Positions 1-64,000 of a stretch of 64,000 nt of DNA are shown piece after piece (positions within the stretch are counted from its first letter, which is position 1; every line of letters starts with the position of its first letter). The position numbers and the translations under genes are program-made. The notes under the pieces are model-generated. The model saw only the letters and a program-made list of their open reading frames with translations, made no database searches and was not told the origin of the DNA. Source of the DNA: Pleomorphomonas sp. PLEO (GTDB lineage: Bacteria; Pseudomonadota; Alphaproteobacteria; Rhizobiales; Pleomorphomonadaceae); assembly GCF_041320595.1 (NCBI RefSeq), contig NZ_CP166625.1:3036001-3100000 (forward strand), given 5' to 3'.

Positions 1-45
1 GTCGCGCGCAAGCACGTCGAGTTCAAGGAATCCAAGATCAAGTGA
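1..45 (+). CDS. rpmG: 50S ribosomal protein L33, 3' end
   Basis: Only the last 14 codons and the TGA stop are in the window. The encoded tail (VARKHVEFKESKIK) matches the C-terminus typical of alphaproteobacterial bL33, a small protein of the large ribosomal subunit. A rho-independent terminator follows about 60 bases downstream. The call rests on this tail alone, but the tail is distinctive. Confidence 0.85.
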   Translation, partial: VARKHVEFKESKIK

Positions 46-101
46 GTCGGCCTTGGCCGGATGCGCTTCAGAGCGCCCGGCCTGGACGAGACTCCACGCA
101 A

Positions 102-127
102 AGGCACCCGATTGGGTGCCTTTTTGC
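102..127 (+). terminator. Rho-independent terminator after rpmG
   Basis: A perfect 8-bp stem (AGGCACCC / GGGTGCCT) closes a 4-base loop and is followed by a T run. It ends the rpmG transcript before the MFS gene. Confidence 0.85.
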
Positions 128-231
128 TTTTTGACTCCGCGGAAGGGGAATCAGCAGGCCCGCCGCCACTGCCGACAATTTCTGACGTCCGGCACCCTAT
201 AGTCCGCCGTTCAATTTCAGAGGACGCGCCG

Positions 232-1476
232 ATGGCTGCCGCCGATCGTTCTGCCCTTATCTCCGCTGCCGAAGCGCGTCGAGCGACCCTTTTCGCACTG
301 GTCGCCGTATTCCTCGATGTCGTTGGCTTCGGCCTTATTATCCCGGTCCTTCCGCGACTCATCGAGGAGGTCGGCCACACTGGGCTTGATGGCGCCGCCC
401 GTATCGGCGGCTGGTTGTTTGCTGCGTTCAGCTTGGCACAGTTCGTATTCGCCCCGCTCGCCGGTGCGCTGTCCGACCGGTTCGGTCGGCGGCCGCTGTT
501 GCTTTTGGCCATTGCTGGCCTCTCGGTCGACTATGTCGTGCAGGCAATGGCGCCGACGGTGCTGTGGCTGTTCGTCGGGCGGTTGATTGCCGGTGTCTGC
601 GGTTCGTCCTACGTCATCGCCAATGCCTGCCTCGCCGATGTCAGCTCGCCGGAGAATCGGGCCCGTTCCTTCGGTCGCATGACTGCCGCCTTCGGCCTCG
701 GGTTTGTGCTGGGGCCGGCGATTGGTGGGATGCTTGGGGAGTTTGGCACCCGGGTTCCCTTCTGGAGCGCGGCGGTGCTTGCGGGGGTAAACTTCCTATT
801 CGGTCTTTTCGCGTTGCCGGAGACGCTTGCTTGCGAAAGCCGCCGGTCTTTCCGTTGGCACGAGGCCAATCCTCTCGGCATCCTGGCGGTCTTCGGCCGC
901 TACACCGGCGTGCTTCCCTACGCTTTGGTGTTGACGGTATTTTTCTTCGGCACTTCGGTCTATGCGGCGATATGGCCTTTCTGGGGGATGGCCAAATACG
1001 GCTGGTCCAGCATGACCGTCGGGCTGACGCTTGCTGCCTCCGGAATAACAGTTGCGCTGTTACAAGGATTTGGCACCGGGCCGGCGGTGGCCCGCTGGGG
1101 CGAGCGGCGAATGGCGGCGGTCGGCCTCGCCGGCGCGGCGACAACTTGCGTTGGCTTTGCTCTTTCGCCGACAACCGCCGTGGTCGTGGTGATGCTGATC
1201 GTCAATGCCGTGGAGGGGTTTGCGCATCCGATGCTGTCGGCCTTGATGTCGAAGGCAGTGCCGGAAGATACGCAGGGTGCGCTACAGGGAGGTATCTCGG
1301 CACTGATGAACCTCGCCATGCTGGTTGGCGCACTGTTCTATACTCAGGCCTTCGGCTACTTTCTGTCGGAGGCTGCGCCTGTTCGCAGCCCCGATATTTC
1401 CTTTTTCATTGCCGCGTCTCTGATGCTGCTGGCCCTCGGTCTGTTTATCCGACAGGCGAGACGAGCAACCGTGTGA
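232..1476 (+). CDS. MFS transporter, TCR/Tet (DHA1) drug efflux type
   Basis: A 414-residue inner-membrane carrier with about 12 hydrophobic segments. The cytoplasmic loop after TM2 carries the MFS signature GALSDRFGRRP, and the N-terminal DxxGFGLIIPVLP segment is typical of TetA/TCR-like proton-driven exporters. Substrates of such proteins range from tetracycline to unrelated drugs, and none can be assigned here. The frame is open from 61, but the ATG at 232 with an upstream AGAGGA fits the family start; the upstream part would be translated through the rpmG terminator. It converges with the eipB-like gene, with only 4 bases between the stops. Confidence 0.85.
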   Translation: MAAADRSALISAAEARRATLFALVAVFLDVVGFGLIIPVLPRLIEEVGHTGLDGAARIGGWLFAAFSLAQFVFAPLAGALSDRFGRRPLLLLAIAGLSVDYVVQAMAPTVLWLFVGRLIAGVCGSSYVIANACLADVSSPENRARSFGRMTAAFGLGFVLGPAIGGMLGEFGTRVPFWSAAVLAGVNFLFGLFALPETLACESRRSFRWHEANPLGILAVFGRYTGVLPYALVLTVFFFGTSVYAAIWPFWGMAKYGWSSMTVGLTLAASGITVALLQGFGTGPAVARWGERRMAAVGLAGAATTCVGFALSPTTAVVVVMLIVNAVEGFAHPMLSALMSKAVPEDTQGALQGGISALMNLAMLVGALFYTQAFGYFLSEAAPVRSPDISFFIAASLMLLALGLFIRQARRATV

Positions 1477-1480
1477 AGCG

Positions 1481-2509
1481 TCAGTTGGCGGGCTTCACCT
1501 CGGGCTGGACCTGGGTGGCCGGTGCTTCGCCTGTTGCTGGCGTGTCGTCCTTTTTCTGCTCGGCAGTGCCTGCGCTATCCTCGGTGTTCGGGAGAGCTTC
1601 CGCCGCCGGCTGACTGCCGTTTGCGGGTTTTCCGCTGGTAGCCGATTTGTCGTCGGCGGGCGGTGCCACGGCAGAGGGCTCGACGGCGGATGCCGACGGC
1701 CCATTGCAAGGCGTCTCCGGCAGCAGCTCGAGGTGAACGATCTTGCCATCGAGAACGAAGTCGCCGTAGTCCAAACGCATCCTCGAGGAGATGCCGTTCT
1801 CCCACAAATCAAAAGAGATCGAGTAGTCCGGTGGCTGGTCGCCGCCGGCTTCGGCACCAAAATAGGAGACGGTGACCGGCCAGCGCCGCATGTTGCCGAT
1901 GGGCTTCTCGCTCTCGTCGGGGGCAGTGGTTCGAGCGGACCCAATGACCGTCGAGGTGTGGAACACGTGCTGGCCGCCATCCGAGCCGTCATAAATGTCA
2001 TCGGAAAAGACGGTGGTTCCCTTTTCGGCCTCCGCGATGGTCTTGATGAGCTGAGCGGTTGGGAACATCAACGGCTTGTCGATAGTGAACTCGGTGTTCT
2101 CGGTCAGCTTGAGCTTGACGTTGACTTTGTCGCCATCACGGACGGCGGTTCCGTTGACGTCCTGGGTCTGCACTTCGTTGACGAAGGTCTGGGACTGGAA
2201 ACCGAAGCTCCGGCCGTCGCCGCTCTCGAAATTCTTGTTTCGAAGGTCGGTGACCGCCGAGGCGCCAGCGGAGTCGCCTGTCTCCAGCACGAAGCGAAAG
2301 TTGACCGTGTAGCCCTCGCAAGCATTACCGGTGAATTCGTAGACCATGCGCCCTTTCATGTTGACGCTGAGGTCGCTCATCTGCGGATTGCTCTCAAGAG
2401 CAAGGTCGTAGGCAACACGGTGCGGCACCAAACCGCCAGCAAGCGTCGGCTCGATCAGCGCCGAAAAGGCACAGGCGATCATTGCCGACCGGAAAATCAA
2501 CTTCATCAT
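1481..2509 (-). CDS. eipB: EipB-type cell envelope integrity protein (DUF1849)
   Basis: A 342-residue exported protein. It starts MMKLIFRSAM with a signal peptide cleaved near the LAGG segment, then has the DUF1849 beta-spiral domain (roughly residues 25-265: PHRVAYDLAL, GRMVYEF, SFDLWENG). Brucella EipB is a periplasmic protein needed for envelope integrity. The two cysteines (GNACEGY and ETPCNG) correspond to the family's conserved disulfide pair. The last ~75 residues are a Pro/Ala/Glu/Lys-rich, probably disordered tail. The frame extends upstream to 2575, but the double ATG at 2509/2506 precedes a proper signal peptide. Confidence 0.85.
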   Translation of the reverse strand: MMKLIFRSAMIACAFSALIEPTLAGGLVPHRVAYDLALESNPQMSDLSVNMKGRMVYEFTGNACEGYTVNFRFVLETGDSAGASAVTDLRNKNFESGDGRSFGFQSQTFVNEVQTQDVNGTAVRDGDKVNVKLKLTENTEFTIDKPLMFPTAQLIKTIAEAEKGTTVFSDDIYDGSDGGQHVFHTSTVIGSARTTAPDESEKPIGNMRRWPVTVSYFGAEAGGDQPPDYSISFDLWENGISSRMRLDYGDFVLDGKIVHLELLPETPCNGPSASAVEPSAVAPPADDKSATSGKPANGSQPAAEALPNTEDSAGTAEQKKDDTPATGEAPATQVQPEVKPAN

Positions 2510-2857
2510 GGGTTCCCCGGCCTGTCTGCAAAATGGATTCGTTGAGTATGCGGATGAATGGACACAAGATAGCACGTATACTCATGCAAACATCAACGGA
2601 TCATAACACGCGCGAGATGTGCGCTCCCACGGGCGAGTTGCGCTGATGGGCGTGATGGGGCATGGCTATTGGAGCGAGTTTGACCTTTGAATCCAGGCTA
2701 GATAGAGGCCCCGGATTGGAGGTCAGATCCCAAACCTCCACTAGAAGCACTAGATTGCCGGTGGTTCTTTTGACCCCGATATTTGCTCCGAGGTTTCATC
2801 GGATGGAAGTAGGTTTCGGGGCGAACCACCAGCTCTCGTTCAGGAGACTGCCCGCAA
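2510..2857. other. Intergenic region between eipB and the RidA gene
   Basis: A divergent promoter region of 348 bases. No convincing ORF, repeat or hairpin is seen apart from the GGAGA ribosome-binding site just before 2858. Promoters for both flanking genes are expected here, but no clear -35/-10 pair stands out. Confidence 0.5.
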
Positions 2858-3322
2858 ATGACCAGTTCTGTCGAATCCGCCCTTAACGGCCTTGGCTTGG
2901 CGTTGCCCGAGGCGATCGCGCCCGTCGCCAACTATGTTCCTTACGTTCGCACCGGCAACCTGCTGTTCGTCTCGGGGCAAATCTCCAAGACGACCGCTGG
3001 CGCCGCCATCACCGGCAAGCTTGGCGTCGATGTCGATGTGGCCGGCGGACAGAAGGCCGCCGAACTCTGCGCTCTCAACATTCTGGCGCAGGTGAAGGTG
3101 GCGGTGGGCGATCTCGACCGCATCGTGCGGGTGGTCCGCCTCAATGCCTTCGTCAATTCCGCCCCGGAATTCACCGATCAGCCGCAGGTCGTCAACGGAG
3201 CGTCAAATCTCTTCGCTAACGTCCTGGGCGATAAGGGCAAGCACAGCCGCACAGCCGTCGGTGTCGCTGCCCTGCCGCTCGGCGTCGCGGTAGAAATCGA
3301 CGCCATCATTGAGGTTTCCTGA
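2858..3322 (+). CDS. RidA/YjgF/YER057c family protein, long type
   Basis: A 154-residue member of the RidA superfamily. Characterised members hydrolyse reactive enamines/imines such as 2-aminoacrylate released by PLP enzymes. The sequence NLLFVSGQIS and the C-terminal VAALPLGVAVEIDAI match the COG0251 subgroup of about 150 residues, which differs from the 128-residue archetype. The RID_alpha arginine is not clearly present, so catalytic deaminase activity is uncertain. The glycerophosphodiesterase gene starts 5 bases after its stop, so the two are probably co-transcribed. The start is supported by GGAGA upstream. Confidence 0.85.
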   Translation: MTSSVESALNGLGLALPEAIAPVANYVPYVRTGNLLFVSGQISKTTAGAAITGKLGVDVDVAGGQKAAELCALNILAQVKVAVGDLDRIVRVVRLNAFVNSAPEFTDQPQVVNGASNLFANVLGDKGKHSRTAVGVAALPLGVAVEIDAIIEVS

Positions 3323-3327
3323 GGCAA

Positions 3328-4083
3328 ATGACCGATTTTTCCTGGCTGACCGCCCGCCCCATCGCTCACCGTGGTTTGCATGACGCCAAGGTGGGGCGGA
3401 TCGAGAATACGCTTTCGGCTTTCGACGCCGCGGCGCGGGCGGGATTTCCGATGGAGATGGATGTTCATCTCTCCGCCGACGGTGTGGTCTACGTTTTCCA
3501 CGACGACGTTCTCGATCGCCTGACCACCGGCAAGGGCCCGGTGGCCGGCCGGACAATGGCCGAGCTCAAGGCGATCCCGATGGTCGGGACCGAGGATCGC
3601 ATCCCGACGCTGCGGGAGGTGCTCGACCTCGTCGGTGGCCGCACCGGTTTGGTCATCGAGATCAAGAGCTATTTCACTGCGCGTCAGCGTGACCTTGTCG
3701 AGGCCACGGCCCGGGAGCTTTCGACCTATGGCGGGCCGGTGGTGGTGGAATCGTTCGATCCGCGCCAGATCCAGGATATCGCCGAGATCGCTCCGGACCT
3801 GCCGCGAGGCATCGTCGCCGACGACGCGGCCAGCGCAAAGGATTACAACGAGTATCGCGTGCTTGACCGCGAGGAACTCGCCACCCTTTCACATCGGTCG
3901 TGGTCGCAGTTCCAGTTCGTGAGCTACTGGGTAAGGCTCTTGGGAAATGACGTCAGCTGCCGGATCCGTGACGAGTGGAAGCTGCCGGTGACAGCTTGGA
4001 CCATCCGCAAGCCGGATGAGCGGCAGGCCGCGGTCGACTTCGGTGCTCAACTGGTGTTCGAGGGCTTCGATCCCGACGCCTGA
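3328..4083 (+). CDS. Glycerophosphodiester phosphodiesterase family protein
   Basis: A 251-residue GDPD-family TIM barrel, predicted cytoplasmic (no signal peptide). Catalytic and metal-binding residues are visible: HRG at 14-16, the E43-x-D45 pair and H58-D59, with a later EIKSY segment. The reaction is hydrolysis of glycerophosphodiesters to glycerol-3-phosphate and an alcohol. Length and lack of a signal resemble UgpQ, but no ugp transporter genes are adjacent, so no symbol is given. It forms a two-gene unit with the RidA gene. Confidence 0.85.
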   Translation: MTDFSWLTARPIAHRGLHDAKVGRIENTLSAFDAAARAGFPMEMDVHLSADGVVYVFHDDVLDRLTTGKGPVAGRTMAELKAIPMVGTEDRIPTLREVLDLVGGRTGLVIEIKSYFTARQRDLVEATARELSTYGGPVVVESFDPRQIQDIAEIAPDLPRGIVADDAASAKDYNEYRVLDREELATLSHRSWSQFQFVSYWVRLLGNDVSCRIRDEWKLPVTAWTIRKPDERQAAVDFGAQLVFEGFDPDA

Positions 4084-4135
4084 GGAGCCGTTTCAGATAA
4101 CGGGGTGGGGCGCCGCAATTGGCGCCCCAGCTTTA

Positions 4136-5026
4136 TCATGCCACGAAGGCAGCCCGGTTCGCCTCGAAGAATGCCGCGAGCGAGCGCGGTTTGCGTCCCG
4201 TCAGCTCTTCCACAGCGCCGGACGTTTTCGCCAGCAGGCCGGCGCTGTTGGTTGCATCCATCGAAAGCATAAGCGTGATTACGAAATCGGGTACGCCGGC
4301 TGCCTTGAGATTGGCGCCCAGCACCTCTGGCGACAGCCGCACGACGTTGATCGGCTTGCCCAGTATTCCGGAGGCTAGGCTGGCCACTTCCTCGGTCGTG
4401 AATGTTTCGTCGCTGGTGATGTCGTAGATGGATTTGTCGTCGGCCCACGGATGGGTCAGGGCGGCGGCGGCGGCGCGGGCGCAATCGTCATGGGCAACAT
4501 AGGTTACCTTGGTGCCGGATTTATCCGACGTGTACCAGGTGCCTTGCTTCACGACTGCCGGCAAGCCCATGAAGAAGTTCTCTTGATACCAATGGTTCCG
4601 CAGAATTCGGTAGGGCAGGCCGCTTTCGAAAATGGACGTTTCGGTACCGGCGTGGTCGCCTGCGAAGAAAAGTGGGTGGTTGGCGCCGTGAGGATTGGGG
4701 GCGGATGTGTAGACGATTCCCTTGACGCCGGCCGTCTTTGCCGCGGCCACGGCGGCCTGCTGGCCGGCGAGGCGGCTGCCGATGGCGTCCGTCGATACGA
4801 TCAGCAGGCGGTCGATCCCGGTGAGGGCCGATACGAGCGTCTCCGGCTTGCCGAAGTCGACGGCCCTCACCGCCACACCGCGCGCGGCAAGGTCGGCGAG
4901 CTTGCTAGGGTCGCGGGTCCCTGCGACGATGTCAGAGGGCGAAATGCCAAACTCGTCGATAAGTAGGGTAACCACGCTGCGGCCAAGCTTTCCAGCGGCG
5001 CCGGTGACCATCAGTTTCTCGCTCAT
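4136..5026 (-). CDS. NmrA-family NAD(P)H-binding oxidoreductase, QorB-like
   Basis: A 296-residue atypical short-chain reductase of the NmrA/QorB type. The N-terminal Rossmann motif is VTGAAGKLG, followed by GTRDPSKLADLA and the SAPNPHGANHP region typical of NAD(P)H:quinone oxidoreductase 2 homologues, which reduce quinones or act as redox sensors. It is divergently transcribed from an HxlR-family regulator, the usual arrangement for QorB/YtfG-like genes controlled by HxlR repressors of the QorR/YtfH type. The exact substrate is unknown. Confidence 0.8.
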   Translation of the reverse strand: MSEKLMVTGAAGKLGRSVVTLLIDEFGISPSDIVAGTRDPSKLADLAARGVAVRAVDFGKPETLVSALTGIDRLLIVSTDAIGSRLAGQQAAVAAAKTAGVKGIVYTSAPNPHGANHPLFFAGDHAGTETSIFESGLPYRILRNHWYQENFFMGLPAVVKQGTWYTSDKSGTKVTYVAHDDCARAAAAALTHPWADDKSIYDITSDETFTTEEVASLASGILGKPINVVRLSPEVLGANLKAAGVPDFVITLMLSMDATNSAGLLAKTSGAVEELTGRKPRSLAAFFEANRAAFVA

Positions 5027-5054
5027 GGACGATCCTCATATGGAATGCAACATT

Positions 5055-5069
5055 GTCTCTTTTCGAGAC
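5055..5069. promoter_or_regulatory. Candidate HxlR operator in the divergent promoter
   Basis: An inverted repeat GTCTC-N5-GAGAC lies between the divergent QorB-like and HxlR genes, close to the QorB-like start. Its position in a short shared control region suggests an autoregulatory HxlR site. This is inferred from position and symmetry only. Confidence 0.4.
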
Positions 5070-5144
5070 TATGCATAAAATAGAGATCAGGTTCTGATGG
5101 GCAAGACGGCAGTTTGGCCTGCGTTAGTTACTTGGAGGGAACCG

Positions 5145-5561
5145 GTGAAGACGGAAATTTCCGATAATGTGGGGGGCATGCTCGATGGTTTTCAGCAAGC
5201 CATCAGGACAGAGCCGAATTTCGATGCCTGCCCGGTTCGAGGCGTGCTCGACCGTATCGGAGACAAATGGAGCACGTTGATGGTGTTGACGCTGGCGTTG
5301 CGTCCGCATCGCTTCGGTGAGCTCAAGCGCGCCATCCCCGATATCTCACAGCGTATGCTGACCCAGACGCTCCGCGACCTGCAACGCGATGGCTATGTGG
5401 CGCGCAAGGTATTTCCAACCACGCCACCGGCCGTCGAATATAGCCTCACCGAGCTTGGTCAATCGCTGATGACGCCGCTGTCGGGGCTGGTCGACTGGGC
5501 GGTCAGGACGCGTGACGCGGTTGAGGCGGCGCGCGTCGCCTTCGATCGTGAGAATCTCTGA
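5145..5561 (+). CDS. HxlR family winged-helix transcriptional regulator
   Basis: A 138-residue DNA-binding protein with the HxlR core: [16 protein letters not shown], then RFGELKRAI and [17 protein letters not shown], which form the winged helix. HxlR regulators often sense redox or electrophile stress through a conserved cysteine; the Cys in the ACPV motif is present. The frame opens at an ATG at 5097, but the GTG at 5145 has a strong TTGGAGGGAA ribosome-binding site and gives the usual family length. It probably represses the facing QorB-like gene. Confidence 0.85.
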
Positions 5562-5562
5562 G

Positions 5563-5702
5563 AGCCTGACTCGAAATTCGCTGGGGTGCGGCAGATAGCG
5601 ATGAATTCGAGAACCGGAGCGGAGCGAACTTGAGGTTCGTGAGCACCGGAGGCGCAGAATTCGAAGCTAGATGTCCGCCCCAGTAGAGTTTCGGGTCAGG
5701 CT
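5563..5702. repeat. 140-bp imperfect palindromic intergenic element
   Basis: The ends are imperfect inverted copies (AGCCTGACTCGAAA ... TTTCGGGTCAGGCT, with CTGGGG/CCCCAG further in). The interior holds two similar direct units of the form TTCG..GAxCACCGGAG/GAACCGGAG..GCGAA. It begins two bases after the HxlR stop and fills the gap to the HIT gene. The layout resembles a folded, MITE- or REP-like dispersed element. No second copy is seen in this window, so repeat status genome-wide is an inference. Confidence 0.55.
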
Positions 5703-5715
5703 ATGAGACTTCGCC

Positions 5716-6141
5716 TCACTCTGCCAGAGCGGCCTTGAGCTTCTCGGCGTGGTTTGTGAGCAGCGCGCTGTCGGCCATCTTGCCGGTGTGCGGGCGGAGC
5801 GGCGCGCCAAGGTAGCGCGGTACCACGTGGAAATGCAGGTGGAAGACGGTCTGGCCAGCCGGTGCCTCGTTATATTGCATGACGACGGCGCCGTCGGCTT
5901 CGAAGGCGCTGACGGCCGCCTTGGCGATCTTCTGCGTTACCTTGATGACCTTGGCGAGAACGTCAGGATCGACGTCAAGAATATTGCGGGCCGGTGTCTT
6001 GGGGAGAATCAACGTGTGGCCGTCCGACTGCGGCATAACGTCCATGAAAGCCAAGACGTCGTCGTCCTCGTAGACCTTGTAGGCGGGAATGTCGCCACGC
6101 AGGATCTTGGCGAAGATATTGTCGGCATCATAAGCGGTCAT
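5716..6141 (-). CDS. HIT family nucleotide-binding hydrolase
   Basis: A 141-residue histidine-triad protein of the HinT type, which hydrolyses nucleoside phosphoramidates and related nucleotide conjugates. The triad HLHFHVV (H101, H103, H105) and the N-terminal IFAKILRGDIPAYKVYEDD are clear. The frame is open far upstream (to 6723), but the ATG at 6141 with GGGAGAA in front matches the family N-terminus. It lies 56 bases downstream of the acyltransferase gene on the same strand, probably in one operon. Confidence 0.9.
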   Translation of the reverse strand: MTAYDADNIFAKILRGDIPAYKVYEDDDVLAFMDVMPQSDGHTLILPKTPARNILDVDPDVLAKVIKVTQKIAKAAVSAFEADGAVVMQYNEAPAGQTVFHLHFHVVPRYLGAPLRPHTGKMADSALLTNHAEKLKAALAE

Positions 6142-6197
6142 CGTATTCTCCCAGGAGGAACCGTCGGAGCGCAAGGTGGTCCCTCGTGCCCGGTCGG

Positions 6198-7412
6198 TCA
6201 ATCCTGTTCCTGAAGTGGCCCACGGCGGAAGGGACCAAGGCTTTCGAGTTCCGTTTCGGCGCTGAGGACCGCGCGTCTCTCGCGAGTGAGGAAGTCGGCC
6301 ACTACGCGCCGGAATCCGGCATCGGCTATATAGTGAGCCGAACGGGTCGTCTCCGGCAGATAGCCACGCGACAGCTTGTGTTCGCCCTGTGCTCCGGCTT
6401 CGACCACTGCCAGACGGTGCTCGATCGCGTAATCGATGGCCTGATGATAGCAGACCTCGAAATGCAGGAAGGGGTGTTCCTCGATGGCCCCCCAATTGCG
6501 GCCGTAGAGGCGGTCGGAACCGATGAGGTTGAGCGCTCCGGCGATGTAGCGGCCGGCCCGACGCGCCATGACGAGCAGGATGCGGTCGGCCATTCGTTCG
6601 GATAGCAGTGAAAAGAAACGACGGTTGAGGTAGGGCGTTCCCCACTTTCTGCTGCCGGTATCCATATAGAAGGCGAAGAAGGCATCCCAGTGAGCCTCGG
6701 TGAGGTCGCTGCCGGTTACCCATTCGACGCTGATGCCGTCTTGCAGCGCTTCCCGTCGTTCGCGTTTCAGCGCCTTGCGCTTGCGCGAGGCGAGGCGGCC
6801 TAGAAAGTCGTCGTAGGTCGTGTAGCCATCGTTCCTGAACTGGAACTGCTGGTCGAGCCGTTCGAGCCAGCCCTCGGCGCCAAGCGCGGCGGCGCTTTCC
6901 TCATCAATAAAGGTCACATGCGCCGAGGAGAGTTCGTAGCGGTCGGCGACGAGCTTCATGCCGCGTGCCAGCGCTTGTCGCGTCGCGTCATCGGCTGCGA
7001 GGAGGCGCGGACCTGTCACTGGACTGAAGGGAATGGATGACTGCAGCTTGGGGTAGTATTGTCCACCAGATCGCTCCCAGGCATCGGCCCAGCCATGGTC
7101 GAAGACATATTCGCCATAGGAGTGGCCCTTCAGATAGGCTGGGGCCGCACCGATGAGATGACCGTCCTCGTCTTCGAGGAGCAGGTGGCTCGGCAGCCAG
7201 CCGGTCTCGGCGGTCGCGCATCCCGCCTCCTCGCAAATCAGCAGGAAGTCATGGCTGATGAAGGGATTGTAGGGGAAGGGCGGTTCGTCACTCATCCAAC
7301 GGATGGCGCCGCGCGCGCCTGTCTCCCAGCCGGGGTTGGCGAGGCCATCCCAGTCGGCCTTGCTGACAGCGGCGAGCCCGTCGACAGTGCGCAGTGAAAA
7401 CGAATGGGACAT
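6198..7412 (-). CDS. GNAT family N-acyltransferase, DUF482/COG3146
   Basis: A 404-residue member of the DUF482 (peptidogalycan/FemAB-like) GNAT superfamily. Recognisable blocks are the N-terminal NPFISHDFL, HSYGEYVFDHGWADA, then RKRKALKRERRE and RLYGRNWGA near the middle, and the C-terminal HKLSRGYLPE. Biochemical function in the family is poorly defined; transfer of an acyl or aminoacyl group is inferred from the fold. It is the probable first gene of a two-gene unit with the HIT gene and is divergent from the PilZ gene. Confidence 0.75.
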   Translation of the reverse strand: MSHSFSLRTVDGLAAVSKADWDGLANPGWETGARGAIRWMSDEPPFPYNPFISHDFLLICEEAGCATAETGWLPSHLLLEDEDGHLIGAAPAYLKGHSYGEYVFDHGWADAWERSGGQYYPKLQSSIPFSPVTGPRLLAADDATRQALARGMKLVADRYELSSAHVTFIDEESAAALGAEGWLERLDQQFQFRNDGYTTYDDFLGRLASRKRKALKRERREALQDGISVEWVTGSDLTEAHWDAFFAFYMDTGSRKWGTPYLNRRFFSLLSERMADRILLVMARRAGRYIAGALNLIGSDRLYGRNWGAIEEHPFLHFEVCYHQAIDYAIEHRLAVVEAGAQGEHKLSRGYLPETTRSAHYIADAGFRRVVADFLTRERRAVLSAETELESLGPFRRGPLQEQD

Positions 7413-7469
7413 GGACAGAATGCGAGGCTCGGATACGGATTAGCCCTTAGGATAGCTCCGCCGCGACTG

Positions 7470-7931
7470 ATGATGCAAATCCCGAATTTTTCCTACGATC
7501 ATTGGCCAAATGGTGACGGGGTAAACCAAGGATTAACGAGAAAGCCCCAAGTTGAGGTTGTTGCCAATGACGGATATTCGGGCGTGCATACAGACCGTAA
7601 GTTGTCAAAGCGAGAAATGGCGGAGCTCATTACCCGCTTGCGCAACCCTAACGTGAGGGTTGGTGAGCAGCGACGGGCGGAGCGATTGAATTGCCACTGG
7701 CCGGCTCTGGTCCATTCCGACCCGCGCGATATCGCCTGCATTGTCGAAAACATCAGCCATAGCGGCTGTCGTGTCCGTACCATTGGAATGTTGTTCGCAC
7801 CGGGTGATCCGGTCATCGTTCGTATCCCGTCACAGAAAATGGTGTTGGACGGTATCGTTGCCTGGTCGCGGGACGAGGAAGCCGGCATCCGGTTCAGCTT
7901 TGGCGACGAAAGCCATAACCTGACCGTTTGA
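7470..7931 (+). CDS. PilZ domain protein
   Basis: A protein of about 153 residues whose C-terminal ~95 residues form a PilZ domain: a RRAER arginine motif followed about 30 residues later by NISHSGCRVRT, the (D/N)xSxxG motif. These two motifs bind cyclic di-GMP in PilZ proteins. The N-terminal ~60 residues are not recognised. The start is uncertain: the frame is open from 7404 (overlapping the divergent acyltransferase), paired ATGs lie at 7470/7473, and a shorter start is possible. No enzymatic partner domain is attached. Confidence 0.75.
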   Translation: MMQIPNFSYDHWPNGDGVNQGLTRKPQVEVVANDGYSGVHTDRKLSKREMAELITRLRNPNVRVGEQRRAERLNCHWPALVHSDPRDIACIVENISHSGCRVRTIGMLFAPGDPVIVRIPSQKMVLDGIVAWSRDEEAGIRFSFGDESHNLTV

Positions 7932-7989
7932 TCTCCCAATCGAGTAATTGCGGCGACGGGCAATAGTGCGCCCGCCGCCTGGTCGATTG

Positions 7990-8493
7990 TCAGGGCGCCA
8001 TGCCGGGCATTGCTGCCATCGGGTCTGTGCCGGTCAGTAGCGTCGGGTCGAGCATGCCAAAAATCATCGCCACGTGGGCGACGATCAGGAACAGCGCCAC
8101 AAAGCCGGCATGCAGGCCGAGCCGCGCCTCAGGAGTGCGGCCCTTCCAGAGAAAGCCAAGATCGATCAATGCGATACCACCGAGCGGGATGACGCCGGTC
8201 AGGTAAAAGCCGACGGCGATCACGTCAGCCGGCCCACGCCAGGCGCCACCAATGGTCAGGGGCACCACGGCGGTGAAGAACAGGTAGAGGAAGACGCCGA
8301 GGAAGTAGATGCCGGCGATCGATCCAGCGATCCGGCTTACCTTCCGCACGGCGCCATCGAGATGGCGCGTATACAGCAGATAGAGTTCGGCAATGGCGAT
8401 GGTTTCGGCGAGGATCACCGGCACAGCCATGAACAGGATAAGGTTCCAGGGCTGGTTGCTGGCCAGCAGCTGCATGTAGTGAGTCATAGGCAT
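7990..8493 (-). CDS. Multi-spanning membrane protein, DUF6803-like
   Basis: A 167-residue inner-membrane protein with four or five hydrophobic segments and a short His/Met-containing N-terminus (MPMTHYMQLL). It resembles the DUF6803 family of uncharacterised permease-like proteins. The C-terminus ends in a Met/Pro-rich tail (MAAMPGMAP). The start is the ATG at 8493, preceded by CGGAGA. It follows the cysteine-rich exported protein gene on the same strand, probably as the second gene of a pair. Met-rich ends and a Cys-rich partner raise the possibility of a metal-related role, which is speculation. Confidence 0.6.
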   Translation of the reverse strand: MPMTHYMQLLASNQPWNLILFMAVPVILAETIAIAELYLLYTRHLDGAVRKVSRIAGSIAGIYFLGVFLYLFFTAVVPLTIGGAWRGPADVIAVGFYLTGVIPLGGIALIDLGFLWKGRTPEARLGLHAGFVALFLIVAHVAMIFGMLDPTLLTGTDPMAAMPGMAP

Positions 8494-8581
8494 GATCGTC
8501 TGTCTCCGTGCCGACAGACGCGGCACTGCGGCCGGCGACTGTGGCAAATGGTCCGTTGATGGATGGTCGTTCGGAAGACGA

Positions 8582-8971
8582 TCAGGCGCGGGGTGGTGGC
8601 GTCGGTGGCGCGGAGGACGTGGCCAACAGGCGCCGGACGCTGCTAGGCGCGGCAGCGGAGACCGCGGCTAAAAGAAGAGTCGTTGTCGCAGTCACACTGA
8701 ATACGCCGGAGCAGGCGGCCGGGCAGGTGCAGTCGGTAAACTTGCTATGATTGCGGCAGGCGTCGCGCGCGTCAGAGCAGAGGGAAGCGCTGGAGGAGGC
8801 AAGCCAAACGACAGCATGATCGAGGGCTTGTGTCGTCGCGGTCGGGGCAACAGGCGCCGTTGTCTCGGTGAGCTGTGACGGGGTGTGCGCCATGCCGTGC
8901 TCGTGCGCGGAGGCGACTGACATGAAGGTCAGCATCAGCAGCGCGAAGAGGACGAAGACCTGGCGGGGCAT
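8582..8971 (-). CDS. Small cysteine-rich exported protein of unknown function
   Basis: A 129-residue protein. It has an N-terminal signal peptide (MPRQVFVLFALLMLTF, cleavage after ASA), then a His-containing mature start (HEHGMAH). A central cluster of five cysteines spans about 22 residues (CSDARDAC...DCTCPAAC). A second hydrophobic stretch near residues 90-110 could anchor it in the membrane. No family is recognised. It is the likely promoter-proximal gene of a pair with the DUF6803-like membrane protein, 88 bases upstream of it. Confidence 0.6.
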   Translation of the reverse strand: MPRQVFVLFALLMLTFMSVASAHEHGMAHTPSQLTETTAPVAPTATTQALDHAVVWLASSSASLCSDARDACRNHSKFTDCTCPAACSGVFSVTATTTLLLAAVSAAAPSSVRRLLATSSAPPTPPPRA

Positions 8972-9057
8972 GCCGACCTTTATGACTGAACGGCGACGGC
9001 GCGACTATCAGCAGGCCGGCCGACCGCCGTCAATCAAGGGAAAACGCGGCAAGGCCC

Positions 9058-9531
9058 TCAGTGCCCATGCCCGTAGACTTTGACAGGGTCGAAAAGACGG
9101 TCGCCGCCGATGTGTTCGAGCCTCACCGGGCCCTCGGCCGCCTTCTGGCCGATGGGAGCGTGCCGGTAGAAACAGGAGAGCTGTCCAGTGTGGCATGTGG
9201 CGCCGGTGCCGTCCACGCGCACGCGCAATACGAGCGCGTCCTGGTCGCAGTCAGTCAGAAGTTCGACCACCTTCTGTACGTTGCCGGAGGTGGCGCCCTT
9301 GTGCCAGAGCTCGTTGCGTGACCGACTCCAATACCAGCCTTCGCCGGTTTGAATGGTCAGCGCGAGGCTCTCGGCGCTCATGTAGGCGACCATCAGCACC
9401 TGACCGCTATCGGCGTCGACTGTGACGCAGGCGATCGTGCCGTCCGGGCCGAAGCGCGGGGTCAGCACATCACCCGCCTCAAGCGCCGCCTTATTGCCGG
9501 CGGGCGGGAACAGTTTCGTCTCGGACGTCAT
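9058..9531 (-). CDS. hisI: Phosphoribosyl-AMP cyclohydrolase
   Basis: A 157-residue HisI enzyme, which opens the purine ring of phosphoribosyl-AMP in the third step of histidine synthesis. The metal-binding features are present: DCDQDA, then CHTG and SCFYR cysteines at the C-terminal side, with the family motif YWSRSRNELWHKG. It is a stand-alone HisI without the HisE domain, as usual in alphaproteobacteria. It starts 7 bases after the folE stop, so the two are co-transcribed, an arrangement common in Rhizobiales. Confidence 0.95.
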   Translation of the reverse strand: MTSETKLFPPAGNKAALEAGDVLTPRFGPDGTIACVTVDADSGQVLMVAYMSAESLALTIQTGEGWYWSRSRNELWHKGATSGNVQKVVELLTDCDQDALVLRVRVDGTGATCHTGQLSCFYRHAPIGQKAAEGPVRLEHIGGDRLFDPVKVYGHGH

Positions 9532-9538
9532 GTCGGGA

Positions 9539-10153
9539 TCACTTGCCTTCGCCGCGCAGCATCATCATGAAGCGGGCCTGTTCGGTGGGGTCGGTCTTGA
9601 AGCAGCCGGTGAAACGGGCGGTCACCGTCGACGCGCCCGGCTTCTGCACGCCGCGCATCGCCATGCAAAGATGCTCCGCCTCGATCAGCACGGCGCAGCC
9701 TCGCGGCTTCAGCACCTTTTCGATGGCATTGCTGACCTGAGCGGTCATCGTTTCCTGCGTCTGTAGCCGACGGGCGTACATTTCGACGATGCGGGCGAGC
9801 TTGGAGAGACCAACGACACCTGAGGTTGGGTAGTAGGCGATGTGGGCCTTGCCGATGAACGGCACCATATGGTGCTCGCAGTGCGAATAGAAAGGGATGT
9901 CACGAACGAGGATCAACTCGTCGTAGCCGGCTACCTCGGTGAAGATGCGGTCGAGCACTTCCTCGTCGGTTTGGCTGTAGCCTGAAAAAAGCTCGGCATA
10001 GGCTTTGACGACGCGCTTGGGGGTGTCACGTAGCCCCTCACGTTCCGGATCCTCGCCGGCATAGGCAATGAGCGTGCGGACGGCGGCCTCGGCTTCCTCG
10101 CGGCTTGGGCGGCGAGTTTTGCGGGCACTGGCGGTGAAGATGGCATCGTCCAT
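9539..10153 (-). CDS. folE: GTP cyclohydrolase I
   Basis: A 204-residue FolE that converts GTP to 7,8-dihydroneopterin triphosphate, the entry step of tetrahydrofolate synthesis. The zinc ligands are visible in [10 protein letters not shown] and in [13 protein letters not shown], and the [11 protein letters not shown] block is typical. The open frame extends to 10198, but the ATG at 10153 has GGAAGGA at the right distance and gives the standard N-terminus. It is the first gene of folE-hisI and divergent from the NifU-like gene. Confidence 0.95.
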
Positions 10154-10327
10154 GCTTGGTCCTTCCTGGGGTCTCGCGCAGGTTCTCGCGGAGGCCACAA
10201 CGTCCGGCTTGTCTCCGCGCTTGGCGGGAAGGCCGTCTCAGGCCTATATACGCGTCGTGCCCCGGAGTTCAAAGGCGGTTGGCGAGAAGCTGGATATTAT
10301 GCTTGGCCGTCCGCCGAAGGTGTCAGC

Positions 10328-10768
10328 ATGCTCGACGACGTCTATAACGCGCACATCCTTGAACTGGCCGGCAACATAGGCCGCGTCGGCCGTCTTGCCG
10401 GGCCGGATGCCACGGCGACGCGCCATTCCAAGTTATGCGGCTCGCGGATCACCGTCGATCTCCGGTTAGAAGGTGACGTCGTTGCCGACTATGCTCACGA
10501 GGTGAAGGCTTGCGCGCTGGGGCAGGCAGCGGCGGCCGTTATGGCTAAAAACGTGGTGGGTGCCACGTCCGCCGAACTCAGGCAGGCGCGTGACGAGATG
10601 TTCGCCATGCTCAAAGAGGGCGCCGCGCCGCCGGCCGGTCGCTTTGCCGAGCTTCGCTATCTTGAGCCGGTGCGCGACTTCAAGGCGCGACACACTTCGA
10701 CCATGCTGGTGTTCGAGGCGGTGGTTGCTTGCCTTGACGATATCGCCGCCGCGCGTGTCGCTGGCTAG
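10328..10768 (+). CDS. Iron-sulfur cluster scaffold, IscU/NifU N-terminal type
   Basis: A 146-residue protein of the IscU/NifU_N fold. The three cysteine positions used for cluster binding are present (KLCGSR, KACALG, VACLDD). Compared with IscU, the surrounding motifs are loose and the HSCA-binding LPPVK motif is absent. It therefore belongs to the alphaproteobacterial NifU-like group found beside yidD and folE. It probably carries nascent Fe-S clusters, but its client is unknown. The yidD gene starts 9 bases after its stop. Confidence 0.8.
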   Translation: MLDDVYNAHILELAGNIGRVGRLAGPDATATRHSKLCGSRITVDLRLEGDVVADYAHEVKACALGQAAAAVMAKNVVGATSAELRQARDEMFAMLKEGAAPPAGRFAELRYLEPVRDFKARHTSTMLVFEAVVACLDDIAAARVAG

Positions 10769-10777
10769 GAATCGGCC

Positions 10778-11155
10778 ATGTGCGAATGCGGACAGCGACA
10801 TAGCGATGAAGGCGGCCACGTCAATTCAGACGTTACGACTCGTCGGTCGACGCCGGGGCGTCTTGTTGGCCGGGGACTGATACGAGTCTATCAGATCGTT
10901 TTGTCGCCTTTGATGGGGCGGCAGTGCCGTCATCTTCCCACCTGCTCCAGCTATACCGACGAGGCAATCGGCCGGTTCGGCTTATGGGCCGGTGGCTGGA
11001 TGGGCCTTGCCCGCATTCTCCGCTGCAATCCCTGGGGCTCGTCCGGCTTCGATCCGGTGCCAGAGACGATCGATCGAACCTATCGGTGGTGGCGCCCCTG
11101 GAAGGGCGCGCGCTGGAGCGGCACTCATATCGATCCGGCGACTCGGCTAGACTGA
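10778..11155 (+). CDS. yidD: Membrane protein insertion efficiency factor YidD
   Basis: A 125-residue YidD protein, a small membrane-associated factor that assists YidC-dependent insertion. The family signature CRHLPTCSSYTDEAI is intact and is followed by RILRCNPWG. The N-terminus is longer than the ~85-residue core, with extra cysteines (CECG), so a later start is possible. It follows the NifU-like gene closely. Its last 9 bases overlap the end of the convergent MFS gene. Confidence 0.9.
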   Translation: MCECGQRHSDEGGHVNSDVTTRRSTPGRLVGRGLIRVYQIVLSPLMGRQCRHLPTCSSYTDEAIGRFGLWAGGWMGLARILRCNPWGSSGFDPVPETIDRTYRWWRPWKGARWSGTHIDPATRLD

Positions 11156-12613
11156 CGCCTCCCCAGCGGCCTCGGCGGCGCGATGGCCGGAGACTTCAGA
11201 ACCGGCGTTCGGCGACATCCGGGCATAGATCGGGATGCAGAGAAGGCCGATCACCGCCAGCGCCAGGAAGGCCGGAATGAAGTCCGTTGGAAGGACGGCC
11301 ATGTCGCCGCGCATCGAGCGGGTGATCTCAAGGGCGGTGGCACCAACCGCGACGCCGAGCGCCGCCGAGATCTGCTGGCCGACCGAGGAGATCGAAGTGG
11401 CGTGGCTCATATGCCGATTGTCCACCTCCGCAAAGGCGAGACCATTGAGCGCGGTGAATTGCAAGGAGCGGAAGAAACCGCCAACCAGCAGCACAGCGAA
11501 GATCACCAGATGCGATGTCTCCTTGCTGAAAGAGATAATAGCCAAGAGGAATGCGGTGGTGAACAGCGTGTTGACCATCAGCACCATGCGAAAACCGTAG
11601 GCCCGGACGATGCGAGGCGCTGAAAACTTCATGAATACCGCGCCGGCGGCGGTGGCGAAGGTGAGCATGCCGCTTTCGAACGGCGTCATGCCGAAGCCGA
11701 GCTGAAGAAGAAGCGGCAGAAGGAAGGGAATGGCGCCAACGCCGATGCGGAACAGAAGACCACCGAGCACCGATACGCGGAATGTCGGCAAACGGAAGAG
11801 ATTCAAGTCCATCAACGGTTCGGGGGTTTCCACCGCGTGGCGGGCATAGGCATAGAGCGAAGCCGCGCCGACCGTGATCAGGGCGATGTCGAGCCAGGTT
11901 GGCAGCACGCCGATGCCGCCGGCGGCGACGCCGAATACGAAACCAGCGAGACCGATGCCGGACAGCACGAAACCGCGCGTATCGAGCGGCGGAAGATTCT
12001 CTTCCTTGTAGTTCTTGATGAAAATGCTGACGAGAATGAGACCGACGATGCTGATCGGGATATTGATCCAGAAGATCCAGCGCCACTGGAAAAAGGTGGT
12101 GATGAAGCCGCCGAGCGGCGGCCCGAGCACCGGGCCGATCATGGCCGGCACCGTCAGCCAGCTCATGGCGCGCAGATAATCGGACTTCTGAATCGAGCGC
12201 AGCATTACCAGCCGGCCAACCGGCACCATCATCGCGCCGCCGGCGCCCTGGACGATGCGGGAGGCGACGAAACCTTCGAGTGATGACGACAGGCCGCAGA
12301 GTATCGACCCGGTTACAAACACCACGATGGCGAGACGGAAGATGGTTCGGGCACCGAAACGGTCCGCCATCCAGCCGGAGATCGGCAGGAAGACAGCCAC
12401 CGAAATCAGATAGCTGGTGAAGGCCAGTTTCAGGGAAATCGGATCGACACCGAGATCGATGGCGATCTGCGGTAGCGAGGTGGAGACCACCGAGCTGTCC
12501 AGATTTTCCATAAAGAGCGCGCAGGCGACAATCAGCGGAATAAGCATGGCTTTCTCACGTTTCGTCCGGTTTATGGCGGAAGCGCGGTCAAGGGTCGAGG
12601 GGATAGCGATCAC
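11147..12613 (-). CDS. MFS transporter, DHA2 (14-TM) drug efflux type
   Basis: A 488-residue inner-membrane exporter of the EmrB/QacA class. Typical features are the N-terminal LFMENLDSSVV segment (motif D1 region), GWMADRFGARTIF in loop 2-3, and the GPPLGGFI antiporter motif in TM5; about 14 hydrophobic segments are seen. It would export hydrophobic compounds using the proton gradient. No EmrA-like fusion protein or regulator is adjacent. The start used is a GTG at 12613; the ATG at 12547, which begins almost at TM1, is an alternative. Confidence 0.85.
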   Translation of the reverse strand: MIAIPSTLDRASAINRTKREKAMLIPLIVACALFMENLDSSVVSTSLPQIAIDLGVDPISLKLAFTSYLISVAVFLPISGWMADRFGARTIFRLAIVVFVTGSILCGLSSSLEGFVASRIVQGAGGAMMVPVGRLVMLRSIQKSDYLRAMSWLTVPAMIGPVLGPPLGGFITTFFQWRWIFWINIPISIVGLILVSIFIKNYKEENLPPLDTRGFVLSGIGLAGFVFGVAAGGIGVLPTWLDIALITVGAASLYAYARHAVETPEPLMDLNLFRLPTFRVSVLGGLLFRIGVGAIPFLLPLLLQLGFGMTPFESGMLTFATAAGAVFMKFSAPRIVRAYGFRMVLMVNTLFTTAFLLAIISFSKETSHLVIFAVLLVGGFFRSLQFTALNGLAFAEVDNRHMSHATSISSVGQQISAALGVAVGATALEITRSMRGDMAVLPTDFIPAFLALAVIGLLCIPIYARMSPNAGSEVSGHRAAEAAGEASV

Positions 12614-12723
12614 ATGTCGGAGAACATGACTGTCATGCGCGCGGAAACGGTGTGTCGCCTTTGATTTCCGATGCTTCTCGGACTAAAGTCTTTGTGTCGG
12701 CGTGGGTTCCCACACTGGCAACC

Positions 12724-12866
<143 letters not shown>

Positions 12867-12974
12867 GGTATGCTGAAAATCCCGTTCGCGACGGTGTTTG
12901 CCGGCCGCGACCGATTGTCTTCATGACCCGATCGCCCTGATTCCGTGTCGTTCCTTGTCTTAAGGATCCGAACC

Positions 12975-13907
12975 TTGAATCAGAGCCCGAACAAGACCAA
13001 GTCGTTTCCCGTGCTGGGGGCGATCTACATGGTGTCGGCCGGCGTCGTCTTCGCCGCTATCAATGTGCTCACCCAGTGGGTGACCGGAACCTACCATTTC
13101 TCATCGCAGGCGCTCGCCTTCTGGCAATACGGCCTGTCACTCGTCTTCTTCCTGCCCACGCTTCTGAAGCTCGGTGCCGGCGCCTTCCACACCGCCCATC
13201 CGGTGGCGCATATCGTTCGCGTCGTCTTCGCAACGCTCGGCGTACAGTTTTTCGTCGGTGCGCTGGCAGCCGGCGTGCCGATCGCCCAAGTGGTGGCGGT
13301 GGATATGACCTCGCCGTTCATCGTCATCGTGGCGGCCCGGCTCATCCTTGGTGAGCGTATCGGCCCACATCGGGCACTGGCCACGGTCGTCGGGTTTATC
13401 GGCGGCATGCTGATCCTCGCCCCTTGGTCGGACAGCTTCTCGGTCTATAGCCTGTTGCCGCTCGGCGCGGCGGCTATGTGGGCGGCTTCGTCGGTGATGA
13501 CCAAGCAGCTCGCCGCCGTTGAGAGTCCGGCTTCGGTGACCATCTATCTGCTGGCGCTGCTCACTCCGATCAATGCCGCCTTCCTGCTCACTTCAACCGG
13601 GTTCGACGTGGGAGCCGCCTTCGCACTGCCGGCAGGCACGGTGCTTTGGGTGGTGGTGGCGTTGGCAGCACTGACCGCCGCGGCGCAATATCTTCTGACG
13701 CTCGCCTATGCGCGCGCTGACGCTTCCTATCTCCAGACCTTCGATAACGTGCGCCTGCCGCTCAACACGCTGGCCGGTTGGCTGGTCTTTGCCTATGCCC
13801 CGAGCGGCTATCTCTGGGGCGGCGCTATCCTGATTATCGGCGCATCACTCTACTTGCTGCGCACGGAGACCGCGACGCGGGGTGGTGACGAGCCCGTGCC
13901 GGCTTGA
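12975..13907 (+). CDS. ribN: RibN-type riboflavin transporter (DMT/EamA family)
   Basis: A 310-residue inner-membrane carrier with two EamA repeats and about ten TM helices. The family is broad, but an FMN riboswitch directly upstream matches rhizobial RibN, which imports riboflavin; the function is assigned from that context. The frame opens at a GTG at 12945, but the TTG at 12975 has AAGGA eight bases before it, so it is preferred. A rho-independent terminator follows, so the gene is monocistronic. Confidence 0.8.
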   Translation: MNQSPNKTKSFPVLGAIYMVSAGVVFAAINVLTQWVTGTYHFSSQALAFWQYGLSLVFFLPTLLKLGAGAFHTAHPVAHIVRVVFATLGVQFFVGALAAGVPIAQVVAVDMTSPFIVIVAARLILGERIGPHRALATVVGFIGGMLILAPWSDSFSVYSLLPLGAAAMWAASSVMTKQLAAVESPASVTIYLLALLTPINAAFLLTSTGFDVGAAFALPAGTVLWVVVALAALTAAAQYLLTLAYARADASYLQTFDNVRLPLNTLAGWLVFAYAPSGYLWGGAILIIGASLYLLRTETATRGGDEPVPA

Positions 13908-13918
13908 GGATGGCGGCA

Positions 13919-13955
13919 ACGGTGGGCGGAGCGAATGCTCCGGCCGCCGTCTTTT
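13919..13955 (+). terminator. Terminator after ribN
   Basis: A hairpin with the inner stem CGGAGC-GAAT-GCTCCG and outer ACGG/CCGT pairs, ending in CTTTT. Confidence 0.7.
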
Positions 13956-14076
13956 GGCGAAAGCGGTGTGAACAACCGGCGAGTGGCGGCGACCGGCTTT
14001 GCATGTGTCGCTCATTCGTGCGAAAAGTCCGTTTCTCTTAGCGGGGTTGCCCCGCCGTTCTACGGGCTTGAATGAC

Positions 14077-14778
14077 ATGTCGGTGCTGAAATCGATCCGG
14101 AACGCCGTGCCGCCGATCCATCCGGAAGGGCACAAGTTCATCCTGATTTTCCTGGCGGCGACCGTGCTGCTCGGCTGGCTGTTCGAACCGCTGTTCTGGA
14201 TCGGGTTGGCGCTCACCATCTGGTGCGCTCTGTTTTTCCGCGATCCCATACGCGTCACGCCGGTGTCGAACTCGCTCGTCGTTTCGCCGGCTGATGGTCG
14301 CATTTCGTCGGTGGGCCTCGCCGTGCCGCCTCGTGAACTCGGTTTGGGTTCCGAGCCGCTGTTCCGGATCTGCGTGTTCATGAACGTGTTCGACGTGCAC
14401 GTAAACCGAGCGCCGGTCACTGGCCGCGTCACCCGCATCGCCTACAAGGCCGGTAAGTTCATCAACGCCGAGCTCGACAAGGCCAGCGAGGACAACGAGC
14501 GCAACGGCTTGGTGATCGAGCGACCAGACGGGCGTATCGTCGGCGTGGTTCAGATCGCCGGTCTGATTGCTCGGCGTATCGTCTCCTTCACGCGAGAGGG
14601 CGAGAGCCTTACCGTTGGCGATCGCTTCGGCCTCATCCGCTTCGGTTCGCGTGTGGACGTCTATCTACCGACGACGGCGACGGCGCTCGTCTCCGAAGGT
14701 ACGCGGGCGATCGCCGGCGAGACTGTGCTCGCCGATATCGACGGCATCACCAAGACGCCTTTCGTGCGTGTGGCCTGA
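14077..14778 (+). CDS. psd: Phosphatidylserine decarboxylase proenzyme
   Basis: A 233-residue short-type PSD that converts phosphatidylserine to phosphatidylethanolamine at the inner membrane. The self-cleavage site is in RFGSRVDV, where the bond before Ser yields the pyruvoyl group. The N-terminus has a membrane hairpin (about residues 23-55), followed by VVSPADGRI and [11 protein letters not shown], both family motifs. The frame extends to 13999, but the ATG at 14077 matches the family. pssA starts 11 bases after the stop, forming a phospholipid operon. Confidence 0.93.
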
Positions 14779-14789
14779 GGCGGACGGTA

Positions 14790-15644
14790 ATGCCTGGACT
14801 TTTCCCGCCGTTTGATCCCGATCCGGAAGCCGTTGAACGTCCGAAGCGGGTTCGTCGTATTCCGATCCGGAGCGTGATTCCCAACCTCGTGACGTTGTTG
14901 TCGCTGTGTGCCGGGCTCACGTCGATCCGCATGGGCTTTGAGGGGCGCGTGGATATGGCGGTCTACGCCATTCTGATCGCCGCCGTGCTCGATGGGCTCG
15001 ATGGTCGGCTCGCCCGCTACCTTCATGTCACCTCAAAATTTGGTGCCGAACTCGATTCCCTTAGCGATTTCCTCAGCTTCGGTGTTGCACCGCCGCTGCT
15101 GCTGTTCGTGTGGAATTTCCACGACATCAATTCCTTCGGCTGGGTTGCCGTGGTGCTGTTCGCTATCGCCGGTGCTTTGCGTCTTGCTCGCTTCAACACG
15201 ATGTTGGGCGAGAACAAGCCGGCTTGGCAGGCCAACTTTTTCACCGGGGTGCCGATTCCGGCCGGTGCGCTCGCCGTGCTCCTGCCGATTTATATCGATC
15301 GTGTCGGCATCGACGTGCCGCAAGCGGCGGCACCGGTGGTGGTTGCCTATGTCGTGTTGATCGCGGCGCTGATGGTCAGCCGCGTGCCGACTTTCTCGGG
15401 CAAAAAATATGGTGGCATCCAACGCGAATGGGTGGTGCCTATCCTGATCGGCGTTGTTATCCTGGCCATGCTGCTGGTCAGCTATCCATTCCATGTCCTC
15501 AGCATTCTGACCATTCTTTACCTTGCTTATATTCCGTTTGGCTGGCGTGCGTGGAACCGGCTGGCGCGCACGCACGGTACTAAGGAAGATGAGTTGACGC
15601 TCGACGTGGGGGGCTCATTCCCCGACGATGAGATCACGCACTGA
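14790..15644 (+). CDS. pssA: CDP-diacylglycerol--serine O-phosphatidyltransferase
   Basis: A 284-residue integral membrane enzyme making phosphatidylserine from CDP-diacylglycerol and serine, the substrate of the upstream psd product. The CDP-alcohol phosphotransferase motif is seen as DGLDGRLAR, then the downstream GAELDSLSD, carrying the catalytic aspartates. About seven further hydrophobic segments follow. This is the Bacillus-type, membrane-embedded PssA found in rhizobia. It is the second gene of psd-pssA. Confidence 0.93.
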   Translation: MPGLFPPFDPDPEAVERPKRVRRIPIRSVIPNLVTLLSLCAGLTSIRMGFEGRVDMAVYAILIAAVLDGLDGRLARYLHVTSKFGAELDSLSDFLSFGVAPPLLLFVWNFHDINSFGWVAVVLFAIAGALRLARFNTMLGENKPAWQANFFTGVPIPAGALAVLLPIYIDRVGIDVPQAAAPVVVAYVVLIAALMVSRVPTFSGKKYGGIQREWVVPILIGVVILAMLLVSYPFHVLSILTILYLAYIPFGWRAWNRLARTHGTKEDELTLDVGGSFPDDEITH

Positions 15645-15717
15645 GCCGGCTGCGCTCCGCTCTAGCTGCTCCGGCGTTGGCGCCGGTAAATCGCTCAAGC
15701 AGACGAGGTGACGCGAC

Positions 15718-16635
15718 ATGATCGATAAGACCTATCCCCGCGACATGGTCGGTTACGGCCGCAATCCTCCCGACGCCGCTTGGCCGGAAGGCGCTCACAT
15801 CGCGGTGCAGTTCGTGGTCAACTATGAGGAGGGCGGCGAGAATTGCATTCTCCATGGCGACGCTGCCTCCGAAGCCTTCTTGTCGGAAATCGTCGGCGCC
15901 CAGCCCTGGCCGGGCCAGCGGCACGCCAACATGGAGTCCATTTACGAATACGGCTCGCGCGCCGGCTTCTGGCGGCTCCATCGCCTGTTCACCTCCCGCG
16001 CCGTGCCGGTCACGGTCTATGGCGTTGCCACCGCGCTGGCTCGCAATCCGGAGATAGTGGCGGCCATGAAGGAGGCCGACTGGGAGATCGCCAGCCACGG
16101 CCTCAAGTGGATCGACTACAAGGACTATACCAAGGAGGCCGAGCGCGAGCACATGCTCGAAGCCATCCGCCTCCACGAAGAGGTCACGGGATCGCGGCCG
16201 CTCGGCTGGTATACCGGCCGCGCCTCGATCCACTCCAACGAACTCGCCATGGAGGAGGGCGGTTTCCTCTATTCGTCGGACTCCTACGCCGATGATCTGC
16301 CCTATTGGGTGGAGGGACCCAGCGGGCCGCATCTCATCATTCCGTATACGCTCGACACCAACGATATGCGGTTTGCGACAAATCAAGGCTTCAACTCGGG
16401 GGATCAGTTCTACACGTACCTCAAGGACGCTTTTGATGTCCTCTACGAGGAGGGCCGAAACGGCAGTCCCAAGATGCTGAACGTTGGCCTGCATTGCCGC
16501 CTCGTCGGGCGACCGGCCCGAGTGGCCGCGCTTCAGCGTTTTGTAGATTACGTGCTTTCGCATGATAAGGTCTGGGTACCCCGCCGGATCGATATCGCCT
16601 GGCACTGGATCGCCCAACACCGGCCCGGCGCTTGA
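15718..16635 (+). CDS. puuE: Allantoinase PuuE, polysaccharide-deacetylase type
   Basis: A 305-residue NodB-homology protein closely resembling PuuE, the metal-independent allantoinase that hydrolyses allantoin to allantoate. Landmarks are YPRDMVGYG and QFVVNYEEGGE near the start, EYGSRAGFWR, EIASHGLKW, and GWYTGRASIHS. No other purine catabolic genes (uricase pathway, allantoicase, ureidoglycolate lyase) are in the window. A terminator-like hairpin separates it from oppA, and its relation to that transporter is not established. Confidence 0.85.
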   Translation: MIDKTYPRDMVGYGRNPPDAAWPEGAHIAVQFVVNYEEGGENCILHGDAASEAFLSEIVGAQPWPGQRHANMESIYEYGSRAGFWRLHRLFTSRAVPVTVYGVATALARNPEIVAAMKEADWEIASHGLKWIDYKDYTKEAEREHMLEAIRLHEEVTGSRPLGWYTGRASIHSNELAMEEGGFLYSSDSYADDLPYWVEGPSGPHLIIPYTLDTNDMRFATNQGFNSGDQFYTYLKDAFDVLYEEGRNGSPKMLNVGLHCRLVGRPARVAALQRFVDYVLSHDKVWVPRRIDIAWHWIAQHRPGA

Positions 16636-16664
16636 CGCTGGCAAAAAGAGAGAGAACGACAATT

Positions 16665-16692
16665 GGCGCCGGCTGGCACTACCGGCGCCTTT
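16665..16692 (+). terminator. Terminator-like hairpin between puuE and oppA
   Basis: A perfect 8-bp GC stem (GGCGCCGG / CCGGCGCC) closes a 9-base loop and is followed by only TTT, so termination may be partial. Confidence 0.5.
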
Positions 16693-16787
16693 GAATCGCT
16701 GGTAAGAAAACCAAAGAAAAATCAATTATTTCGGCGATCGGCGGTAAGCGCTCGGTCGACGCGACTACAGGCAGGAGGCTCGATAAA

Positions 16788-18389
16788 ATGACCAACCACC
16801 GTATATTCCGCACATTGTCGGCGACGTTGATCGCCGGCTCGATGCTGGCGGTTCTGGCGACGCCGTCGCTGGCCGAGGTCGTCATCCGCCGCGGCAATGG
16901 CGGCGAACCGCAGACGCTGGATCAGGCGCACATCTCGATCGACGTCGAGGGCTTCATTGTCCGCGACATGTTCGAGGGCCTTACCATTTATGATCCGCAC
17001 GGCAAGGTCATCCCGGGCGCAGCCGAGAGCTGGAAATTGTCGGACGACGGTCTGGTCTACACCTTCAAGCTTCGCGACAACGCGAACTGGTCGGATGGCA
17101 AGCCGGTGACGGCAAAAGACTTCGTGTTTGCCTACCGTCGGATGGAGGATCCGAAGGAAGCCGCCGAATACGCCAACATTCTCTATCCGATCAAGAATGC
17201 CGAAGCGATCAATGGCGGTAAAGCCGCTGTCGACACGCTGGGCGTCAAGGCGATCGATGACAAGACCCTCGAGATCACGCTTGAGCGTTCGACCCCCTAC
17301 TTCATCGAGCTGCTGGCCCATTACGCCGCGCTGCCGGTGCCGAGCTGGGCTATCGAGAAGTTCGGCAGCGAGTGGATCAAGCCGGGCAACATCGTCTGCA
17401 ACGGCGCCTACTGCCTGACCGAGAACGTGCCCAACGATCATCTCACGACGGTCAAGAATCCCAAGTACTGGGATGCGGCCAGCGTCAAGATCGACAAGGT
17501 CATCTACAATCCGTCGGAAGATATGGCGACCACCGAGCGCATGTTCGAAGCCGGCGAGCTGGACGTCGTCTATAATTTCCAGACCGACCAGAAGAAGTTC
17601 CTCGAGGGCAAGCTCGGCAAGGACCAGGTTCTGGCCGCGCCCGACCTTTCTTCCTATTATTACGTCCTCGATACGCGCAAGCCGCCGTTCGACGACGTTC
17701 GCGTCCGTCAGGCCTTCTCGATGGCCGTCGATCGCGACTTCCTGTCGGAGAAGATCTTCTCCGGCACGCAGCTGCCGGCCTACTCCTTCGTGCCGGAAGG
17801 CATTGTCGGCTATACGCCGGCCAAGCCCGAATGGTCCGAGCTCGATCAGCTCGACCGTGAGGACAAGGCCAAGGACCTGCTGAAGGAAGCTGGCTACGGC
17901 GAGGGCGGCAAGCCGCTTAAGGTCGACATCCGCTTCAACACCAACGAGAACCACAAGAAGGTGGCCACCGCCGTCGCCGACATGTGGAAGGCGCTGGGCG
18001 CCGAGGTGACCATTCAGAACCTCGACGTGAAGTCGCATTACGCCTACTTGCAGGAAGGCGGCTCGTTCGACGCGGCCCGTTGCGGTTGGCAGGCCGACTA
18101 TGCCGACCCGGAAAACTTCCTCAACCTGATGGTCAGCTCCAACAAGACCTTCAACTACGGTCACTACACGAATGCCAAGTTCGACGAGCTGATGAAGGGC
18201 TCCTACGAGGAGCGCGATGCCGCCAAGCGTTTGCAGATGCTGCATGACGCCGAGCAGGTCGCCATGGACGAGCAGGGTGTCGTGCCGCTGATGGTGCATG
18301 CCTCCACCTGGCTCGTTTCAAACAAGGTCAAGGGCTTTGCGCTGAATGGCGTCAACGAGCACCTGACCAAGTTCCTGTCGCTTCAATGA
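16788..18389 (+). CDS. oppA: Oligopeptide ABC transporter substrate-binding protein
   Basis: A 533-residue periplasmic SBP_bac_5 protein with a signal peptide (cleavage near SLAEVV). The order of blocks is canonical: GGEPQTLDQA at the mature N-terminus, VIPGAAESW and FKLRDNANWSDG in lobe I, then a later FDDVRVRQAFSMAVDR. The GEPQTLDP-type start is characteristic of OppA rather than DppA. It begins a five-function operon with oppB, oppC and a fused ATPase. It is a useful reference for the permuted binding protein at 57.8-59.4 kb. Confidence 0.88.
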   Translation: MTNHRIFRTLSATLIAGSMLAVLATPSLAEVVIRRGNGGEPQTLDQAHISIDVEGFIVRDMFEGLTIYDPHGKVIPGAAESWKLSDDGLVYTFKLRDNANWSDGKPVTAKDFVFAYRRMEDPKEAAEYANILYPIKNAEAINGGKAAVDTLGVKAIDDKTLEITLERSTPYFIELLAHYAALPVPSWAIEKFGSEWIKPGNIVCNGAYCLTENVPNDHLTTVKNPKYWDAASVKIDKVIYNPSEDMATTERMFEAGELDVVYNFQTDQKKFLEGKLGKDQVLAAPDLSSYYYVLDTRKPPFDDVRVRQAFSMAVDRDFLSEKIFSGTQLPAYSFVPEGIVGYTPAKPEWSELDQLDREDKAKDLLKEAGYGEGGKPLKVDIRFNTNENHKKVATAVADMWKALGAEVTIQNLDVKSHYAYLQEGGSFDAARCGWQADYADPENFLNLMVSSNKTFNYGHYTNAKFDELMKGSYEERDAAKRLQMLHDAEQVAMDEQGVVPLMVHASTWLVSNKVKGFALNGVNEHLTKFLSLQ

Positions 18390-18404
18390 GATGATCGACG
18401 GCGT

Positions 18405-18437
18405 TCGCCCATTTCCCTCTGTCGGGGAAAAGGGCGA
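18405..18437 (+). other. Intercistronic stem-loop between oppA and oppB
   Basis: TCGCCC and GGGCGA pair around an inner TTCCC/GGGAA stem in the 180-base gap after oppA. It has no T run. Such hairpins usually protect the binding-protein mRNA from 3' decay or reduce read-through, which keeps SBP levels above the permeases; this role is inferred. Confidence 0.5.
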
Positions 18438-18569
18438 CGTTCCTGAGGGCGGCGCTTTCCCGTGAAGGGGAGGCGGCGCCCGTCGGACTATCCGGAATAT
18501 TCGTTGCCGGGTGCCCTTGGCCGACGGGTCGTTCTCGCCTTCCGTGACCAATCCAACGGGGACGGGTCC

Positions 18570-19493
18570 ATGTTACGTTTTGTCCTGCGACGGTTGATGT
18601 CGGCCCTGCCGACCATCTTCATCGTCGTCACAATGTCTTTCTTCCTGATGCGCGTTGCGCCGGGTGGTCCGTTCAACCTCGAACGCCCCTTGGAGCCGCA
18701 GACGCTCGAGAACCTCAAGCGCGCCTTCCTGCTCGATCAGCCGCTGGTGGTGCAGTACGGCCACTATCTGTGGAATCTCCTGCACGGCGACTTTGGTCCG
18801 AGCTTCATCTATCGCGATTTCACCGTGGCCCAGTTGATTGCCAACAGCCTGCCGTATTCGATGGTTCTCGGCTCGTGGGCGCTGCTTCTCGCGGTGTTTG
18901 GCGGTATTGCCATCGGTTCCTACGCGGCGCTCCGGCAAAACTCCTTCGTCGACTATGCCGTGATGAGCATTGCGAGCTTCGGTATCACCGTTCCGAATTT
19001 CGTGCTGGCGCCGATCCTGTCCTTCGTCTTCGCCGTGGTGCTGCATTGGCTGCCGGCCGGCGGCTGGGGCGACGGTGGCCCCGCTAATCTGCTGTTGCCG
19101 GTGATCTCGCTCGCGCTGCCGCAGCTTGCCGTGTTCGCGCGCATCACCCGCGGCTCGATGATCGAGACGCTGAGAGCCGACCACATCCGTACCGCCCGCG
19201 CCTACGGCCTGCCGACCCGTGTTGTGGTCGTCGTCCACGCCATGCGCGCCGCGCTGGTGCCGGCCGTCAGCTATCTCGGTCCGGTCGCTGCCGCCGTTCT
19301 GACCGGCTCGGTGGTGGTCGAGACGGTGTTCGGGCTGCCCGGTGTCGGTCGCTATTTCGTCCTCGGCGCCCTCAACCGCGACTACACGCTGGTGATGGGC
19401 ACCGTGGTGCTGATCTCGGTGTTCATCGTCGTGTTCAATCTTCTCGTCGACATTCTCTATGCCGTTCTCGATCCGAGGGTCCGTTATGAGTGA
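18570..19493 (+). CDS. oppB: Oligopeptide ABC transporter permease OppB
   Basis: A 307-residue inner-membrane permease with an N-terminal TM helix (MLRFVLRRLMSALPTIFIVV) and five further segments. The ATPase-docking EAA-type loop appears as RTARAYGLPTRVVV. The frame is open from 18462, but the ATG at 18570 gives the standard OppB N-terminus. It overlaps oppC by 8 bases. Confidence 0.9.
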   Translation: MLRFVLRRLMSALPTIFIVVTMSFFLMRVAPGGPFNLERPLEPQTLENLKRAFLLDQPLVVQYGHYLWNLLHGDFGPSFIYRDFTVAQLIANSLPYSMVLGSWALLLAVFGGIAIGSYAALRQNSFVDYAVMSIASFGITVPNFVLAPILSFVFAVVLHWLPAGGWGDGGPANLLLPVISLALPQLAVFARITRGSMIETLRADHIRTARAYGLPTRVVVVVHAMRAALVPAVSYLGPVAAAVLTGSVVVETVFGLPGVGRYFVLGALNRDYTLVMGTVVLISVFIVVFNLLVDILYAVLDPRVRYE

Positions 19494-20619
19494 GATGACG
19501 CAATCCCTCAGCGAGCCGGTGACCGCAGTGCGCGGCATCAGCTTGTGGGCCATGGCCCGCCATCGCTTCCTGCGCAACAAGGCGGCGATGGTCAGTCTCA
19601 TAGTGCTGATCGTCGTGGCGGTGTTCAGCTTCGGCGGCACCTGGGTCTATCCGCACAAGTATGATCAGATTTTCCCCTCTTACGTCGCCGTGCCACCGTC
19701 ACTCGGTCCCTATCCGCTCGAGGACACTCTGCATCAGGTGATGCAAACGGCCGTCGAACGCGCTCACCTTAGGCTCGACGCTTTCGATGCCGACGGCACG
19801 ACCTATACGGCGCGCATCAGCTCCGACAAGCCGATCGATGCCCGCGCTATGCGCTACCTCGACCGGCCGGATGAGTTCGACGCCTCCGAGATCACATCGA
19901 CGCTGGACGATGGCAAGACCATCGAGGTGAAAGGCAAGATCAACGGGGAATATTTCCCGGTCGGCACCGACCGCAACGGGCGTGACCTTCTGCCGCGCAT
20001 CATGGTTGGTGGGCAGGTCTCCCTCACCGTCGGTCTTCTTGCAACCTTCGTGTCGCTGATCATCGGGGTCACCTACGGTGCCGTGTCGGGCTATCTCGGA
20101 GGCCGCGTCGACAACGTGATGATGCGTTTCGTCGAGATCCTCTATTCGCTGCCGTTCATGTTCTTCGTGATCATGCTCGTCGTGTTCTTCGGTCGGCATT
20201 TCGTGCTGATCTTCGCGGCGATCGGCGCCATCGAGTGGCTGGACATGGCGCGTATCGTGCGCGGACAGACGCTGTCGCTGAAACGGCGCGAGTTCGTCGA
20301 GGCGGCGCATGCCATGGGCCTTTCCAACTGGCAGATCATCCGACGGCATGTCATTCCCAACACCATCGGCCCGGTCGTGGTGTTCGTCACCGTGCTAGTG
20401 CCGAAGGTCATCCTGCTCGAGAGCTTCCTCAGCTTCCTGGGCCTCGGTGTGCAGGAGCCGATGACCTCCTGGGGATCGCTGATCGCCGAGGGCACCACGG
20501 GCATGCAGGCGGTGCCGTGGCTGTTGATCTATCCGGCCATCTTCTTCGTGGTGACGCTGTTCGCCCTCAACTTCATCGGCGACGGTTTGCGCGACGCCCT
20601 TGATCCGAAGGACCGCTGA
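19486..20619 (+). CDS. oppC: Oligopeptide ABC transporter permease OppC, with long periplasmic insert
   Basis: A 377-residue permease, longer than the usual ~300 of OppC. Between TM1 (residues ~30-50) and the GTDRNGRDLL motif it carries an extra periplasmic stretch of about 100 residues rich in short beta-like segments. Downstream blocks are normal: the EAA-type loop EAAHAMGLSNWQIIRRHVIPN and the C-terminal LNFIGDGLRDALDPK. The start is the ATG overlapping the end of oppB. The long loop is known in a subset of OppC/YejE-like permeases. Confidence 0.88.
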   Translation: MSEMTQSLSEPVTAVRGISLWAMARHRFLRNKAAMVSLIVLIVVAVFSFGGTWVYPHKYDQIFPSYVAVPPSLGPYPLEDTLHQVMQTAVERAHLRLDAFDADGTTYTARISSDKPIDARAMRYLDRPDEFDASEITSTLDDGKTIEVKGKINGEYFPVGTDRNGRDLLPRIMVGGQVSLTVGLLATFVSLIIGVTYGAVSGYLGGRVDNVMMRFVEILYSLPFMFFVIMLVVFFGRHFVLIFAAIGAIEWLDMARIVRGQTLSLKRREFVEAAHAMGLSNWQIIRRHVIPNTIGPVVVFVTVLVPKVILLESFLSFLGLGVQEPMTSWGSLIAEGTTGMQAVPWLLIYPAIFFVVTLFALNFIGDGLRDALDPKDR

Positions 20620-20620
20620 C

Positions 20621-22213
<1,593 letters not shown>

Positions 22214-22239
22214 TGGTGGGCTGAGCACTCAAGAAGAGC

Positions 22240-22275
22240 GAAGGCCGGACACTGCGCCCGGCCTTCTGTGTTTTT
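22240..22275. terminator. Bidirectional terminator between opp operon and prfC
   Basis: A perfect 9-bp stem (GAAGGCCGG / CCGGCCTTC) with a 9-base loop is followed by TGTGTTTTT on the plus strand. It lies between two converging genes and can serve both. Confidence 0.75.
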
Positions 22276-22298
22276 GCATTCCGTTGCCGCTGGAGGGT

Positions 22299-23912
22299 TT
22301 ACGCTTCCACGGCTCGCGCCTGCGTTTCCTTGATGTCGGTGAAGAGAATCTTCGGCCATTTCTCTTTGATGTAGTTGAAGGCGTAGCCGGAGGTGGCCAG
22401 CAGCACCGGGTCGCCGTCGACGTCCTCGGCCATACCCGCGCGGTTGCCGTTCTGGAAGTCGATGACGTCCTGCTTTTCGCCGGCCAGCCAGCGCGCCATG
22501 TTGTACTGGCTGACCTCGAAGCCGACCTCCAGGCCGTATTCCTGTTCGAGCCGGCCCTGAAGCACGTCGAGCTGCAGGGCGCCGACAAAGCCGACCAACG
22601 CCGGCGAGCCGTCTACGGGGCGGAACACCTGCACGACGCCTTCCTCGGCAAGCTCCTGCAAGGCATGCTTCAGCTTCTTGGCCTTCATGGCGTCCTCCAG
22701 GCGGACGCGGCGCAGGATTTCCGGCGCAAAGCTCGGTACGCCGATGAAGGCAAGGTTTTCACCCTCGGTCAGCGTATCGCCGATCCTGAGCGTGCCATGG
22801 TTGGGAATGCCCACCACGTCGCCGGCCCAGGCCTCGTCGGCGATTTGGCGATCCTGGGCGAAGAAGAACTGCGGCGCGGTGAGGCCCATGGTCTTCTGCG
22901 TCCGGACGTGCTTGACCTTCATGCCACGCGTGAGTTTGCCCGAGCAGAGGCGGACGAAGGCGATACGGTCGCGGTGGTTGGGATCCATGTTCGCCTGGAT
23001 CTTGAAAACGAAGGCGCTCATCTTCGGCTCCTCCGCCTTGACGACGCGGCTCGAGGCCGCCTGATCGCGCGGGGGAGGGGCATAGGCGGCGAGGCCGTCC
23101 AGGATGTCCTTGATGCCGAAATTACGCAACGCCGAGCCCCAGAACACCGGCGTCAAGTGCCCCTCGCGGAAGGACTGGAGATCGAAGGCATTGGTGCCAT
23201 CGGCGGCCAGATCGATGCCTTCCCTGAGATCGGTCAGATAGCGTTCCTTAAGAAGCGCATCGAGCTGTTCGTCGCCGATCTCGTCGCGGTGATCGTCGCC
23301 CTTTTCGTTCATCAGACGAGTCTGGCGGCGCTTCAGGTCGTAGGTGCCGATGAACTCCTTGCCCGAGCCGACCGGCCAGGTGATCGGCGCCGTGTCGAGG
23401 GCCAGCGTCTTTTCGATCTCATCCAACGTTTCGAACGGATCGCGGGCCTCGCGATCGAGTTTGTTGACGAAGGTGACGATCGGGATGTCGCGCATGCGGC
23501 AGACCTCGAACAGCTTGCGCGTGCGGTCTTCGATGCCCTTGGCCGCGTCGATCACCATGATGGCGCTGTCGACGGCGGTCAGCGTTCGATAGGTATCCTC
23601 GGAGAAGTCCTCATGGCCTGGCGTGTCGAGGAGGTTGAAGACGTTGCCGCCATATTCGAAGGTCATCACCGAGGTGACGACGGAGATGCCGCGGTCGCGC
23701 TCGATCTTCATCCAGTCGGAACGGGTACGGCGGTTCTCGCCTCGGGCGCGCACCTGGCCGGCCATCTGGATGGCACCACCGAACAGCAACAGCTTTTCCG
23801 TCAGCGTCGTCTTGCCGGCGTCCGGATGCGAGATGATGGCGAAGGTACGCCGCCGCTCGATTTCGCGGTGAAGCCGCGCTTCGGCGGAGGAAGAGGATTC
23901 AAGGCTGCTCAT
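22299..23912 (-). CDS. prfC: Peptide chain release factor 3
   Basis: A 537-residue translational GTPase that recycles RF1/RF2 from the ribosome after peptide release. The G motifs are clear: HPDAGKTTLTEKLL (G1), DTPGHEDF (G3) and NKLD (G4). The RF3-specific HRRDEIGDEQ-like insert and C-terminal domain (VGFVGALQLDVL) are present. Length equals the family norm. It stands alone between a bidirectional terminator and a small unknown gene. Confidence 0.95.
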   Translation of the reverse strand: MSSLESSSSAEARLHREIERRRTFAIISHPDAGKTTLTEKLLLFGGAIQMAGQVRARGENRRTRSDWMKIERDRGISVVTSVMTFEYGGNVFNLLDTPGHEDFSEDTYRTLTAVDSAIMVIDAAKGIEDRTRKLFEVCRMRDIPIVTFVNKLDREARDPFETLDEIEKTLALDTAPITWPVGSGKEFIGTYDLKRRQTRLMNEKGDDHRDEIGDEQLDALLKERYLTDLREGIDLAADGTNAFDLQSFREGHLTPVFWGSALRNFGIKDILDGLAAYAPPPRDQAASSRVVKAEEPKMSAFVFKIQANMDPNHRDRIAFVRLCSGKLTRGMKVKHVRTQKTMGLTAPQFFFAQDRQIADEAWAGDVVGIPNHGTLRIGDTLTEGENLAFIGVPSFAPEILRRVRLEDAMKAKKLKHALQELAEEGVVQVFRPVDGSPALVGFVGALQLDVLQGRLEQEYGLEVGFEVSQYNMARWLAGEKQDVIDFQNGNRAGMAEDVDGDPVLLATSGYAFNYIKEKWPKILFTDIKETQARAVEA

Positions 23913-24045
23913 CTAGTGGTTCGGCTCCGACATTTGCGTCCCCGATGCAAGCCTCCGAGCAAATAACCATTCGCTCTACCAGGGTCTCGCGGCGGTCCCG
24001 GAAAGGCCGCCAAACCACAACGCGGCGGGGCGTTTGTCAACCGCT

Positions 24046-24447
24046 TCAGGCGATTTCTTCGTCATCTTCCGCCGCACGGGGCGGTGCGAGCAGGATGGTC
24101 TTCAAAAAGGCGTGGATGTCAGCCGTATCGAGCAGGTTTTCGACCTCCTTGCGGGAGCGGTCGCCAACCTGCTCGAGCAGCAGCCCGCGCGCCGTGTCGA
24201 CACGCCACACGAGGTCGCGCAGCGCCATGGTGGCGGTGCGGCTGGCGGCGGTCCAGTCGGTTGCCTCACCGACCAGCGCCCGGGCGACGCTGACGATCGC
24301 CGAATCGCGTGTGAGGTGGCAGCCCTCGCTCCCTGATGCCTCGACGCCGGCCAGCACGAGCTGCATCAGGCGCAGCAGGGCACCGCTGTCGTCGGGCGCT
24401 CCCGGCTCTTTCGGCGGGAGATCATGGGCAAAACTCGTCCACGGCAT
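24046..24447 (-). CDS. Conserved-looking hypothetical protein
   Basis: A soluble protein of about 133 residues with no recognised domain, no signal peptide and no TM helix. It is predominantly alpha-helical, with repeated amphipathic stretches (GALLRLMQLVLAGVEAS, SRTATMALRDLVWRVD) and an acidic C-terminal tail (AAEDDEEIA). The open frame runs to 24558, but the segment before the ATG at 24447 is low-complexity and basic. It might be co-transcribed with prfC downstream. Confidence 0.55.
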   Translation of the reverse strand: MPWTSFAHDLPPKEPGAPDDSGALLRLMQLVLAGVEASGSEGCHLTRDSAIVSVARALVGEATDWTAASRTATMALRDLVWRVDTARGLLLEQVGDRSRKEVENLLDTADIHAFLKTILLAPPRAAEDDEEIA

Positions 24448-24839
24448 CGGGGTGCAGCGTAGTCCATCATGGTGCGACTGAGGCGCGTCGCTATGGTTGT
24501 TTTGGGGCCGGCGCGCCTTACGGCGTCCAACATCTTGGCGCGATCGCGTAACCGGCATAGTGGCACGGAAAGGGGGGGAGCGTTAGGGCGCGGCGCGACT
24601 TTTGGGCGCAGCTTTCTTAATATACCCTAAAACTCCTCGCCAGAATTGACATTGGCAATAAATACGTTCGCGGGCAATCAGCCCGCAAAGCCGGCTCGGC
24701 GGCGCTCATCCGTTTCTCGGCTGCGTGGTGTTCCTGAAGCTTTGCCAACGCCTTGACACGGTGATTTCGATCGGGTACCAGAACGCCGCAGCCGACGAAG
24801 CGACGCTTCATCGCCGCCTCCGAACCGACGGAGTCCCGC
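24448..24839. other. Intergenic region upstream of tRNA-Gln
   Basis: A 392-base stretch without a convincing gene. It contains a short perfect hairpin (GCGGGC-AATCA-GCCCGC, 24670-24686). Short frames on the minus strand here lack family resemblance and ribosome-binding sites. The tRNA promoter should lie in the last ~60 bases, but no consensus pair is obvious. Confidence 0.4.
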
Positions 24840-24913
24840 TGGGGGATAATTTAACGGTAGAATGACGGACTCTGACTCCGTTCGTCTTGGTTCGAATCCA
24901 GGTCCCCCAGCCA
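24840..24913 (+). tRNA. tRNA-Gln (anticodon CTG)
   Basis: A full cloverleaf can be drawn by eye. The acceptor TGGGGGA pairs with TCCCCCA, the anticodon stem ACGGA/TCCGT closes the loop CTCTGAC with anticodon CTG at 24872-24874, and the T arm contains GGTTCGAATCC. The CCA end is encoded. It reads the CAG codon. Confidence 0.95.
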
Positions 24914-24981
24914 ATCTTCCTTGTGTAGTAAGATTCTTGTAGTCGTCTATAAAGGCGCGCTGTTGCTCGTCACGATTCCGG

Positions 24982-27459
24982 TTAGTCTGCGCGGTCGCGC
25001 AGCAGATTGGCAAGATCGAGCGGCTTGTTCAGCAGCTTGAGTCTGGCGCCGTAGCGCGTTCCAAACGGCGATACCTCGGGCAGGTGCCCCGAGACGACGA
25101 AAACGACAACATTCGAATCACTGGCGAGGGCACTTTCGGCGACCTGCCAACCCGCCGTCTCGTTGCCGAGATGCAGATCGGTGATCACCGCATCAAATCC
25201 CTGCTCGTCTGCGAGGCGACGTAGCGCCGCTCTCGCGTTGGCGCAGAGTTCGACCATTGCGCCGGCTCCGGACAGCAACCCCGACGATCGCTCGGCATCG
25301 GCGGGGTCATCCTCGACCAATAATATCCGGCGCCATGGGAGCGAGAGAGAGGACAGATCAACTGTCTTCTCCATAAGTGGGAGCGTTAGCCTTACGGTTG
25401 TGCCGGCTCCTTCCTCGGACTCGATCTGCACATCGCCATTGGATTGGCGAATGAATCCGTAGACCATCGCAAGGCCCAGACCGGTTCCCTTGCCGTCGCG
25501 CCTGGCGCTGAAAAAGGGCTCCATGGCGTGGGCCAGAACGCCCGGCGTCATGCCGCAGCCGGTGTCTTCTATGGTTATGATGGCATGCTGGCCATCAGGC
25601 GACGCGAGGGTGATGGTGATCCGGCCACTGTCCGGGATTGCCTGGGCGGCGTTGAGACAGAGGTTGATGATGGCACTTTCCAGTTGGCCGGCGTCAACGC
25701 GGACGAAAAGGGGTTGATCGGTGGGTTGAACGCTGAGAACGATATTATCTCGAAGAGTCAGATAGATAAGGTCTGTTAATCCCTCCACGAGCTCGTTGAG
25801 CTCGACAAGCTCGGGTTCGAGATGCTGACGGCGGGCGAAGGCAAGCAGTCGTTGGGTGAGCGAGGTGCCAAGTTCGATGGCGCTGGCGATCGAGTTGCGC
25901 AGTTCGCGGCTCCGCTCCGGCGATGCGCCCTCCAGCATGTGCGTGCTGCTGGAAATGGTCGAGAGTATGTTGCCGAAGTCGTGGGCCACCTCGCCGGAGA
26001 TCTTTGCGAGGCCTTCGATCCGCTGGATCTGCTGCATGCGATCCTGAAGCTGCCTTCGCTCGGTGGCGTCCGAGAACAGCGCGACGGTGCCGCCGGCAGG
26101 CAGGCTTCGGTCGCGACGCTCTATCGTGCGGCCGCCAGGATCGGTCAGTTCGGAATAGCCGGCGGCGGTTGAGATGGAGCGCCAGCCGTTGGTCTTGAGC
26201 AGGCGGTCGAGGTTGGCCGGTCTCGCAAGGCTGGAAAGGGGCAGGTCCAGCACCTCGGCCAAGCGGTCGTTGGTGGCCGTTATGCCACCTCCCGCGGCCA
26301 GCACCGCAACGCCGTCGGACATACCGCGCACCATGGTCTCATGCAGAGCCGTCTGGCGAACCCGTTGACGATGCGCCCGGTCAAGCCGTATCGCATTGGC
26401 TCGAAACACTCGAAAGGCCCTCAGCAGCTTGCCGATCTCGTCGCCTTTGCCAGAACCGCGGGGCAACGAACTTGAGCGGTCGCCAGCGGCAAGACGCATC
26501 ATGCCGTCGGCAATGGCTGACAGGTTGGCCGTGACGTAGCTGGCGACGAATTGCGCCGTGAACAGCGCAACGGCCGTGCTGACCCCCATGACGACGAGGA
26601 TCGTGCTCTTGGCGACCGAGATTACTGTGGTCGTACTGGACAGTTCGCTGGCGATCTCCTCCTTTGCCGTGGCGGTGACGGCGGCCGCGTAGGAACTGAC
26701 GATTTCGGCGCCGACGCGGATGCGCACCAGTGCGTTGGCAGCGGCGATGCGATGGGCAAGTTCCTGCCGACGCAGTTCGAACAGGCCGCTGTCGCCTTCG
26801 GCAAACGCGGTAAGTCTTTGACGCGCCTGACGGCTGGTGGTTGTTGCGGCGGATGGCAATCTCTGGGTCAGACCATAAAATTCTCGCTGGAACTCACCGA
26901 GGCCGATCAGATTTTCGGCTCGCCCTGCTCCGAGAAGGGCCGCCGCGATGCGTTGCAGTGTCAGCCACTCGCCACGTTCGTTGATGGATTGGTCCGTCAC
27001 GGCTGACAGGAGTGCAAGACCGCGCTCTTCGCGCGCCACTTCGGCATTGAGGCGTAGGATACGATCGAGCAGGGCGGATCGGGACTGGGTCGCGGCGAGC
27101 AGGTCGAACACGGCCTGGCGCATTTTCGCAAGATCGGTCGCGATCACAGGCTGGAGGTCGGGGCGATTCTCGATATTGGCGATCAGGCCGAGGATATGCT
27201 CGCCTTCCTGATGAACACGAAATCGGCTGTCGAGGGCCAGCAGAAACGGCATGCGCGTCGCCAAATCGGCTGCGTCGCTCGACAGGCGGAGCGCGTCGTC
27301 CACCTCTGCCAGCGTGCCGGTATTCAGCGTCTTGAGGCGGCTTTGTCCACCTTCGAGAGTAATCCAGGCAACCGCGCCGGCAAAGCAGGTCAACAAGGCG
27401 AGGATTGCCAAGGCGCCTTGCAATCGGGCGCGAACCGACAGGTTGGCTAGCGCTTTCAC
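24982..27459 (-). CDS. Hybrid sensor histidine kinase with C-terminal receiver
   Basis: An 825-residue membrane sensor. TM1 is at about 12-33, followed by a ~250-residue helical periplasmic sensor resembling TorS, TM2 near 285-310 and HAMP to ~360. A degenerate PAS-like segment leads to the HisKA domain with H493 in GEVAHDFGN. The HATPase_c domain has NLCLNAAQA, DTGCGM and KGTGLGL. A receiver domain with D761 (ITDLHL) ends the protein. It overlaps the response regulator gene by 4 bases and is probably its partner; its signal is unknown. Confidence 0.88.
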   Translation of the reverse strand: MKALANLSVRARLQGALAILALLTCFAGAVAWITLEGGQSRLKTLNTGTLAEVDDALRLSSDAADLATRMPFLLALDSRFRVHQEGEHILGLIANIENRPDLQPVIATDLAKMRQAVFDLLAATQSRSALLDRILRLNAEVAREERGLALLSAVTDQSINERGEWLTLQRIAAALLGAGRAENLIGLGEFQREFYGLTQRLPSAATTTSRQARQRLTAFAEGDSGLFELRRQELAHRIAAANALVRIRVGAEIVSSYAAAVTATAKEEIASELSSTTTVISVAKSTILVVMGVSTAVALFTAQFVASYVTANLSAIADGMMRLAAGDRSSSLPRGSGKGDEIGKLLRAFRVFRANAIRLDRAHRQRVRQTALHETMVRGMSDGVAVLAAGGGITATNDRLAEVLDLPLSSLARPANLDRLLKTNGWRSISTAAGYSELTDPGGRTIERRDRSLPAGGTVALFSDATERRQLQDRMQQIQRIEGLAKISGEVAHDFGNILSTISSSTHMLEGASPERSRELRNSIASAIELGTSLTQRLLAFARRQHLEPELVELNELVEGLTDLIYLTLRDNIVLSVQPTDQPLFVRVDAGQLESAIINLCLNAAQAIPDSGRITITLASPDGQHAIITIEDTGCGMTPGVLAHAMEPFFSARRDGKGTGLGLAMVYGFIRQSNGDVQIESEEGAGTTVRLTLPLMEKTVDLSSLSLPWRRILLVEDDPADAERSSGLLSGAGAMVELCANARAALRRLADEQGFDAVITDLHLGNETAGWQVAESALASDSNVVVFVVSGHLPEVSPFGTRYGARLKLLNKPLDLANLLRDRAD

Positions 27460-28202
27460 GGCTCGCTCCGCGACGTGGTGACGAAGATGTAGCCCTGACC
27501 GCGACGGGTTTGCAGATAGATAGGTTTGGAGGGAACGGTCTCGATTTTGCGGCGCAGGCGCAGGATCAGGACATCGATGGTACGGTCGACATAGGTCGAA
27601 AGGTCGCTGCCAAGTTCCCTGAGCAGTTCCACCCGCGGAATGATGCGGTCCCGGTTTCGCACCAGGTATTCCAGCAAGCGGTATTCGCCATTGGTGAGCG
27701 GTATCTCGCCGCCGTCGGAGGCGAGGAGCTCGCGCCGGGTCAGATCGAGCGTCATGGTCCCGAAGGCCTCTATCTGGTGGTTGGATCGATCCGGCGTCGG
27801 TGTTTTCCAGCCTGAACGGCGTAGGACGGCCTTGAGGCGAGCGAGCAGTTCGCGCGGGTTGAATGGCTTCATGAGATAATCGTCGGCACCGATTTCGAGT
27901 CCTTCGATGCGATCCGTTTCGGTTCCCCAGCCGGTCAGCATGACAATGGGAATGCCAACCCGCTCCCGGATTTCCATTGCCAGTTCGAGCCCCGACTCGC
28001 CTGCGAGGTTGAGATCGATCAGCGCCAGATCAAGTTTTGGGGGCGTATCGAGCTGGCGGTAGCCATCCGCGTCACGGAACGGAAGCGGCGTGAAGCCGTT
28101 CTCCCTGAGCAGCGCGGTCATCGTGCCGCGCAGATCATCGTCATCATCAATGATCGCGATGGTGGCTCCATCTGAAACTTGGCGTTCGTATTCCTGAGTC
28201 AT
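27456..28202 (-). CDS. OmpR/PhoB family response regulator
   Basis: A 248-residue regulator with an N-terminal receiver (acidic IDDDDD pocket, phospho-acceptor D63 in LIDLN, conserved MLTGWG and K in LMKPFNPREL) and a C-terminal winged-helix effector (PLTNGEYRLLEYLVRN, YVDRTIDVLILRLRRK, TRRGQGYIF). It is translationally coupled to the hybrid kinase (ATGA overlap). It faces the AfuABC-type importer across a 213-base gap, so it is the natural candidate to regulate that operon. Confidence 0.9.
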   Translation of the reverse strand: MTQEYERQVSDGATIAIIDDDDDLRGTMTALLRENGFTPLPFRDADGYRQLDTPPKLDLALIDLNLAGESGLELAMEIRERVGIPIVMLTGWGTETDRIEGLEIGADDYLMKPFNPRELLARLKAVLRRSGWKTPTPDRSNHQIEAFGTMTLDLTRRELLASDGGEIPLTNGEYRLLEYLVRNRDRIIPRVELLRELGSDLSTYVDRTIDVLILRLRRKIETVPSKPIYLQTRRGQGYIFVTTSRSEP

Positions 28203-28415
28203 GCCCCCATCAATCGCTGATGTGGGGCGTCTCGGAAATTCGCCGTCAGTCGCGTTGCCCCGCTTTGAGGCGTGATTTCGCCGGCTTTGAAATATTGTTC
28301 ATACAAAACCAGGCGATCTCGGCCATTTCTCCACCATTTGGGTCTGGTCTCGCAGCCGGACTGCATGTCACGTTTCAGCAGCCCTGGACGAGGACCGGGG
28401 GAACGGGAGGAAAAC

Positions 28416-29447
28416 ATGATCCGTCTTTGCACTGTCAGCGCCATCGCGCTGGCGGCCGGTATTTCTGTATCCGCAGCCGGTGCCGCCACACTCAACGTCG
28501 TCTGTTCGAACGAGCAGGCCTGGTGCGATCTGATGGCTCAGAACTTCAAGATCGATACCGGGGTCGACGTTGCCATGGTTCGCAAGAGCACCGGTGAGGT
28601 GCTGGCCCAGATCCGCGCGGAAGCCGGCAACCCGAAGATCGACGTGTGGTGGGGTGGCACTGGCGACCCGCATATGATTGCCGCTACCGAAGATTTGACC
28701 GAGGCGTCCGGCGTCGACACGTCGCAACTGCTCGGCTGGGCGCGCAACATGGCGGACATGACCGACGGCAAGGCCATCGGCGTCCACGTCGGTCTGCTGG
28801 GCATGATCTACAACACCGAGGTATTGGCGGCAAAGAAGCTCGATGCGCCGGCCTGCTGGCGTGATCTCGCCAAGCCCGAATACAAGGGCGAGATCCAGGT
28901 GGCCAACCCGAAATCGTCGGGCACCGCCTATACCGAACTCGCCACGCTGGTGCAGCTGTTCGGCGAGGATGAAGGCTTCAAGCTGCTTGCCGAGATTGGC
29001 GCCAACATCAATCAGTACACCAAATCCGGTTCGGCGCCGGGCAAGGCTGTGGCGCGTGGCGAGACCACGATCAGCATCGGCTTCATGCACGACATGGTCA
29101 ACCTGAAGAAACAGGGCTTCCCGGTTCAGATCGTCGCGCCTTGCGAAGGCACGGGGTATGAAACCGGCGCCGTCAGCGTCATCAAGGGCACGCCGCATAA
29201 GGAAGAGGCGAAGAAATGGGTCGAGTACGTTATCTCGGCGGACGCGCAGTCGGCGGGCCTTGAGGTCGGCGTCTATAACATTCCATCCAATCCGGGTGCC
29301 AAGACCGATCCGGACGCGCCGGATATGGCCTCGGTCAAGCTGATCGACTACGATTACAAGACCTATGGCTCATCGGAAACCCGCACCCGGTTGCTTGAGC
29401 GCTGGGATGTCGATGTGAAGAACGCCGGTGGGCAGATCCAGGAATAA
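28416..29447 (+). CDS. ABC transporter substrate-binding protein, AfuA/FbpA family
   Basis: A 343-residue periplasmic binding protein (signal peptide MIRLCTVSAIALAAGISV, cleavage near GAA-TLNV). It belongs to the type 2 iron/sulfate/sugar-phosphate group (CSNEQAWCD, DVWWGGTGD). Iron-binding FbpA proteins have a tandem tyrosine in the C-lobe; the corresponding segment here reads GFMHDM, so ferric iron is not assured. The related AfuA binds hexose phosphates. The start is the ATG at 28416 with GGGAGGAAA before it, not the earlier frame opening at 28272. It heads a three-gene importer operon. Confidence 0.82.
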   Translation: MIRLCTVSAIALAAGISVSAAGAATLNVVCSNEQAWCDLMAQNFKIDTGVDVAMVRKSTGEVLAQIRAEAGNPKIDVWWGGTGDPHMIAATEDLTEASGVDTSQLLGWARNMADMTDGKAIGVHVGLLGMIYNTEVLAAKKLDAPACWRDLAKPEYKGEIQVANPKSSGTAYTELATLVQLFGEDEGFKLLAEIGANINQYTKSGSAPGKAVARGETTISIGFMHDMVNLKKQGFPVQIVAPCEGTGYETGAVSVIKGTPHKEEAKKWVEYVISADAQSAGLEVGVYNIPSNPGAKTDPDAPDMASVKLIDYDYKTYGSSETRTRLLERWDVDVKNAGGQIQE

Positions 29448-29510
29448 TCCGTCGTAATTCGGCCCGTTCCCATCGAGGGACGGGTCGAAATCCCCTTCAG
29501 GATGAATGGC

Positions 29511-31670
29511 ATGAAACGCACGGCGGGGCTCTGGCTCCTGATCGGCCTGATTGGCTATGCCCTGTTGCCCTGGTACCTCGTGGGCGATCCCGGCTTCTGG
29601 CGGCTCGGCTGGCTGGCCGATCCATTCTTACTCGGACCATCGGCCCTCGTATCTCTGCTTCAGGGGCGGTGGTGGCTGACGGCCCCGCTCGTTGGGTTTG
29701 CCGCCGCCGCCGCGACGCTAGGGCTTGGCACACGGCAGCTCACGGTGGCTCGTGGTCTCGTCGCCTCCGGCGCGCTCGGCCTCATCTTGATGGTGGCGCA
29801 GGGCCTGCTGATCCTTGGGCATGGCCCGCGCTTCGGCGTGCCGCAAGGGGCGAGCCAGTCCGGCATGGGGGCGGGCGCGCTGGTTGTCGCCGCCGCGCTG
29901 CTCTTCGTGCTGACGACCGGCGTGTCAGGGCTCGGCAAGGGACGGGGCGACGCCTTCATCACCGGACTGGTCGGCGCCATCGTCGCACTCGTTGGATTGT
30001 TCGTCTTCTATCCGATGGCATTCATATTGGGGCGAGCCTTTGAGCTCCGAAATGGCGCCGGCTTCGGTGTCAGCGAGTTCTTCCCGCGTTTGTTCTCGCC
30101 GGAAGTTTGGAGTGGAGCTTGTCTGGTCGGAGCAGGGTGGTGTGGTCCGGCGGTGAATTCGGTCATTCTGGCCTTGGCGACCGCCGCTGGAACGACGCTC
30201 TTAGGGCTTGCCTTTGCGCTGATTGTCACCCGGACTGAATTTCGCGCCAAGAAGTTGCTTCGGGTCCTCTCCATCCTGCCGATCATCACGCCCCCCTTCG
30301 TGATCGGTCTTGCCCTGATCCTGCTGTTCGGCCGCGCCGGTACGATCACCGCCGGCCTCTATGAAGTGTTCGGAATCGAGAAGAGCCGCTGGCTCTACGG
30401 CTTCTGGGGCGTATGGCTGTCTCAGATGTTGTCCTTCACGCCGATCGCCTTCCTCGTGCTGATTGGCGTTGTGGAAGGCGTCAGCCCTTCGATGGAGGAG
30501 GCGAGCCAGACGCTCGACGCGGACCGCTGGCAGACGTTTCGCTACGTAACGTGGCCTTTGATGCGTCCGGGGCTGGCCAATGCCTTTCTGTTGGCCTTCA
30601 TCGAGAGCCTCGCCGATTTCGGCAATCCGCTTGTGTTGGGCGGCAATTTCGACGTGCTGTCGACGGAGATCTATTTTTCAATCGTCGGTACCGTCGCCGA
30701 TCCGGCCCAAGCGGCCATCCTGTCGGTGACGTTGCTTGCGTTGATGCTGACTGTCTTTGTCATTCAGCGGCAGTGGGTCGGCAAGAAGAACTATGCCACG
30801 GTTACCGGCAAGGCCGATTCCGGACGCAATGCCGCCCTGAACCCTGCGCTGCGCTGGACGTGCTATGGCGTTGCCATTCCCTGGGCGATGTTTACCGCGC
30901 TGATCTACGCCCTCATCATTTTCGGAAGCTTCGTGAAGCTCTGGGGCTACGATCACAGCTTCACGTTCGAACACTATGTGCGCGCCTTCAAGATCGTGTA
31001 CCGCAACGGCATCCATTTTGTCGGATCCGCCTGGGACAGTTATTTCACCACGCTGTGGATCGCCGGCATCTCGGCGCCTCTGACCGCGATGGTGGGGCTT
31101 GCCACGGCCTATCTGTTGGTGCGGCAGAAGTTCGCCTTCAAGAATGCGTTTGAATTCTCGACCATGTTGTCCTTTGCCATTCCCGGCACGGTGATCGGCG
31201 TCGCCTATGTGATGGCTTTCAACTTTCCGCCAGTCGAACTTACGGGCACGGCGATTATCCTGGTCATCGTCTTCGTCTTCCGCAACATGCCTGTCGGCGT
31301 GCGCGGCGGCATCGCGGCCATGAGCCAGCTCGACAAGTCGCTCGACGAAGCTTCGATCATGCTTGGGGCGAACAGCTTCACCACTCTGCGCCGGGTCATC
31401 ATGCCGTTGATGGGGCCGGCGATCCTCGCGGCGCTGACCTATAGCTTCGTGCGGGCCATCACCTCGGTGTCGGCGGTCATCTTCCTCGTCTCGGCGCAGT
31501 ACAACATGGCGACGGCCTTCATCGTCGGCCGAGTCGAGAACGGCGAATACGGCATCTCCATCGCGTATGCGTCGGTGCTCATCGTCACCATGCTGACCTG
31601 TATTCTCTTGATGCAATTGTTGATTGGCCGACGCCGCCTGCGCCGCGCCGATCGCGTTGAAGCTCATTGA
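29511..31670 (+). CDS. Two-domain ABC transporter permease, AfuB/FbpB type
   Basis: A 719-residue inner-membrane protein that fuses two BPD-type permease domains. The first EAA loop reads EEASQTLDADRWQTFRYVTWP and the second DEASIMLGANSFTTLRRVIMP. Four extra N-terminal TM segments precede the first domain, which is longer than classical FbpB (~500) and similar to AfuB. An ATG at 29502 is possible, but AGGA at 29499-29502 is correctly spaced for 29511. It pairs with the binding protein upstream and the ATPase downstream. Confidence 0.85.
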   Translation: MKRTAGLWLLIGLIGYALLPWYLVGDPGFWRLGWLADPFLLGPSALVSLLQGRWWLTAPLVGFAAAAATLGLGTRQLTVARGLVASGALGLILMVAQGLLILGHGPRFGVPQGASQSGMGAGALVVAAALLFVLTTGVSGLGKGRGDAFITGLVGAIVALVGLFVFYPMAFILGRAFELRNGAGFGVSEFFPRLFSPEVWSGACLVGAGWCGPAVNSVILALATAAGTTLLGLAFALIVTRTEFRAKKLLRVLSILPIITPPFVIGLALILLFGRAGTITAGLYEVFGIEKSRWLYGFWGVWLSQMLSFTPIAFLVLIGVVEGVSPSMEEASQTLDADRWQTFRYVTWPLMRPGLANAFLLAFIESLADFGNPLVLGGNFDVLSTEIYFSIVGTVADPAQAAILSVTLLALMLTVFVIQRQWVGKKNYATVTGKADSGRNAALNPALRWTCYGVAIPWAMFTALIYALIIFGSFVKLWGYDHSFTFEHYVRAFKIVYRNGIHFVGSAWDSYFTTLWIAGISAPLTAMVGLATAYLLVRQKFAFKNAFEFSTMLSFAIPGTVIGVAYVMAFNFPPVELTGTAIILVIVFVFRNMPVGVRGGIAAMSQLDKSLDEASIMLGANSFTTLRRVIMPLMGPAILAALTYSFVRAITSVSAVIFLVSAQYNMATAFIVGRVENGEYGISIAYASVLIVTMLTCILLMQLLIGRRRLRRADRVEAH

Positions 31671-31687
31671 CCCGGGAGCTCACTCCG

Positions 31688-32743
31688 ATGTCTGAAAAAG
31701 GTTCCGTTCAGTTCGAAGGCGTCAGCAAGCGCTTCGGCGAGGTGGTTGCTCTGAAGCCACTTGATCTCGATATCCAGCCGGGCACGTTGGTGACGCTGCT
31801 TGGTCCGTCCGGCTGTGGCAAGACGACGACGTTACGCTTGATCGCCGGTTTGGAGAGCGCCTCCGAAGGCCGTATCCTGATCGGTGGCGCCGACGTCACC
31901 AACCTGTCGGCCACCTACCGGCGCGTGTCGATGGTCTTTCAATCCTATGCGCTCTTTCCGCATATGACAGTCCTCGAAAACGTCGCCTATGGCCTGACGG
32001 TCAAGCGCGTGGCGAAGGCGGAGGCCCATGCGAGGGCTGAGGAAGGTTTGGCCATGGTCGGCCTTGCCGGCTTCGGCAGGCGGTTGCCATCGGAACTCTC
32101 CGGCGGTCAACAGCAACGCGTCGCCGTTGCGCGTGCCGTTGTTCTTGAGCCCGAGGTGCTGCTTCTCGATGAACCGCTCAGCAATCTCGACGCCAAGCTC
32201 AGGCGTCGCGTCCGCGAGGAGATCCGGCAGATCCAGCAACGGCTGGGCTTGACGGCCGTCTATGTTACCCACGATCAGGAAGAAGCCATGGCTGTCTCTG
32301 ATCGCATCATCGTCATGAAGAATGCCGAGATTGCTCAGGAGGGAACGCCGGAAGATCTCTACGAGCGGCCGGCCTCCGCCTTCATCGCCGATTTCATCGG
32401 CGACGCCAACCTCATCGATGTCGATGTGACGCCCACTGGCGCGACTACCGGCGTCGATCTGCTCGGGCGGCGGATCGAGCTGCCACTTACGACGACGATC
32501 CACGGGGCGGGCAAGCTGGTACTCAGACCGCACCAGATGGCGATCCGTGCCGAACCAACAGTCTATTCTCTGCCCGCCGAAGTGACCTACGCCGCGTATT
32601 TGGGAAATCAGATCCAGTATTCGTTGGAAACCAAGGCCGGGCCGCTGTTCGCGTCGGTCGCGCCGAGAGCCAAGCCCTTTATGATTGGCGACCAAGTCCA
32701 CGTCGGCTTTGACCCGGCGGATCTTCGGATTGTTTCGGCATAG
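31688..32743 (+). CDS. ABC transporter ATPase, AfuC/FbpC/PotA type
   Basis: A 351-residue ATPase. Walker A GPSGCGKTTTLR, Q-loop VFQSYALFPH, signature LSGGQQQRVA and Walker B LLLDEPLSNLDAKLR are intact. The C-terminal ~110 residues form a TOBE domain. The start ATG at 31688 has GGGAG in front, 17 bases after the permease stop. It completes the importer 28.4-32.7 kb. Confidence 0.88.
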   Translation: MSEKGSVQFEGVSKRFGEVVALKPLDLDIQPGTLVTLLGPSGCGKTTTLRLIAGLESASEGRILIGGADVTNLSATYRRVSMVFQSYALFPHMTVLENVAYGLTVKRVAKAEAHARAEEGLAMVGLAGFGRRLPSELSGGQQQRVAVARAVVLEPEVLLLDEPLSNLDAKLRRRVREEIRQIQQRLGLTAVYVTHDQEEAMAVSDRIIVMKNAEIAQEGTPEDLYERPASAFIADFIGDANLIDVDVTPTGATTGVDLLGRRIELPLTTTIHGAGKLVLRPHQMAIRAEPTVYSLPAEVTYAAYLGNQIQYSLETKAGPLFASVAPRAKPFMIGDQVHVGFDPADLRIVSA

Positions 32744-32803
32744 GAGAGCTCTGCATTTGCGGAAGGCGCGGCGAAGGTCTCCACTCGATGAGTAGCCACG
32801 ACG

Positions 32804-32832
32804 GGCGATCGGTTACCTGCCGATCGCCTTAT
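32804..32832. terminator. Hairpin spanning the dgoA stop codon
   Basis: A perfect 9-bp inverted repeat (GGCGATCGG / CCGATCGCC) with a 7-base loop that includes the dgoA TAA. It lies between converging transcripts and is followed by TTAT on the plus strand. It may terminate both, but the T run is poor. Confidence 0.4.
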
Positions 32833-33454
32833 CGTAGGCCTTGATTGCCGCCGCTGCCGTGGTGGCCATCTCTTCCGTCGTTCGTCCGGGTTTGTAGAGG
32901 TTGGTGCCTAAGCCGAAGATGCTGATTCCCGCCGCGACATAGTCGGCAAAATTTTCGTTCGAGACTCCGCCGACCGCTGCTACCCGCGTTCCCTTGGGCA
33001 GGATGGCGCGAACTGCTGATATGCCGGAGGGGCCGAGCACCGAGGCGGGGAAGAATTTGAGGGCTGAGGCGCCGCAGCGGAGGGCGAGCAGGGCTTCGGT
33101 TGGCGACATGACGCCGGGCAGCGTCACCATGCCCCGGGCCACAGCCATCGCCAGAACCTCGGGGTCGACATTGGGGCTGACCATCAGGCGTCCGCCGGCA
33201 TCGGCGACGGCGGCGCAGTCGGCGGCGCTCAGCACGGTGCCGGCACCGATCAGGATGCGCTCGCCGTGGCGTTTGGCGAGTCGCTCGATCGAGACGAGCG
33301 GGTCGGGCGAGTTGAGTGGCACCTCTATGGCCTCAAAACCTGCCTCGACGAGGACGTCGCCAATTGCCTCGACCTCGTCGGGCTGGACACCGCGCAGAAT
33401 GGCAACCAGCGGGTACTTGAGTTCGGGCCAGCCGACGGGAGACACCATTTTCAA
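32813..33454 (-). CDS. dgoA: 2-dehydro-3-deoxy-6-phosphogalactonate aldolase
   Basis: A 213-residue class I KDPG/KDPGal aldolase. The N-terminal LVAILRGVQPDEV resembles DgoA rather than Eda. The Schiff-base lysine is in ALKFFPAS, the catalytic Glu in EVPLNSP, and IGAGTVLS is conserved. It splits 2-keto-3-deoxy-6-phosphogalactonate into pyruvate and glyceraldehyde 3-phosphate, using the product of the overlapping kinase. It is the last gene of the nagA-ROK-dgoK-dgoA unit. Discrimination between the gluco and galacto epimers cannot be made from sequence alone. Confidence 0.87.
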   Translation of the reverse strand: MKMVSPVGWPELKYPLVAILRGVQPDEVEAIGDVLVEAGFEAIEVPLNSPDPLVSIERLAKRHGERILIGAGTVLSAADCAAVADAGGRLMVSPNVDPEVLAMAVARGMVTLPGVMSPTEALLALRCGASALKFFPASVLGPSGISAVRAILPKGTRVAAVGGVSNENFADYVAAGISIFGLGTNLYKPGRTTEEMATTAAAAIKAYDKAIGR

Positions 33455-34383
33455 CTTCCCTTATTCCAAAGTGCGAGCGCGACGCGTGCCAGTCCGCGCC
33501 TTGATGCAAGTTCGGCATCCGCCGTTGTCGAGATGAAGCCGGCGTGCGCAAGAGCCGCCTCATAGAGTGCTGCCAACGAACCGGTTGCGATGAGGCGGAC
33601 AGGTTTTTGCCTGCCATAGCGGCGCAGGGCGTCGGCCATCTCGGTGCCGATCAGTAGGCCCGACAGCCTGGCCGCGCCGTCGCCTTTGTTGGCGAAGCCG
33701 AGCAACATGGCCGAGCGGATGCGGAACAGCGAGGAGGTGAGGGCGGCATCGCCCGATTCGGCAGTGCCGAGGCCAGCCGAAAAGGCCTGACTATCCGGTG
33801 TGGCGCCGACTTCCTTGTCGAGTGCCAATGACACCACGCTCTGTTCGGCGACAAGGGCGAACAGTTCACCCGTCATGTAGGTCGTAAAAGCGGTGATCGC
33901 TCCGTCTTCGATGACGACCCACTTGCTATGAGTGCCGGGAATGCAAACGAGGCCGGTAAAGCCTGGTTCGATCGAGCCGAGGATCTGGGTTTCCTCGCCT
34001 CGCATGACGTCCGGCTCGGCCGACGACGCCTGGGCTACCCCCGGTAAAATTCGAACGTCACCATCGATATCGACCCGAACGGCGCCCGCATGCAGGGCGT
34101 CGAGGCGTGTCGGCGTTTCAAGATAAGGCGCTTCTCGCCACCCCTGGCGGGCTCCGGCCATGCCACAGATAATCGTCGGCAGTCCTTCGCCCCCAAGCGC
34201 CGCGATGTGGCGCCGAAACACAGTCTCGAAGCCGGCGGTCGCGCAGTGACGCATGCCTTCCTCGCCGCGGCGTTCTGCGAGCGGCGTGCCGTCCGCCGCC
34301 ATCAGCCAAGCGCGAAAGCTGCTGGTGCCCCAGTCGATCGCGATGAAGGCGGCTTGTCCGTCACCTGTTTGCCGATGCCCCAT
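33451..34383 (-). CDS. dgoK: 2-dehydro-3-deoxygalactonokinase
   Basis: A 310-residue DgoK-family kinase that phosphorylates 2-keto-3-deoxygalactonate. The phosphate-1 motif AIDWGTSSFRAW, ICGMAGARQGW and the PGTHSKW block are characteristic. The frame is open to 34527, but the ATG at 34383 has a strong GGAGGGAGAGG site. It overlaps the ROK gene upstream by 23 bases and dgoA downstream by 4, so translation is coupled. Its presence in an amino-sugar operon is unusual (see findings). Confidence 0.88.
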   Translation of the reverse strand: MGHRQTGDGQAAFIAIDWGTSSFRAWLMAADGTPLAERRGEEGMRHCATAGFETVFRRHIAALGGEGLPTIICGMAGARQGWREAPYLETPTRLDALHAGAVRVDIDGDVRILPGVAQASSAEPDVMRGEETQILGSIEPGFTGLVCIPGTHSKWVVIEDGAITAFTTYMTGELFALVAEQSVVSLALDKEVGATPDSQAFSAGLGTAESGDAALTSSLFRIRSAMLLGFANKGDGAARLSGLLIGTEMADALRRYGRQKPVRLIATGSLAALYEAALAHAGFISTTADAELASRRGLARVALALWNKGS

Positions 34384-35314
34384 TTCCTCTCCCTCCGCTC
34401 GTTGATTGTTCGAGGGACGCAAATCCCAGCACGGCCGCGCCGACCAGACCCGGCTCCACCTGGCAGAGAGCCTGGACCACCAGCGGCCGATTGATCCGCC
34501 GGAGGATGCGAGACCGCACGGCCTCATCGAGCGCCCCGATCAACGGCCCACAGTTCGAAAGGCCACCACCGACGGGAATGATGGTCGCGCCGGTAACATT
34601 GGCCACCAGCGCGAGCGGTCCCGACAGGATGTCGAGATAGACGTCGATCGTGCGCGCCGCCGCCGAGTCGCCGGCGATCCAAGCCTGGGTAATCTGTTCG
34701 CTGCTGAGGGATTGACCCGAGAGCTCGACATGCAACTTCTCCATGCCGCGAGCGCTGCACACGGCATCGACGCAACCAATCTGACCGCAGCCGCAAGCAA
34801 AGCGGGGCAGCTCAACCGGTGGATGGCCGGCCCTGGTGGCGGCGACAGGCCCGTGTCCCCATTCGCCGGCAAAGCCACCGTGGCTGTTGATCAGCTTGCC
34901 GTCGATGACCAGGCCACCACCGACGCCGGTACCGAGAATGACTCCGAAGACAATGCGATGGCCTCGCCCGGCGCCAATCCCGGCTTCCGCCAGGACGCAA
35001 CAGTCGGCGTCATTGGCAATCAGTACCGACATCCCGAGCGCGTCTTCGAGATCGGCCTGCAGCCGCCGGCCGTTGATGCAGGGCACGTTGGCGACCACAG
35101 CTCTCTGAGTCTCGGGATCGACAATGCCGGCAATCGAGATGGCGACGCATTGAGGCGTGCCTCCGGCCTCGGCCATCACCGATTTCAGGGCGGCCACGAA
35201 GGCGGCAAAATCGCTCGCTGGTGTCGGGCGGCGTGGAAAGGGGCGGATGTTGTCGACCGCGTGGGCGACGGCGCCCTTTACGGTGGTGCCGCCTATGTCG
35301 AAGCAGACGATCAT
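34361..35314 (-). CDS. ROK family sugar kinase, probable N-acetylhexosamine kinase
   Basis: A 317-residue ROK kinase with the ATP-phosphate motif FDIGGTTVKGA, GTGVGGGLVIDG and the zinc-binding loop CGCGQIGCVDAVCS. The ROK HxGxxGE(W/L)GH element appears as HGGFAGEWGHG. Coupling to nagA (4-base overlap) points to N-acetylglucosamine or N-acetylmannosamine as substrate. There is no DNA-binding domain, so it is a kinase rather than a NagC-type repressor. The start at 35314 fits the family N-terminus. Confidence 0.85.
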   Translation of the reverse strand: MIVCFDIGGTTVKGAVAHAVDNIRPFPRRPTPASDFAAFVAALKSVMAEAGGTPQCVAISIAGIVDPETQRAVVANVPCINGRRLQADLEDALGMSVLIANDADCCVLAEAGIGAGRGHRIVFGVILGTGVGGGLVIDGKLINSHGGFAGEWGHGPVAATRAGHPPVELPRFACGCGQIGCVDAVCSARGMEKLHVELSGQSLSSEQITQAWIAGDSAAARTIDVYLDILSGPLALVANVTGATIIPVGGGLSNCGPLIGALDEAVRSRILRRINRPLVVQALCQVEPGLVGAAVLGFASLEQSTSGGRGNGASANR

Positions 35315-36492
35315 GAAGCGACCTGTCCCTGTCCGGATTGGCGGTAGACGCAAGTGCCGCCGATATAGGTGGCGGCGAGCGACAGGTCGCTCTCCAGCAA
35401 CAGGAAATCAGCGTCCATGCCGGCCGCCAGTTGGCCCTTGGAAGCGCAACCGATCGCTTGGGCGGCGTAGAGCGAAGCCATGTTGATCGCTTCGCCGAGG
35501 GGCAGGCCGAGGCGCTTGTGCACGAAGAGAACGCAGGACAACATATCGATGTCGGCCCCCGCCAGGGTTCCGTCGGTAAGTGTCAACCGTCCCCCTTTGC
35601 GATAGATTTGGCGGCCGGTCAGTTCGAAGCTTGTCTGGTCGGTGCCAATCGTCGACATGGCGTCAGTGACCAGGAATATGCGACCGGGGCCTTGCTTGGC
35701 GCGCAACGCCACCTGCATCACGGTGGGATCGATATGGAAGCCATCGGCGATCATGCCACAGGATAGGCGGCCGCTTGCGAGAGCTGCTCCGACCAGTCCC
35801 GCCTCGCGGTTCGCCATCTGGCTCATGGCGTTGAAGAGGTGCGTTGCCATCGAGGCGCCGGCCGCCACGTAGGCGGCGACGGTCGACGCCTTGGTGTCGG
35901 TGTGACCCAGGCTCACGACGTAGCCAGCCTCGACCAGACGGGCAGCCTGTTCGGGGCTGACGCTTTCCGGCGCAATGGTGGTGATCGCTTTCCCGAACCG
36001 ACCAGCCGCGTCGACCATTCGGGCGAGATCGGTATCGGTCATCGGCCGGATCAGCGAAGGGTCATGGGTGCCCTTGCGGGCAACCGACAAATGCGGACCT
36101 TCCAGATGCAGTCCGAGGAAGCCGGGCACCCTCAGTCGGTGCGCCTCGATACCGGCGGAGATCGCGGCGGCGCCGACTTCCGGGGTATCGGTGATCAGCG
36201 TTGCCATCAGCGCGGTCGTGCCGAAGCGGGCATGGGCTGAACAGATCGTTCGAATGCCGGCGACGGTCGGATCGTTGTTGAACAGCACGCCGCCGCCGCC
36301 GTTGACCTGCAGGTCGATGAAACCGGGCGAGACGATCCTGTTGGTGGCATCAATCTCAGCGATGCCGGCCGGCAGTTGGTGGGCCGGGGCGATCGCCACG
36401 ATGCGACCGTCCTCGAGGATCAGTGCTCTATCCTCGACGAAGGTAGAGCCATCGAAGATGCGGCCGCCGGTGACGGCGAGTGTTGCGGACAT
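35311..36492 (-). CDS. nagA: N-acetylglucosamine-6-phosphate deacetylase
   Basis: A 393-residue amidohydrolase that removes acetate from GlcNAc-6-phosphate. Metal and substrate residues are present: GFIDLQVNG, the HLEGPHLS glutamate, SLGHTD and THLFNAMS histidines, and the catalytic Asp in LVTDAMS. It is the first structural gene after the GntR regulator and is coupled to the ROK kinase. The usual partner nagB (glucosamine-6-phosphate deaminase) is absent from the window. Confidence 0.92.
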   Translation of the reverse strand: MSATLAVTGGRIFDGSTFVEDRALILEDGRIVAIAPAHQLPAGIAEIDATNRIVSPGFIDLQVNGGGGVLFNNDPTVAGIRTICSAHARFGTTALMATLITDTPEVGAAAISAGIEAHRLRVPGFLGLHLEGPHLSVARKGTHDPSLIRPMTDTDLARMVDAAGRFGKAITTIAPESVSPEQAARLVEAGYVVSLGHTDTKASTVAAYVAAGASMATHLFNAMSQMANREAGLVGAALASGRLSCGMIADGFHIDPTVMQVALRAKQGPGRIFLVTDAMSTIGTDQTSFELTGRQIYRKGGRLTLTDGTLAGADIDMLSCVLFVHKRLGLPLGEAINMASLYAAQAIGCASKGQLAAGMDADFLLLESDLSLAATYIGGTCVYRQSGQGQVAS

Positions 36493-36545
36493 TTGGGGAA
36501 AATTTCTCTCTGATCGTTAAGTCATTGAAGTGATGAGGCTTCGTC

Positions 36546-37295
36546 TCATTGCCCGATGGTCAGCTCGGCGATGAGGTCATAAACGTCGTTGCGATAGAGC
36601 GCAGTCGACATTTCCATGACCCGCCCGGTCTCGAAATAAGCGATACGCTGCACCGAAAGCGCCGGCGATCCTGGGGGGACGCCGAGCAATTCGGTTTCAT
36701 CGTCCTTGAGCAGAACAGCGGAAATGCGCTGATTGGCGCGGACTGGACGCACGCCGCGTTCCGCCAATGCCAAATAGAGGGAATCATTGACGACATGGGG
36801 ATCGGGCAGGATGTCGTCGGGCAGGCTGGTGCGCTCCAGAGCGATGGGCAGGTCGTCCGCCGTGCGTATCCGGATCAAACGGGCAACGCGCGCCTCGCTG
36901 GCTAGACCGAGCGTCATCGTTTCTTCCGGGGTCGGGAAAACCAAGCCGCGGCTGATCCAACGCGAACCGGCCTGCATGCCGCGCCGATGCATGTCGTCGG
37001 TGAACGACGTGAGACGCGACAACGGCTGCTGGAGGCGCTGGATCGGCCTGACCACAAAGGTGCCGGAACCACGGCGGCGAACCAGTAATCCGTCGGCCAC
37101 CAGTGTATCGATCGCCTTGCGGACGGTGACGCGGCTAATCGCGGCGGTATCGGCGATATCGCGTTCGGGTGGCAGGGCATCACCATGCTTGAGGCGGCCG
37201 ACGGTGATGGCATTTTCGATGACGGTCTTGAGTTTGAGATAGAGCGGGCCAACGCGGGCGGACTGCAACTCTTCAAAGGACAAGTTGCCATTCAT
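36546..37295 (-). CDS. GntR family regulator with UTRA domain (NagR/DasR-like)
   Basis: A 249-residue repressor. The winged helix is at about 15-80 (LPPERDIADTAAISRVTVRKAI, wing RRRGSGTFV) and the UTRA effector domain at about 100-240 (ISRGLVFPTPEE, PIALERTSLP, YFETGRVMEMS). UTRA regulators of this type bind GlcN-6-P or GlcNAc-6-P in NagR/DasR, which fits the adjoining nagA. The open frame extends to 37355; the ATG at 37295 gives the normal N-terminus. It probably controls both the nagA unit and itself. Confidence 0.87.
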   Translation of the reverse strand: MNGNLSFEELQSARVGPLYLKLKTVIENAITVGRLKHGDALPPERDIADTAAISRVTVRKAIDTLVADGLLVRRRGSGTFVVRPIQRLQQPLSRLTSFTDDMHRRGMQAGSRWISRGLVFPTPEETMTLGLASEARVARLIRIRTADDLPIALERTSLPDDILPDPHVVNDSLYLALAERGVRPVRANQRISAVLLKDDETELLGVPPGSPALSVQRIAYFETGRVMEMSTALYRNDVYDLIAELTIGQ

Positions 37296-37813
37296 ATCGA
37301 CGGCTCCGACCGACGCAGTGCACTTTGGGCTTTTGAGCCCGCCCGGGAGAGCCATGAAGGTCTGGCCGTCATAAATCCATCTCCCATTGGGCTCCGGCTA
37401 ATACCAGCACGATACCAAGATCGAAAATCGTTTTCATCAAAAAACTCGTCGACTAAGGCAGCTCCAGAAAGACCGTTTGATTTCAAATGTTTGCCTCTAT
37501 ACCGCCTGGTTTGGCGTTGGTCATGGACTCTTGGCCTTTTTTGGTATTATTCTGAAGGCACAATACGGCGGAGATGGCTGAAGCTTGTTAAAAGCCGCAA
37601 CTAAACTCTGTCTACGGAACAGTTAACACAACGCTTGATTGTAAAACCTGAAGAAGACTGACTCTCGTGGCTTCCTGCTGCGGGGTGGAGGTTTCTTTTG
37701 CGTAAATCATTGAATTTATTTTCACAATCGAGCCCGCTGACAGGATTTTTTGTTGACCGAGGCAATGTTTTCCAGCAGTCTGCGAAAAAAAATTAGATAA
37801 GGGGTTTCTAGTG
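37296..37813. promoter_or_regulatory. 518-base AT-rich divergent control region
   Basis: This region lies between the GntR gene (minus) and the oxidoreductase/ABC sugar operon (plus). No gene is seen. It contains GAAAA-N3-TTTTC at 37423-37435, TTTGA-TT-TCAAA at 37476-37487 and TTTTC-N11-GAAAA at 37768-37788, the last only about 26 bases before the oxidoreductase start. These are candidate operators. It is clearly richer in A/T than its flanks. Confidence 0.45.
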
Positions 37814-38986
37814 ATGAAAGTCGGCATCGTCGGTCTCGGTTTCCGGCTTGGCTATCTCGGCGAGATATTCAAGGACATCGATCCGGAATTCGAAATCGTT
37901 GGCTACGTTGATCCGGATCCCGCCGGTCTGCCGCAGCTTGAGCGGGCTGGTATTTCGGCAGGACGGAAATACGACACGCCTGAGGCTTTGATCGACGCCA
38001 ATACGCTTGATCTGCTGATGATCGGCTCGCCGAACCATCTGCATCTCGAACACATCCGCATCGGGCTAGAGGCTGGACTTAAGGTTTTTTCGGAAAAGCC
38101 GATCGTCACGTCCATCGAGGAGAGCTACGAGCTCGCCCGGCTGCTGGCCAAGCATGGGCACGACCGCCTGTTGGTCGGTTTGGTGCTGCGCTATTCGCCA
38201 TTGTATCGCGACCTACGCGCCGCTCAGGCATCGGGGTTGCTTGGAGACATCGCCTCCATCGAGGCATCCGAGCACATCCCGCCCTATCACGGTGCGTTCT
38301 TCATGCGCGATTGGCGCCGCTACGCCCACTATACGGGCGGTTTCATGCTCGAAAAGTGCTGCCACGATCTCGATCTTTACAATGGTGTCATGGGAGTTCG
38401 CCCTCGCTTTGTTGCCAGCTTCGGCGGTCGCCGAAGCTTTACGCCGGCCAATGCGCCGCAGGCGCAGGGCGTCAACGATCTTGAGGTTTTTCATCGGAAG
38501 CCGAGTGGCTGGATGGGTAGTGACAAGGTGTTCGACAGCGATGCCGACATCATCGATTTCCAGACTGCCATCGTCGAATACGAGAACGGCTCCTCGCTCG
38601 CCTTCCATACCAATCTCAACGTTCCCGATGATTTCAGGCGGTTTTGCGTCATCGGAGCAAAGGGAACAGCCGAGGGCGACTTCGTTCGGGGCTTCCTCAA
38701 CGTTCATCGCGCCATCGACAGCGCCAAGCTGATCGCCAACTCCTACAAGGCGCCCTCCGCCAAATCTCAGCACTACGGTGCCGATGAGCAAATGGCTGCC
38801 GACGTTATCGCGCATGTCACGGCTGGAGCGCCGCTTCCGGTGTCGGCTCTCGATGCCATCGAGGCCGGCATGCTGGCGCTTGCCATGGATGAGGCCCGAG
38901 CTGGCCACAAGGTCATCGATCTTGCCCCGGTGTGGGCGACCTATGATGCCTGCCTTAACGGTAACACGCGATCGCTGAACGGCTAA
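37814..38986 (+). CDS. Gfo/Idh/MocA family oxidoreductase
   Basis: A 390-residue NAD(P)-dependent sugar oxidoreductase. The N-terminal Rossmann motif is GIVGLGFRLG, the nucleotide/catalytic lysine lies in SEKPIV, and a C-terminal substrate domain contains EKCCHDLDLYN, where His and Asp are typical catalytic residues. Members oxidise or reduce cyclitols, hexoses and amino sugars, and the exact substrate cannot be read from sequence. It heads the sugar-importer operon, so it probably acts on the imported sugar. GTG at 37811 is an alternative start; AAGGGG lies upstream. Confidence 0.82.
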   Translation: MKVGIVGLGFRLGYLGEIFKDIDPEFEIVGYVDPDPAGLPQLERAGISAGRKYDTPEALIDANTLDLLMIGSPNHLHLEHIRIGLEAGLKVFSEKPIVTSIEESYELARLLAKHGHDRLLVGLVLRYSPLYRDLRAAQASGLLGDIASIEASEHIPPYHGAFFMRDWRRYAHYTGGFMLEKCCHDLDLYNGVMGVRPRFVASFGGRRSFTPANAPQAQGVNDLEVFHRKPSGWMGSDKVFDSDADIIDFQTAIVEYENGSSLAFHTNLNVPDDFRRFCVIGAKGTAEGDFVRGFLNVHRAIDSAKLIANSYKAPSAKSQHYGADEQMAADVIAHVTAGAPLPVSALDAIEAGMLALAMDEARAGHKVIDLAPVWATYDACLNGNTRSLNG

Positions 38987-38998
38987 AAGGACGACAGT

Positions 38999-39883
38999 AT
39001 GAATGTCAGTCGAAGCGCTGCCATCTTTGCCTGGATGCTTTTGGCACCAGCCCTGATCTACGTCATTGCCATCGTTGCCTATCCGCTCGTCGATGCCTTC
39101 CTGTTGTCATTCACCGATACGGCTCTCAAGAAGACGGTCAACTGGGTCGGGTGGGAGAACTATATCAAGATCTTCAAGTCCGGCTTCGAGATCATCATTC
39201 TCCGCACCATGGTGTGGACGTTCTTTTCTGTGTCGATCAAGATGATCATCGGCGTGCTCGGCGCGACGCTGCTGAACGCGGCTGTGCCGGGGCGGGCGCT
39301 CTTTCGAGTGCTGACCATGCCGCCGTGGATCGTACCGATGGCCATCGGCATCTTCATGTGGGGCTGGATGTACAACGGCCAGTTCGGCATGATTTCCGGC
39401 CTGCTGCAACGCTTTGGCCTGGTAGATGGGCCGGTTGCCTTTCTCGCCTATGGTTCGACTGCCTTCTGGGCGACTATTTTCACCGATGTGTGGATCGGCG
39501 TTCCGCTGGTAACGCTCTACATGTTGGCCGCCACCCAATCCATTCCGAAGGACCTCTACGAGGCCGCCTGGGTCGACGGTGCCAGTCGCCTCTATCGGCT
39601 GCGCCGCATTACCCTGCCGCTGATCACGCCGTCGCTGATCACCATTTCGATGATTTCGCTGATTTCGACCTTCAATTCGTTCGACATCATCTGGATTCTG
39701 ACGCGCGGTGGTCCGTCCGGCGAAACGACGACCATGATCATCGACACCTACAAGACCGCCTTCGGGTCCTACAAATACGGCGAGGGTTCGGCTCGCGTCG
39801 TGCTGGTGGGGATCTGCCTGTCGATCTTCTGCTTCTTCTACTTCCGCATCGTCAACAAACTGTCGGCTACGCAGGAGCGCTGA
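38999..39883 (+). CDS. Carbohydrate ABC transporter permease, MalF type (CUT1)
   Basis: A 294-residue inner-membrane permease with six TM helices. The EAA loop reads YEAAWVDGASRLYRLRRITLPL. The sequence starts with a TM helix (AAIFAWMLLAPALIYVIAI), without the long N-terminal extension of E. coli MalF. The gene is 12 bases after the oxidoreductase stop and 3 bases before the second permease. Confidence 0.9.
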   Translation: MNVSRSAAIFAWMLLAPALIYVIAIVAYPLVDAFLLSFTDTALKKTVNWVGWENYIKIFKSGFEIIILRTMVWTFFSVSIKMIIGVLGATLLNAAVPGRALFRVLTMPPWIVPMAIGIFMWGWMYNGQFGMISGLLQRFGLVDGPVAFLAYGSTAFWATIFTDVWIGVPLVTLYMLAATQSIPKDLYEAAWVDGASRLYRLRRITLPLITPSLITISMISLISTFNSFDIIWILTRGGPSGETTTMIIDTYKTAFGSYKYGEGSARVVLVGICLSIFCFFYFRIVNKLSATQER

Positions 39884-39886
39884 GCG

Positions 39887-40729
39887 ATGATCGACAAGTA
39901 CACCTGGTACGAGAAGATCGGCATCTATCTCGGTATCTTCGTCTTTCTCACTTTCGTGCTGTCGCCGTTCGTGGAAGGTTTTCTCGTCTCGCTGAAGCCG
40001 CTGCAGCAACTGTTTTCGTCTCCCTACAGCTTTTGGCCGAAGGAAGGGTCTTTCGACGCCTATTTCCGTATCTGGCAGACGGTCCCGTTCCTGTGGCTCT
40101 ACATTCTGAACGGTATTTTCATTGCGACCGTCGCCACTTTCTTTGGTCTTTTCATGATCGTCCCCGCCGCCTATGCCCTGGCCCGCATCGAGTTCCGCGG
40201 GAGAGGCACCATGCTAAGCGCCTTTCTGATGATCAACATGTTCTCCGGCGCCGTGTTGCTCATCCCGCTTTACCGCCTGATGCGAGCCACCGGGCTGCTC
40301 AATACTTATTTCGCCATGATCGTGCCGGGGACCGCCTTCATCCTCGGTACTGGCATCTGGCTGCTCAGGGCCTATATGCTTCGCATTCCCAAGGAGCTTG
40401 AGGAGGCCGCCTTTGCCGACGGCGCCAGCCGCTTCTACACCTTCCGTCGTGTGGTTCTGCCACTGGCAATGCCTGGCATCCTGATCGCCGGCATCAACTG
40501 CTTTCTGACCGTCTACGCGCAGCAGTTCATCTATGCCCTGACCTTCAATTCGAAGTCGGAGTATATGCCGCTGTCAGTTGGCCTGTTTGCTTTCTTCGGT
40601 CGCCAGGAGGTTGCCTGGAACGAACTGATGGCGGCCAGTATCGTCGGCATCACGCCGGTGATGATCGTCTTCTTCTTCCTGCAGAAATACCTCGTCGCGG
40701 GCCTTACAGCGGGTGCCGTGAAGTCGTGA
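39887..40729 (+). CDS. Carbohydrate ABC transporter permease, MalG type (CUT1)
   Basis: A 280-residue six-helix permease, partner of the preceding gene. The EAA loop is EEAAFADGASRFYTFRRVVLPL, and the GTGIWLLRAYM segment is typical of the MalG group. A 145-base gap with a small TTCGG/CCGAA hairpin separates it from the binding-protein gene. Confidence 0.9.
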   Translation: MIDKYTWYEKIGIYLGIFVFLTFVLSPFVEGFLVSLKPLQQLFSSPYSFWPKEGSFDAYFRIWQTVPFLWLYILNGIFIATVATFFGLFMIVPAAYALARIEFRGRGTMLSAFLMINMFSGAVLLIPLYRLMRATGLLNTYFAMIVPGTAFILGTGIWLLRAYMLRIPKELEEAAFADGASRFYTFRRVVLPLAMPGILIAGINCFLTVYAQQFIYALTFNSKSEYMPLSVGLFAFFGRQEVAWNELMAASIVGITPVMIVFFFLQKYLVAGLTAGAVKS

Positions 40730-40874
40730 GAATTCCGTTCGGGGTGTAAGTCCGAATGAGATACCGGCGCCGCCGCGGGGCCGGGTGTGGGGTGAGGTGC
40801 TCGGACCGCAGGATCATCGGCGAGCGACCTCGGATGACTGAAAAAACAAAGTGAAAATCAGAGGAGAACAGTCA

Positions 40875-42095
40875 ATGTCTAAGATGACGAAAGTGACGCT
40901 CGGGGCCGCTGCCATGCTGATGGCAGGAACGGCTCTGGCCATGGCCGCTGATCAGACCATCAGCTGGATCTATTGCGGTGACACGATCGATCCCATCCAC
41001 CAGAAATACATCAAGGAATGGGAAACCAAAAATCCGGGCTGGTCGGTCAAGCCGGAGTTGGTCGGCTGGGACCAGTGCCAGGACAAGGCGACCACGCTGG
41101 CTGTGGCCGGTAACCCCGTTGCGATGGCCTATGTCGGCTCACGCACGCTGAAGCAGTTTGCCGAGAACGACCTCATCGTTCCGGTGCCGATGACCGACGA
41201 CGAGAAGAAGAGCTATTACCCCAACATCGTCGGTACCGTTACCTTCCAGGACACCCAGTGGGGCGTTCCTATCGCCTTCTCGACCAAGGCTCTGTACTGG
41301 AACAAGGACCTGTTCAAGGCCGCCGGCCTCGATCCCGAGACGCCGCCGAAGACCTGGGCCGAAGAGATCGCCGACGCCAAGCAGATCAAGGAAAAGACCG
41401 GTGTCGCCGGCTACGGCCTGCCGGCCAAGACCTTCGACAACACCATGCATCAGTTCATGCATTGGGTTTACACCAACAACGGCAAGGTGAACGACGGCGA
41501 CAAGATCACCATCGATAGCCCGGAAGTTCTCGCCGCGCTGCAGGCCTACAAGGATATCACCCCTTATTCGGTGGAAGGCGCGACCGCCTATGAGCAGAAC
41601 GAGATCCGCGCCATCTTCCTCGACGGCAAGGTCGGGATGATCCAGGCCGGTTCGGGTGCGGCCAATCTGCTCAAGAAGACCAAGATCAACTGGGGCGTCG
41701 CTCCGTTGCCGCTTGGCCCATCGGCCAAAGGGCAGGGCACGCTGTTGATCACCGACAGTCTGGCCATCTTCAAGGGTACCGGCGTTGAGGAAAAGGCGAC
41801 AGAATTCGCCAAGTTCATCACGTCGCCGGGGCCGCAAGGCGAATACGAGCTACAGGGCGGGGCTGGCCTCACCCCGCTGCGTCCGTCGGCCAAGGTCGAC
41901 GAGTTCGTCAAGGCAGATCCGACTTGGAAGCCGTTCATCGACGGCATTTCCTTTGGCGGTCCGGAGCCGTTGTTCAAGGACTACAAGGGCTTCCAGAACG
42001 TGATGATCGAGATGGTCCAGTCGGTCGTTACCGGCGCGGCCGAGCCGGCCGCCGCCCTCAAGAAGGCAGCCGCCGATCTCGAGCAGTACAAGTAA
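40875..42095 (+). CDS. Sugar ABC transporter substrate-binding protein (CUT1, SBP_bac_1)
   Basis: A 406-residue periplasmic protein with a signal peptide (MSKMTKVTLGAAAMLMAGTALAM, cleaved near AMAADQ). The extracellular solute-binding family 1 layout is seen: KEWETKNPGW, the WGVPIAFSTKALYWNKDLF hinge segment, and several tryptophans that commonly stack on sugar rings. The start has GGAGAACAGTCA before it. The ligand is not determined; neighbouring nagA, GH20 and ROK genes favour an amino-sugar oligosaccharide. Confidence 0.88.
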   Translation: MSKMTKVTLGAAAMLMAGTALAMAADQTISWIYCGDTIDPIHQKYIKEWETKNPGWSVKPELVGWDQCQDKATTLAVAGNPVAMAYVGSRTLKQFAENDLIVPVPMTDDEKKSYYPNIVGTVTFQDTQWGVPIAFSTKALYWNKDLFKAAGLDPETPPKTWAEEIADAKQIKEKTGVAGYGLPAKTFDNTMHQFMHWVYTNNGKVNDGDKITIDSPEVLAALQAYKDITPYSVEGATAYEQNEIRAIFLDGKVGMIQAGSGAANLLKKTKINWGVAPLPLGPSAKGQGTLLITDSLAIFKGTGVEEKATEFAKFITSPGPQGEYELQGGAGLTPLRPSAKVDEFVKADPTWKPFIDGISFGGPEPLFKDYKGFQNVMIEMVQSVVTGAAEPAAALKKAAADLEQYK

Positions 42096-42113
42096 GCCTG
42101 CCGAGCGCGTCCT

Positions 42114-42132
42114 GCGGGCCAGTCTGGCCCGC
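42114..42132 (+). other. Intercistronic stem-loop after the sugar-binding protein gene
   Basis: A perfect 8-bp stem (GCGGGCCA / TGGCCCGC) with a 3-base loop begins 18 bases after the stop codon. There is no T run. Such a compact hairpin after an SBP gene usually stabilises the upstream message. Confidence 0.6.
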
Positions 42133-42206
42133 GGGATCTCTCCAATCGACAGAACGGAAGCCGACTTCGCACCAGCGACGGTCGAATTTCGCGGGGAACC
42201 AGAGCC

Positions 42207-43334
<1,128 letters not shown>

Positions 43335-43393
43335 CCCGAAGCCGCAGGCAGCCCCCACCGTGGGCAGTTCGGCGGTTTCCTGGCAAAACTATT

Positions 43394-43435
43394 GCGGCAT
43401 CGCGATATAGCCCGATCGCGATGCCGCTTTTGTTT
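43394..43435. terminator. Strong bidirectional rho-independent terminator
   Basis: A perfect 13-bp stem (GCGGCATCGCGAT / ATCGCGATGCCGC) with an 8-base loop is followed by TTTTGTTT on the plus strand. It separates the converging ABC sugar operon and the PLP-enzyme operon. Confidence 0.88.
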
Positions 43436-43463
43436 CGTATTTACTTTTCGCTGATGCGGCTGG

Positions 43464-44552
43464 CTACCAGACGAGACCGCGGGCAGCCACCGGCTCGACG
43501 CGAGTCACCACGCCGCCGCGATGAAAAACCATGCTGTCGAAAAGATTTGACACCACACAGGTGTGGTTCGGCACGATGCGGACGCGTTCGCCGATTTCCG
43601 GGCGCCGACCCGACAGCTTGGAAAGATCGACTGTGCCGTGTTCCTCGGAAAGACCGGTGATGAGCGCGTCGGGATACTCGACGATCAGGCCAAAGTCCGA
43701 AAAGCCCAGCAAGTCGGAGGTCAGCGCTTTCGATCCGGCATCAAGGATGGCGCGATCCGGCGTCGGACGAGAGACAACAGTGGCCAGGATGTGCATGGCG
43801 CAGTCGTCGAGTGCGCAGTGGCCGGCACGCACCATCGAACGGTCGTTATAGACATATGTACCGGCGCGGTGCTCGGTGGCCGAGGTCACGAGATGGGCGG
43901 AGAAAAGGCTTGGCGTGCCGCCATTGCTGACGATGGGGCAGTCGATCCTCTCGGCCTTCAGGCCGGTCAGAGTCTCTGCGAAGAAGGCTTCCGTCGCGGC
44001 TTCGCTTCCAGCCTTGGGATAGGTCATCAAACCGCCGAATGTCAGGGCGTTGCTGCCGGCGACGCGCCGAGCCAGCGCCAGGGCCTCGGCCGGCGTCTGG
44101 ACACCGCAACGGCCGGCGCCGGTGTCGCATTCCACCAGCACCGCGAGCGGCTTGCGGCCGGCGAAATGGCCGGCGAGCCCGTCAACCGTGACGGCACTGT
44201 CGGCGACGACCTTCAACCCCGAAATCCGGTCGTTGAGGTCGGCGAGACGGTCCAACTTCTCCACGCCCAGGATATTGAAAGTGATCAGGATGTCGTCGAA
44301 GCCCGCCTCGGCGAACGCTTCCGCTTCCGTGACCTTCTGGCAATTGATGCCACGGGCGCCGGCTTGTCGCTGCGCCTCGGCCACAGCCGGAATCTTGTGC
44401 GTCTTGATGTGCGGCCGAAAGTTCAGATGATGGGCGTCCATATAGGACTGGACGCGGGCGATGTTGGCGGCGAGGCGATCCTCGTCGATGACCGGCTGAG
44501 GGGTGGATACGCTGGCGATCGGATCGCCGGCACGGGGAGTCATAACGGTCAT
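43464..44552 (-). CDS. D-threonine aldolase-family PLP enzyme (DSD1/D-TA, possible D-glucosaminate dehydratase)
   Basis: A 362-residue fold-type III PLP enzyme. The N-terminal alanine-racemase-like barrel contains the PLP lysine K50 in RPHIKTHK. The C-terminal beta domain has the metal-binding NHTCVV motif of the D-threonine aldolase/D-serine dehydratase group. Activities in this family include D-threonine aldolase, D-serine dehydratase and D-glucosaminate dehydratase. The surrounding amino-sugar genes and a facing RidA gene (which scavenges enamines from such enzymes) make a dehydratase attractive, but this is inference. Overlaps the M81 gene by 4 bases. Confidence 0.82.
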   Translation of the reverse strand: MTVMTPRAGDPIASVSTPQPVIDEDRLAANIARVQSYMDAHHLNFRPHIKTHKIPAVAEAQRQAGARGINCQKVTEAEAFAEAGFDDILITFNILGVEKLDRLADLNDRISGLKVVADSAVTVDGLAGHFAGRKPLAVLVECDTGAGRCGVQTPAEALALARRVAGSNALTFGGLMTYPKAGSEAATEAFFAETLTGLKAERIDCPIVSNGGTPSLFSAHLVTSATEHRAGTYVYNDRSMVRAGHCALDDCAMHILATVVSRPTPDRAILDAGSKALTSDLLGFSDFGLIVEYPDALITGLSEEHGTVDLSKLSGRRPEIGERVRIVPNHTCVVSNLFDSMVFHRGGVVTRVEPVAARGLVW

Positions 44553-46036
44553 TGCGCTGCTGCCTCACTGGTTCGGACATCGCCATGCGGGTCGGCAATC
44601 ATCGGCCAAATATCGCGGCGCGCCCGGCGGTAAGGGGTTGTGGCAGGATCGTTGGGATAGGGGCGTCCGGCCGAACAATAGAGGATTTCCGACGCGATCT
44701 TGGAGAAGGCGGCATAGAAATGATTGGTGGATTTGATGAGCAATATATCCTTGGTCATCGGATCGATGCCAAGCGCCGTGAACAATGAAGGATCATAGCT
44801 CTGCACCCGCACGGTGCCGAGGACGACATCGATACCCTTGAAGTGGATATGCGCGGCGGCACCAAATGGCGCGACACTGTCGCCGAAGCGCATCTCAGCG
44901 TTCGGTACCACGCGCACGACCTTGACGATGGCATCGATCGGATCGCCGGTGAAGGGAGCCGACTTAGCGCCGAAGCGCAGTGGTATTTCCGCCCCTTCGC
45001 CGGCCGCCATGCAGATCTGGACTGCGATTGGATCCCAGATCAGGCCGACAGCAACGCTTGTTGCCCCGCGCGCCAGAAGCTCTTCAAGGATCACCGTGGC
45101 ATCGCCCGCGGTGCCGCCGCCGGGATTGTCCCATACGTCGGCGATCACCACTGGATGCGCGGTGGCGGCGAGGGCGCGGCTGACCGCCTCCTTCTCGTCG
45201 ATCTGCGGCACCATGTAGGTCCCGCGCTTCTCAAAGAGTTCCATGCCGAGGTCGCGCGCCAGCTTTTGCCCCTTTGCCGGATTGCCGTTGGTGACGGCAA
45301 TGGTCTTGGTGCCCATCTCCGGTACGTCGCCTGCCATGAAACCATGAATCACCGACAGCGAGAGCACATCGTTATCGGTCGCCTCGATCTCTTTCATGCG
45401 GTCGACGAAGCTGCGCATCGGTTCGCGAGAGGTCGGAAAGACATCGATCATGCGGCAGTCGAATACGCTCATCACCGGCTTGACCCGGTCCTCCAGGGTG
45501 GCGACGGCAATCGCCCAGAGGTCTTCTGCCCGATCGACGAAATCGGTGTGGGGAAATTCCTTGAAGGCGACGAGGAAGTTGACGGCGGCGACCCGCTTTG
45601 CCGTCAGATGGCTGTGCGGATCGATCTCCGAGCAGACCAGCACATCGGGACCGACAATGGTTCTGATGCGCTCCAGAAAGTCGCCTTCGGGGTCAAGATA
45701 ACCATCGGCTACCATGGCCCCGTGCAGTCCGAGCACGACGGCGTCGACGGGCAGGGCCGCCTTGAGCTGGTCCAGAATCTCGTCCCTCAGCCCCTCGAAC
45801 GTGGCGCGGTTGATCAGCCCCGCCGGGTCGGCCCAGGTCGCGGTTCCCTCGATAAGTTCCCAGCCCTTCGCAGCGCAGACCTTTCGCCCAACAGTGATCG
45901 GTGCCGTGCACAGAGTTGGTGTCGACGGATGTTGGCCGGGCGGCGCATAGAGCGAATCTTCAAAAGCGCGGCGATCGATGCAGATCGGAGAGAAGGTGTT
46001 TGTTTCCGTTGCGAGAGCGGCGGTGAAGATGCGCAA
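44549..46036 (-). CDS. M81 family metallopeptidase (MlrC/microcystinase C-like), copy 1
   Basis: A 495-residue MlrC-family protein. Landmarks are ALATETNTFSP at the N-terminus, LHGAMVADGYLDPEGD, the metal-site EIDPHSHLT, and ADVWDNPGGGTAGDA in the centre. MlrC of Sphingomonas cleaves microcystin degradation intermediates, and most family members have unknown substrates. The start is a TTG at 46036, preceded by CCGAGG, which restores the conserved N-terminus; the open frame to 46099 adds an unrelated extension. It is coupled to the PLP enzyme gene and paralogous to the gene at 50.9 kb. Confidence 0.85.
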   Translation of the reverse strand: MRIFTAALATETNTFSPICIDRRAFEDSLYAPPGQHPSTPTLCTAPITVGRKVCAAKGWELIEGTATWADPAGLINRATFEGLRDEILDQLKAALPVDAVVLGLHGAMVADGYLDPEGDFLERIRTIVGPDVLVCSEIDPHSHLTAKRVAAVNFLVAFKEFPHTDFVDRAEDLWAIAVATLEDRVKPVMSVFDCRMIDVFPTSREPMRSFVDRMKEIEATDNDVLSLSVIHGFMAGDVPEMGTKTIAVTNGNPAKGQKLARDLGMELFEKRGTYMVPQIDEKEAVSRALAATAHPVVIADVWDNPGGGTAGDATVILEELLARGATSVAVGLIWDPIAVQICMAAGEGAEIPLRFGAKSAPFTGDPIDAIVKVVRVVPNAEMRFGDSVAPFGAAAHIHFKGIDVVLGTVRVQSYDPSLFTALGIDPMTKDILLIKSTNHFYAAFSKIASEILYCSAGRPYPNDPATTPYRRARRDIWPMIADPHGDVRTSEAAAQ

Positions 46037-46140
46037 GGTGGTGCCTCGGGTTGGTGGCAAGTGTCGGGATGGCGTGTGTGCCAATGCCCGGCATCGCACT
46101 GGATTGCGGCGGCGACGCTAAAATACCTATGGTCCTCCGA

Positions 46141-46635
46141 TCAGGCGGTGGTGCCCATCGGATTGGGAAGATAGCCGGTAAAGCCGGCGATCTTCCAGCG
46201 CCCCTGATGCAGGCGGCAATAATAGAGCGTCTGCCAGGCCATGACGTCGAAACCGCCATCGGCCTTGCGGATTCCGCCATCGAACTTCTTTCTCACGAGG
46301 GCGGTCTCACCGACGATGTCTATTTCTTCGAGCGTGGTGGTGCGAAAAATGGCGACCCGTGGATCTTCGCCATAGGCGGCGCTCAGTCCATCGCGCGCTT
46401 GGCGCAGCCATTCGTCGCGATAGCTGGCCAGTGTGGGAAAGGCCAACGTCCAGTTGTCAGGGTTGGAATTCTTGTTGCCGGAAATTCCAAGAAAGCCATC
46501 TTCAATGAAGTCGTCGTCGACCATCGACCAGTCGGCGGCCAAATAGGCGTCGATATCGCGCGGCACCAGCATTTCCCATATGGCACGACGAGCAGTGTCG
46601 CTTTCCGGGAAGGGGTTGCGGAAGGGATCGCGCAT
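46141..46635 (-). CDS. Unknown protein, possibly SnoaL/NTF2-like fold
   Basis: A 164-residue soluble protein without signal or TM segments. The pattern of an N-terminal helix with IDAYLAADW, a middle SYRDEWLRQ helix and C-terminal strands (DVMAWQTLYYCRLHQGRWKIAGFTGYL) resembles the SnoaL/NTF2-like cone fold, often binding small molecules. This is a fold impression, not a family match. It is the first gene of the minus-strand group with the M81 and PLP enzymes and faces a RidA gene. Confidence 0.6.
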   Translation of the reverse strand: MRDPFRNPFPESDTARRAIWEMLVPRDIDAYLAADWSMVDDDFIEDGFLGISGNKNSNPDNWTLAFPTLASYRDEWLRQARDGLSAAYGEDPRVAIFRTTTLEEIDIVGETALVRKKFDGGIRKADGGFDVMAWQTLYYCRLHQGRWKIAGFTGYLPNPMGTTA

Positions 46636-46656
46636 GATGACTCCTCGTCTAAATTC

Positions 46657-46674
46657 TTTTCATCAGACTGAAAA
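46657..46674. promoter_or_regulatory. Palindromic candidate operator (RpiR-type) in divergent promoter
   Basis: A perfect inverted repeat TTTTCA-N6-TGAAAA lies in the 112-base gap between the two divergent groups, with an RpiR regulator two genes downstream on the plus strand. Sites of this AT-rich dyad form are plausible RpiR operators. The regulator-site link is inferred. Confidence 0.5.
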
Positions 46675-46747
46675 AGCTCTGGCAGAAATCCGGTTTTTAT
46701 GGTCCATTGTCAACGCATAAAGAAAACATTTTGCAGGCGGGTCACTC

Positions 46748-47131
46748 ATGGCCATTAAAAGATATGGAGCCGTCCAGCCAGGTGCCGGCGGCCAGAAATT
46801 GCCGTTCGCCCGTGCCGTTGAGGCCGATGGTTGGCTCTATGTTTCCGGTCAGGTCGCCATGGAAAATGGCGAAGTGGTTGCTGGCGGCATCGTCGAGCAG
46901 GCACACAAGGCGATCGACAACCTGATCGCCATCCTGCGCGAAGCTGACTATGGACTCGAGGACATCGTGCGCGTCGGCGTGTGGCTCGACGATCCGCGCG
47001 ATTTCTGGAGTTTCAACAAAGTCTACATCAGCTATTTCGGCGACAACCCGCCGGCGCGAGCTTGCGTGCAGTCTTCCATGATGGTCGATTGCAAGGTCGA
47101 GATCGACTGCGTCGCTTACAAGGCGCGCTGA
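46748..47131 (+). CDS. RidA family enamine/imine deaminase
   Basis: A 127-residue RidA protein of standard length. GWLYVSGQVAMENGEVV and the C-terminal VQSSMMVDCKVEIDCVAY follow the family pattern. The usual catalytic arginine (C-terminal RxxV region) appears as ARACVQ. Members hydrolyse reactive enamines made by PLP-dependent dehydratases. It is the first gene of the plus-strand group and faces the D-TA-like PLP enzyme group, a meaningful pairing. The RpiR gene starts 24 bases downstream. Confidence 0.85.
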   Translation: MAIKRYGAVQPGAGGQKLPFARAVEADGWLYVSGQVAMENGEVVAGGIVEQAHKAIDNLIAILREADYGLEDIVRVGVWLDDPRDFWSFNKVYISYFGDNPPARACVQSSMMVDCKVEIDCVAYKAR

Positions 47132-47155
47132 GTCCCGGGCGGCGGTGGGGGCCAT

Positions 47156-48022
47156 ATGGATATTTTTGCGACGATCCAGGAGATGCGGCCGCAGTTCTCG
47201 CCGTCTGAACAGAGGATCGCCGATATTCTGCAGACCCAGCTCGAATTTGCCGTCGGCGCCTCGATCAGCGATTTGGCCGAGCGGGCGGAGGTTTCGCCGC
47301 CGACTGTCACCCGGTTCTGCCGCCGGCTCGGTTGCCAGAGCTTTGCCGACTTCCGTGTTCGCCTTGCCAAGACCGCCTATGTGGGCGTGCGCTACCTCAA
47401 CCCGGAGGCAAAGAGCACCGAACCGGCCGATGTCGCCGAGGACGTCATCACCAAGGCACAGAATGCGCTCTACATGGCTCACCGGTCACTGGAGCCAGAA
47501 ATGCTCGATCGCATTGCCGACCGGATCGCCCGCGCCGAGATGGTCTATGCCTTCGGCTCGGGGGGCAGTTCGTCGATGGTTGCTTCCGAATTGCAAAACC
47601 GCCTGTTTCGTCTGGGTACGCGCGTGGTCGCCTGCAGCGATCACGACATGCAGTTGATGCTGACGGCGGCGGCGCGCACCAATGATGTCCTGATCGGCTC
47701 GTCGTTTTCCGGACGCAACGAGTCGCTGGTGCGCTGCTTCAACCTGGCGCGCGAAGCCGGCATCAGCGCCATCGCCTTGACACGGGCCGATAGCCCGGTG
47801 GCGCAGGCCGCCGAAATGGCCATCACCATCGATCTACCGGAAGGAGACAATATCTTCCGACCGACATCGAGCCGTTTTGCCTACCTTGCCATTGTTGATG
47901 TGATTGCCAGCCTGGTTGCCTACCGCAATCGTCGGATTTCGACGGTGACGCTTCGCCAGATCAAGCAGCAGCTGATCGAACATCGCGACGGCACCGACAA
48001 CAGCCAGATCATGGGAGACTGA
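47156..48022 (+). CDS. MurR/RpiR family transcriptional regulator
   Basis: A 288-residue regulator with an N-terminal HTH_6 domain (about 1-77: LAERAEVSPPTVTRFCRRLG) and a C-terminal SIS domain (about 125-265: VYAFGSGGSSSMVASEL, LIGSSFSGRNES) that binds phosphosugars or related ligands. RpiR regulators control amino-sugar, inositol and pentose catabolism. Its place between a RidA and an SDR gene suggests local control of both divergent groups, probably through the palindrome at 46657-46674. Confidence 0.88.
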   Translation: MDIFATIQEMRPQFSPSEQRIADILQTQLEFAVGASISDLAERAEVSPPTVTRFCRRLGCQSFADFRVRLAKTAYVGVRYLNPEAKSTEPADVAEDVITKAQNALYMAHRSLEPEMLDRIADRIARAEMVYAFGSGGSSSMVASELQNRLFRLGTRVVACSDHDMQLMLTAAARTNDVLIGSSFSGRNESLVRCFNLAREAGISAIALTRADSPVAQAAEMAITIDLPEGDNIFRPTSSRFAYLAIVDVIASLVAYRNRRISTVTLRQIKQQLIEHRDGTDNSQIMGD

Positions 48023-48068
48023 ATATGCTGCGCCCGCGTTCAACGCCGCCGTTCGTAGGGGCTCGCGC

Positions 48069-48845
48069 ATGAGCGGCTCGGTCGCGGTCGTTACCGGCGC
48101 CGCTGGCGACATCGGCAGAGCGATTGCTCGCCGCTTGGCCGATTCTCATGCCTTCGTGGCTTTGGTCGACATCGACGCCGCCGCCCTTGGCAAGGCTATC
48201 GAGATGCTCGGCAACGCCAGTTGCTTTGTGCCGGTCGTGGCCGATGTGACCGACGCGCCGAGCCTTGCCGGCGTTGCAAAGCGGGTCGCTGCCCTCGGCG
48301 CGGTGACGACGCTGGTCAACAACGCCGGCGCGGCGCGCGCTGTGTCGCTGCATGACACGACGCCGGAAATCTGGCGTCAGGACGCGACCCTCAACCTCGA
48401 GGCCTCTTTTCTGATGTTCAGGGCGCTTGAGGATCAGCTCAAGGCCAGCCATGGCTCGCTGATCAACATCGCCTCGGTTAACGGCATTGCGGTGTTCGGC
48501 CATCCGGCCTACAGCGCGGCCAAAGCCGGCCTTATTCACCTGACGCGGCTGATCGCGGTCGAGTACGGCAAGTTCGGTATTCGCGCCAATACCGTGGCGC
48601 CTGGCACGGTTCGTACCCAGGCTTGGGAAGCGCGGGCCGCCGCCAATCCGCAAGTCTTTGAGGAAGCCAAGCGCTGGTACGCGCTGCGCCGCATCGCCTC
48701 CGCCGAGGATGTGGCCAACGCCGTGTATTTCCTGGCCAGCGAGCAAGCAGCCGCCATTACCGGCGTCTGCCTGCCTGTCGATTGCGGGCTGACCGCCGGT
48801 CAGGCGGAACTCGCCCACACTTTCTCGCAGTCAGAGCACTACTGA
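48069..48845 (+). CDS. Short-chain dehydrogenase/reductase
   Basis: A 258-residue classical SDR. The cofactor motif is VVTGAAGDIGRA, with NNAGAAR further on and the catalytic tetrad residues in NIASVNG and YSAAKAG. An aspartate after the second strand (LVDIDA) favours NAD over NADP. It resembles glucose 1-dehydrogenase or gluconate 5-dehydrogenase-like SDRs, and its substrate is unknown. It lies between the RpiR regulator and the GH20 gene in the same orientation. Confidence 0.83.
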   Translation: MSGSVAVVTGAAGDIGRAIARRLADSHAFVALVDIDAAALGKAIEMLGNASCFVPVVADVTDAPSLAGVAKRVAALGAVTTLVNNAGAARAVSLHDTTPEIWRQDATLNLEASFLMFRALEDQLKASHGSLINIASVNGIAVFGHPAYSAAKAGLIHLTRLIAVEYGKFGIRANTVAPGTVRTQAWEARAAANPQVFEEAKRWYALRRIASAEDVANAVYFLASEQAAAITGVCLPVDCGLTAGQAELAHTFSQSEHY

Positions 48846-48970
48846 TCGTTTGTTCGAAGGAAACGGGATGGCGATCTGGACCCGCTTCATCGCCAGTTCG
48901 GGCATGGGTGGTTTGTCATTCACTGGTGCAAAAAACGCAGTGGCAACAAAGCCGCGCAAGGGGAATTCTG

Positions 48971-50893
48971 ATGATCAATGCCAGCTTCCGTCTTGAAAAT
49001 ACGTGGCGTCCGCTCGAGGACGATCCGGCCGGTGCTCTTGTCTTCACGCTCGTCAACCTGTCCGATGCGCCGATCCGAGATTTCAAACTCGCCTACACGA
49101 CGCTGACCCGCGTCAAGGTGCCGGGAGTTTGCGACAACGCGGTGTTTATCAAGCGCGATGGCAGCTTCCATCAGGTCGCGGCCCCCGCCGGCTTGGTGCT
49201 CGAGCCGGGTGCTTCCTGGCGCTTTTCAGTGGCCGGCCTCTGGCGGCGCCCGCGTCATCGCACCGACGGCGCGAAGTCGGCCTATGTGACGCTGGCCGAC
49301 GGCTCTCACCACGACGCGGACGTCCTCGATTGCCAGATCGAAGGGTTTCCCAGTGAGCTGGCACCCAGTCTGCTGCCGATCGGCGAAACCAAGCAGCCGT
49401 TCGCGCTGCTGCCCTGGCCTGTGAAGGCGGAGCTTACTGCCGGTGACCGAATTCCAGTTGCTCTCTATCCCGCTTCCGGCACTGGGCATGACGACCTCAA
49501 GGCGATCGACGTCGTTCTGTCGCTCCACCATCGTCTGTTTGCCGATGCGCCGGCGCCGTTCGTGTTCGCCTCCGTCGAGGGCGCTCTGCCTGTGCGCTTT
49601 GTGAGGCGCGCCGAACTTGCGCCCGAAGCCTTCGAGATCGCCCTATCGTCGGACGAAATCGTACTCGCCAGTGCCGGCAAGGCTGGTCGCCAGTACGCTC
49701 TGACGGCGCTTGCCCACTTGCTGCACGGTGCCAAGACCGATCCGGTGACGTTCCGTTTTCCCGCCGCCGGCCTGATCACGGACGCGCCGCGCTACGGCTG
49801 GCGCGGCTGCCATCTCGACGTGTCGCGCCAGTTCTTCCCGACGGCCGACGTCGAACGGCTGATCGACATTCTCGCCTGGTTCCGGCTGAACGTCTTCCAT
49901 TGGCATCTTACCGACGACGAGGCGTGGCGGCTGGAAATCAAGGCCCTGCCTCAGCTGACGACAGTCGGCGCGTTACGCGGGCCTGATGAGCCGCTGCTGC
50001 CCCAACTCGGCAACGGTGCCAAACCGGTCGGTGGCTTCTACACCCAGGAGGAGGCGAGGGCGGTCGTCGCCCATGCCGCTTTGCTCAATATCCAGGTGGT
50101 GCCGGAAGTCGACATTCCCGGCCACAGCACGGCCATTCTGGCGGCGCTGCCCGATCTTACCGATGGCCAGGAGGCGCCTGAGAGCTATCGCTCCGTCCAG
50201 GGCTTCCCCAACAATGCCCTCAATCCGGCGATCGAGGCGACCTACGACGTTCTTGGCAAGGTGTTCGACGAGATGGTGACGATTTTCACGTCGCCGATCA
50301 TTCACGTCGGTGGCGACGAGGTGGCCGACAATACCTGGATGGCGTCGCCGTTGGCGCGCAGCCTGATGGAAAAGCATGGCCTTGATGGCACCTTCGGGCT
50401 GCAGAGCCATTTCATGAAGCGCATCCAGGAAATGCTCAAGGCGCGCGGCCGTAGCCTCGCCGGCTGGGACGAGGTGTCGCACGGCGGCGGCGTGACCCCT
50501 GAGGGCACATTGCTGATGGCTTGGCGGGCGCCGGAGGTTGGCGTCAAGCTGGCCGGTGAGGGCTATGACGTGGTGATGACGCCGGGTCAGGCCTACTATC
50601 TCGATATGGTGCAAGACGAAGCTTGGCAGGAGCCGGGTGCCAGTTGGGCGGGGACCGTGCCCCCCAAGCACACCTACACCTACGAGGCCGTCGGCGAATT
50701 CCCGGAAGACTTGAAGCCGCGTCTCAAGGGCGTGCAGGCCTGCATCTGGACCGAGAACTTCATCAGCCGCGATTACTTCAATCGGCTGGTCTTTCCACGC
50801 CTGCCGGCCGTCGCCGAGGCGGCCTGGACCCCCCGTGAAAACAAGGACTGGCTGCGCTTTTCCGCCACTGTCCGCCTGAGCCCCCGTTTCTGA
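48971..50893 (+). CDS. Beta-N-acetylhexosaminidase (GH20), cytoplasmic
   Basis: A 640-residue family GH20 enzyme that removes terminal GlcNAc/GalNAc. The catalytic pair is D449-E450 in HVGGDEV, preceded by the substrate-barrel HLDVSRQFFP and FHWHLTDDEAW. The N-terminal ~150 residues form a beta-rich accessory domain, followed by a GH20b domain (LSSDEIVLASAG). No signal peptide is seen, so the enzyme probably acts on oligosaccharides after import. The start ATG at 48971 has AAGGGGAA upstream; the frame opens earlier inside the SDR gene. Confidence 0.9.
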   Translation: MINASFRLENTWRPLEDDPAGALVFTLVNLSDAPIRDFKLAYTTLTRVKVPGVCDNAVFIKRDGSFHQVAAPAGLVLEPGASWRFSVAGLWRRPRHRTDGAKSAYVTLADGSHHDADVLDCQIEGFPSELAPSLLPIGETKQPFALLPWPVKAELTAGDRIPVALYPASGTGHDDLKAIDVVLSLHHRLFADAPAPFVFASVEGALPVRFVRRAELAPEAFEIALSSDEIVLASAGKAGRQYALTALAHLLHGAKTDPVTFRFPAAGLITDAPRYGWRGCHLDVSRQFFPTADVERLIDILAWFRLNVFHWHLTDDEAWRLEIKALPQLTTVGALRGPDEPLLPQLGNGAKPVGGFYTQEEARAVVAHAALLNIQVVPEVDIPGHSTAILAALPDLTDGQEAPESYRSVQGFPNNALNPAIEATYDVLGKVFDEMVTIFTSPIIHVGGDEVADNTWMASPLARSLMEKHGLDGTFGLQSHFMKRIQEMLKARGRSLAGWDEVSHGGGVTPEGTLLMAWRAPEVGVKLAGEGYDVVMTPGQAYYLDMVQDEAWQEPGASWAGTVPPKHTYTYEAVGEFPEDLKPRLKGVQACIWTENFISRDYFNRLVFPRLPAVAEAAWTPRENKDWLRFSATVRLSPRF

Positions 50894-50905
50894 GGTTCGC
50901 TGCCC

Positions 50906-52345
50906 ATGACTTTCCGCATCGCCGTCGGCGGTATTCACATTGAATGCAGCACCTATTCGCCGGCCCTGACACGCAGCGAGGATTTCCGCGTCGTGCGCGG
51001 CGCCGAACTGCTGGAAGCCGATTACTTCAGCTTCCTCAAGGCCAGCGATGCCCTCCATTTGCCGCTTCTGCATGCCCGCGCCGTGCCCGGCGGTCCGGTG
51101 GCACGGGATGCCTATGAGGCGTTCAAGGCCGATTTTCTGGAGCGATTGAAAGCGGCGCAGCCGCTCGACGGGCTTTATCTCGCCATGCACGGCGCCATGA
51201 ATGTCGAAGGCATGGACGATGCCGAGGGCGACTGGATTTCGTCCGCCCGCGCCGTGGTCGGTCCCGACTGCCCGATCGCCACCAGCTACGATCTGCACGG
51301 CAACCTGTCGCAGACGATCATCGATCAGATCGACATTTTCGCCGGTTATCGCACTGCGCCACATATCGACGTGCGCGAAACCATGGTTCGCGCCTGGTCG
51401 ATGCTGCTGAAAGCGCTGAGGACTGGTGAAAAGCCCGGTGTCGCCTGGGCTCCGGTGCCGGTGCTGCTGCCCGGCGAGCGGACCTCGACCGAGGATGAAC
51501 CTGCCAAGAGCCTCTACGCGGTGCTGCCTGATTTCGACCGGCAGCCCGGTATCTGGGATGCCAATCTGATGGTTGGCTACGTCTGGGCCGACGAACCACG
51601 TGCCACGGCCTGCGCCGTCGTGACGGGCACTGATCGCGACGCTGCCCAGGCGGTGGCCGAAGCGATTGCCGATTCCTATTGGCGAGCGCGTGACGCCTTC
51701 CGGTTCGGCCCCGTCACCGGCTCGCTGCCGGAGATGCTCGATCTGGCGGAACAGGCGCGGACCTCTCCGGTGATCTTGGCCGATTCCGGCGATAACCCGA
51801 CGGGCGGCGGTGTCGGCGATCGCGCCGACGTGCTGAATGCGTTGATAGCGCGCAATTTCCAAGGTGCCATCGTCGCTGGCATCACCGATCGTCCGGCGAC
51901 GGACGCCTGCTTTGCCGCTGGCGTCGGCGTGGAACTGGAGCTTTCCATCGGCGGTACGCTCGATCCGTCTTCGCCGCGCGCTATCACCAAGGCCTGCGTG
52001 CTTCGGCTCGACGAGGACGAAGCCCTGGCCGAGCGGCAGGCTGTGGTCACCGTTGGCGGCATCACCTTGGTGCTGGCGGCGCGACGGCGCCCCTATCACA
52101 ACATCTCCGATTTCACGCGTCTGGGGCTCGATCCTCGTACGGCGCGTCTTGTCGTCGTCAAGTCGGGATACCTGTCGCCGGAATTGCAGCCGATTGCCAA
52201 TCCGAACCTGATGGCGCTCACCGATGGCGTGATCAATCAGGAGATCGAGGCGCTCGTCTCCGAACGGCGGGTGCAACCGATCTATCCGTTCGTCAAGAGC
52301 TTCGACTACCGGGCGGCGGCCGTGTTCTCGGCACGCTGGCGATAA
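50906..52345 (+). CDS. M81 family metallopeptidase (MlrC-like), copy 2
   Basis: A 479-residue paralogue of the minus-strand M81 protein. It has the equivalent blocks VGGIHIECSTYSP, AMHGAMNVEGMDDAEGDW, the metal-site TSYDLHGNLS and ADSGDNPTGGGVGDR. It starts 12 bases after the GH20 stop. The two paralogues differ clearly in the C-terminal half, so they probably have different substrates. Function of most M81 proteins outside microcystin degradation is unknown. Confidence 0.87.
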   Translation: MTFRIAVGGIHIECSTYSPALTRSEDFRVVRGAELLEADYFSFLKASDALHLPLLHARAVPGGPVARDAYEAFKADFLERLKAAQPLDGLYLAMHGAMNVEGMDDAEGDWISSARAVVGPDCPIATSYDLHGNLSQTIIDQIDIFAGYRTAPHIDVRETMVRAWSMLLKALRTGEKPGVAWAPVPVLLPGERTSTEDEPAKSLYAVLPDFDRQPGIWDANLMVGYVWADEPRATACAVVTGTDRDAAQAVAEAIADSYWRARDAFRFGPVTGSLPEMLDLAEQARTSPVILADSGDNPTGGGVGDRADVLNALIARNFQGAIVAGITDRPATDACFAAGVGVELELSIGGTLDPSSPRAITKACVLRLDEDEALAERQAVVTVGGITLVLAARRRPYHNISDFTRLGLDPRTARLVVVKSGYLSPELQPIANPNLMALTDGVINQEIEALVSERRVQPIYPFVKSFDYRAAAVFSARWR

Positions 52346-52405
52346 CACTGCCCCGTTCTCTCGCTTCCGCCGGTCTTCCGGTCACATCCTGACGCAGAGG
52401 CATCG

Positions 52406-53620
52406 ATGCGATCGGCCCTTTCGATCGTCTATGGCAATCCCCGACTGCGGGTCAGCGCCATAGGCATCTTCTTCTTCGGCTTTACGGGTGCGGCGACATC
52501 GCCTTACTACTCGCTGATTGGCATCCACGAGCTGGGCCTCAGCAATACGGCCTTCGCGGTGGTCAGTTTCTGCGCCGCCATCGTCAACGTGTCGGCAAGC
52601 GTCGCCGCCGGCATCCTGGCCGATCGGCTTGGCCGGTTTCGACTGCCAATACTCGCCGTCTGTTTGGCCGGTGTGATTGGTTATCTACTGGTGTATTTCT
52701 TGCCGACGGTGGCCGTTTTCACGGTGGCGTCGCTGATGCTGATTCCGGTGTTTGGCGCTCTCAATTCATTGATCTTCGCCTACGTTCGAGCCGGTTCAGA
52801 AGCGTTGGCGCCGCGCGAAATGATTGCCGTCAACTCGGCGATCCGCGCTGTCATATCAGCCTCCTGGGTGCTGGTTCCCGGCATTGTCGGCTTCGCCCTG
52901 GCGGGACGGCCGAGCATGCTTCCGGCCTTCCTGTTGGCAGGTCTCGCCTGCGCCGTCTGTTTCCTGCTGTTCGCCGTTCTGGTTCGAGAGCAGGCTGGCG
53001 AGAGGGTCGAACGAAGAGAGCCGTCCTATGCATTCCTCGCCTCATTGAAGCAGATCGGTTCCGTCTCGGTCTGGCCACACGTCGTCGCCATCGCGCTGAT
53101 TACCAGCATGCTGCACGTCAACGGCACCGTGCTCCCTCTGATCGTTACCGGTCAGGCTGGTGGCAGTCCGGCCGATGTCGGTACCATTGTCGGCATCGTG
53201 GCGCTGCTTGAGGTGGTGTTCATCATCGTCTGGGGATGGATCGAGGCGCGCACGTCGTCTGTTCTGGCGGCCTCGGCCTCGGCGGCCTTCTATAGTCTCT
53301 ATCTGGCGCTGCTGGGGCTTTCCCACAACACGGTCAGCGTCTACCTGCTGACGGGGATTTCCGGCTTCGGTGCTGCCGGCATCATCGCCATTCCCATCAC
53401 CTACCTGCAGAACCTGATCGCGCGTCGCGCCGGCCTTGGCAGTTCGCTGATCGCCGTCAATGTCTTTCTGAGCGGTGGTCTCAGCGCCTTGCTGTTCTCG
53501 CTCGGTACTTCGATCAGCGACTACACCGGCGCCTCGATGCTCGGTGCCGCCGCCGGCCTGCTCGGGGCGCTGCTGCTGATCTTGCTGCGCTACGGTGTCA
53601 TCGGAGGCCGGTCGTCCTAG
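52406..53620 (+). CDS. MFS transporter, SetA/SotB-like sugar carrier
   Basis: A 404-residue membrane protein with about 12 TM segments. Loop 2-3 carries GILADRLGRFRLP. The general pattern, including PYYSLIGIHELGLSN at the start, resembles sugar-efflux (SetA) or related sugar-handling MFS proteins. It is the last gene of the group starting with RidA at 46.7 kb and ends 37 bases before the end of the converging OppF gene. Confidence 0.75.
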   Translation: MRSALSIVYGNPRLRVSAIGIFFFGFTGAATSPYYSLIGIHELGLSNTAFAVVSFCAAIVNVSASVAAGILADRLGRFRLPILAVCLAGVIGYLLVYFLPTVAVFTVASLMLIPVFGALNSLIFAYVRAGSEALAPREMIAVNSAIRAVISASWVLVPGIVGFALAGRPSMLPAFLLAGLACAVCFLLFAVLVREQAGERVERREPSYAFLASLKQIGSVSVWPHVVAIALITSMLHVNGTVLPLIVTGQAGGSPADVGTIVGIVALLEVVFIIVWGWIEARTSSVLAASASAAFYSLYLALLGLSHNTVSVYLLTGISGFGAAGIIAIPITYLQNLIARRAGLGSSLIAVNVFLSGGLSALLFSLGTSISDYTGASMLGAAAGLLGALLLILLRYGVIGGRSS

Positions 53621-53656
53621 GCGTCCCTCGCCTGATCAAGCACCTCGGCAGAAACG

Positions 53657-54649
53657 TCACGCTTGCGCGTGAGCGAGGGTTCGACCTTCCTCGACGGCAT
53701 GGCAGGCAACACGGGCGTTGCCGGCGACCATCATGGCGGGCACCTCGGTCTTGCAGCGGTCGTTAGCCAAGCTACAGCGCGGGTGGAAGGGGCAGCCGGA
53801 TGGCGGGTTGAGCGGCGAGGGGATTTCGCCTACCAGCTTGATCCGTTCGCCCCGTCGGTCCGGATCGGCGATGGGCGTCGCCGATAGCAGCGCCCGCGTG
53901 TAGGGATGGCGTGGCGTTTCGAACAGGTCCCGCACTGGCGCCACTTCGACGGCATGGCCGAGATACATGACCATGACGTCGTCGGCGATATGCCTGACGA
54001 CGGCCAGGTTGTGCGAAATGAACATCATCGACAGGTTGAACTGCGCCTTGAGTTGCTTCAACAGGTTCAGGATCTGTGCCTGTACCGAAACGTCGAGCGC
54101 CGACGTCGGCTCGTCGCACACCAGGAATTCCGGTTCGAGGATCAGCGCCCGGGCTATGCCGATGCGCTGGCGCTGACCGCCGGAGAACTCGTGCGGGTAG
54201 CGGTCGGCGGCCTGTGGCGGCAGTCCCACCAGCGCCAGCATGTCGAGAACCGCCTTGCGCCGGCTGGCGGTGTCGCCGATGCCGTGGATGACCAGGCCTT
54301 CGGCAATGGAGTCGCCAACCGGCAGGCGGGGATCGAGCGATGAATAGGGGTCCTGGAAGATGATTTGGATGCGTCGGCTATATTCGGGGGCGACGCCCAT
54401 GTCCGGACCGGCGATCTGCTTGCCTTCGAAGAGAATTTCACCGGCGCTGGGCGGATAGAGGCCAACGACGATCCGCGCCAGCGTCGATTTGCCGCAGCCG
54501 CTTTCGCCGACAAGGCCGAGCGTGCGGCCACGCTCAATACTGAGGCTGACGTCGTCGATGGCTTTCACCTCGCCGACGACGCGCTGCAGGAGCCCCTTGC
54601 GAAAGGCGAAGCTCTTCTTGATGCCGTTGAGTTCGATGAGAGCGCTCAT
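53657..54649 (-). CDS. Dipeptide/oligopeptide ABC transporter ATPase, DppF/OppF type
   Basis: A 330-residue ATPase with Walker [13 protein letters not shown], signature FSGGQRQRIGIARA and Walker B FLVCDEPTSALD. The C-terminal oligo_HPY domain carries the cysteine cluster GCPFHPRCSLANDRC. It overlaps the DppD gene by 4 bases (ATGA) and is the last gene of the five-gene importer operon (59.4 to 53.7 kb). Confidence 0.9.
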   Translation of the reverse strand: MSALIELNGIKKSFAFRKGLLQRVVGEVKAIDDVSLSIERGRTLGLVGESGCGKSTLARIVVGLYPPSAGEILFEGKQIAGPDMGVAPEYSRRIQIIFQDPYSSLDPRLPVGDSIAEGLVIHGIGDTASRRKAVLDMLALVGLPPQAADRYPHEFSGGQRQRIGIARALILEPEFLVCDEPTSALDVSVQAQILNLLKQLKAQFNLSMMFISHNLAVVRHIADDVMVMYLGHAVEVAPVRDLFETPRHPYTRALLSATPIADPDRRGERIKLVGEIPSPLNPPSGCPFHPRCSLANDRCKTEVPAMMVAGNARVACHAVEEGRTLAHAQA

Positions 54650-55659
54650 GCGGGCGGCGTCTCCTTGGAGGCGAGGGGCTCGGTCGCGGGGCGCCAGCAG
54701 CGGCAGTTGTGTCCTGCGTTCACTTCGGCAAGCGGCGGTACCTCGCTGGTACAGCGGGGATCGTCGAGTGTCCGCCGTACCGTGCAACGCGGCGCGAACA
54801 GGCAGCCGTCGGGCAGTTGCGTCAGTTGCGGAACCCGCCCGTCGATCACTTCCAGCATATCGGTCATCGCTCCGATCACCGGTACCGAGCGGAGCAGCGC
54901 CTGTGTGTAGGGATGGCGTGGCGACTTGAACAGCGTTCTCACATCGGCGAACTCGACGATCTGGCCGGCGTACATCACCGCGACATGGTCGGCCATTTCC
55001 GCCACGACCCCGAGGTCATGGGTGATCAGTACTATGGCGGTGCCGAAGTCGCGTTGCAGGTCGCGCATCAGGTCGAGGATCTGAGCCTGAATGGTGACGT
55101 CGAGAGCCGTGGTCGGCTCGTCGGCGATCAGCACCTCCGGCTGGCAGGCGAGCGCCATGGCGATCATCACCCGCTGCGCCATGCCGCCCGACATTTCGTG
55201 CGGGTAGGCTTTCATGCGGCGGGCCGGATCGGGGATGCCGACGGCGGCTAGCATCTTCATCGCAGCCGCTTCCGCCTCGCGCCGCCCCATGTTCCGGTGC
55301 AGCATGTAGACTTCGGCGATCTGCCGGCCGACGGTATGCACCGGATTGAGCGACGACGACGGGTCCTGAAAGATCATCGACACGCGATCGCCGCGCACCT
55401 TGCCGAGTTCTGCCGCCGACATCTGGCGCAGATCCGCGCCATTGAGGCGGATTTCGCCCGCCGTCACCCGGCCAGGGTAGGGAACCAATCCCATGATGCT
55501 GAGCGCGGTGATCGATTTGCCGCAGCCACTCTCGCCGACAATGCAGAGGGTCTCGCCGGCGGTGATGCTGAGCGAGACGCCGTCGACCGCGCGGGCCGTA
55601 CCAGCGCGTGTGGCGAACTCCACCGCCAGCTCGCTGACGTCGAGGATCGGACTTGCCAT
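54646..55659 (-). CDS. Dipeptide/oligopeptide ABC transporter ATPase, DppD/OppD type
   Basis: A 337-residue ATPase. Walker [12 protein letters not shown], the signature [12 protein letters not shown] and Walker [13 protein letters not shown] are present; the SGGMxQ form of the signature is normal for DppD. A C-terminal HPY domain has [10 protein letters not shown]. The frame is open to 55821, but the ATG at 55659 gives the correct N-terminus. It forms a heterodimer with the following ATPase. Confidence 0.9.
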
Positions 55660-55667
55660 GACGGTTC

Positions 55668-56621
55668 TCACGTATTGAGCCGTGGGTCGAGGGCATCGCG
55701 CAGCCCGTCGCCAAGCAGATTGAAACCGAGCACCGTCAGCATGATGGCAATGCCGGGGAAGAAGACGAGGTGTGGCGCCGAAAATACCTGGTCCTTTTCG
55801 GTGCCGAGCATGGTGCCCCATTCCGGCATCGGTGGCTGGGCGCCGAGACCGAGGAAGCTGAGGCCTGCTGCATCGAGAATGGCTGTGGCGATACCGAGGG
55901 TGGCCAGCACGACGATCGGGGTGATGGCGTTGGGCAGCACACGCCGGAACAGAATGCGGGTCCGGCTGCCGCCGAGGACGCGAGTCGCCGAGACGAAATC
56001 GAGCGTCTTGACCGACAGCACGCTTGCCCTGGTGACGCGGGCATAAGCGGGCATCGAGACCACCGATATGGCAAGAAGCGCATTGACAATGCCTGGCCCC
56101 AGCACGGCGACGATGGCGATCGCCAGAAGCAGTGACGGAAAGCCGAGGATCACATCCATGACACGCATGATGATGTTATCGATAAGCCCCCCGAAAAAGC
56201 CGGCGACCGCGCCGAACAATACGCCGCACACCAGGGCGGCGGTGACGGTGACGAGACCGATCATCAGGCTGATCCGCGTACCGTGCAGGACGCGCGACAG
56301 CACGTCGCGCGCATTGCCGTCGATTCCCATGATGTGCTGCGGGCGGCTGACGTCGCAGCCCAGAAGATGCACGCATGGCGCTTCGCGACGCTTGACGTGT
56401 TCTGTGCCGATCAGCACGTCGTTCGGGTCGTAGGGCGCAATAACCGGGGCGGCGATGGCGATCAACAGCAGCATGCCGAGGATAATCAGCCCGACCTGGC
56501 CAGAGCGTTTGCGCAGCAGGCGGCGCCATGTCTGTTTCCACAGCGGTACCGGGTCGCCGATCAGGCCTTCTTCGGCGATGGCGTCGGCGGCCACGGCCGA
56601 CGCGGTATCAAGACGGGTCAT
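55668..56621 (-). CDS. Dipeptide ABC transporter permease, DppC type
   Basis: A 317-residue permease with an N-terminal cytoplasmic stretch, TM1 at about 45-65, and the family blocks GIDGNARDVLSRVLHGTR and the EAA-type loop SATRVLGGSRTRILFRRVLPN. It ends with NLLGDGLRDALDPR. A cysteine-containing insert (RREAPCVHLLGCDVSRP) lies in the first periplasmic loop. It is 8 bases from both neighbours in the operon. Confidence 0.9.
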   Translation of the reverse strand: MTRLDTASAVAADAIAEEGLIGDPVPLWKQTWRRLLRKRSGQVGLIILGMLLLIAIAAPVIAPYDPNDVLIGTEHVKRREAPCVHLLGCDVSRPQHIMGIDGNARDVLSRVLHGTRISLMIGLVTVTAALVCGVLFGAVAGFFGGLIDNIIMRVMDVILGFPSLLLAIAIVAVLGPGIVNALLAISVVSMPAYARVTRASVLSVKTLDFVSATRVLGGSRTRILFRRVLPNAITPIVVLATLGIATAILDAAGLSFLGLGAQPPMPEWGTMLGTEKDQVFSAPHLVFFPGIAIMLTVLGFNLLGDGLRDALDPRLNT

Positions 56622-56629
56622 GGCTTGTC

Positions 56630-57709
56630 CTATTGAGGCCTGATACGGGGATCGAGATAGGTGTAGGAGAGGTCGACGAGCAGGTTGATGGCCACATAGG
56701 ACACCGCGATCATGACCGTGAACGCCTGCACCACCGGATAGTCGCGGGCAAAGATCGCCTCGACGAGCATGCGGCCGACGCCGGCAAGGCCGAACACAGT
56801 CTCGGTGAGGACCGCGCCGCTCAGCAGCGCGCCCATTTGCAGACCGAGAATGGTGACCACTGGCAGCATGGCGTTGCCGAGGGCGTGCTTGCGCACGACG
56901 TCACGGTCGAGCACGCCCTTTGCTCTGGCTGTGCGGATGTAGTCGCGGCCCAATACGTCGAGCAGCGACGACCGGGTCATGCGAGCTATGACGGCCATCG
57001 GAATGGTCGACAGCGCAATCACAGGCAGAACCATGTGACGCAACGCATCCCAAAACACGGGCCAGTTGCCGGTAATGAGGGCGTTGAGAATGTAGAAGTT
57101 TGAGAAGAACTCCAGAACGCGCGCCCAACTGCTTCCGGCGGCGATTTCCCAGTGCCAAGCCTCATAGAACGGCACCGAGGACATTCCGGCCGACAGGCGC
57201 CCGGACGGTGGCAACCAGAAGGGAGTGCCGCGCAGCATGACGCCGAACAGATAGGCGAGCATCAGGCCCAGCCAGAAAACCGGCATGGAAATGCCGACGT
57301 TGGCGACGACCATAGTCCCCACATCGGTTGCCGAGTTGTGCCGGCGGGCAGCGAGGATGCCGAGACCGATACCCACCACCGAGGCGACGATTAGCGCCAT
57401 GAACGCCAATTCGGCAGTCATCGGCAGCCGCTCGACGATGATTTGCGACACCGGACGGGAAAACCGGATGGAATTGCCGAAATTGCCGTGAAATATGTCG
57501 GTGACGTAGATGAGGAACTGGCTCAGCAGCGGCTTGTTGAGGCCGTAGCGTTCGGCAAAGGCAAGGCAGGTTTCCGGTGAGACCTTGTCGCCGAGCATCG
57601 CCTTGCATGGGTCGCCAGGAATGAGTCTGGCGAGCGCGAACGTCACGACAAGAATGCCGAAAATGACCGGTATAGAAACCAGGACGCGTTTGGCAGCGTA
57701 TCCGAGCAT
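56630..57709 (-). CDS. Dipeptide ABC transporter permease, DppB type
   Basis: A 359-residue permease starting MLGYAAKRVLVSIPVIFG and ending SYTYLDPRIRP, as in DppB. The EAA-type docking loop is RTARAKGVLDRDVVRKHALGN. A periplasmic insertion of about 45 residues (GTPFWLPPSGR to YILNALITG) makes it somewhat longer than E. coli DppB. The frame is open to 57754; the ATG at 57709 is chosen for its family N-terminus. It follows the binding-protein gene by 58 bases. Confidence 0.9.
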   Translation of the reverse strand: MLGYAAKRVLVSIPVIFGILVVTFALARLIPGDPCKAMLGDKVSPETCLAFAERYGLNKPLLSQFLIYVTDIFHGNFGNSIRFSRPVSQIIVERLPMTAELAFMALIVASVVGIGLGILAARRHNSATDVGTMVVANVGISMPVFWLGLMLAYLFGVMLRGTPFWLPPSGRLSAGMSSVPFYEAWHWEIAAGSSWARVLEFFSNFYILNALITGNWPVFWDALRHMVLPVIALSTIPMAVIARMTRSSLLDVLGRDYIRTARAKGVLDRDVVRKHALGNAMLPVVTILGLQMGALLSGAVLTETVFGLAGVGRMLVEAIFARDYPVVQAFTVMIAVSYVAINLLVDLSYTYLDPRIRPQ

Positions 57710-57767
57710 CGGAGAATCCAAATTGGCGAAGGGGTGGGCCGAAGCCCACCCCAAGGAAGTCGGCCGC

Positions 57768-59387
57768 TTACTTCTTGACGTTCATAAGGCTTCCCCAGAG
57801 GCTGGAGAAGTAGTCGAACGAGCCGGTGTTGCCGACATGGGCGGCGTTGGCGGCGTCGATGCCGGCCGCCCAGGAGACGACGACGTCGTTGGCATCGAAG
57901 TCGCTGCCGTCGGTGAACTTCACGCCTTCGCGAAGATGGCAGGTCCACACCGTTGAGTCGCCGTTGGCTTCGCAGCTTTTGGCCAGGCTCGGAACGATGG
58001 CACCGCTGTCCTTTGCGTAGTCGAGAAGGGCCTCGATGATCGGCGTACAAGCGTAGAGCGATTCACCGTCGGTCTCGTCGGCACAGTAGAGGCTGATCGG
58101 CTCGGCGCTCTGCATGAACACCAGCGAATCCTTGTCGGGGACCATATCCTGCAGCCGCGGCGCACCGAACGGACGCAGCGATGCGTTCTTCAGCGTGGCG
58201 CGAGCGCCGAAAGCAGCAGCGCCGTGGGCGATCGGAATGGTCGGAACCAAATTCTTGATGGAGTTGTTGGCCTCGGTGTAGAGCGGCTCGACCGTCTTGA
58301 CGTCGGCGATGGTGCCCGCCTTGTTCAGCACGTCGTAGATTTCGGCGAAGGGTTTGCCGAACTGCTTGTTGGTGCTGGCGAAGTGGTAGTCGAGGAAGTT
58401 GGTGATGTGCGGATAGTCCGCGCCCCAGCCGAGCAGGTAGAAGCCGTCGAGGCTGCCCGAGTTGGCCCGGCTGATGAACTCGCCCGATTCCATGGGCGTC
58501 ACTTCGACGTCGATGCCGAGGTTCTGCTTCAGCTGGGTCTGGAACTCGACCGCCACGGCGCTCGGTTCCGGCAGATAGGTGCGGAACACGTCGCGATAGT
58601 AGATCTTGGTCTTGAAGCCATCGGGATAGCCCGCTTCGGCCAAGAGCTTCTTGGCAGCCGCCGGATCGAACTTGTACCAATCCTCACCGCTGCAACCGTT
58701 GGGCAGCGAGCACGGCGTGAAATGCGAGGCGACTTCTGAACCTTCGGGGAAGAAATTTTCGACGATGCGTTGCCGGTCGACGCCCATGGCGATGGCCTGA
58801 CGAACCTTGACGTCGTCAAACGGCTTCACCGTATTGACCATGCCGAGGTAGAGCGTGTTCGGGCTGGCAAGCGGCAGGAACTGGAGATCGGGGTCGTTCT
58901 TGACGCCATCGAAGTCTTCGGGGCTGAGGTTGGCGACAATGTCGGCCGTGCCGGCGCGCAGCTCGTTCAGACGGCCGGCTCCCGACTGATTCCAGCGGAT
59001 CACCAGCGTCTTGTAGGAGGGCTTGTCGCCCCAATAGTTGTCGTTGCGGCTCATGACGATCGAGTCGCCACGGTTCCAAGCGTCGAGCTTGAACGGGCCC
59101 GTGCCGATCGGTTTGTCGAGCAAGGCCTTCTTGGGGCCATCCTTTTCAATGTGTTCGGAAGGCTCGATACCGAACGAAACGAAGGCGGCCTTCGCTTCGA
59201 ACGCGGGATCTGGAGAGCACATGGAGAAGGTCACAGTGTGCTCATCGGTGGCAACGATCGATTTGATCTTGCCACCATAGCTACAGTCAGACGCCGCGAC
59301 GCTCTTGCCTTCGAAACTATATGCGGGACCAGCGAGCAGAGCGGTCATGGAGACCATGGCCACTCCACTAAGTATACCTAATTTCAT
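57768..59387 (-). CDS. ABC substrate-binding protein with circularly permuted SBP_bac_5 domain
   Basis: A 539-residue periplasmic protein with a signal peptide (cleaved near residue 24, AYSFEG). The block order is unusual. Right after the signal comes GGKIKSIVATDEHTVTF, which in normal SBP_bac_5 proteins lies past lobe I-a. The blocks that should open the protein (SAEPISLYCADE, IIEALLDY, GAIVPSLAKSCE, CHLREGVKFTDGSDF) are at residues ~427-515, at the C-terminus. Compare oppA at 16.8 kb, with the normal order. All segments appear present, so it looks permuted rather than truncated. The start has a strong AGGAGGTG. Confidence 0.87.
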   Translation of the reverse strand: MKLGILSGVAMVSMTALLAGPAYSFEGKSVAASDCSYGGKIKSIVATDEHTVTFSMCSPDPAFEAKAAFVSFGIEPSEHIEKDGPKKALLDKPIGTGPFKLDAWNRGDSIVMSRNDNYWGDKPSYKTLVIRWNQSGAGRLNELRAGTADIVANLSPEDFDGVKNDPDLQFLPLASPNTLYLGMVNTVKPFDDVKVRQAIAMGVDRQRIVENFFPEGSEVASHFTPCSLPNGCSGEDWYKFDPAAAKKLLAEAGYPDGFKTKIYYRDVFRTYLPEPSAVAVEFQTQLKQNLGIDVEVTPMESGEFISRANSGSLDGFYLLGWGADYPHITNFLDYHFASTNKQFGKPFAEIYDVLNKAGTIADVKTVEPLYTEANNSIKNLVPTIPIAHGAAAFGARATLKNASLRPFGAPRLQDMVPDKDSLVFMQSAEPISLYCADETDGESLYACTPIIEALLDYAKDSGAIVPSLAKSCEANGDSTVWTCHLREGVKFTDGSDFDANDVVVSWAAGIDAANAAHVGNTGSFDYFSSLWGSLMNVKK

Positions 59388-59412
59388 AACAACACCTCCT
59401 AGTTTTTGCACA

Positions 59413-59450
59413 AGAGGGGCGCATGCTATGCTTTAGTGCAGCGCACCTCT
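59413..59450 (-). promoter_or_regulatory. Hairpin upstream of the permuted binding-protein gene
   Basis: 10-bp arms (AGAGGGGCGC / GCGCACCTCT) with a single mismatch flank an 18-base loop, ending about 26 bases before the start codon. If transcribed it would form a 5' leader stem next to the ribosome-binding site; if not, it is a dyad that a regulator could bind. Confidence 0.5.
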
Positions 59451-59586
59451 AGAGAATGATCAGTTGTTCCCTGTTTTTTGTATCTATATACGGGCCAATA
59501 TTGAATTGAGCTTGCCGTTGTCTGGCTTTTAATTCACTCAAATCATGGTTCTGGAACCCGTGTTGTTTTGCGGATTTTTATTATTC

Positions 59587-59635
59587 TTGACATTTTTGAC
59601 GAAGCGTATGTTGATAAGATGTCAGACCAATTGTC
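59587..59635 (+). promoter_or_regulatory. Promoter and candidate FadR-type operator for the regulator gene
   Basis: A -35 TTGACA (59587-59592) and -10 TTGATA (59611-59616) are 18 bases apart. Just after the -10 is GTCAGAC (59621-59627) inside TGTCAGACCA, the GTC-N-GAC core expected for FadR/FCD regulators. This suggests autorepression by the downstream gene. Confidence 0.5.
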
Positions 59636-59671
59636 AAGGGGTGACTGTGACAGCGAGGCGACAGGACTGAA

Positions 59672-60397
59672 ATGCGCAATGAAAAAGGACAGGGCATGCT
59701 GCGGACCGACTCGCGAGTCCTGTCCGATCGTATCCAGCACGTTGCCGAGGCCATGGCGGGTTTCATTGAACATGCTGATCTCAAGAAGGGCGATCGGCTG
59801 CCGACCGAGCGTGAGCTGATGGTCGCTCTCGGCGTTGGGCGGTCGACGGTCCGCGAGGTGATCGGTCGCTTCCAGGCGCTCGGCATCGTCGAAAGCCGGC
59901 GCGGCAGCGGAACGTATCTTCTACAGCCGATCAGTTCGCAGACCATCTCCATGCCATTGTTGGTTGGCACCGCCAACCTGCGAGACGCCCTTCTTCAGAC
60001 CCTCGAAGTCCGGCGAGCACTGGAAATTGAGGCATCAATGCTGGCCGCGCTACGGCGCACCCCCGAAGACCTTGAGATCATCGCGGCCCGACTCGATGAA
60101 ATGGAGCATGTCCACATCAGCAAGGGAACGTCGGGGCCTGAAGACCTAGCATTTCACCTTGCCATCTACGACGCGACACACAATCCCCTGTTTCGCCAAC
60201 TGCTCGAACAGATGCGAGAAGCCTTTGAGCGCTTTTGGGACAAGCCGTTCGATCGTCCGGACTTTGCCCGTCGCTCCTTTCCCTTTCACCGCCCCCTCTT
60301 CAACGCCATTGCGGCTCAGGACGCAGTGGCGGCCCGGCGTGAAACCACCGAGATTCTCACGGTGGTAGAAGAGGACATCAAGGAAATGTCTAAATGA
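59672..60397 (+). CDS. FadR-subfamily GntR regulator (FCD domain)
   Basis: A 241-residue regulator. The winged helix is at about 20-90 (LPTERELMVALGVGRSTVREVI, wing RRGSGTYL) and the all-helical FCD domain at about 100-225 with FHLAIYDATHNP, where Asp and His are typical metal ligands. FCD regulators usually sense organic or amino acids. It faces the permuted-SBP importer and overlaps the PLP enzyme gene by 4 bases, so it probably governs both directions. ATG at 59696 is an alternative start. Confidence 0.88.
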   Translation: MRNEKGQGMLRTDSRVLSDRIQHVAEAMAGFIEHADLKKGDRLPTERELMVALGVGRSTVREVIGRFQALGIVESRRGSGTYLLQPISSQTISMPLLVGTANLRDALLQTLEVRRALEIEASMLAALRRTPEDLEIIAARLDEMEHVHISKGTSGPEDLAFHLAIYDATHNPLFRQLLEQMREAFERFWDKPFDRPDFARRSFPFHRPLFNAIAAQDAVAARRETTEILTVVEEDIKEMSK

Positions 60398-61566
60398 GCA
60401 ATGGTTTGGAGCTGTTCGACGAGCTGGGACTGATTGCGACCCATGACGAACGCAACGCCTTTGACGCTGTCGTCCCGCCCATCGTCCAGACGTCGCTTTT
60501 TACGTTCTCAAGTTATGACGAGATGATCGCCACCTATCGCGGCGAGGTCGTTCGACCGGTGTATTCGCGAGGACTCAATCCTACCGTGCGCGCCTTCGAG
60601 GAGACGCTGGCCAAGCTTGAGGGGGGCGAGGACGCACTGGGATTTGCCAGCGGCATGGGAGCGATCGCCGCGACCGTACTGACCTTCGTCAAACCTGGCG
60701 ATCGCATCGTTGCCGTGCGTAACGTCTATCCCGATGCCTATCGACTGTTCGGCACGATCCTGAAGCGGATGCAGATCGAGGTCACCTACGTCGACGGCCT
60801 CGACGAGGCGGCGGTGGAAAAGGCCCTTCCAGGGGCCAAGCTCATCTATCTTGAAAGCCCGACCAGTTGGGTGATGGAAGCCCATGACGTCGGCGCGCTG
60901 GCGTCCCTGGCTCGGCGGCATGGCGCGCTGTCGGTCATCGACAATAGCTGGGCGAGCCCGATCTTCCAGCGTCCGCTCGGCCTCGGGGTCGATCTGGTGC
61001 TGCATTCGGCGTCGAAATATCTCAGCGGTCACAGTGATGTTGTGGCCGGCGTGGTGGCCGGACCAAAAACGCTTATCGACCGCATCCGTGGCGAGAGTCT
61101 GCCGTATCTGGGAGCCAAACTGTCGCCATTCGATGCCTGGCTGTTGATCCGCGGCATGCGCACGCTGGCCATCCGCATGAAGGCCCATGAAAGCTCCGCG
61201 CTTGAGATTGCCCGCCGGCTCGCCGCCCATGAAAACGTCGCCAGCGTCAACCATCCCGGTCTCGGCAACGCATTGCCTCCCGGGCTCGTCGGCACCTCCG
61301 GCCTGTTCTCTTTCGCGTTCCGCGAGGGCATCGACCTCCGCGCATTCTGCGACCACCTGCGCTTGTTCAAGCTCGGCGTCAGCTGGGGTGGCCACGAGAG
61401 TCTGGTTGTTCCCGGCGAGGTGGTGCTGGCGCAAAAGGCCATGCCCAATTCGGCGCAGGAGTTTGGCCTCGACCCGCGCTCCGTTCGTCTGCATGTCGGT
61501 CTCGAAGGAACCGAGGCGCTGTGGAGTGATCTCAAATCGGCAATCGACGCCGCTCGGATCGCTTGA
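60394..61566 (+). CDS. Cys/Met metabolism PLP-dependent enzyme (cystathionine beta-lyase-like)
   Basis: A 390-residue fold-type I PLP enzyme of the trans-sulfuration family. The PLP lysine is K208 in HSASKYLSGHSD; PVYSRGLNPTVRAFE supplies the neighbouring-subunit Tyr/Arg residues, and ASGMGAIAA and DNSWASP are standard cofactor contacts. Members include MetC (C-S beta-lyase), MetB and methionine gamma-lyase; motifs favour the MetC-like branch. It sits between the FCD regulator and an M20 peptidase, which suggests catabolism of a sulfur amino acid derived from a peptide. Confidence 0.83.
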   Translation: MSNGLELFDELGLIATHDERNAFDAVVPPIVQTSLFTFSSYDEMIATYRGEVVRPVYSRGLNPTVRAFEETLAKLEGGEDALGFASGMGAIAATVLTFVKPGDRIVAVRNVYPDAYRLFGTILKRMQIEVTYVDGLDEAAVEKALPGAKLIYLESPTSWVMEAHDVGALASLARRHGALSVIDNSWASPIFQRPLGLGVDLVLHSASKYLSGHSDVVAGVVAGPKTLIDRIRGESLPYLGAKLSPFDAWLLIRGMRTLAIRMKAHESSALEIARRLAAHENVASVNHPGLGNALPPGLVGTSGLFSFAFREGIDLRAFCDHLRLFKLGVSWGGHESLVVPGEVVLAQKAMPNSAQEFGLDPRSVRLHVGLEGTEALWSDLKSAIDAARIA

Positions 61567-61633
61567 TCTACCAGATCAGACTTGCCGGTCTCCATACTCA
61601 CGGTGGCCGGCTTTCCATTGAGGATTGCTTGCC

Positions 61634-63025
61634 ATGACCGATATCGATGCCGTGCTGGCACGCGCCGATGCGAACCTGCCGTCCAGCCTCGACACGCTGT
61701 TCGAACTCGTTAGGATAAAGTCGATTTCTACCGATCCCGCCTATAGGGCAGATTGTCGCGAGGCGGCGGCCTATCTCGTCCGCCATCTCGCCGACATCGG
61801 CTTTAAGGCCTCGGTGCGCGAAACCGACGGCAATCCAGTCGTTGTCGCCCATCATGAGGGTATGGCCCCCAACTGCCCACACGTGCTGTTTTACGGTCAT
61901 TATGACGTCCAGCCTGTCGATCCGTTGGAGCTTTGGACGCACGATCCCTTCGAACCGGCCATCCGTGATGCCGGCAATGGCCGCAAGATCATTACCGGAC
62001 GCGGTACCTCCGACGACAAGGGCCAGCTCCTGACCTTCCTGGAAGCCGTCCGCGCCTACAAAGAGGTCAGGGGCACGCTGCCGATCCGGCTGACCGTGCT
62101 GTTCGAGGGCGAAGAGGAATCCGGTTCGCCATCTCTGAGACCGTTCCTGCTCGCCAATGCCGAGGAGCTCCGCGCCGATTTCGCCATGGTCTGCGATACG
62201 TCGATGTGGGATGCCGAGACGCCGGCAATCTGTGCCAGTCTGCGCGGCCTTGTCGGGGAGGAAGTTATCATTACGGCGGCCGATCGTGATCTGCACTCCG
62301 GCGGATACGGTGGCGCCGCAGCCAACCCTATTCATATTCTTTCGGACATTCTGGCTGGCCTTCACGACCGGACAGGGGCCGTGACGCTTCCTGGGTTTTA
62401 CGATGGCGTGGAGGAGGTCCCTGGGGCGATCAAGGCAGATTGGCAGCGGCTCGAGGAAACTTCGCCGGGGTTTCTGACCGATATCGGTCTGTCGCGGCTT
62501 TCCGGCGAACAGGGGCGGTCGCGGCTGGAATTGATCTGGGCTCGGCCAACAGCCGAGATCAACGGTATCAGTGGCGGCTATGCCGGCGATGGTTTCAAGA
62601 CGGTGATCGCTTCCAAGGCCACTGCCAAGGTGTCGTTTCGCTTGGTCGGCAGCCAAGATCCTCTGAAGATCCGAGAGAGTTTTCGCGCCTATTCGCGGTC
62701 GAAGGTGCCGGAAGACTGCAAGGTCGAGTTCGCCTCGCACGGTGCCTCGCCGGGAATCCAGCTCCCCTATGACTCGCCGGTCCTTGATAAGGCGAGGGCG
62801 GCCCTGTCGCACGAATGGCCCAAGCCGGCCATCGTGGTGGGCGGAGGCGGTTCCATCCCCGTCGTCGGCGACTTCCGCTCCATCCTTGGCATGGATTCGC
62901 TGCTCACCGGTTTCTCCCTTGCCGACGATCGCGTTCATTCGCCCAATGAGAAGTATGATCTCGCCTCGTTCCACAAGGGCATCCGCTCCTGGGTTAGGAT
63001 CATAGACGCGGTGGGTGCAAAGTAA
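61634..63025 (+). CDS. M20 family dipeptidase (CNDP/DapE-like)
   Basis: A 463-residue zinc peptidase of the M20 group, close to the cytosolic nonspecific (Cys-Gly/carnosine) dipeptidase branch. Metal and catalytic elements are LFYGHYDVQP (His, Asp), RGTSDDKGQL (bridging Asp), FEGEEESGSPSL (catalytic Glu and metal Glu), DTSMWD and C-terminal HSPNEKYDL (His). The dimerisation lid (ADRDLHSGGYGG) is present. Start ATG at 61634 with GAGGA upstream. It is the last gene of the regulator-PLP-peptidase unit. Confidence 0.88.
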   Translation: MTDIDAVLARADANLPSSLDTLFELVRIKSISTDPAYRADCREAAAYLVRHLADIGFKASVRETDGNPVVVAHHEGMAPNCPHVLFYGHYDVQPVDPLELWTHDPFEPAIRDAGNGRKIITGRGTSDDKGQLLTFLEAVRAYKEVRGTLPIRLTVLFEGEEESGSPSLRPFLLANAEELRADFAMVCDTSMWDAETPAICASLRGLVGEEVIITAADRDLHSGGYGGAAANPIHILSDILAGLHDRTGAVTLPGFYDGVEEVPGAIKADWQRLEETSPGFLTDIGLSRLSGEQGRSRLELIWARPTAEINGISGGYAGDGFKTVIASKATAKVSFRLVGSQDPLKIRESFRAYSRSKVPEDCKVEFASHGASPGIQLPYDSPVLDKARAALSHEWPKPAIVVGGGGSIPVVGDFRSILGMDSLLTGFSLADDRVHSPNEKYDLASFHKGIRSWVRIIDAVGAK

Positions 63026-63473
63026 TCATGGCCTGCGAGAGGGCCGCGGACGGCGGCGGCCTGGTATTATCCTCTCCGAGCTGTTTCAAACGGCGTGTGC
63101 CAAAGGGTATCAACCGGCGTATTTTTTTGCCTAGGTTGTAGAAGGTTGCACCTGAGACGCTGCGCCTTGCGACCATCGACGCCTCTCGCATCGACCGCTT
63201 AGGTGATTGCGTATTGTGCCATGATTCCAAGAGTACAGTGTCTTCTCATGCAACAAACATTGCGACAGAATTGAATTCTAACGATCTTATGCAAGAAACA
63301 TCGCATGATGTCCGATGCCTGAATTGAGGGCTCGCGTATCCATACGGTGTGGGTCGAATTTATTGTGGAGAAGGCAGGTTTCTGTGTGGTCTTTATTAAA
63401 AATTTATTTGAAGCGAATGGCCGTAGCCATTAGAGGTCAGCCGGCTGAGGACTCCTGAATTAACGAGTAATCT
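63026..63473. promoter_or_regulatory. AT-richer intergenic region with two direct repeats
   Basis: 448 bases without a convincing gene. Two near-identical 16-mers, ATGCAACAAACATTGC at 63248-63263 and ATGCAAGAAACATCGC at 63289-63304, are 41 bases apart, close to four helical turns. They lie about 170-225 bases upstream of the small monooxygenase-like gene and could be paired sites for a dimeric regulator. GC content drops from about 63200 onward. Confidence 0.45.
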
Positions 63474-63818
63474 ATGGAAAGCGATGCGGTCCCTTCCGTC
63501 GAGATGCCTATTGTCCGGTTAGATCGGTTTATAATCCCACGTAACGCCTACGCAGAATTTTTGGGAAGACTGAAAGACATTCATGCTCTTTTGCATGTAC
63601 AACCAGGATTAAAACACGATATTCTCTTCGAAAGACCTGTGACCGCCGACTCCGTTCATTTGATATCTATGGTCGAGTGGGAGAATCAAGCCGCCTCCGC
63701 TGCCGCGAAGACGGTGGTGGAAAGTTATTGTATTGCGAACAACTTCGACCGGGATGAGACTATTGATCGTCTCAAAATCATAGCTGATATCGGAATATAT
63801 TCTGTTTCGCAGGGGTAA
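63474..63818 (+). CDS. Antibiotic biosynthesis monooxygenase (ABM) domain protein
   Basis: A 114-residue protein with the dimeric alpha-beta barrel pattern of ABM proteins: an N-terminal strand (VRLDRFIIP), helix (YAEFLGRLKDIHALL), PGLKHDILFERP and HLISMVEWENQAA. Such proteins act as small oxygenases or as heme/quinone-related factors. Codon use is visibly more AT-rich than in its neighbours. The ribosome-binding site is weak, and an internal ATG at 63504 could be used. No partner gene is visible before the window ends. Confidence 0.65.
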   Translation: MESDAVPSVEMPIVRLDRFIIPRNAYAEFLGRLKDIHALLHVQPGLKHDILFERPVTADSVHLISMVEWENQAASAAAKTVVESYCIANNFDRDETIDRLKIIADIGIYSVSQG

Positions 63819-63823
63819 TTCGG

Positions 63824-64000
63824 TCATTTCATCGGCTTTGACGATTGGTTCGTCTTATCTTGAGCAGATACCATGACGTGGTTCCTGTCTTTGCCGCTGA
63901 CGTTGGCGGCGAGCCGCATCCCATTCTCGCCGTAGGTAGGGTGTCGCTGACGGCTGGTTGTCGCCTCGGCGACAGCGATTTCGAGTGGCAAGTCCTGCAC
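63824..64000 (-). CDS. Possible 3' end of a gene running off the window
   Basis: An open frame of 58 codons ends with TGA at 63824-63826 and continues past the right edge. The peptide includes HPTYGENGMRLAANVSGKD and a polar, lysine-rich tail. No family is recognised, and coding status is unproven. Confidence 0.35.
   Translation of the reverse strand: MQDLPLEIAVAEATTSRQRHPTYGENGMRLAANVSGKDRNHVMVSAQDKTNQSSKPMK

Follow-up and report, generated by a model that had tools for sequence, protein, structure and literature searches.

A circularly permuted SBP_bac_5 (cluster C) binding protein encoded with Dpp-like ABC importer genes in Pleomorphomonas sp. PLEO

The stretch of DNA analyzed here, called the window, comprises 64,000 nucleotides of the Pleomorphomonas sp. 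PLEO genome. An open reading frame at 57768..59387, which the initial annotation had reported without naming its strand, lies on the minus strand and encodes a binding protein of 539 amino acids that starts with an ATG at 59387 and has an AGGAGG just upstream. This gene is encoded together with ABC permease and ATPase genes, all on the minus strand, namely permease B (DppB-like, 56630..57709) with a cysteine-bracketed scoop loop and a long TM3-TM4 loop, permease C (DppC-like, 55668..56621) with a Cys83/Cys89 pair, and the ATPases D (54646..55665) and F (53657..54643), both with ABC_tran and oligo_HPY domains. On the plus strand, a gene for a GntR/FadR-type regulator (59672..60397) is divergent from the binding-protein gene, and a gene for an M20-type peptidase (61625..63025) is of a type that also lies near the permuted gene in Hyphomicrobiales loci. 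Two further genes adjoin the importer operon on the other strand, one for an MFS transporter (52406-53620) and one for an MlrC-like protein of the microcystinase family (50906-52345) that scores far below the curated cut-off.

The binding protein matches the Pfam domain SBP_bac_5 (PF00496) with 285.6 bits against a gathering score of 32.4. The match falls into two stretches, the best of which aligns residues 32-342 with positions 61-367 of the 368 in the profile. The OppA encoded elsewhere in the window (16788-18389) yields one SBP_bac_5 stretch covering profile positions 1-366, which is the normal order that had been ascribed to it. When the window protein was compared with E. coli DppA (1dpe) by phmmer, residues 447-530 matched chain residues 29-118 and residues 42-412 matched chain residues 125-501. 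In profile-profile comparisons with a normal-order alignment of relatives (12 rows, 532 columns), the C-terminal block (profile A3) corresponded to columns 33-142 with an E value of 9e-30, and the body, residues 37-417 (profile A1), to columns 138-530 of 532 with an E value of 2e-86. By phmmer and by profile-profile comparison, then, the protein is negative for the canonical domain order, the order being rotated. The initial annotation had claimed that the conserved blocks are present in rotated order and had proposed looking for two partial domain matches in that order; the Pfam stretches, the phmmer alignment and the profile matches bear out the former, and the latter were seen both with phmmer against 1dpe and with the separate block profiles described below.

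Read from its N-terminus, the protein begins with a signal peptide without a lipobox (residues 1-24, 59316..59387; no cysteine at the lipobox column), cleaved, as judged by eye, probably after AYS. This is followed by a new N-terminal extension that contains Cys35 (residues 25-40, 59268..59315) and by the M block (residues 41-412, 58152..59267), which equals DppA 125-501 and in canonical receptors is the second of the two parts. The former C- and N-termini meet without an extra linker in a junction (residues 413-424, 58116..58151) that leads into the a block (residues 425-530, starting at about 419 by profile; 57798..58115), the canonical N-terminal segment that is now C-terminal, and the chain ends in a new C-terminus (residues 531-539, 57771..57797), all of these features being on the minus strand. 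The mature N-terminus had been placed at GGKIKS, which is wrong in that about 15 mature residues, including Cys35, precede this motif. At the joint, receptor residues 413-446 (34 residues) replace DppA residues 502-507 of the 507-residue chain plus residues 1-28 (also 34), and the joint has therefore gained no residues. The new termini map between residues 118 and 125 of E. coli DppA, a stretch that the domain limits of DppA place in the outer subdomain of lobe I.

We give practically no credence to the reading that an assembly or gene-order artefact, or a chance similarity of the C-terminal segment, accounts for this arrangement; nothing speaks in its favor, and the same order recurs in 80 distinct sequences, the moved block is matched at the E value given above, and dN/dS is about 0.08. 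The last value comes from the window gene and its relative L005 (dN 0.043, dS 0.53), for which the values are alike in body, joint and moved block, a pattern showing the signature of purifying selection on the receptor gene. Because the source genome is assembled as one contig and the 80 distinct sequences have an identical order, the rotation of the chain of this SBP_bac_5 receptor is confirmed to be neither chance nor an assembly fault. Since its domain order is rotated, membership of the protein in cluster C is hence by descent, with a changed topology.

Structure prediction, also proposed by the initial annotation as a check, modeled the whole chain confidently. With 27 permuted sequences as input, AlphaFold2 gave the whole protein a pLDDT of 89.8 and a pTM of 0.86, with residues 421-539 at pLDDT 79-98 (in blocks of ten) and residues 1-22 below 50. 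This is contrasted by the C-terminal block alone (25 sequences), for which the pLDDT was 53.6 and the pTM 0.48. Because the block is modeled poorly alone and confidently within the whole chain, its ordering apparently requires the remainder of the chain, with the qualification that short fragments can fail for other reasons. Such dependence is expected if the block packs as the first segment of lobe I, and we infer from the model that it does so. A Foldseek search of the PDB returned DppA (5f1q, chain of 513 residues) as top match, with 387 columns, a TM score of 0.65 and an rmsd of 2.6, and the best PDB matches were dipeptide receptors. That the alignment covers only 387 columns is expected, since a sequential aligner loses the rotated block. 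The rotated chain is thus predicted, by modeling only, to fold confidently as a whole.

Similar proteins had been suspected to occur in other bacteria, and we found them in Chloroflexota, Actinomycetota and Hyphomicrobiales. Searching genome contigs with the protein yielded 85 confirmed loci; among the 80 listed, 26 hold full-length collinear relatives besides the window's own, with 35-93% identity. With profile A1, the match of permuted members extends over most of its 564 positions through to the end; that of normal-order receptors, among the matches listed, is confined to about positions 36 to 450. With separate profiles for the two blocks, the order in 163 SBP open reading frames from 143 loci was M-a in 87, a-M in 73 and M only in three, one of which (L127) ends at a contig edge. 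Some genes, including that of the window, recur among the 87, which represent 80 distinct permuted sequences, the window's own included. A search of the 163 open reading frames of the 143 loci for intermediate arrangements (a-M-a or other orders) found none, nor was any duplicated intermediate or relic of the permutation mechanism seen among them.

A permuted receptor is present in five of 397 genomes sampled from the order to which the window genome belongs and in three of the 14 genomes listed as the same genus, the window's own included, a patchy presence as expected for transfer or loss. The only genome with a permuted receptor in a sample of 349 Pseudomonadota was the window's own. The family is found in 56 of 400 Chloroflexota genomes, one of which (G639) is cut by a contig edge so that its order is not visible, and at E 1e-90 a match occurs in five of 296 Actinomycetota genomes, four of them full-length and one (G856) in normal order; many family members come from metagenome-assembled genomes, and single phylum labels may be wrong. 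Close relatives at E 1e-80 are present in 56 of 111 Deinococcota genomes, none of them matching through both blocks, and all ten Deinococcota loci checked for order are normal-order. Plasmid records gave 3,986 matches, all below 60% identity and, among the 40 matches listed, at 25-35%; permuted copies may thus occur on plasmids at low identity. In a small genome (G762; L124, L125), permuted receptor genes stand side by side in two pairs, which may represent a local expansion of the family. Separately, L119:1821-3785 and L120:2299-4203 (larger contexts L157 and L158) encode permuted receptors that evolve fast and carry a C-terminal tail rich in Pro, Ala and Ser; these genes lie between ordinary transporter genes beside a normal-order receptor.

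Once put into register, 42 permuted and 45 normal-order receptors gave an unrooted tree in which all permuted receptors fall on one side of one branch (100/100). As the permuted proteins form one clade, the tree suggests that the permutation arose in one event; being unrooted, it leaves the statement that normal order is ancestral to rest on the wider spread of that order. The permuted branch attaches next to six rows in normal order, which come from Deinococcota, Actinomycetota and Chloroflexota (93/77). The Hyphomicrobiales rows (the window's own gene and Devosia) are nested within Chloroflexota and Actinomycetota rows (100/86), a nesting that suggests transfer. Several rows, L119 among them, have long branches. 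In separate quick trees for each block the permuted rows again group together, with support of 98 and 99.

An alternative that we consider improbable is that the C-terminal block was acquired separately from another binding-protein gene as a partial-domain fusion. The authors of a study on the circularly permuted receptor TpMglB-2, in the part of the text available (PMC4990184), raise this origin for their protein, in which the moved segment is poorly conserved. Our block trees differ, as the nearest normal-order rows in the body tree are the same six sisters as in the full tree, whereas in the moved-block tree, which has 110 columns and is poorly resolved, the nearest by path length are L066, L080, L078 and L002. 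Against separate acquisition, the moved block is 34% identical to the sister profile over 110 columns and tiles with the body. Moreover, constraining the moved block to group with the body's six sisters was slightly better (likelihood 35.4 above the free quick tree, p-AU 0.925) than constraining it to group with L066/L080/L002 (30.8 above the same tree, p-AU 0.851); the body constrained with L066/L080/L002 was not rejected (p-AU 0.466). Both blocks thus fit one source, which falls short of proof. We propose that the permutation occurred once, most simply by tandem duplication followed by fusion and loss of both ends. It may have taken place in a lipoprotein of the Chloroflexota/Actinomycetota type, with later transfer to Hyphomicrobiales, where the protein is without a lipid anchor.

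The available portion of a study on E. coli DppA reports that R383 and D436 form salt bridges with the carboxyl and amino ends, respectively, of the bound dipeptide (PMC12136057; precursor numbering, converted by adding 28 to the mature numbering). In an alignment with 1dpe, R269 and D324 of the window protein occupy these two positions and may bind the carboxyl and amino ends of a peptide as the DppA residues do. R269 is kept in 76 and D324 in 78 of the 80 permuted sequences, and the same columns in 73 normal-order rows hold an arginine in 12 (17 rows are gapped there) and an aspartate in 35. An M20-type peptidase gene is found near the receptor gene in the window and in all eight Hyphomicrobiales loci with enough flank. 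Because R269 and D324 are kept and this peptidase gene is a neighbor, the ligand is likely a di- or oligopeptide, and in the Hyphomicrobiales version the imported peptides could then be cut by the M20 peptidase. The window protein scores 172.9 bits with the DppA equivalog model NF043070, below its curated cut-off of 1005. That the ligand is instead another cluster C compound, such as an opine, a metal chelate or a sugar, appears unlikely but deserves some weight, since cluster C receptors have many ligand classes and the matched structures include nickel and agrocinopine binders. The conserved R269 and D324, the dipeptide receptors as best matches and the M20 peptidase genes all speak against a non-peptide ligand.

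The window protein has eight cysteines, at positions 35, 57, 226, 232, 435, 447, 472 and 483. Across the 80 permuted sequences these occur in pairs: Cys226 and Cys232 are both present in 67 and both absent in 13, Cys435 and Cys447 both present in 77 and both absent in three, and Cys472 and Cys483 both present in 58 and both absent in 22. The first pair, Cys35 and Cys57, is complete in 66, while 12 sequences have Cys57 without Cys35 and two are gapped; in 11 of those 12 another cysteine lies a few residues from position 35. The three alignable pairs, and Cys57, are absent from the 73 normal-order rows, one of which has a lone Cys232. The natural reading is that the eight cysteines would form four disulfides. 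An earlier proposal of new disulfides from extra cysteines in both joined regions is supported by the pairwise co-occurrence and the absence from normal-order relatives, with a correction as to location: 226/232 is distant from either joint, and 472/483 falls within the moved block.

A cysteine at the lipobox column is present in 62 of the 80 permuted sequences and often leads into an extended linker with abundant Pro, Thr, Ala and Glu. The remaining 18 comprise the nine Hyphomicrobiales sequences, L024-L026 (Anaerolineae), L093, which by eye has a lipobox-like cysteine out of register, and L091, L128, L129, L134 and L140, for which the start is truncated or uncertain. Because the new termini map between DppA residues 118 and 125, the anchor of the lipoprotein members would leave the receptor from another face than it does in normal-order receptors. 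Among 14 permuted proteins scanned for domains, a number of them chosen for their length, three have a second receptor domain fused at the N-terminus. In L018:1998-4409 and L123:2089-4530 an SBP_bac_3 domain (amino-acid type) precedes the permuted SBP_bac_5 domain and the protein has a lipobox-like start; in L091:1492-3825 a Peripla_BP_6 domain precedes the permuted receptor and the reading frame runs off the end of the locus. We had considered the long open reading frames as domain duplications, an explanation rejected for these three by the SBP_bac_3 and Peripla_BP_6 domains that they carry. The domain scan of the long open reading frames in L121, L122, L140, L093 and L131 shows SBP_bac_5 only.

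A natural permutation of this kind has a precedent in TpMglB-2 (Tp0684), a circularly permuted cluster B glucose receptor found in many bacteria, in which, according to the accessible part of its description, an N-terminal lobe segment moved to the C-terminus (PMC4990184), as in the family described here. The same source states that TpMglB-2 needs extra structure and a fourth hinge crossing and that its moved segment is barely recognizable by sequence. The family of the window protein differs from this sugar receptor in belonging to cluster C, in its linker-free joint and in a moved segment that is clearly homologous. Membership in the TpMglB-2 type (cluster Bc) is ruled out, as SBP_bac_5 is the sole Pfam match above cut-off and the PDB matches listed are of the peptide/nickel type. 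The authors of that study proposed, in the text available, that permutation helps tethering (PMC4990184); because members without an anchor exist in our family, tethering is not needed here to keep the permutation.

The permeases encoded beside permuted receptors share traits of their own. Permease B is found in the flank of 67 of the 78 distinct permuted loci (the 11 without it include short flanks) and permease C in 43 of the 78. Outside Hyphomicrobiales permease B is 52-65% identical to that of the window, and inside 75-100%. All 67 permease B partners have Cys36 and 66 have Cys49, the odd one having a cysteine a few residues on (permease numbering starts one codon before the ATG). These two cysteines bracket the scoop loop; in E. 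coli DppB the corresponding loop extends into the cleft of the receptor, according to the part of PMC12136057 available. The TM3-TM4 loop is 58-65 residues long in all 67, as measured between anchors that we set. By comparison, none of 47 permeases B from normal-order loci has a cysteine at either position and their TM3-TM4 loop has at most 45 residues. The Cys83/Cys89 pair of permease C is present in 33 of 33 partners and in none of 36 from normal-order loci, 26 of which are gapped there. Identity and length filters removed no permease B of permuted loci; the length filter removed eight permeases C of permuted loci and seven of normal-order loci.

A strong permease-B match occurs in 32 of 251 Chloroflexota genomes; all 32 carry a permuted receptor, and the sole further receptor genome in this sample is G639 with its contig edge. 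Three permeases B in G446, G455 and G514 (about 375 bits) were considered as transitional and rejected; they lack the scoop cysteines, have a short loop and lie beside normal-order receptors, and are therefore ordinary. The divergent permuted receptors of L119 and L120 have only ordinary permeases nearby. We also observed a partner permease B (L161:5900-7039) with a further TM3-TM4 loop insertion that holds two cysteines, and a genome, G620 (L159, L160), that has kept both the permuted receptor gene and the permease genes, at a distance of about 1.07 Mb on the same contig. These traits mark the permease pair of permuted loci as a distinct transporter subfamily. As all of them belong to one lineage, they do not prove that the permutation required them. 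In our proposed mechanism the closed receptor would dock on permeases B and C, with the scoop loop and the longer TM3-TM4 loop fitting the receptor.

Collectively these data indicate that the protein is very probably a genuine, naturally arisen circular permutant of a cluster C (SBP_bac_5) binding protein and serves as receptor for a Dpp-like di-/oligopeptide ABC importer. A natural circular permutation within one signal-peptide gene, as the initial annotation had suggested, is supported by the sequence, by a conserved family of 80 sequences that forms one clade, and by structure prediction. We tentatively entertain, at somewhat less than an even chance, a new class of peptide importer in which one ancient permutation shifted the termini and anchor of the receptor within lobe I, from the hinge side to the outer subdomain. 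In such a class, receptor and translocator were rebuilt together (receptor disulfides, a disulfide-bracketed scoop loop, a longer TM3-TM4 loop), and the freed N-terminus became a site for a second receptor of other specificity. Evenly balanced in our judgment is the view that the permutant is real but a neutral, frozen accident, the cysteines and permease loops merely marking the same old lineage. The ligand residues and operon layout are ordinary, and the permuted order is kept by lipobox forms (62/80) and anchor-free forms alike. All traits also lie on one branch, so that their coincidence with the permutation may reflect shared descent, a cause inseparable here from co-adaptation. What counts against neutrality is that three genes carry lineage-specific extracytoplasmic changes and that the permease pair is kept even where it is unlinked from the receptor gene (G620); these two observations suggest a matched receptor-permease docking surface.

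The closest characterized system, E. coli DppA with its DppABCDF importer, has the same Pfam domain, paired Arg/Asp ligand residues (reported in the available part of PMC12136057) and the same five-gene importer layout. The window family differs from it in the rotated chain and four cysteine pairs of the receptor, and in permeases with a cysteine-bracketed scoop loop, a long TM3-TM4 loop and the permease-C cysteine pair. The nearest relatives are the normal-order receptors L028, L029 (left out of the tree as a near-copy of L028), L030, L143 and L119:3863-5617 from Deinococcota, Actinomycetota and Chloroflexota. These have the canonical order and none of the cysteine pairs, and in loci whose flank shows it the receptor gene is followed by permeases; the permease-B loop has 43 residues in the normal-order loci L028, L029, L030 and L038. 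No permuted cluster C receptor is named in the titles and abstract openings of open-licence literature among the matches listed. We therefore describe a cluster C receptor by descent that is permuted in topology and has its own permease subfamily, natural permutation itself being already known from TpMglB-2 in the available part of PMC4990184.

To our knowledge, few natural circular permutants combine a single origin with a linker-free joint and extant relatives in normal order. With this family it can be tested directly whether chain topology matters to a receptor that must open, close and dock, and, given the matched permease traits, swaps could probe the specificity between receptor and translocator. 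Biosensor design, in which binding proteins are permuted artificially, also gains a natural template. Domain annotation that is blind to order misreads this whole receptor family in three phyla.
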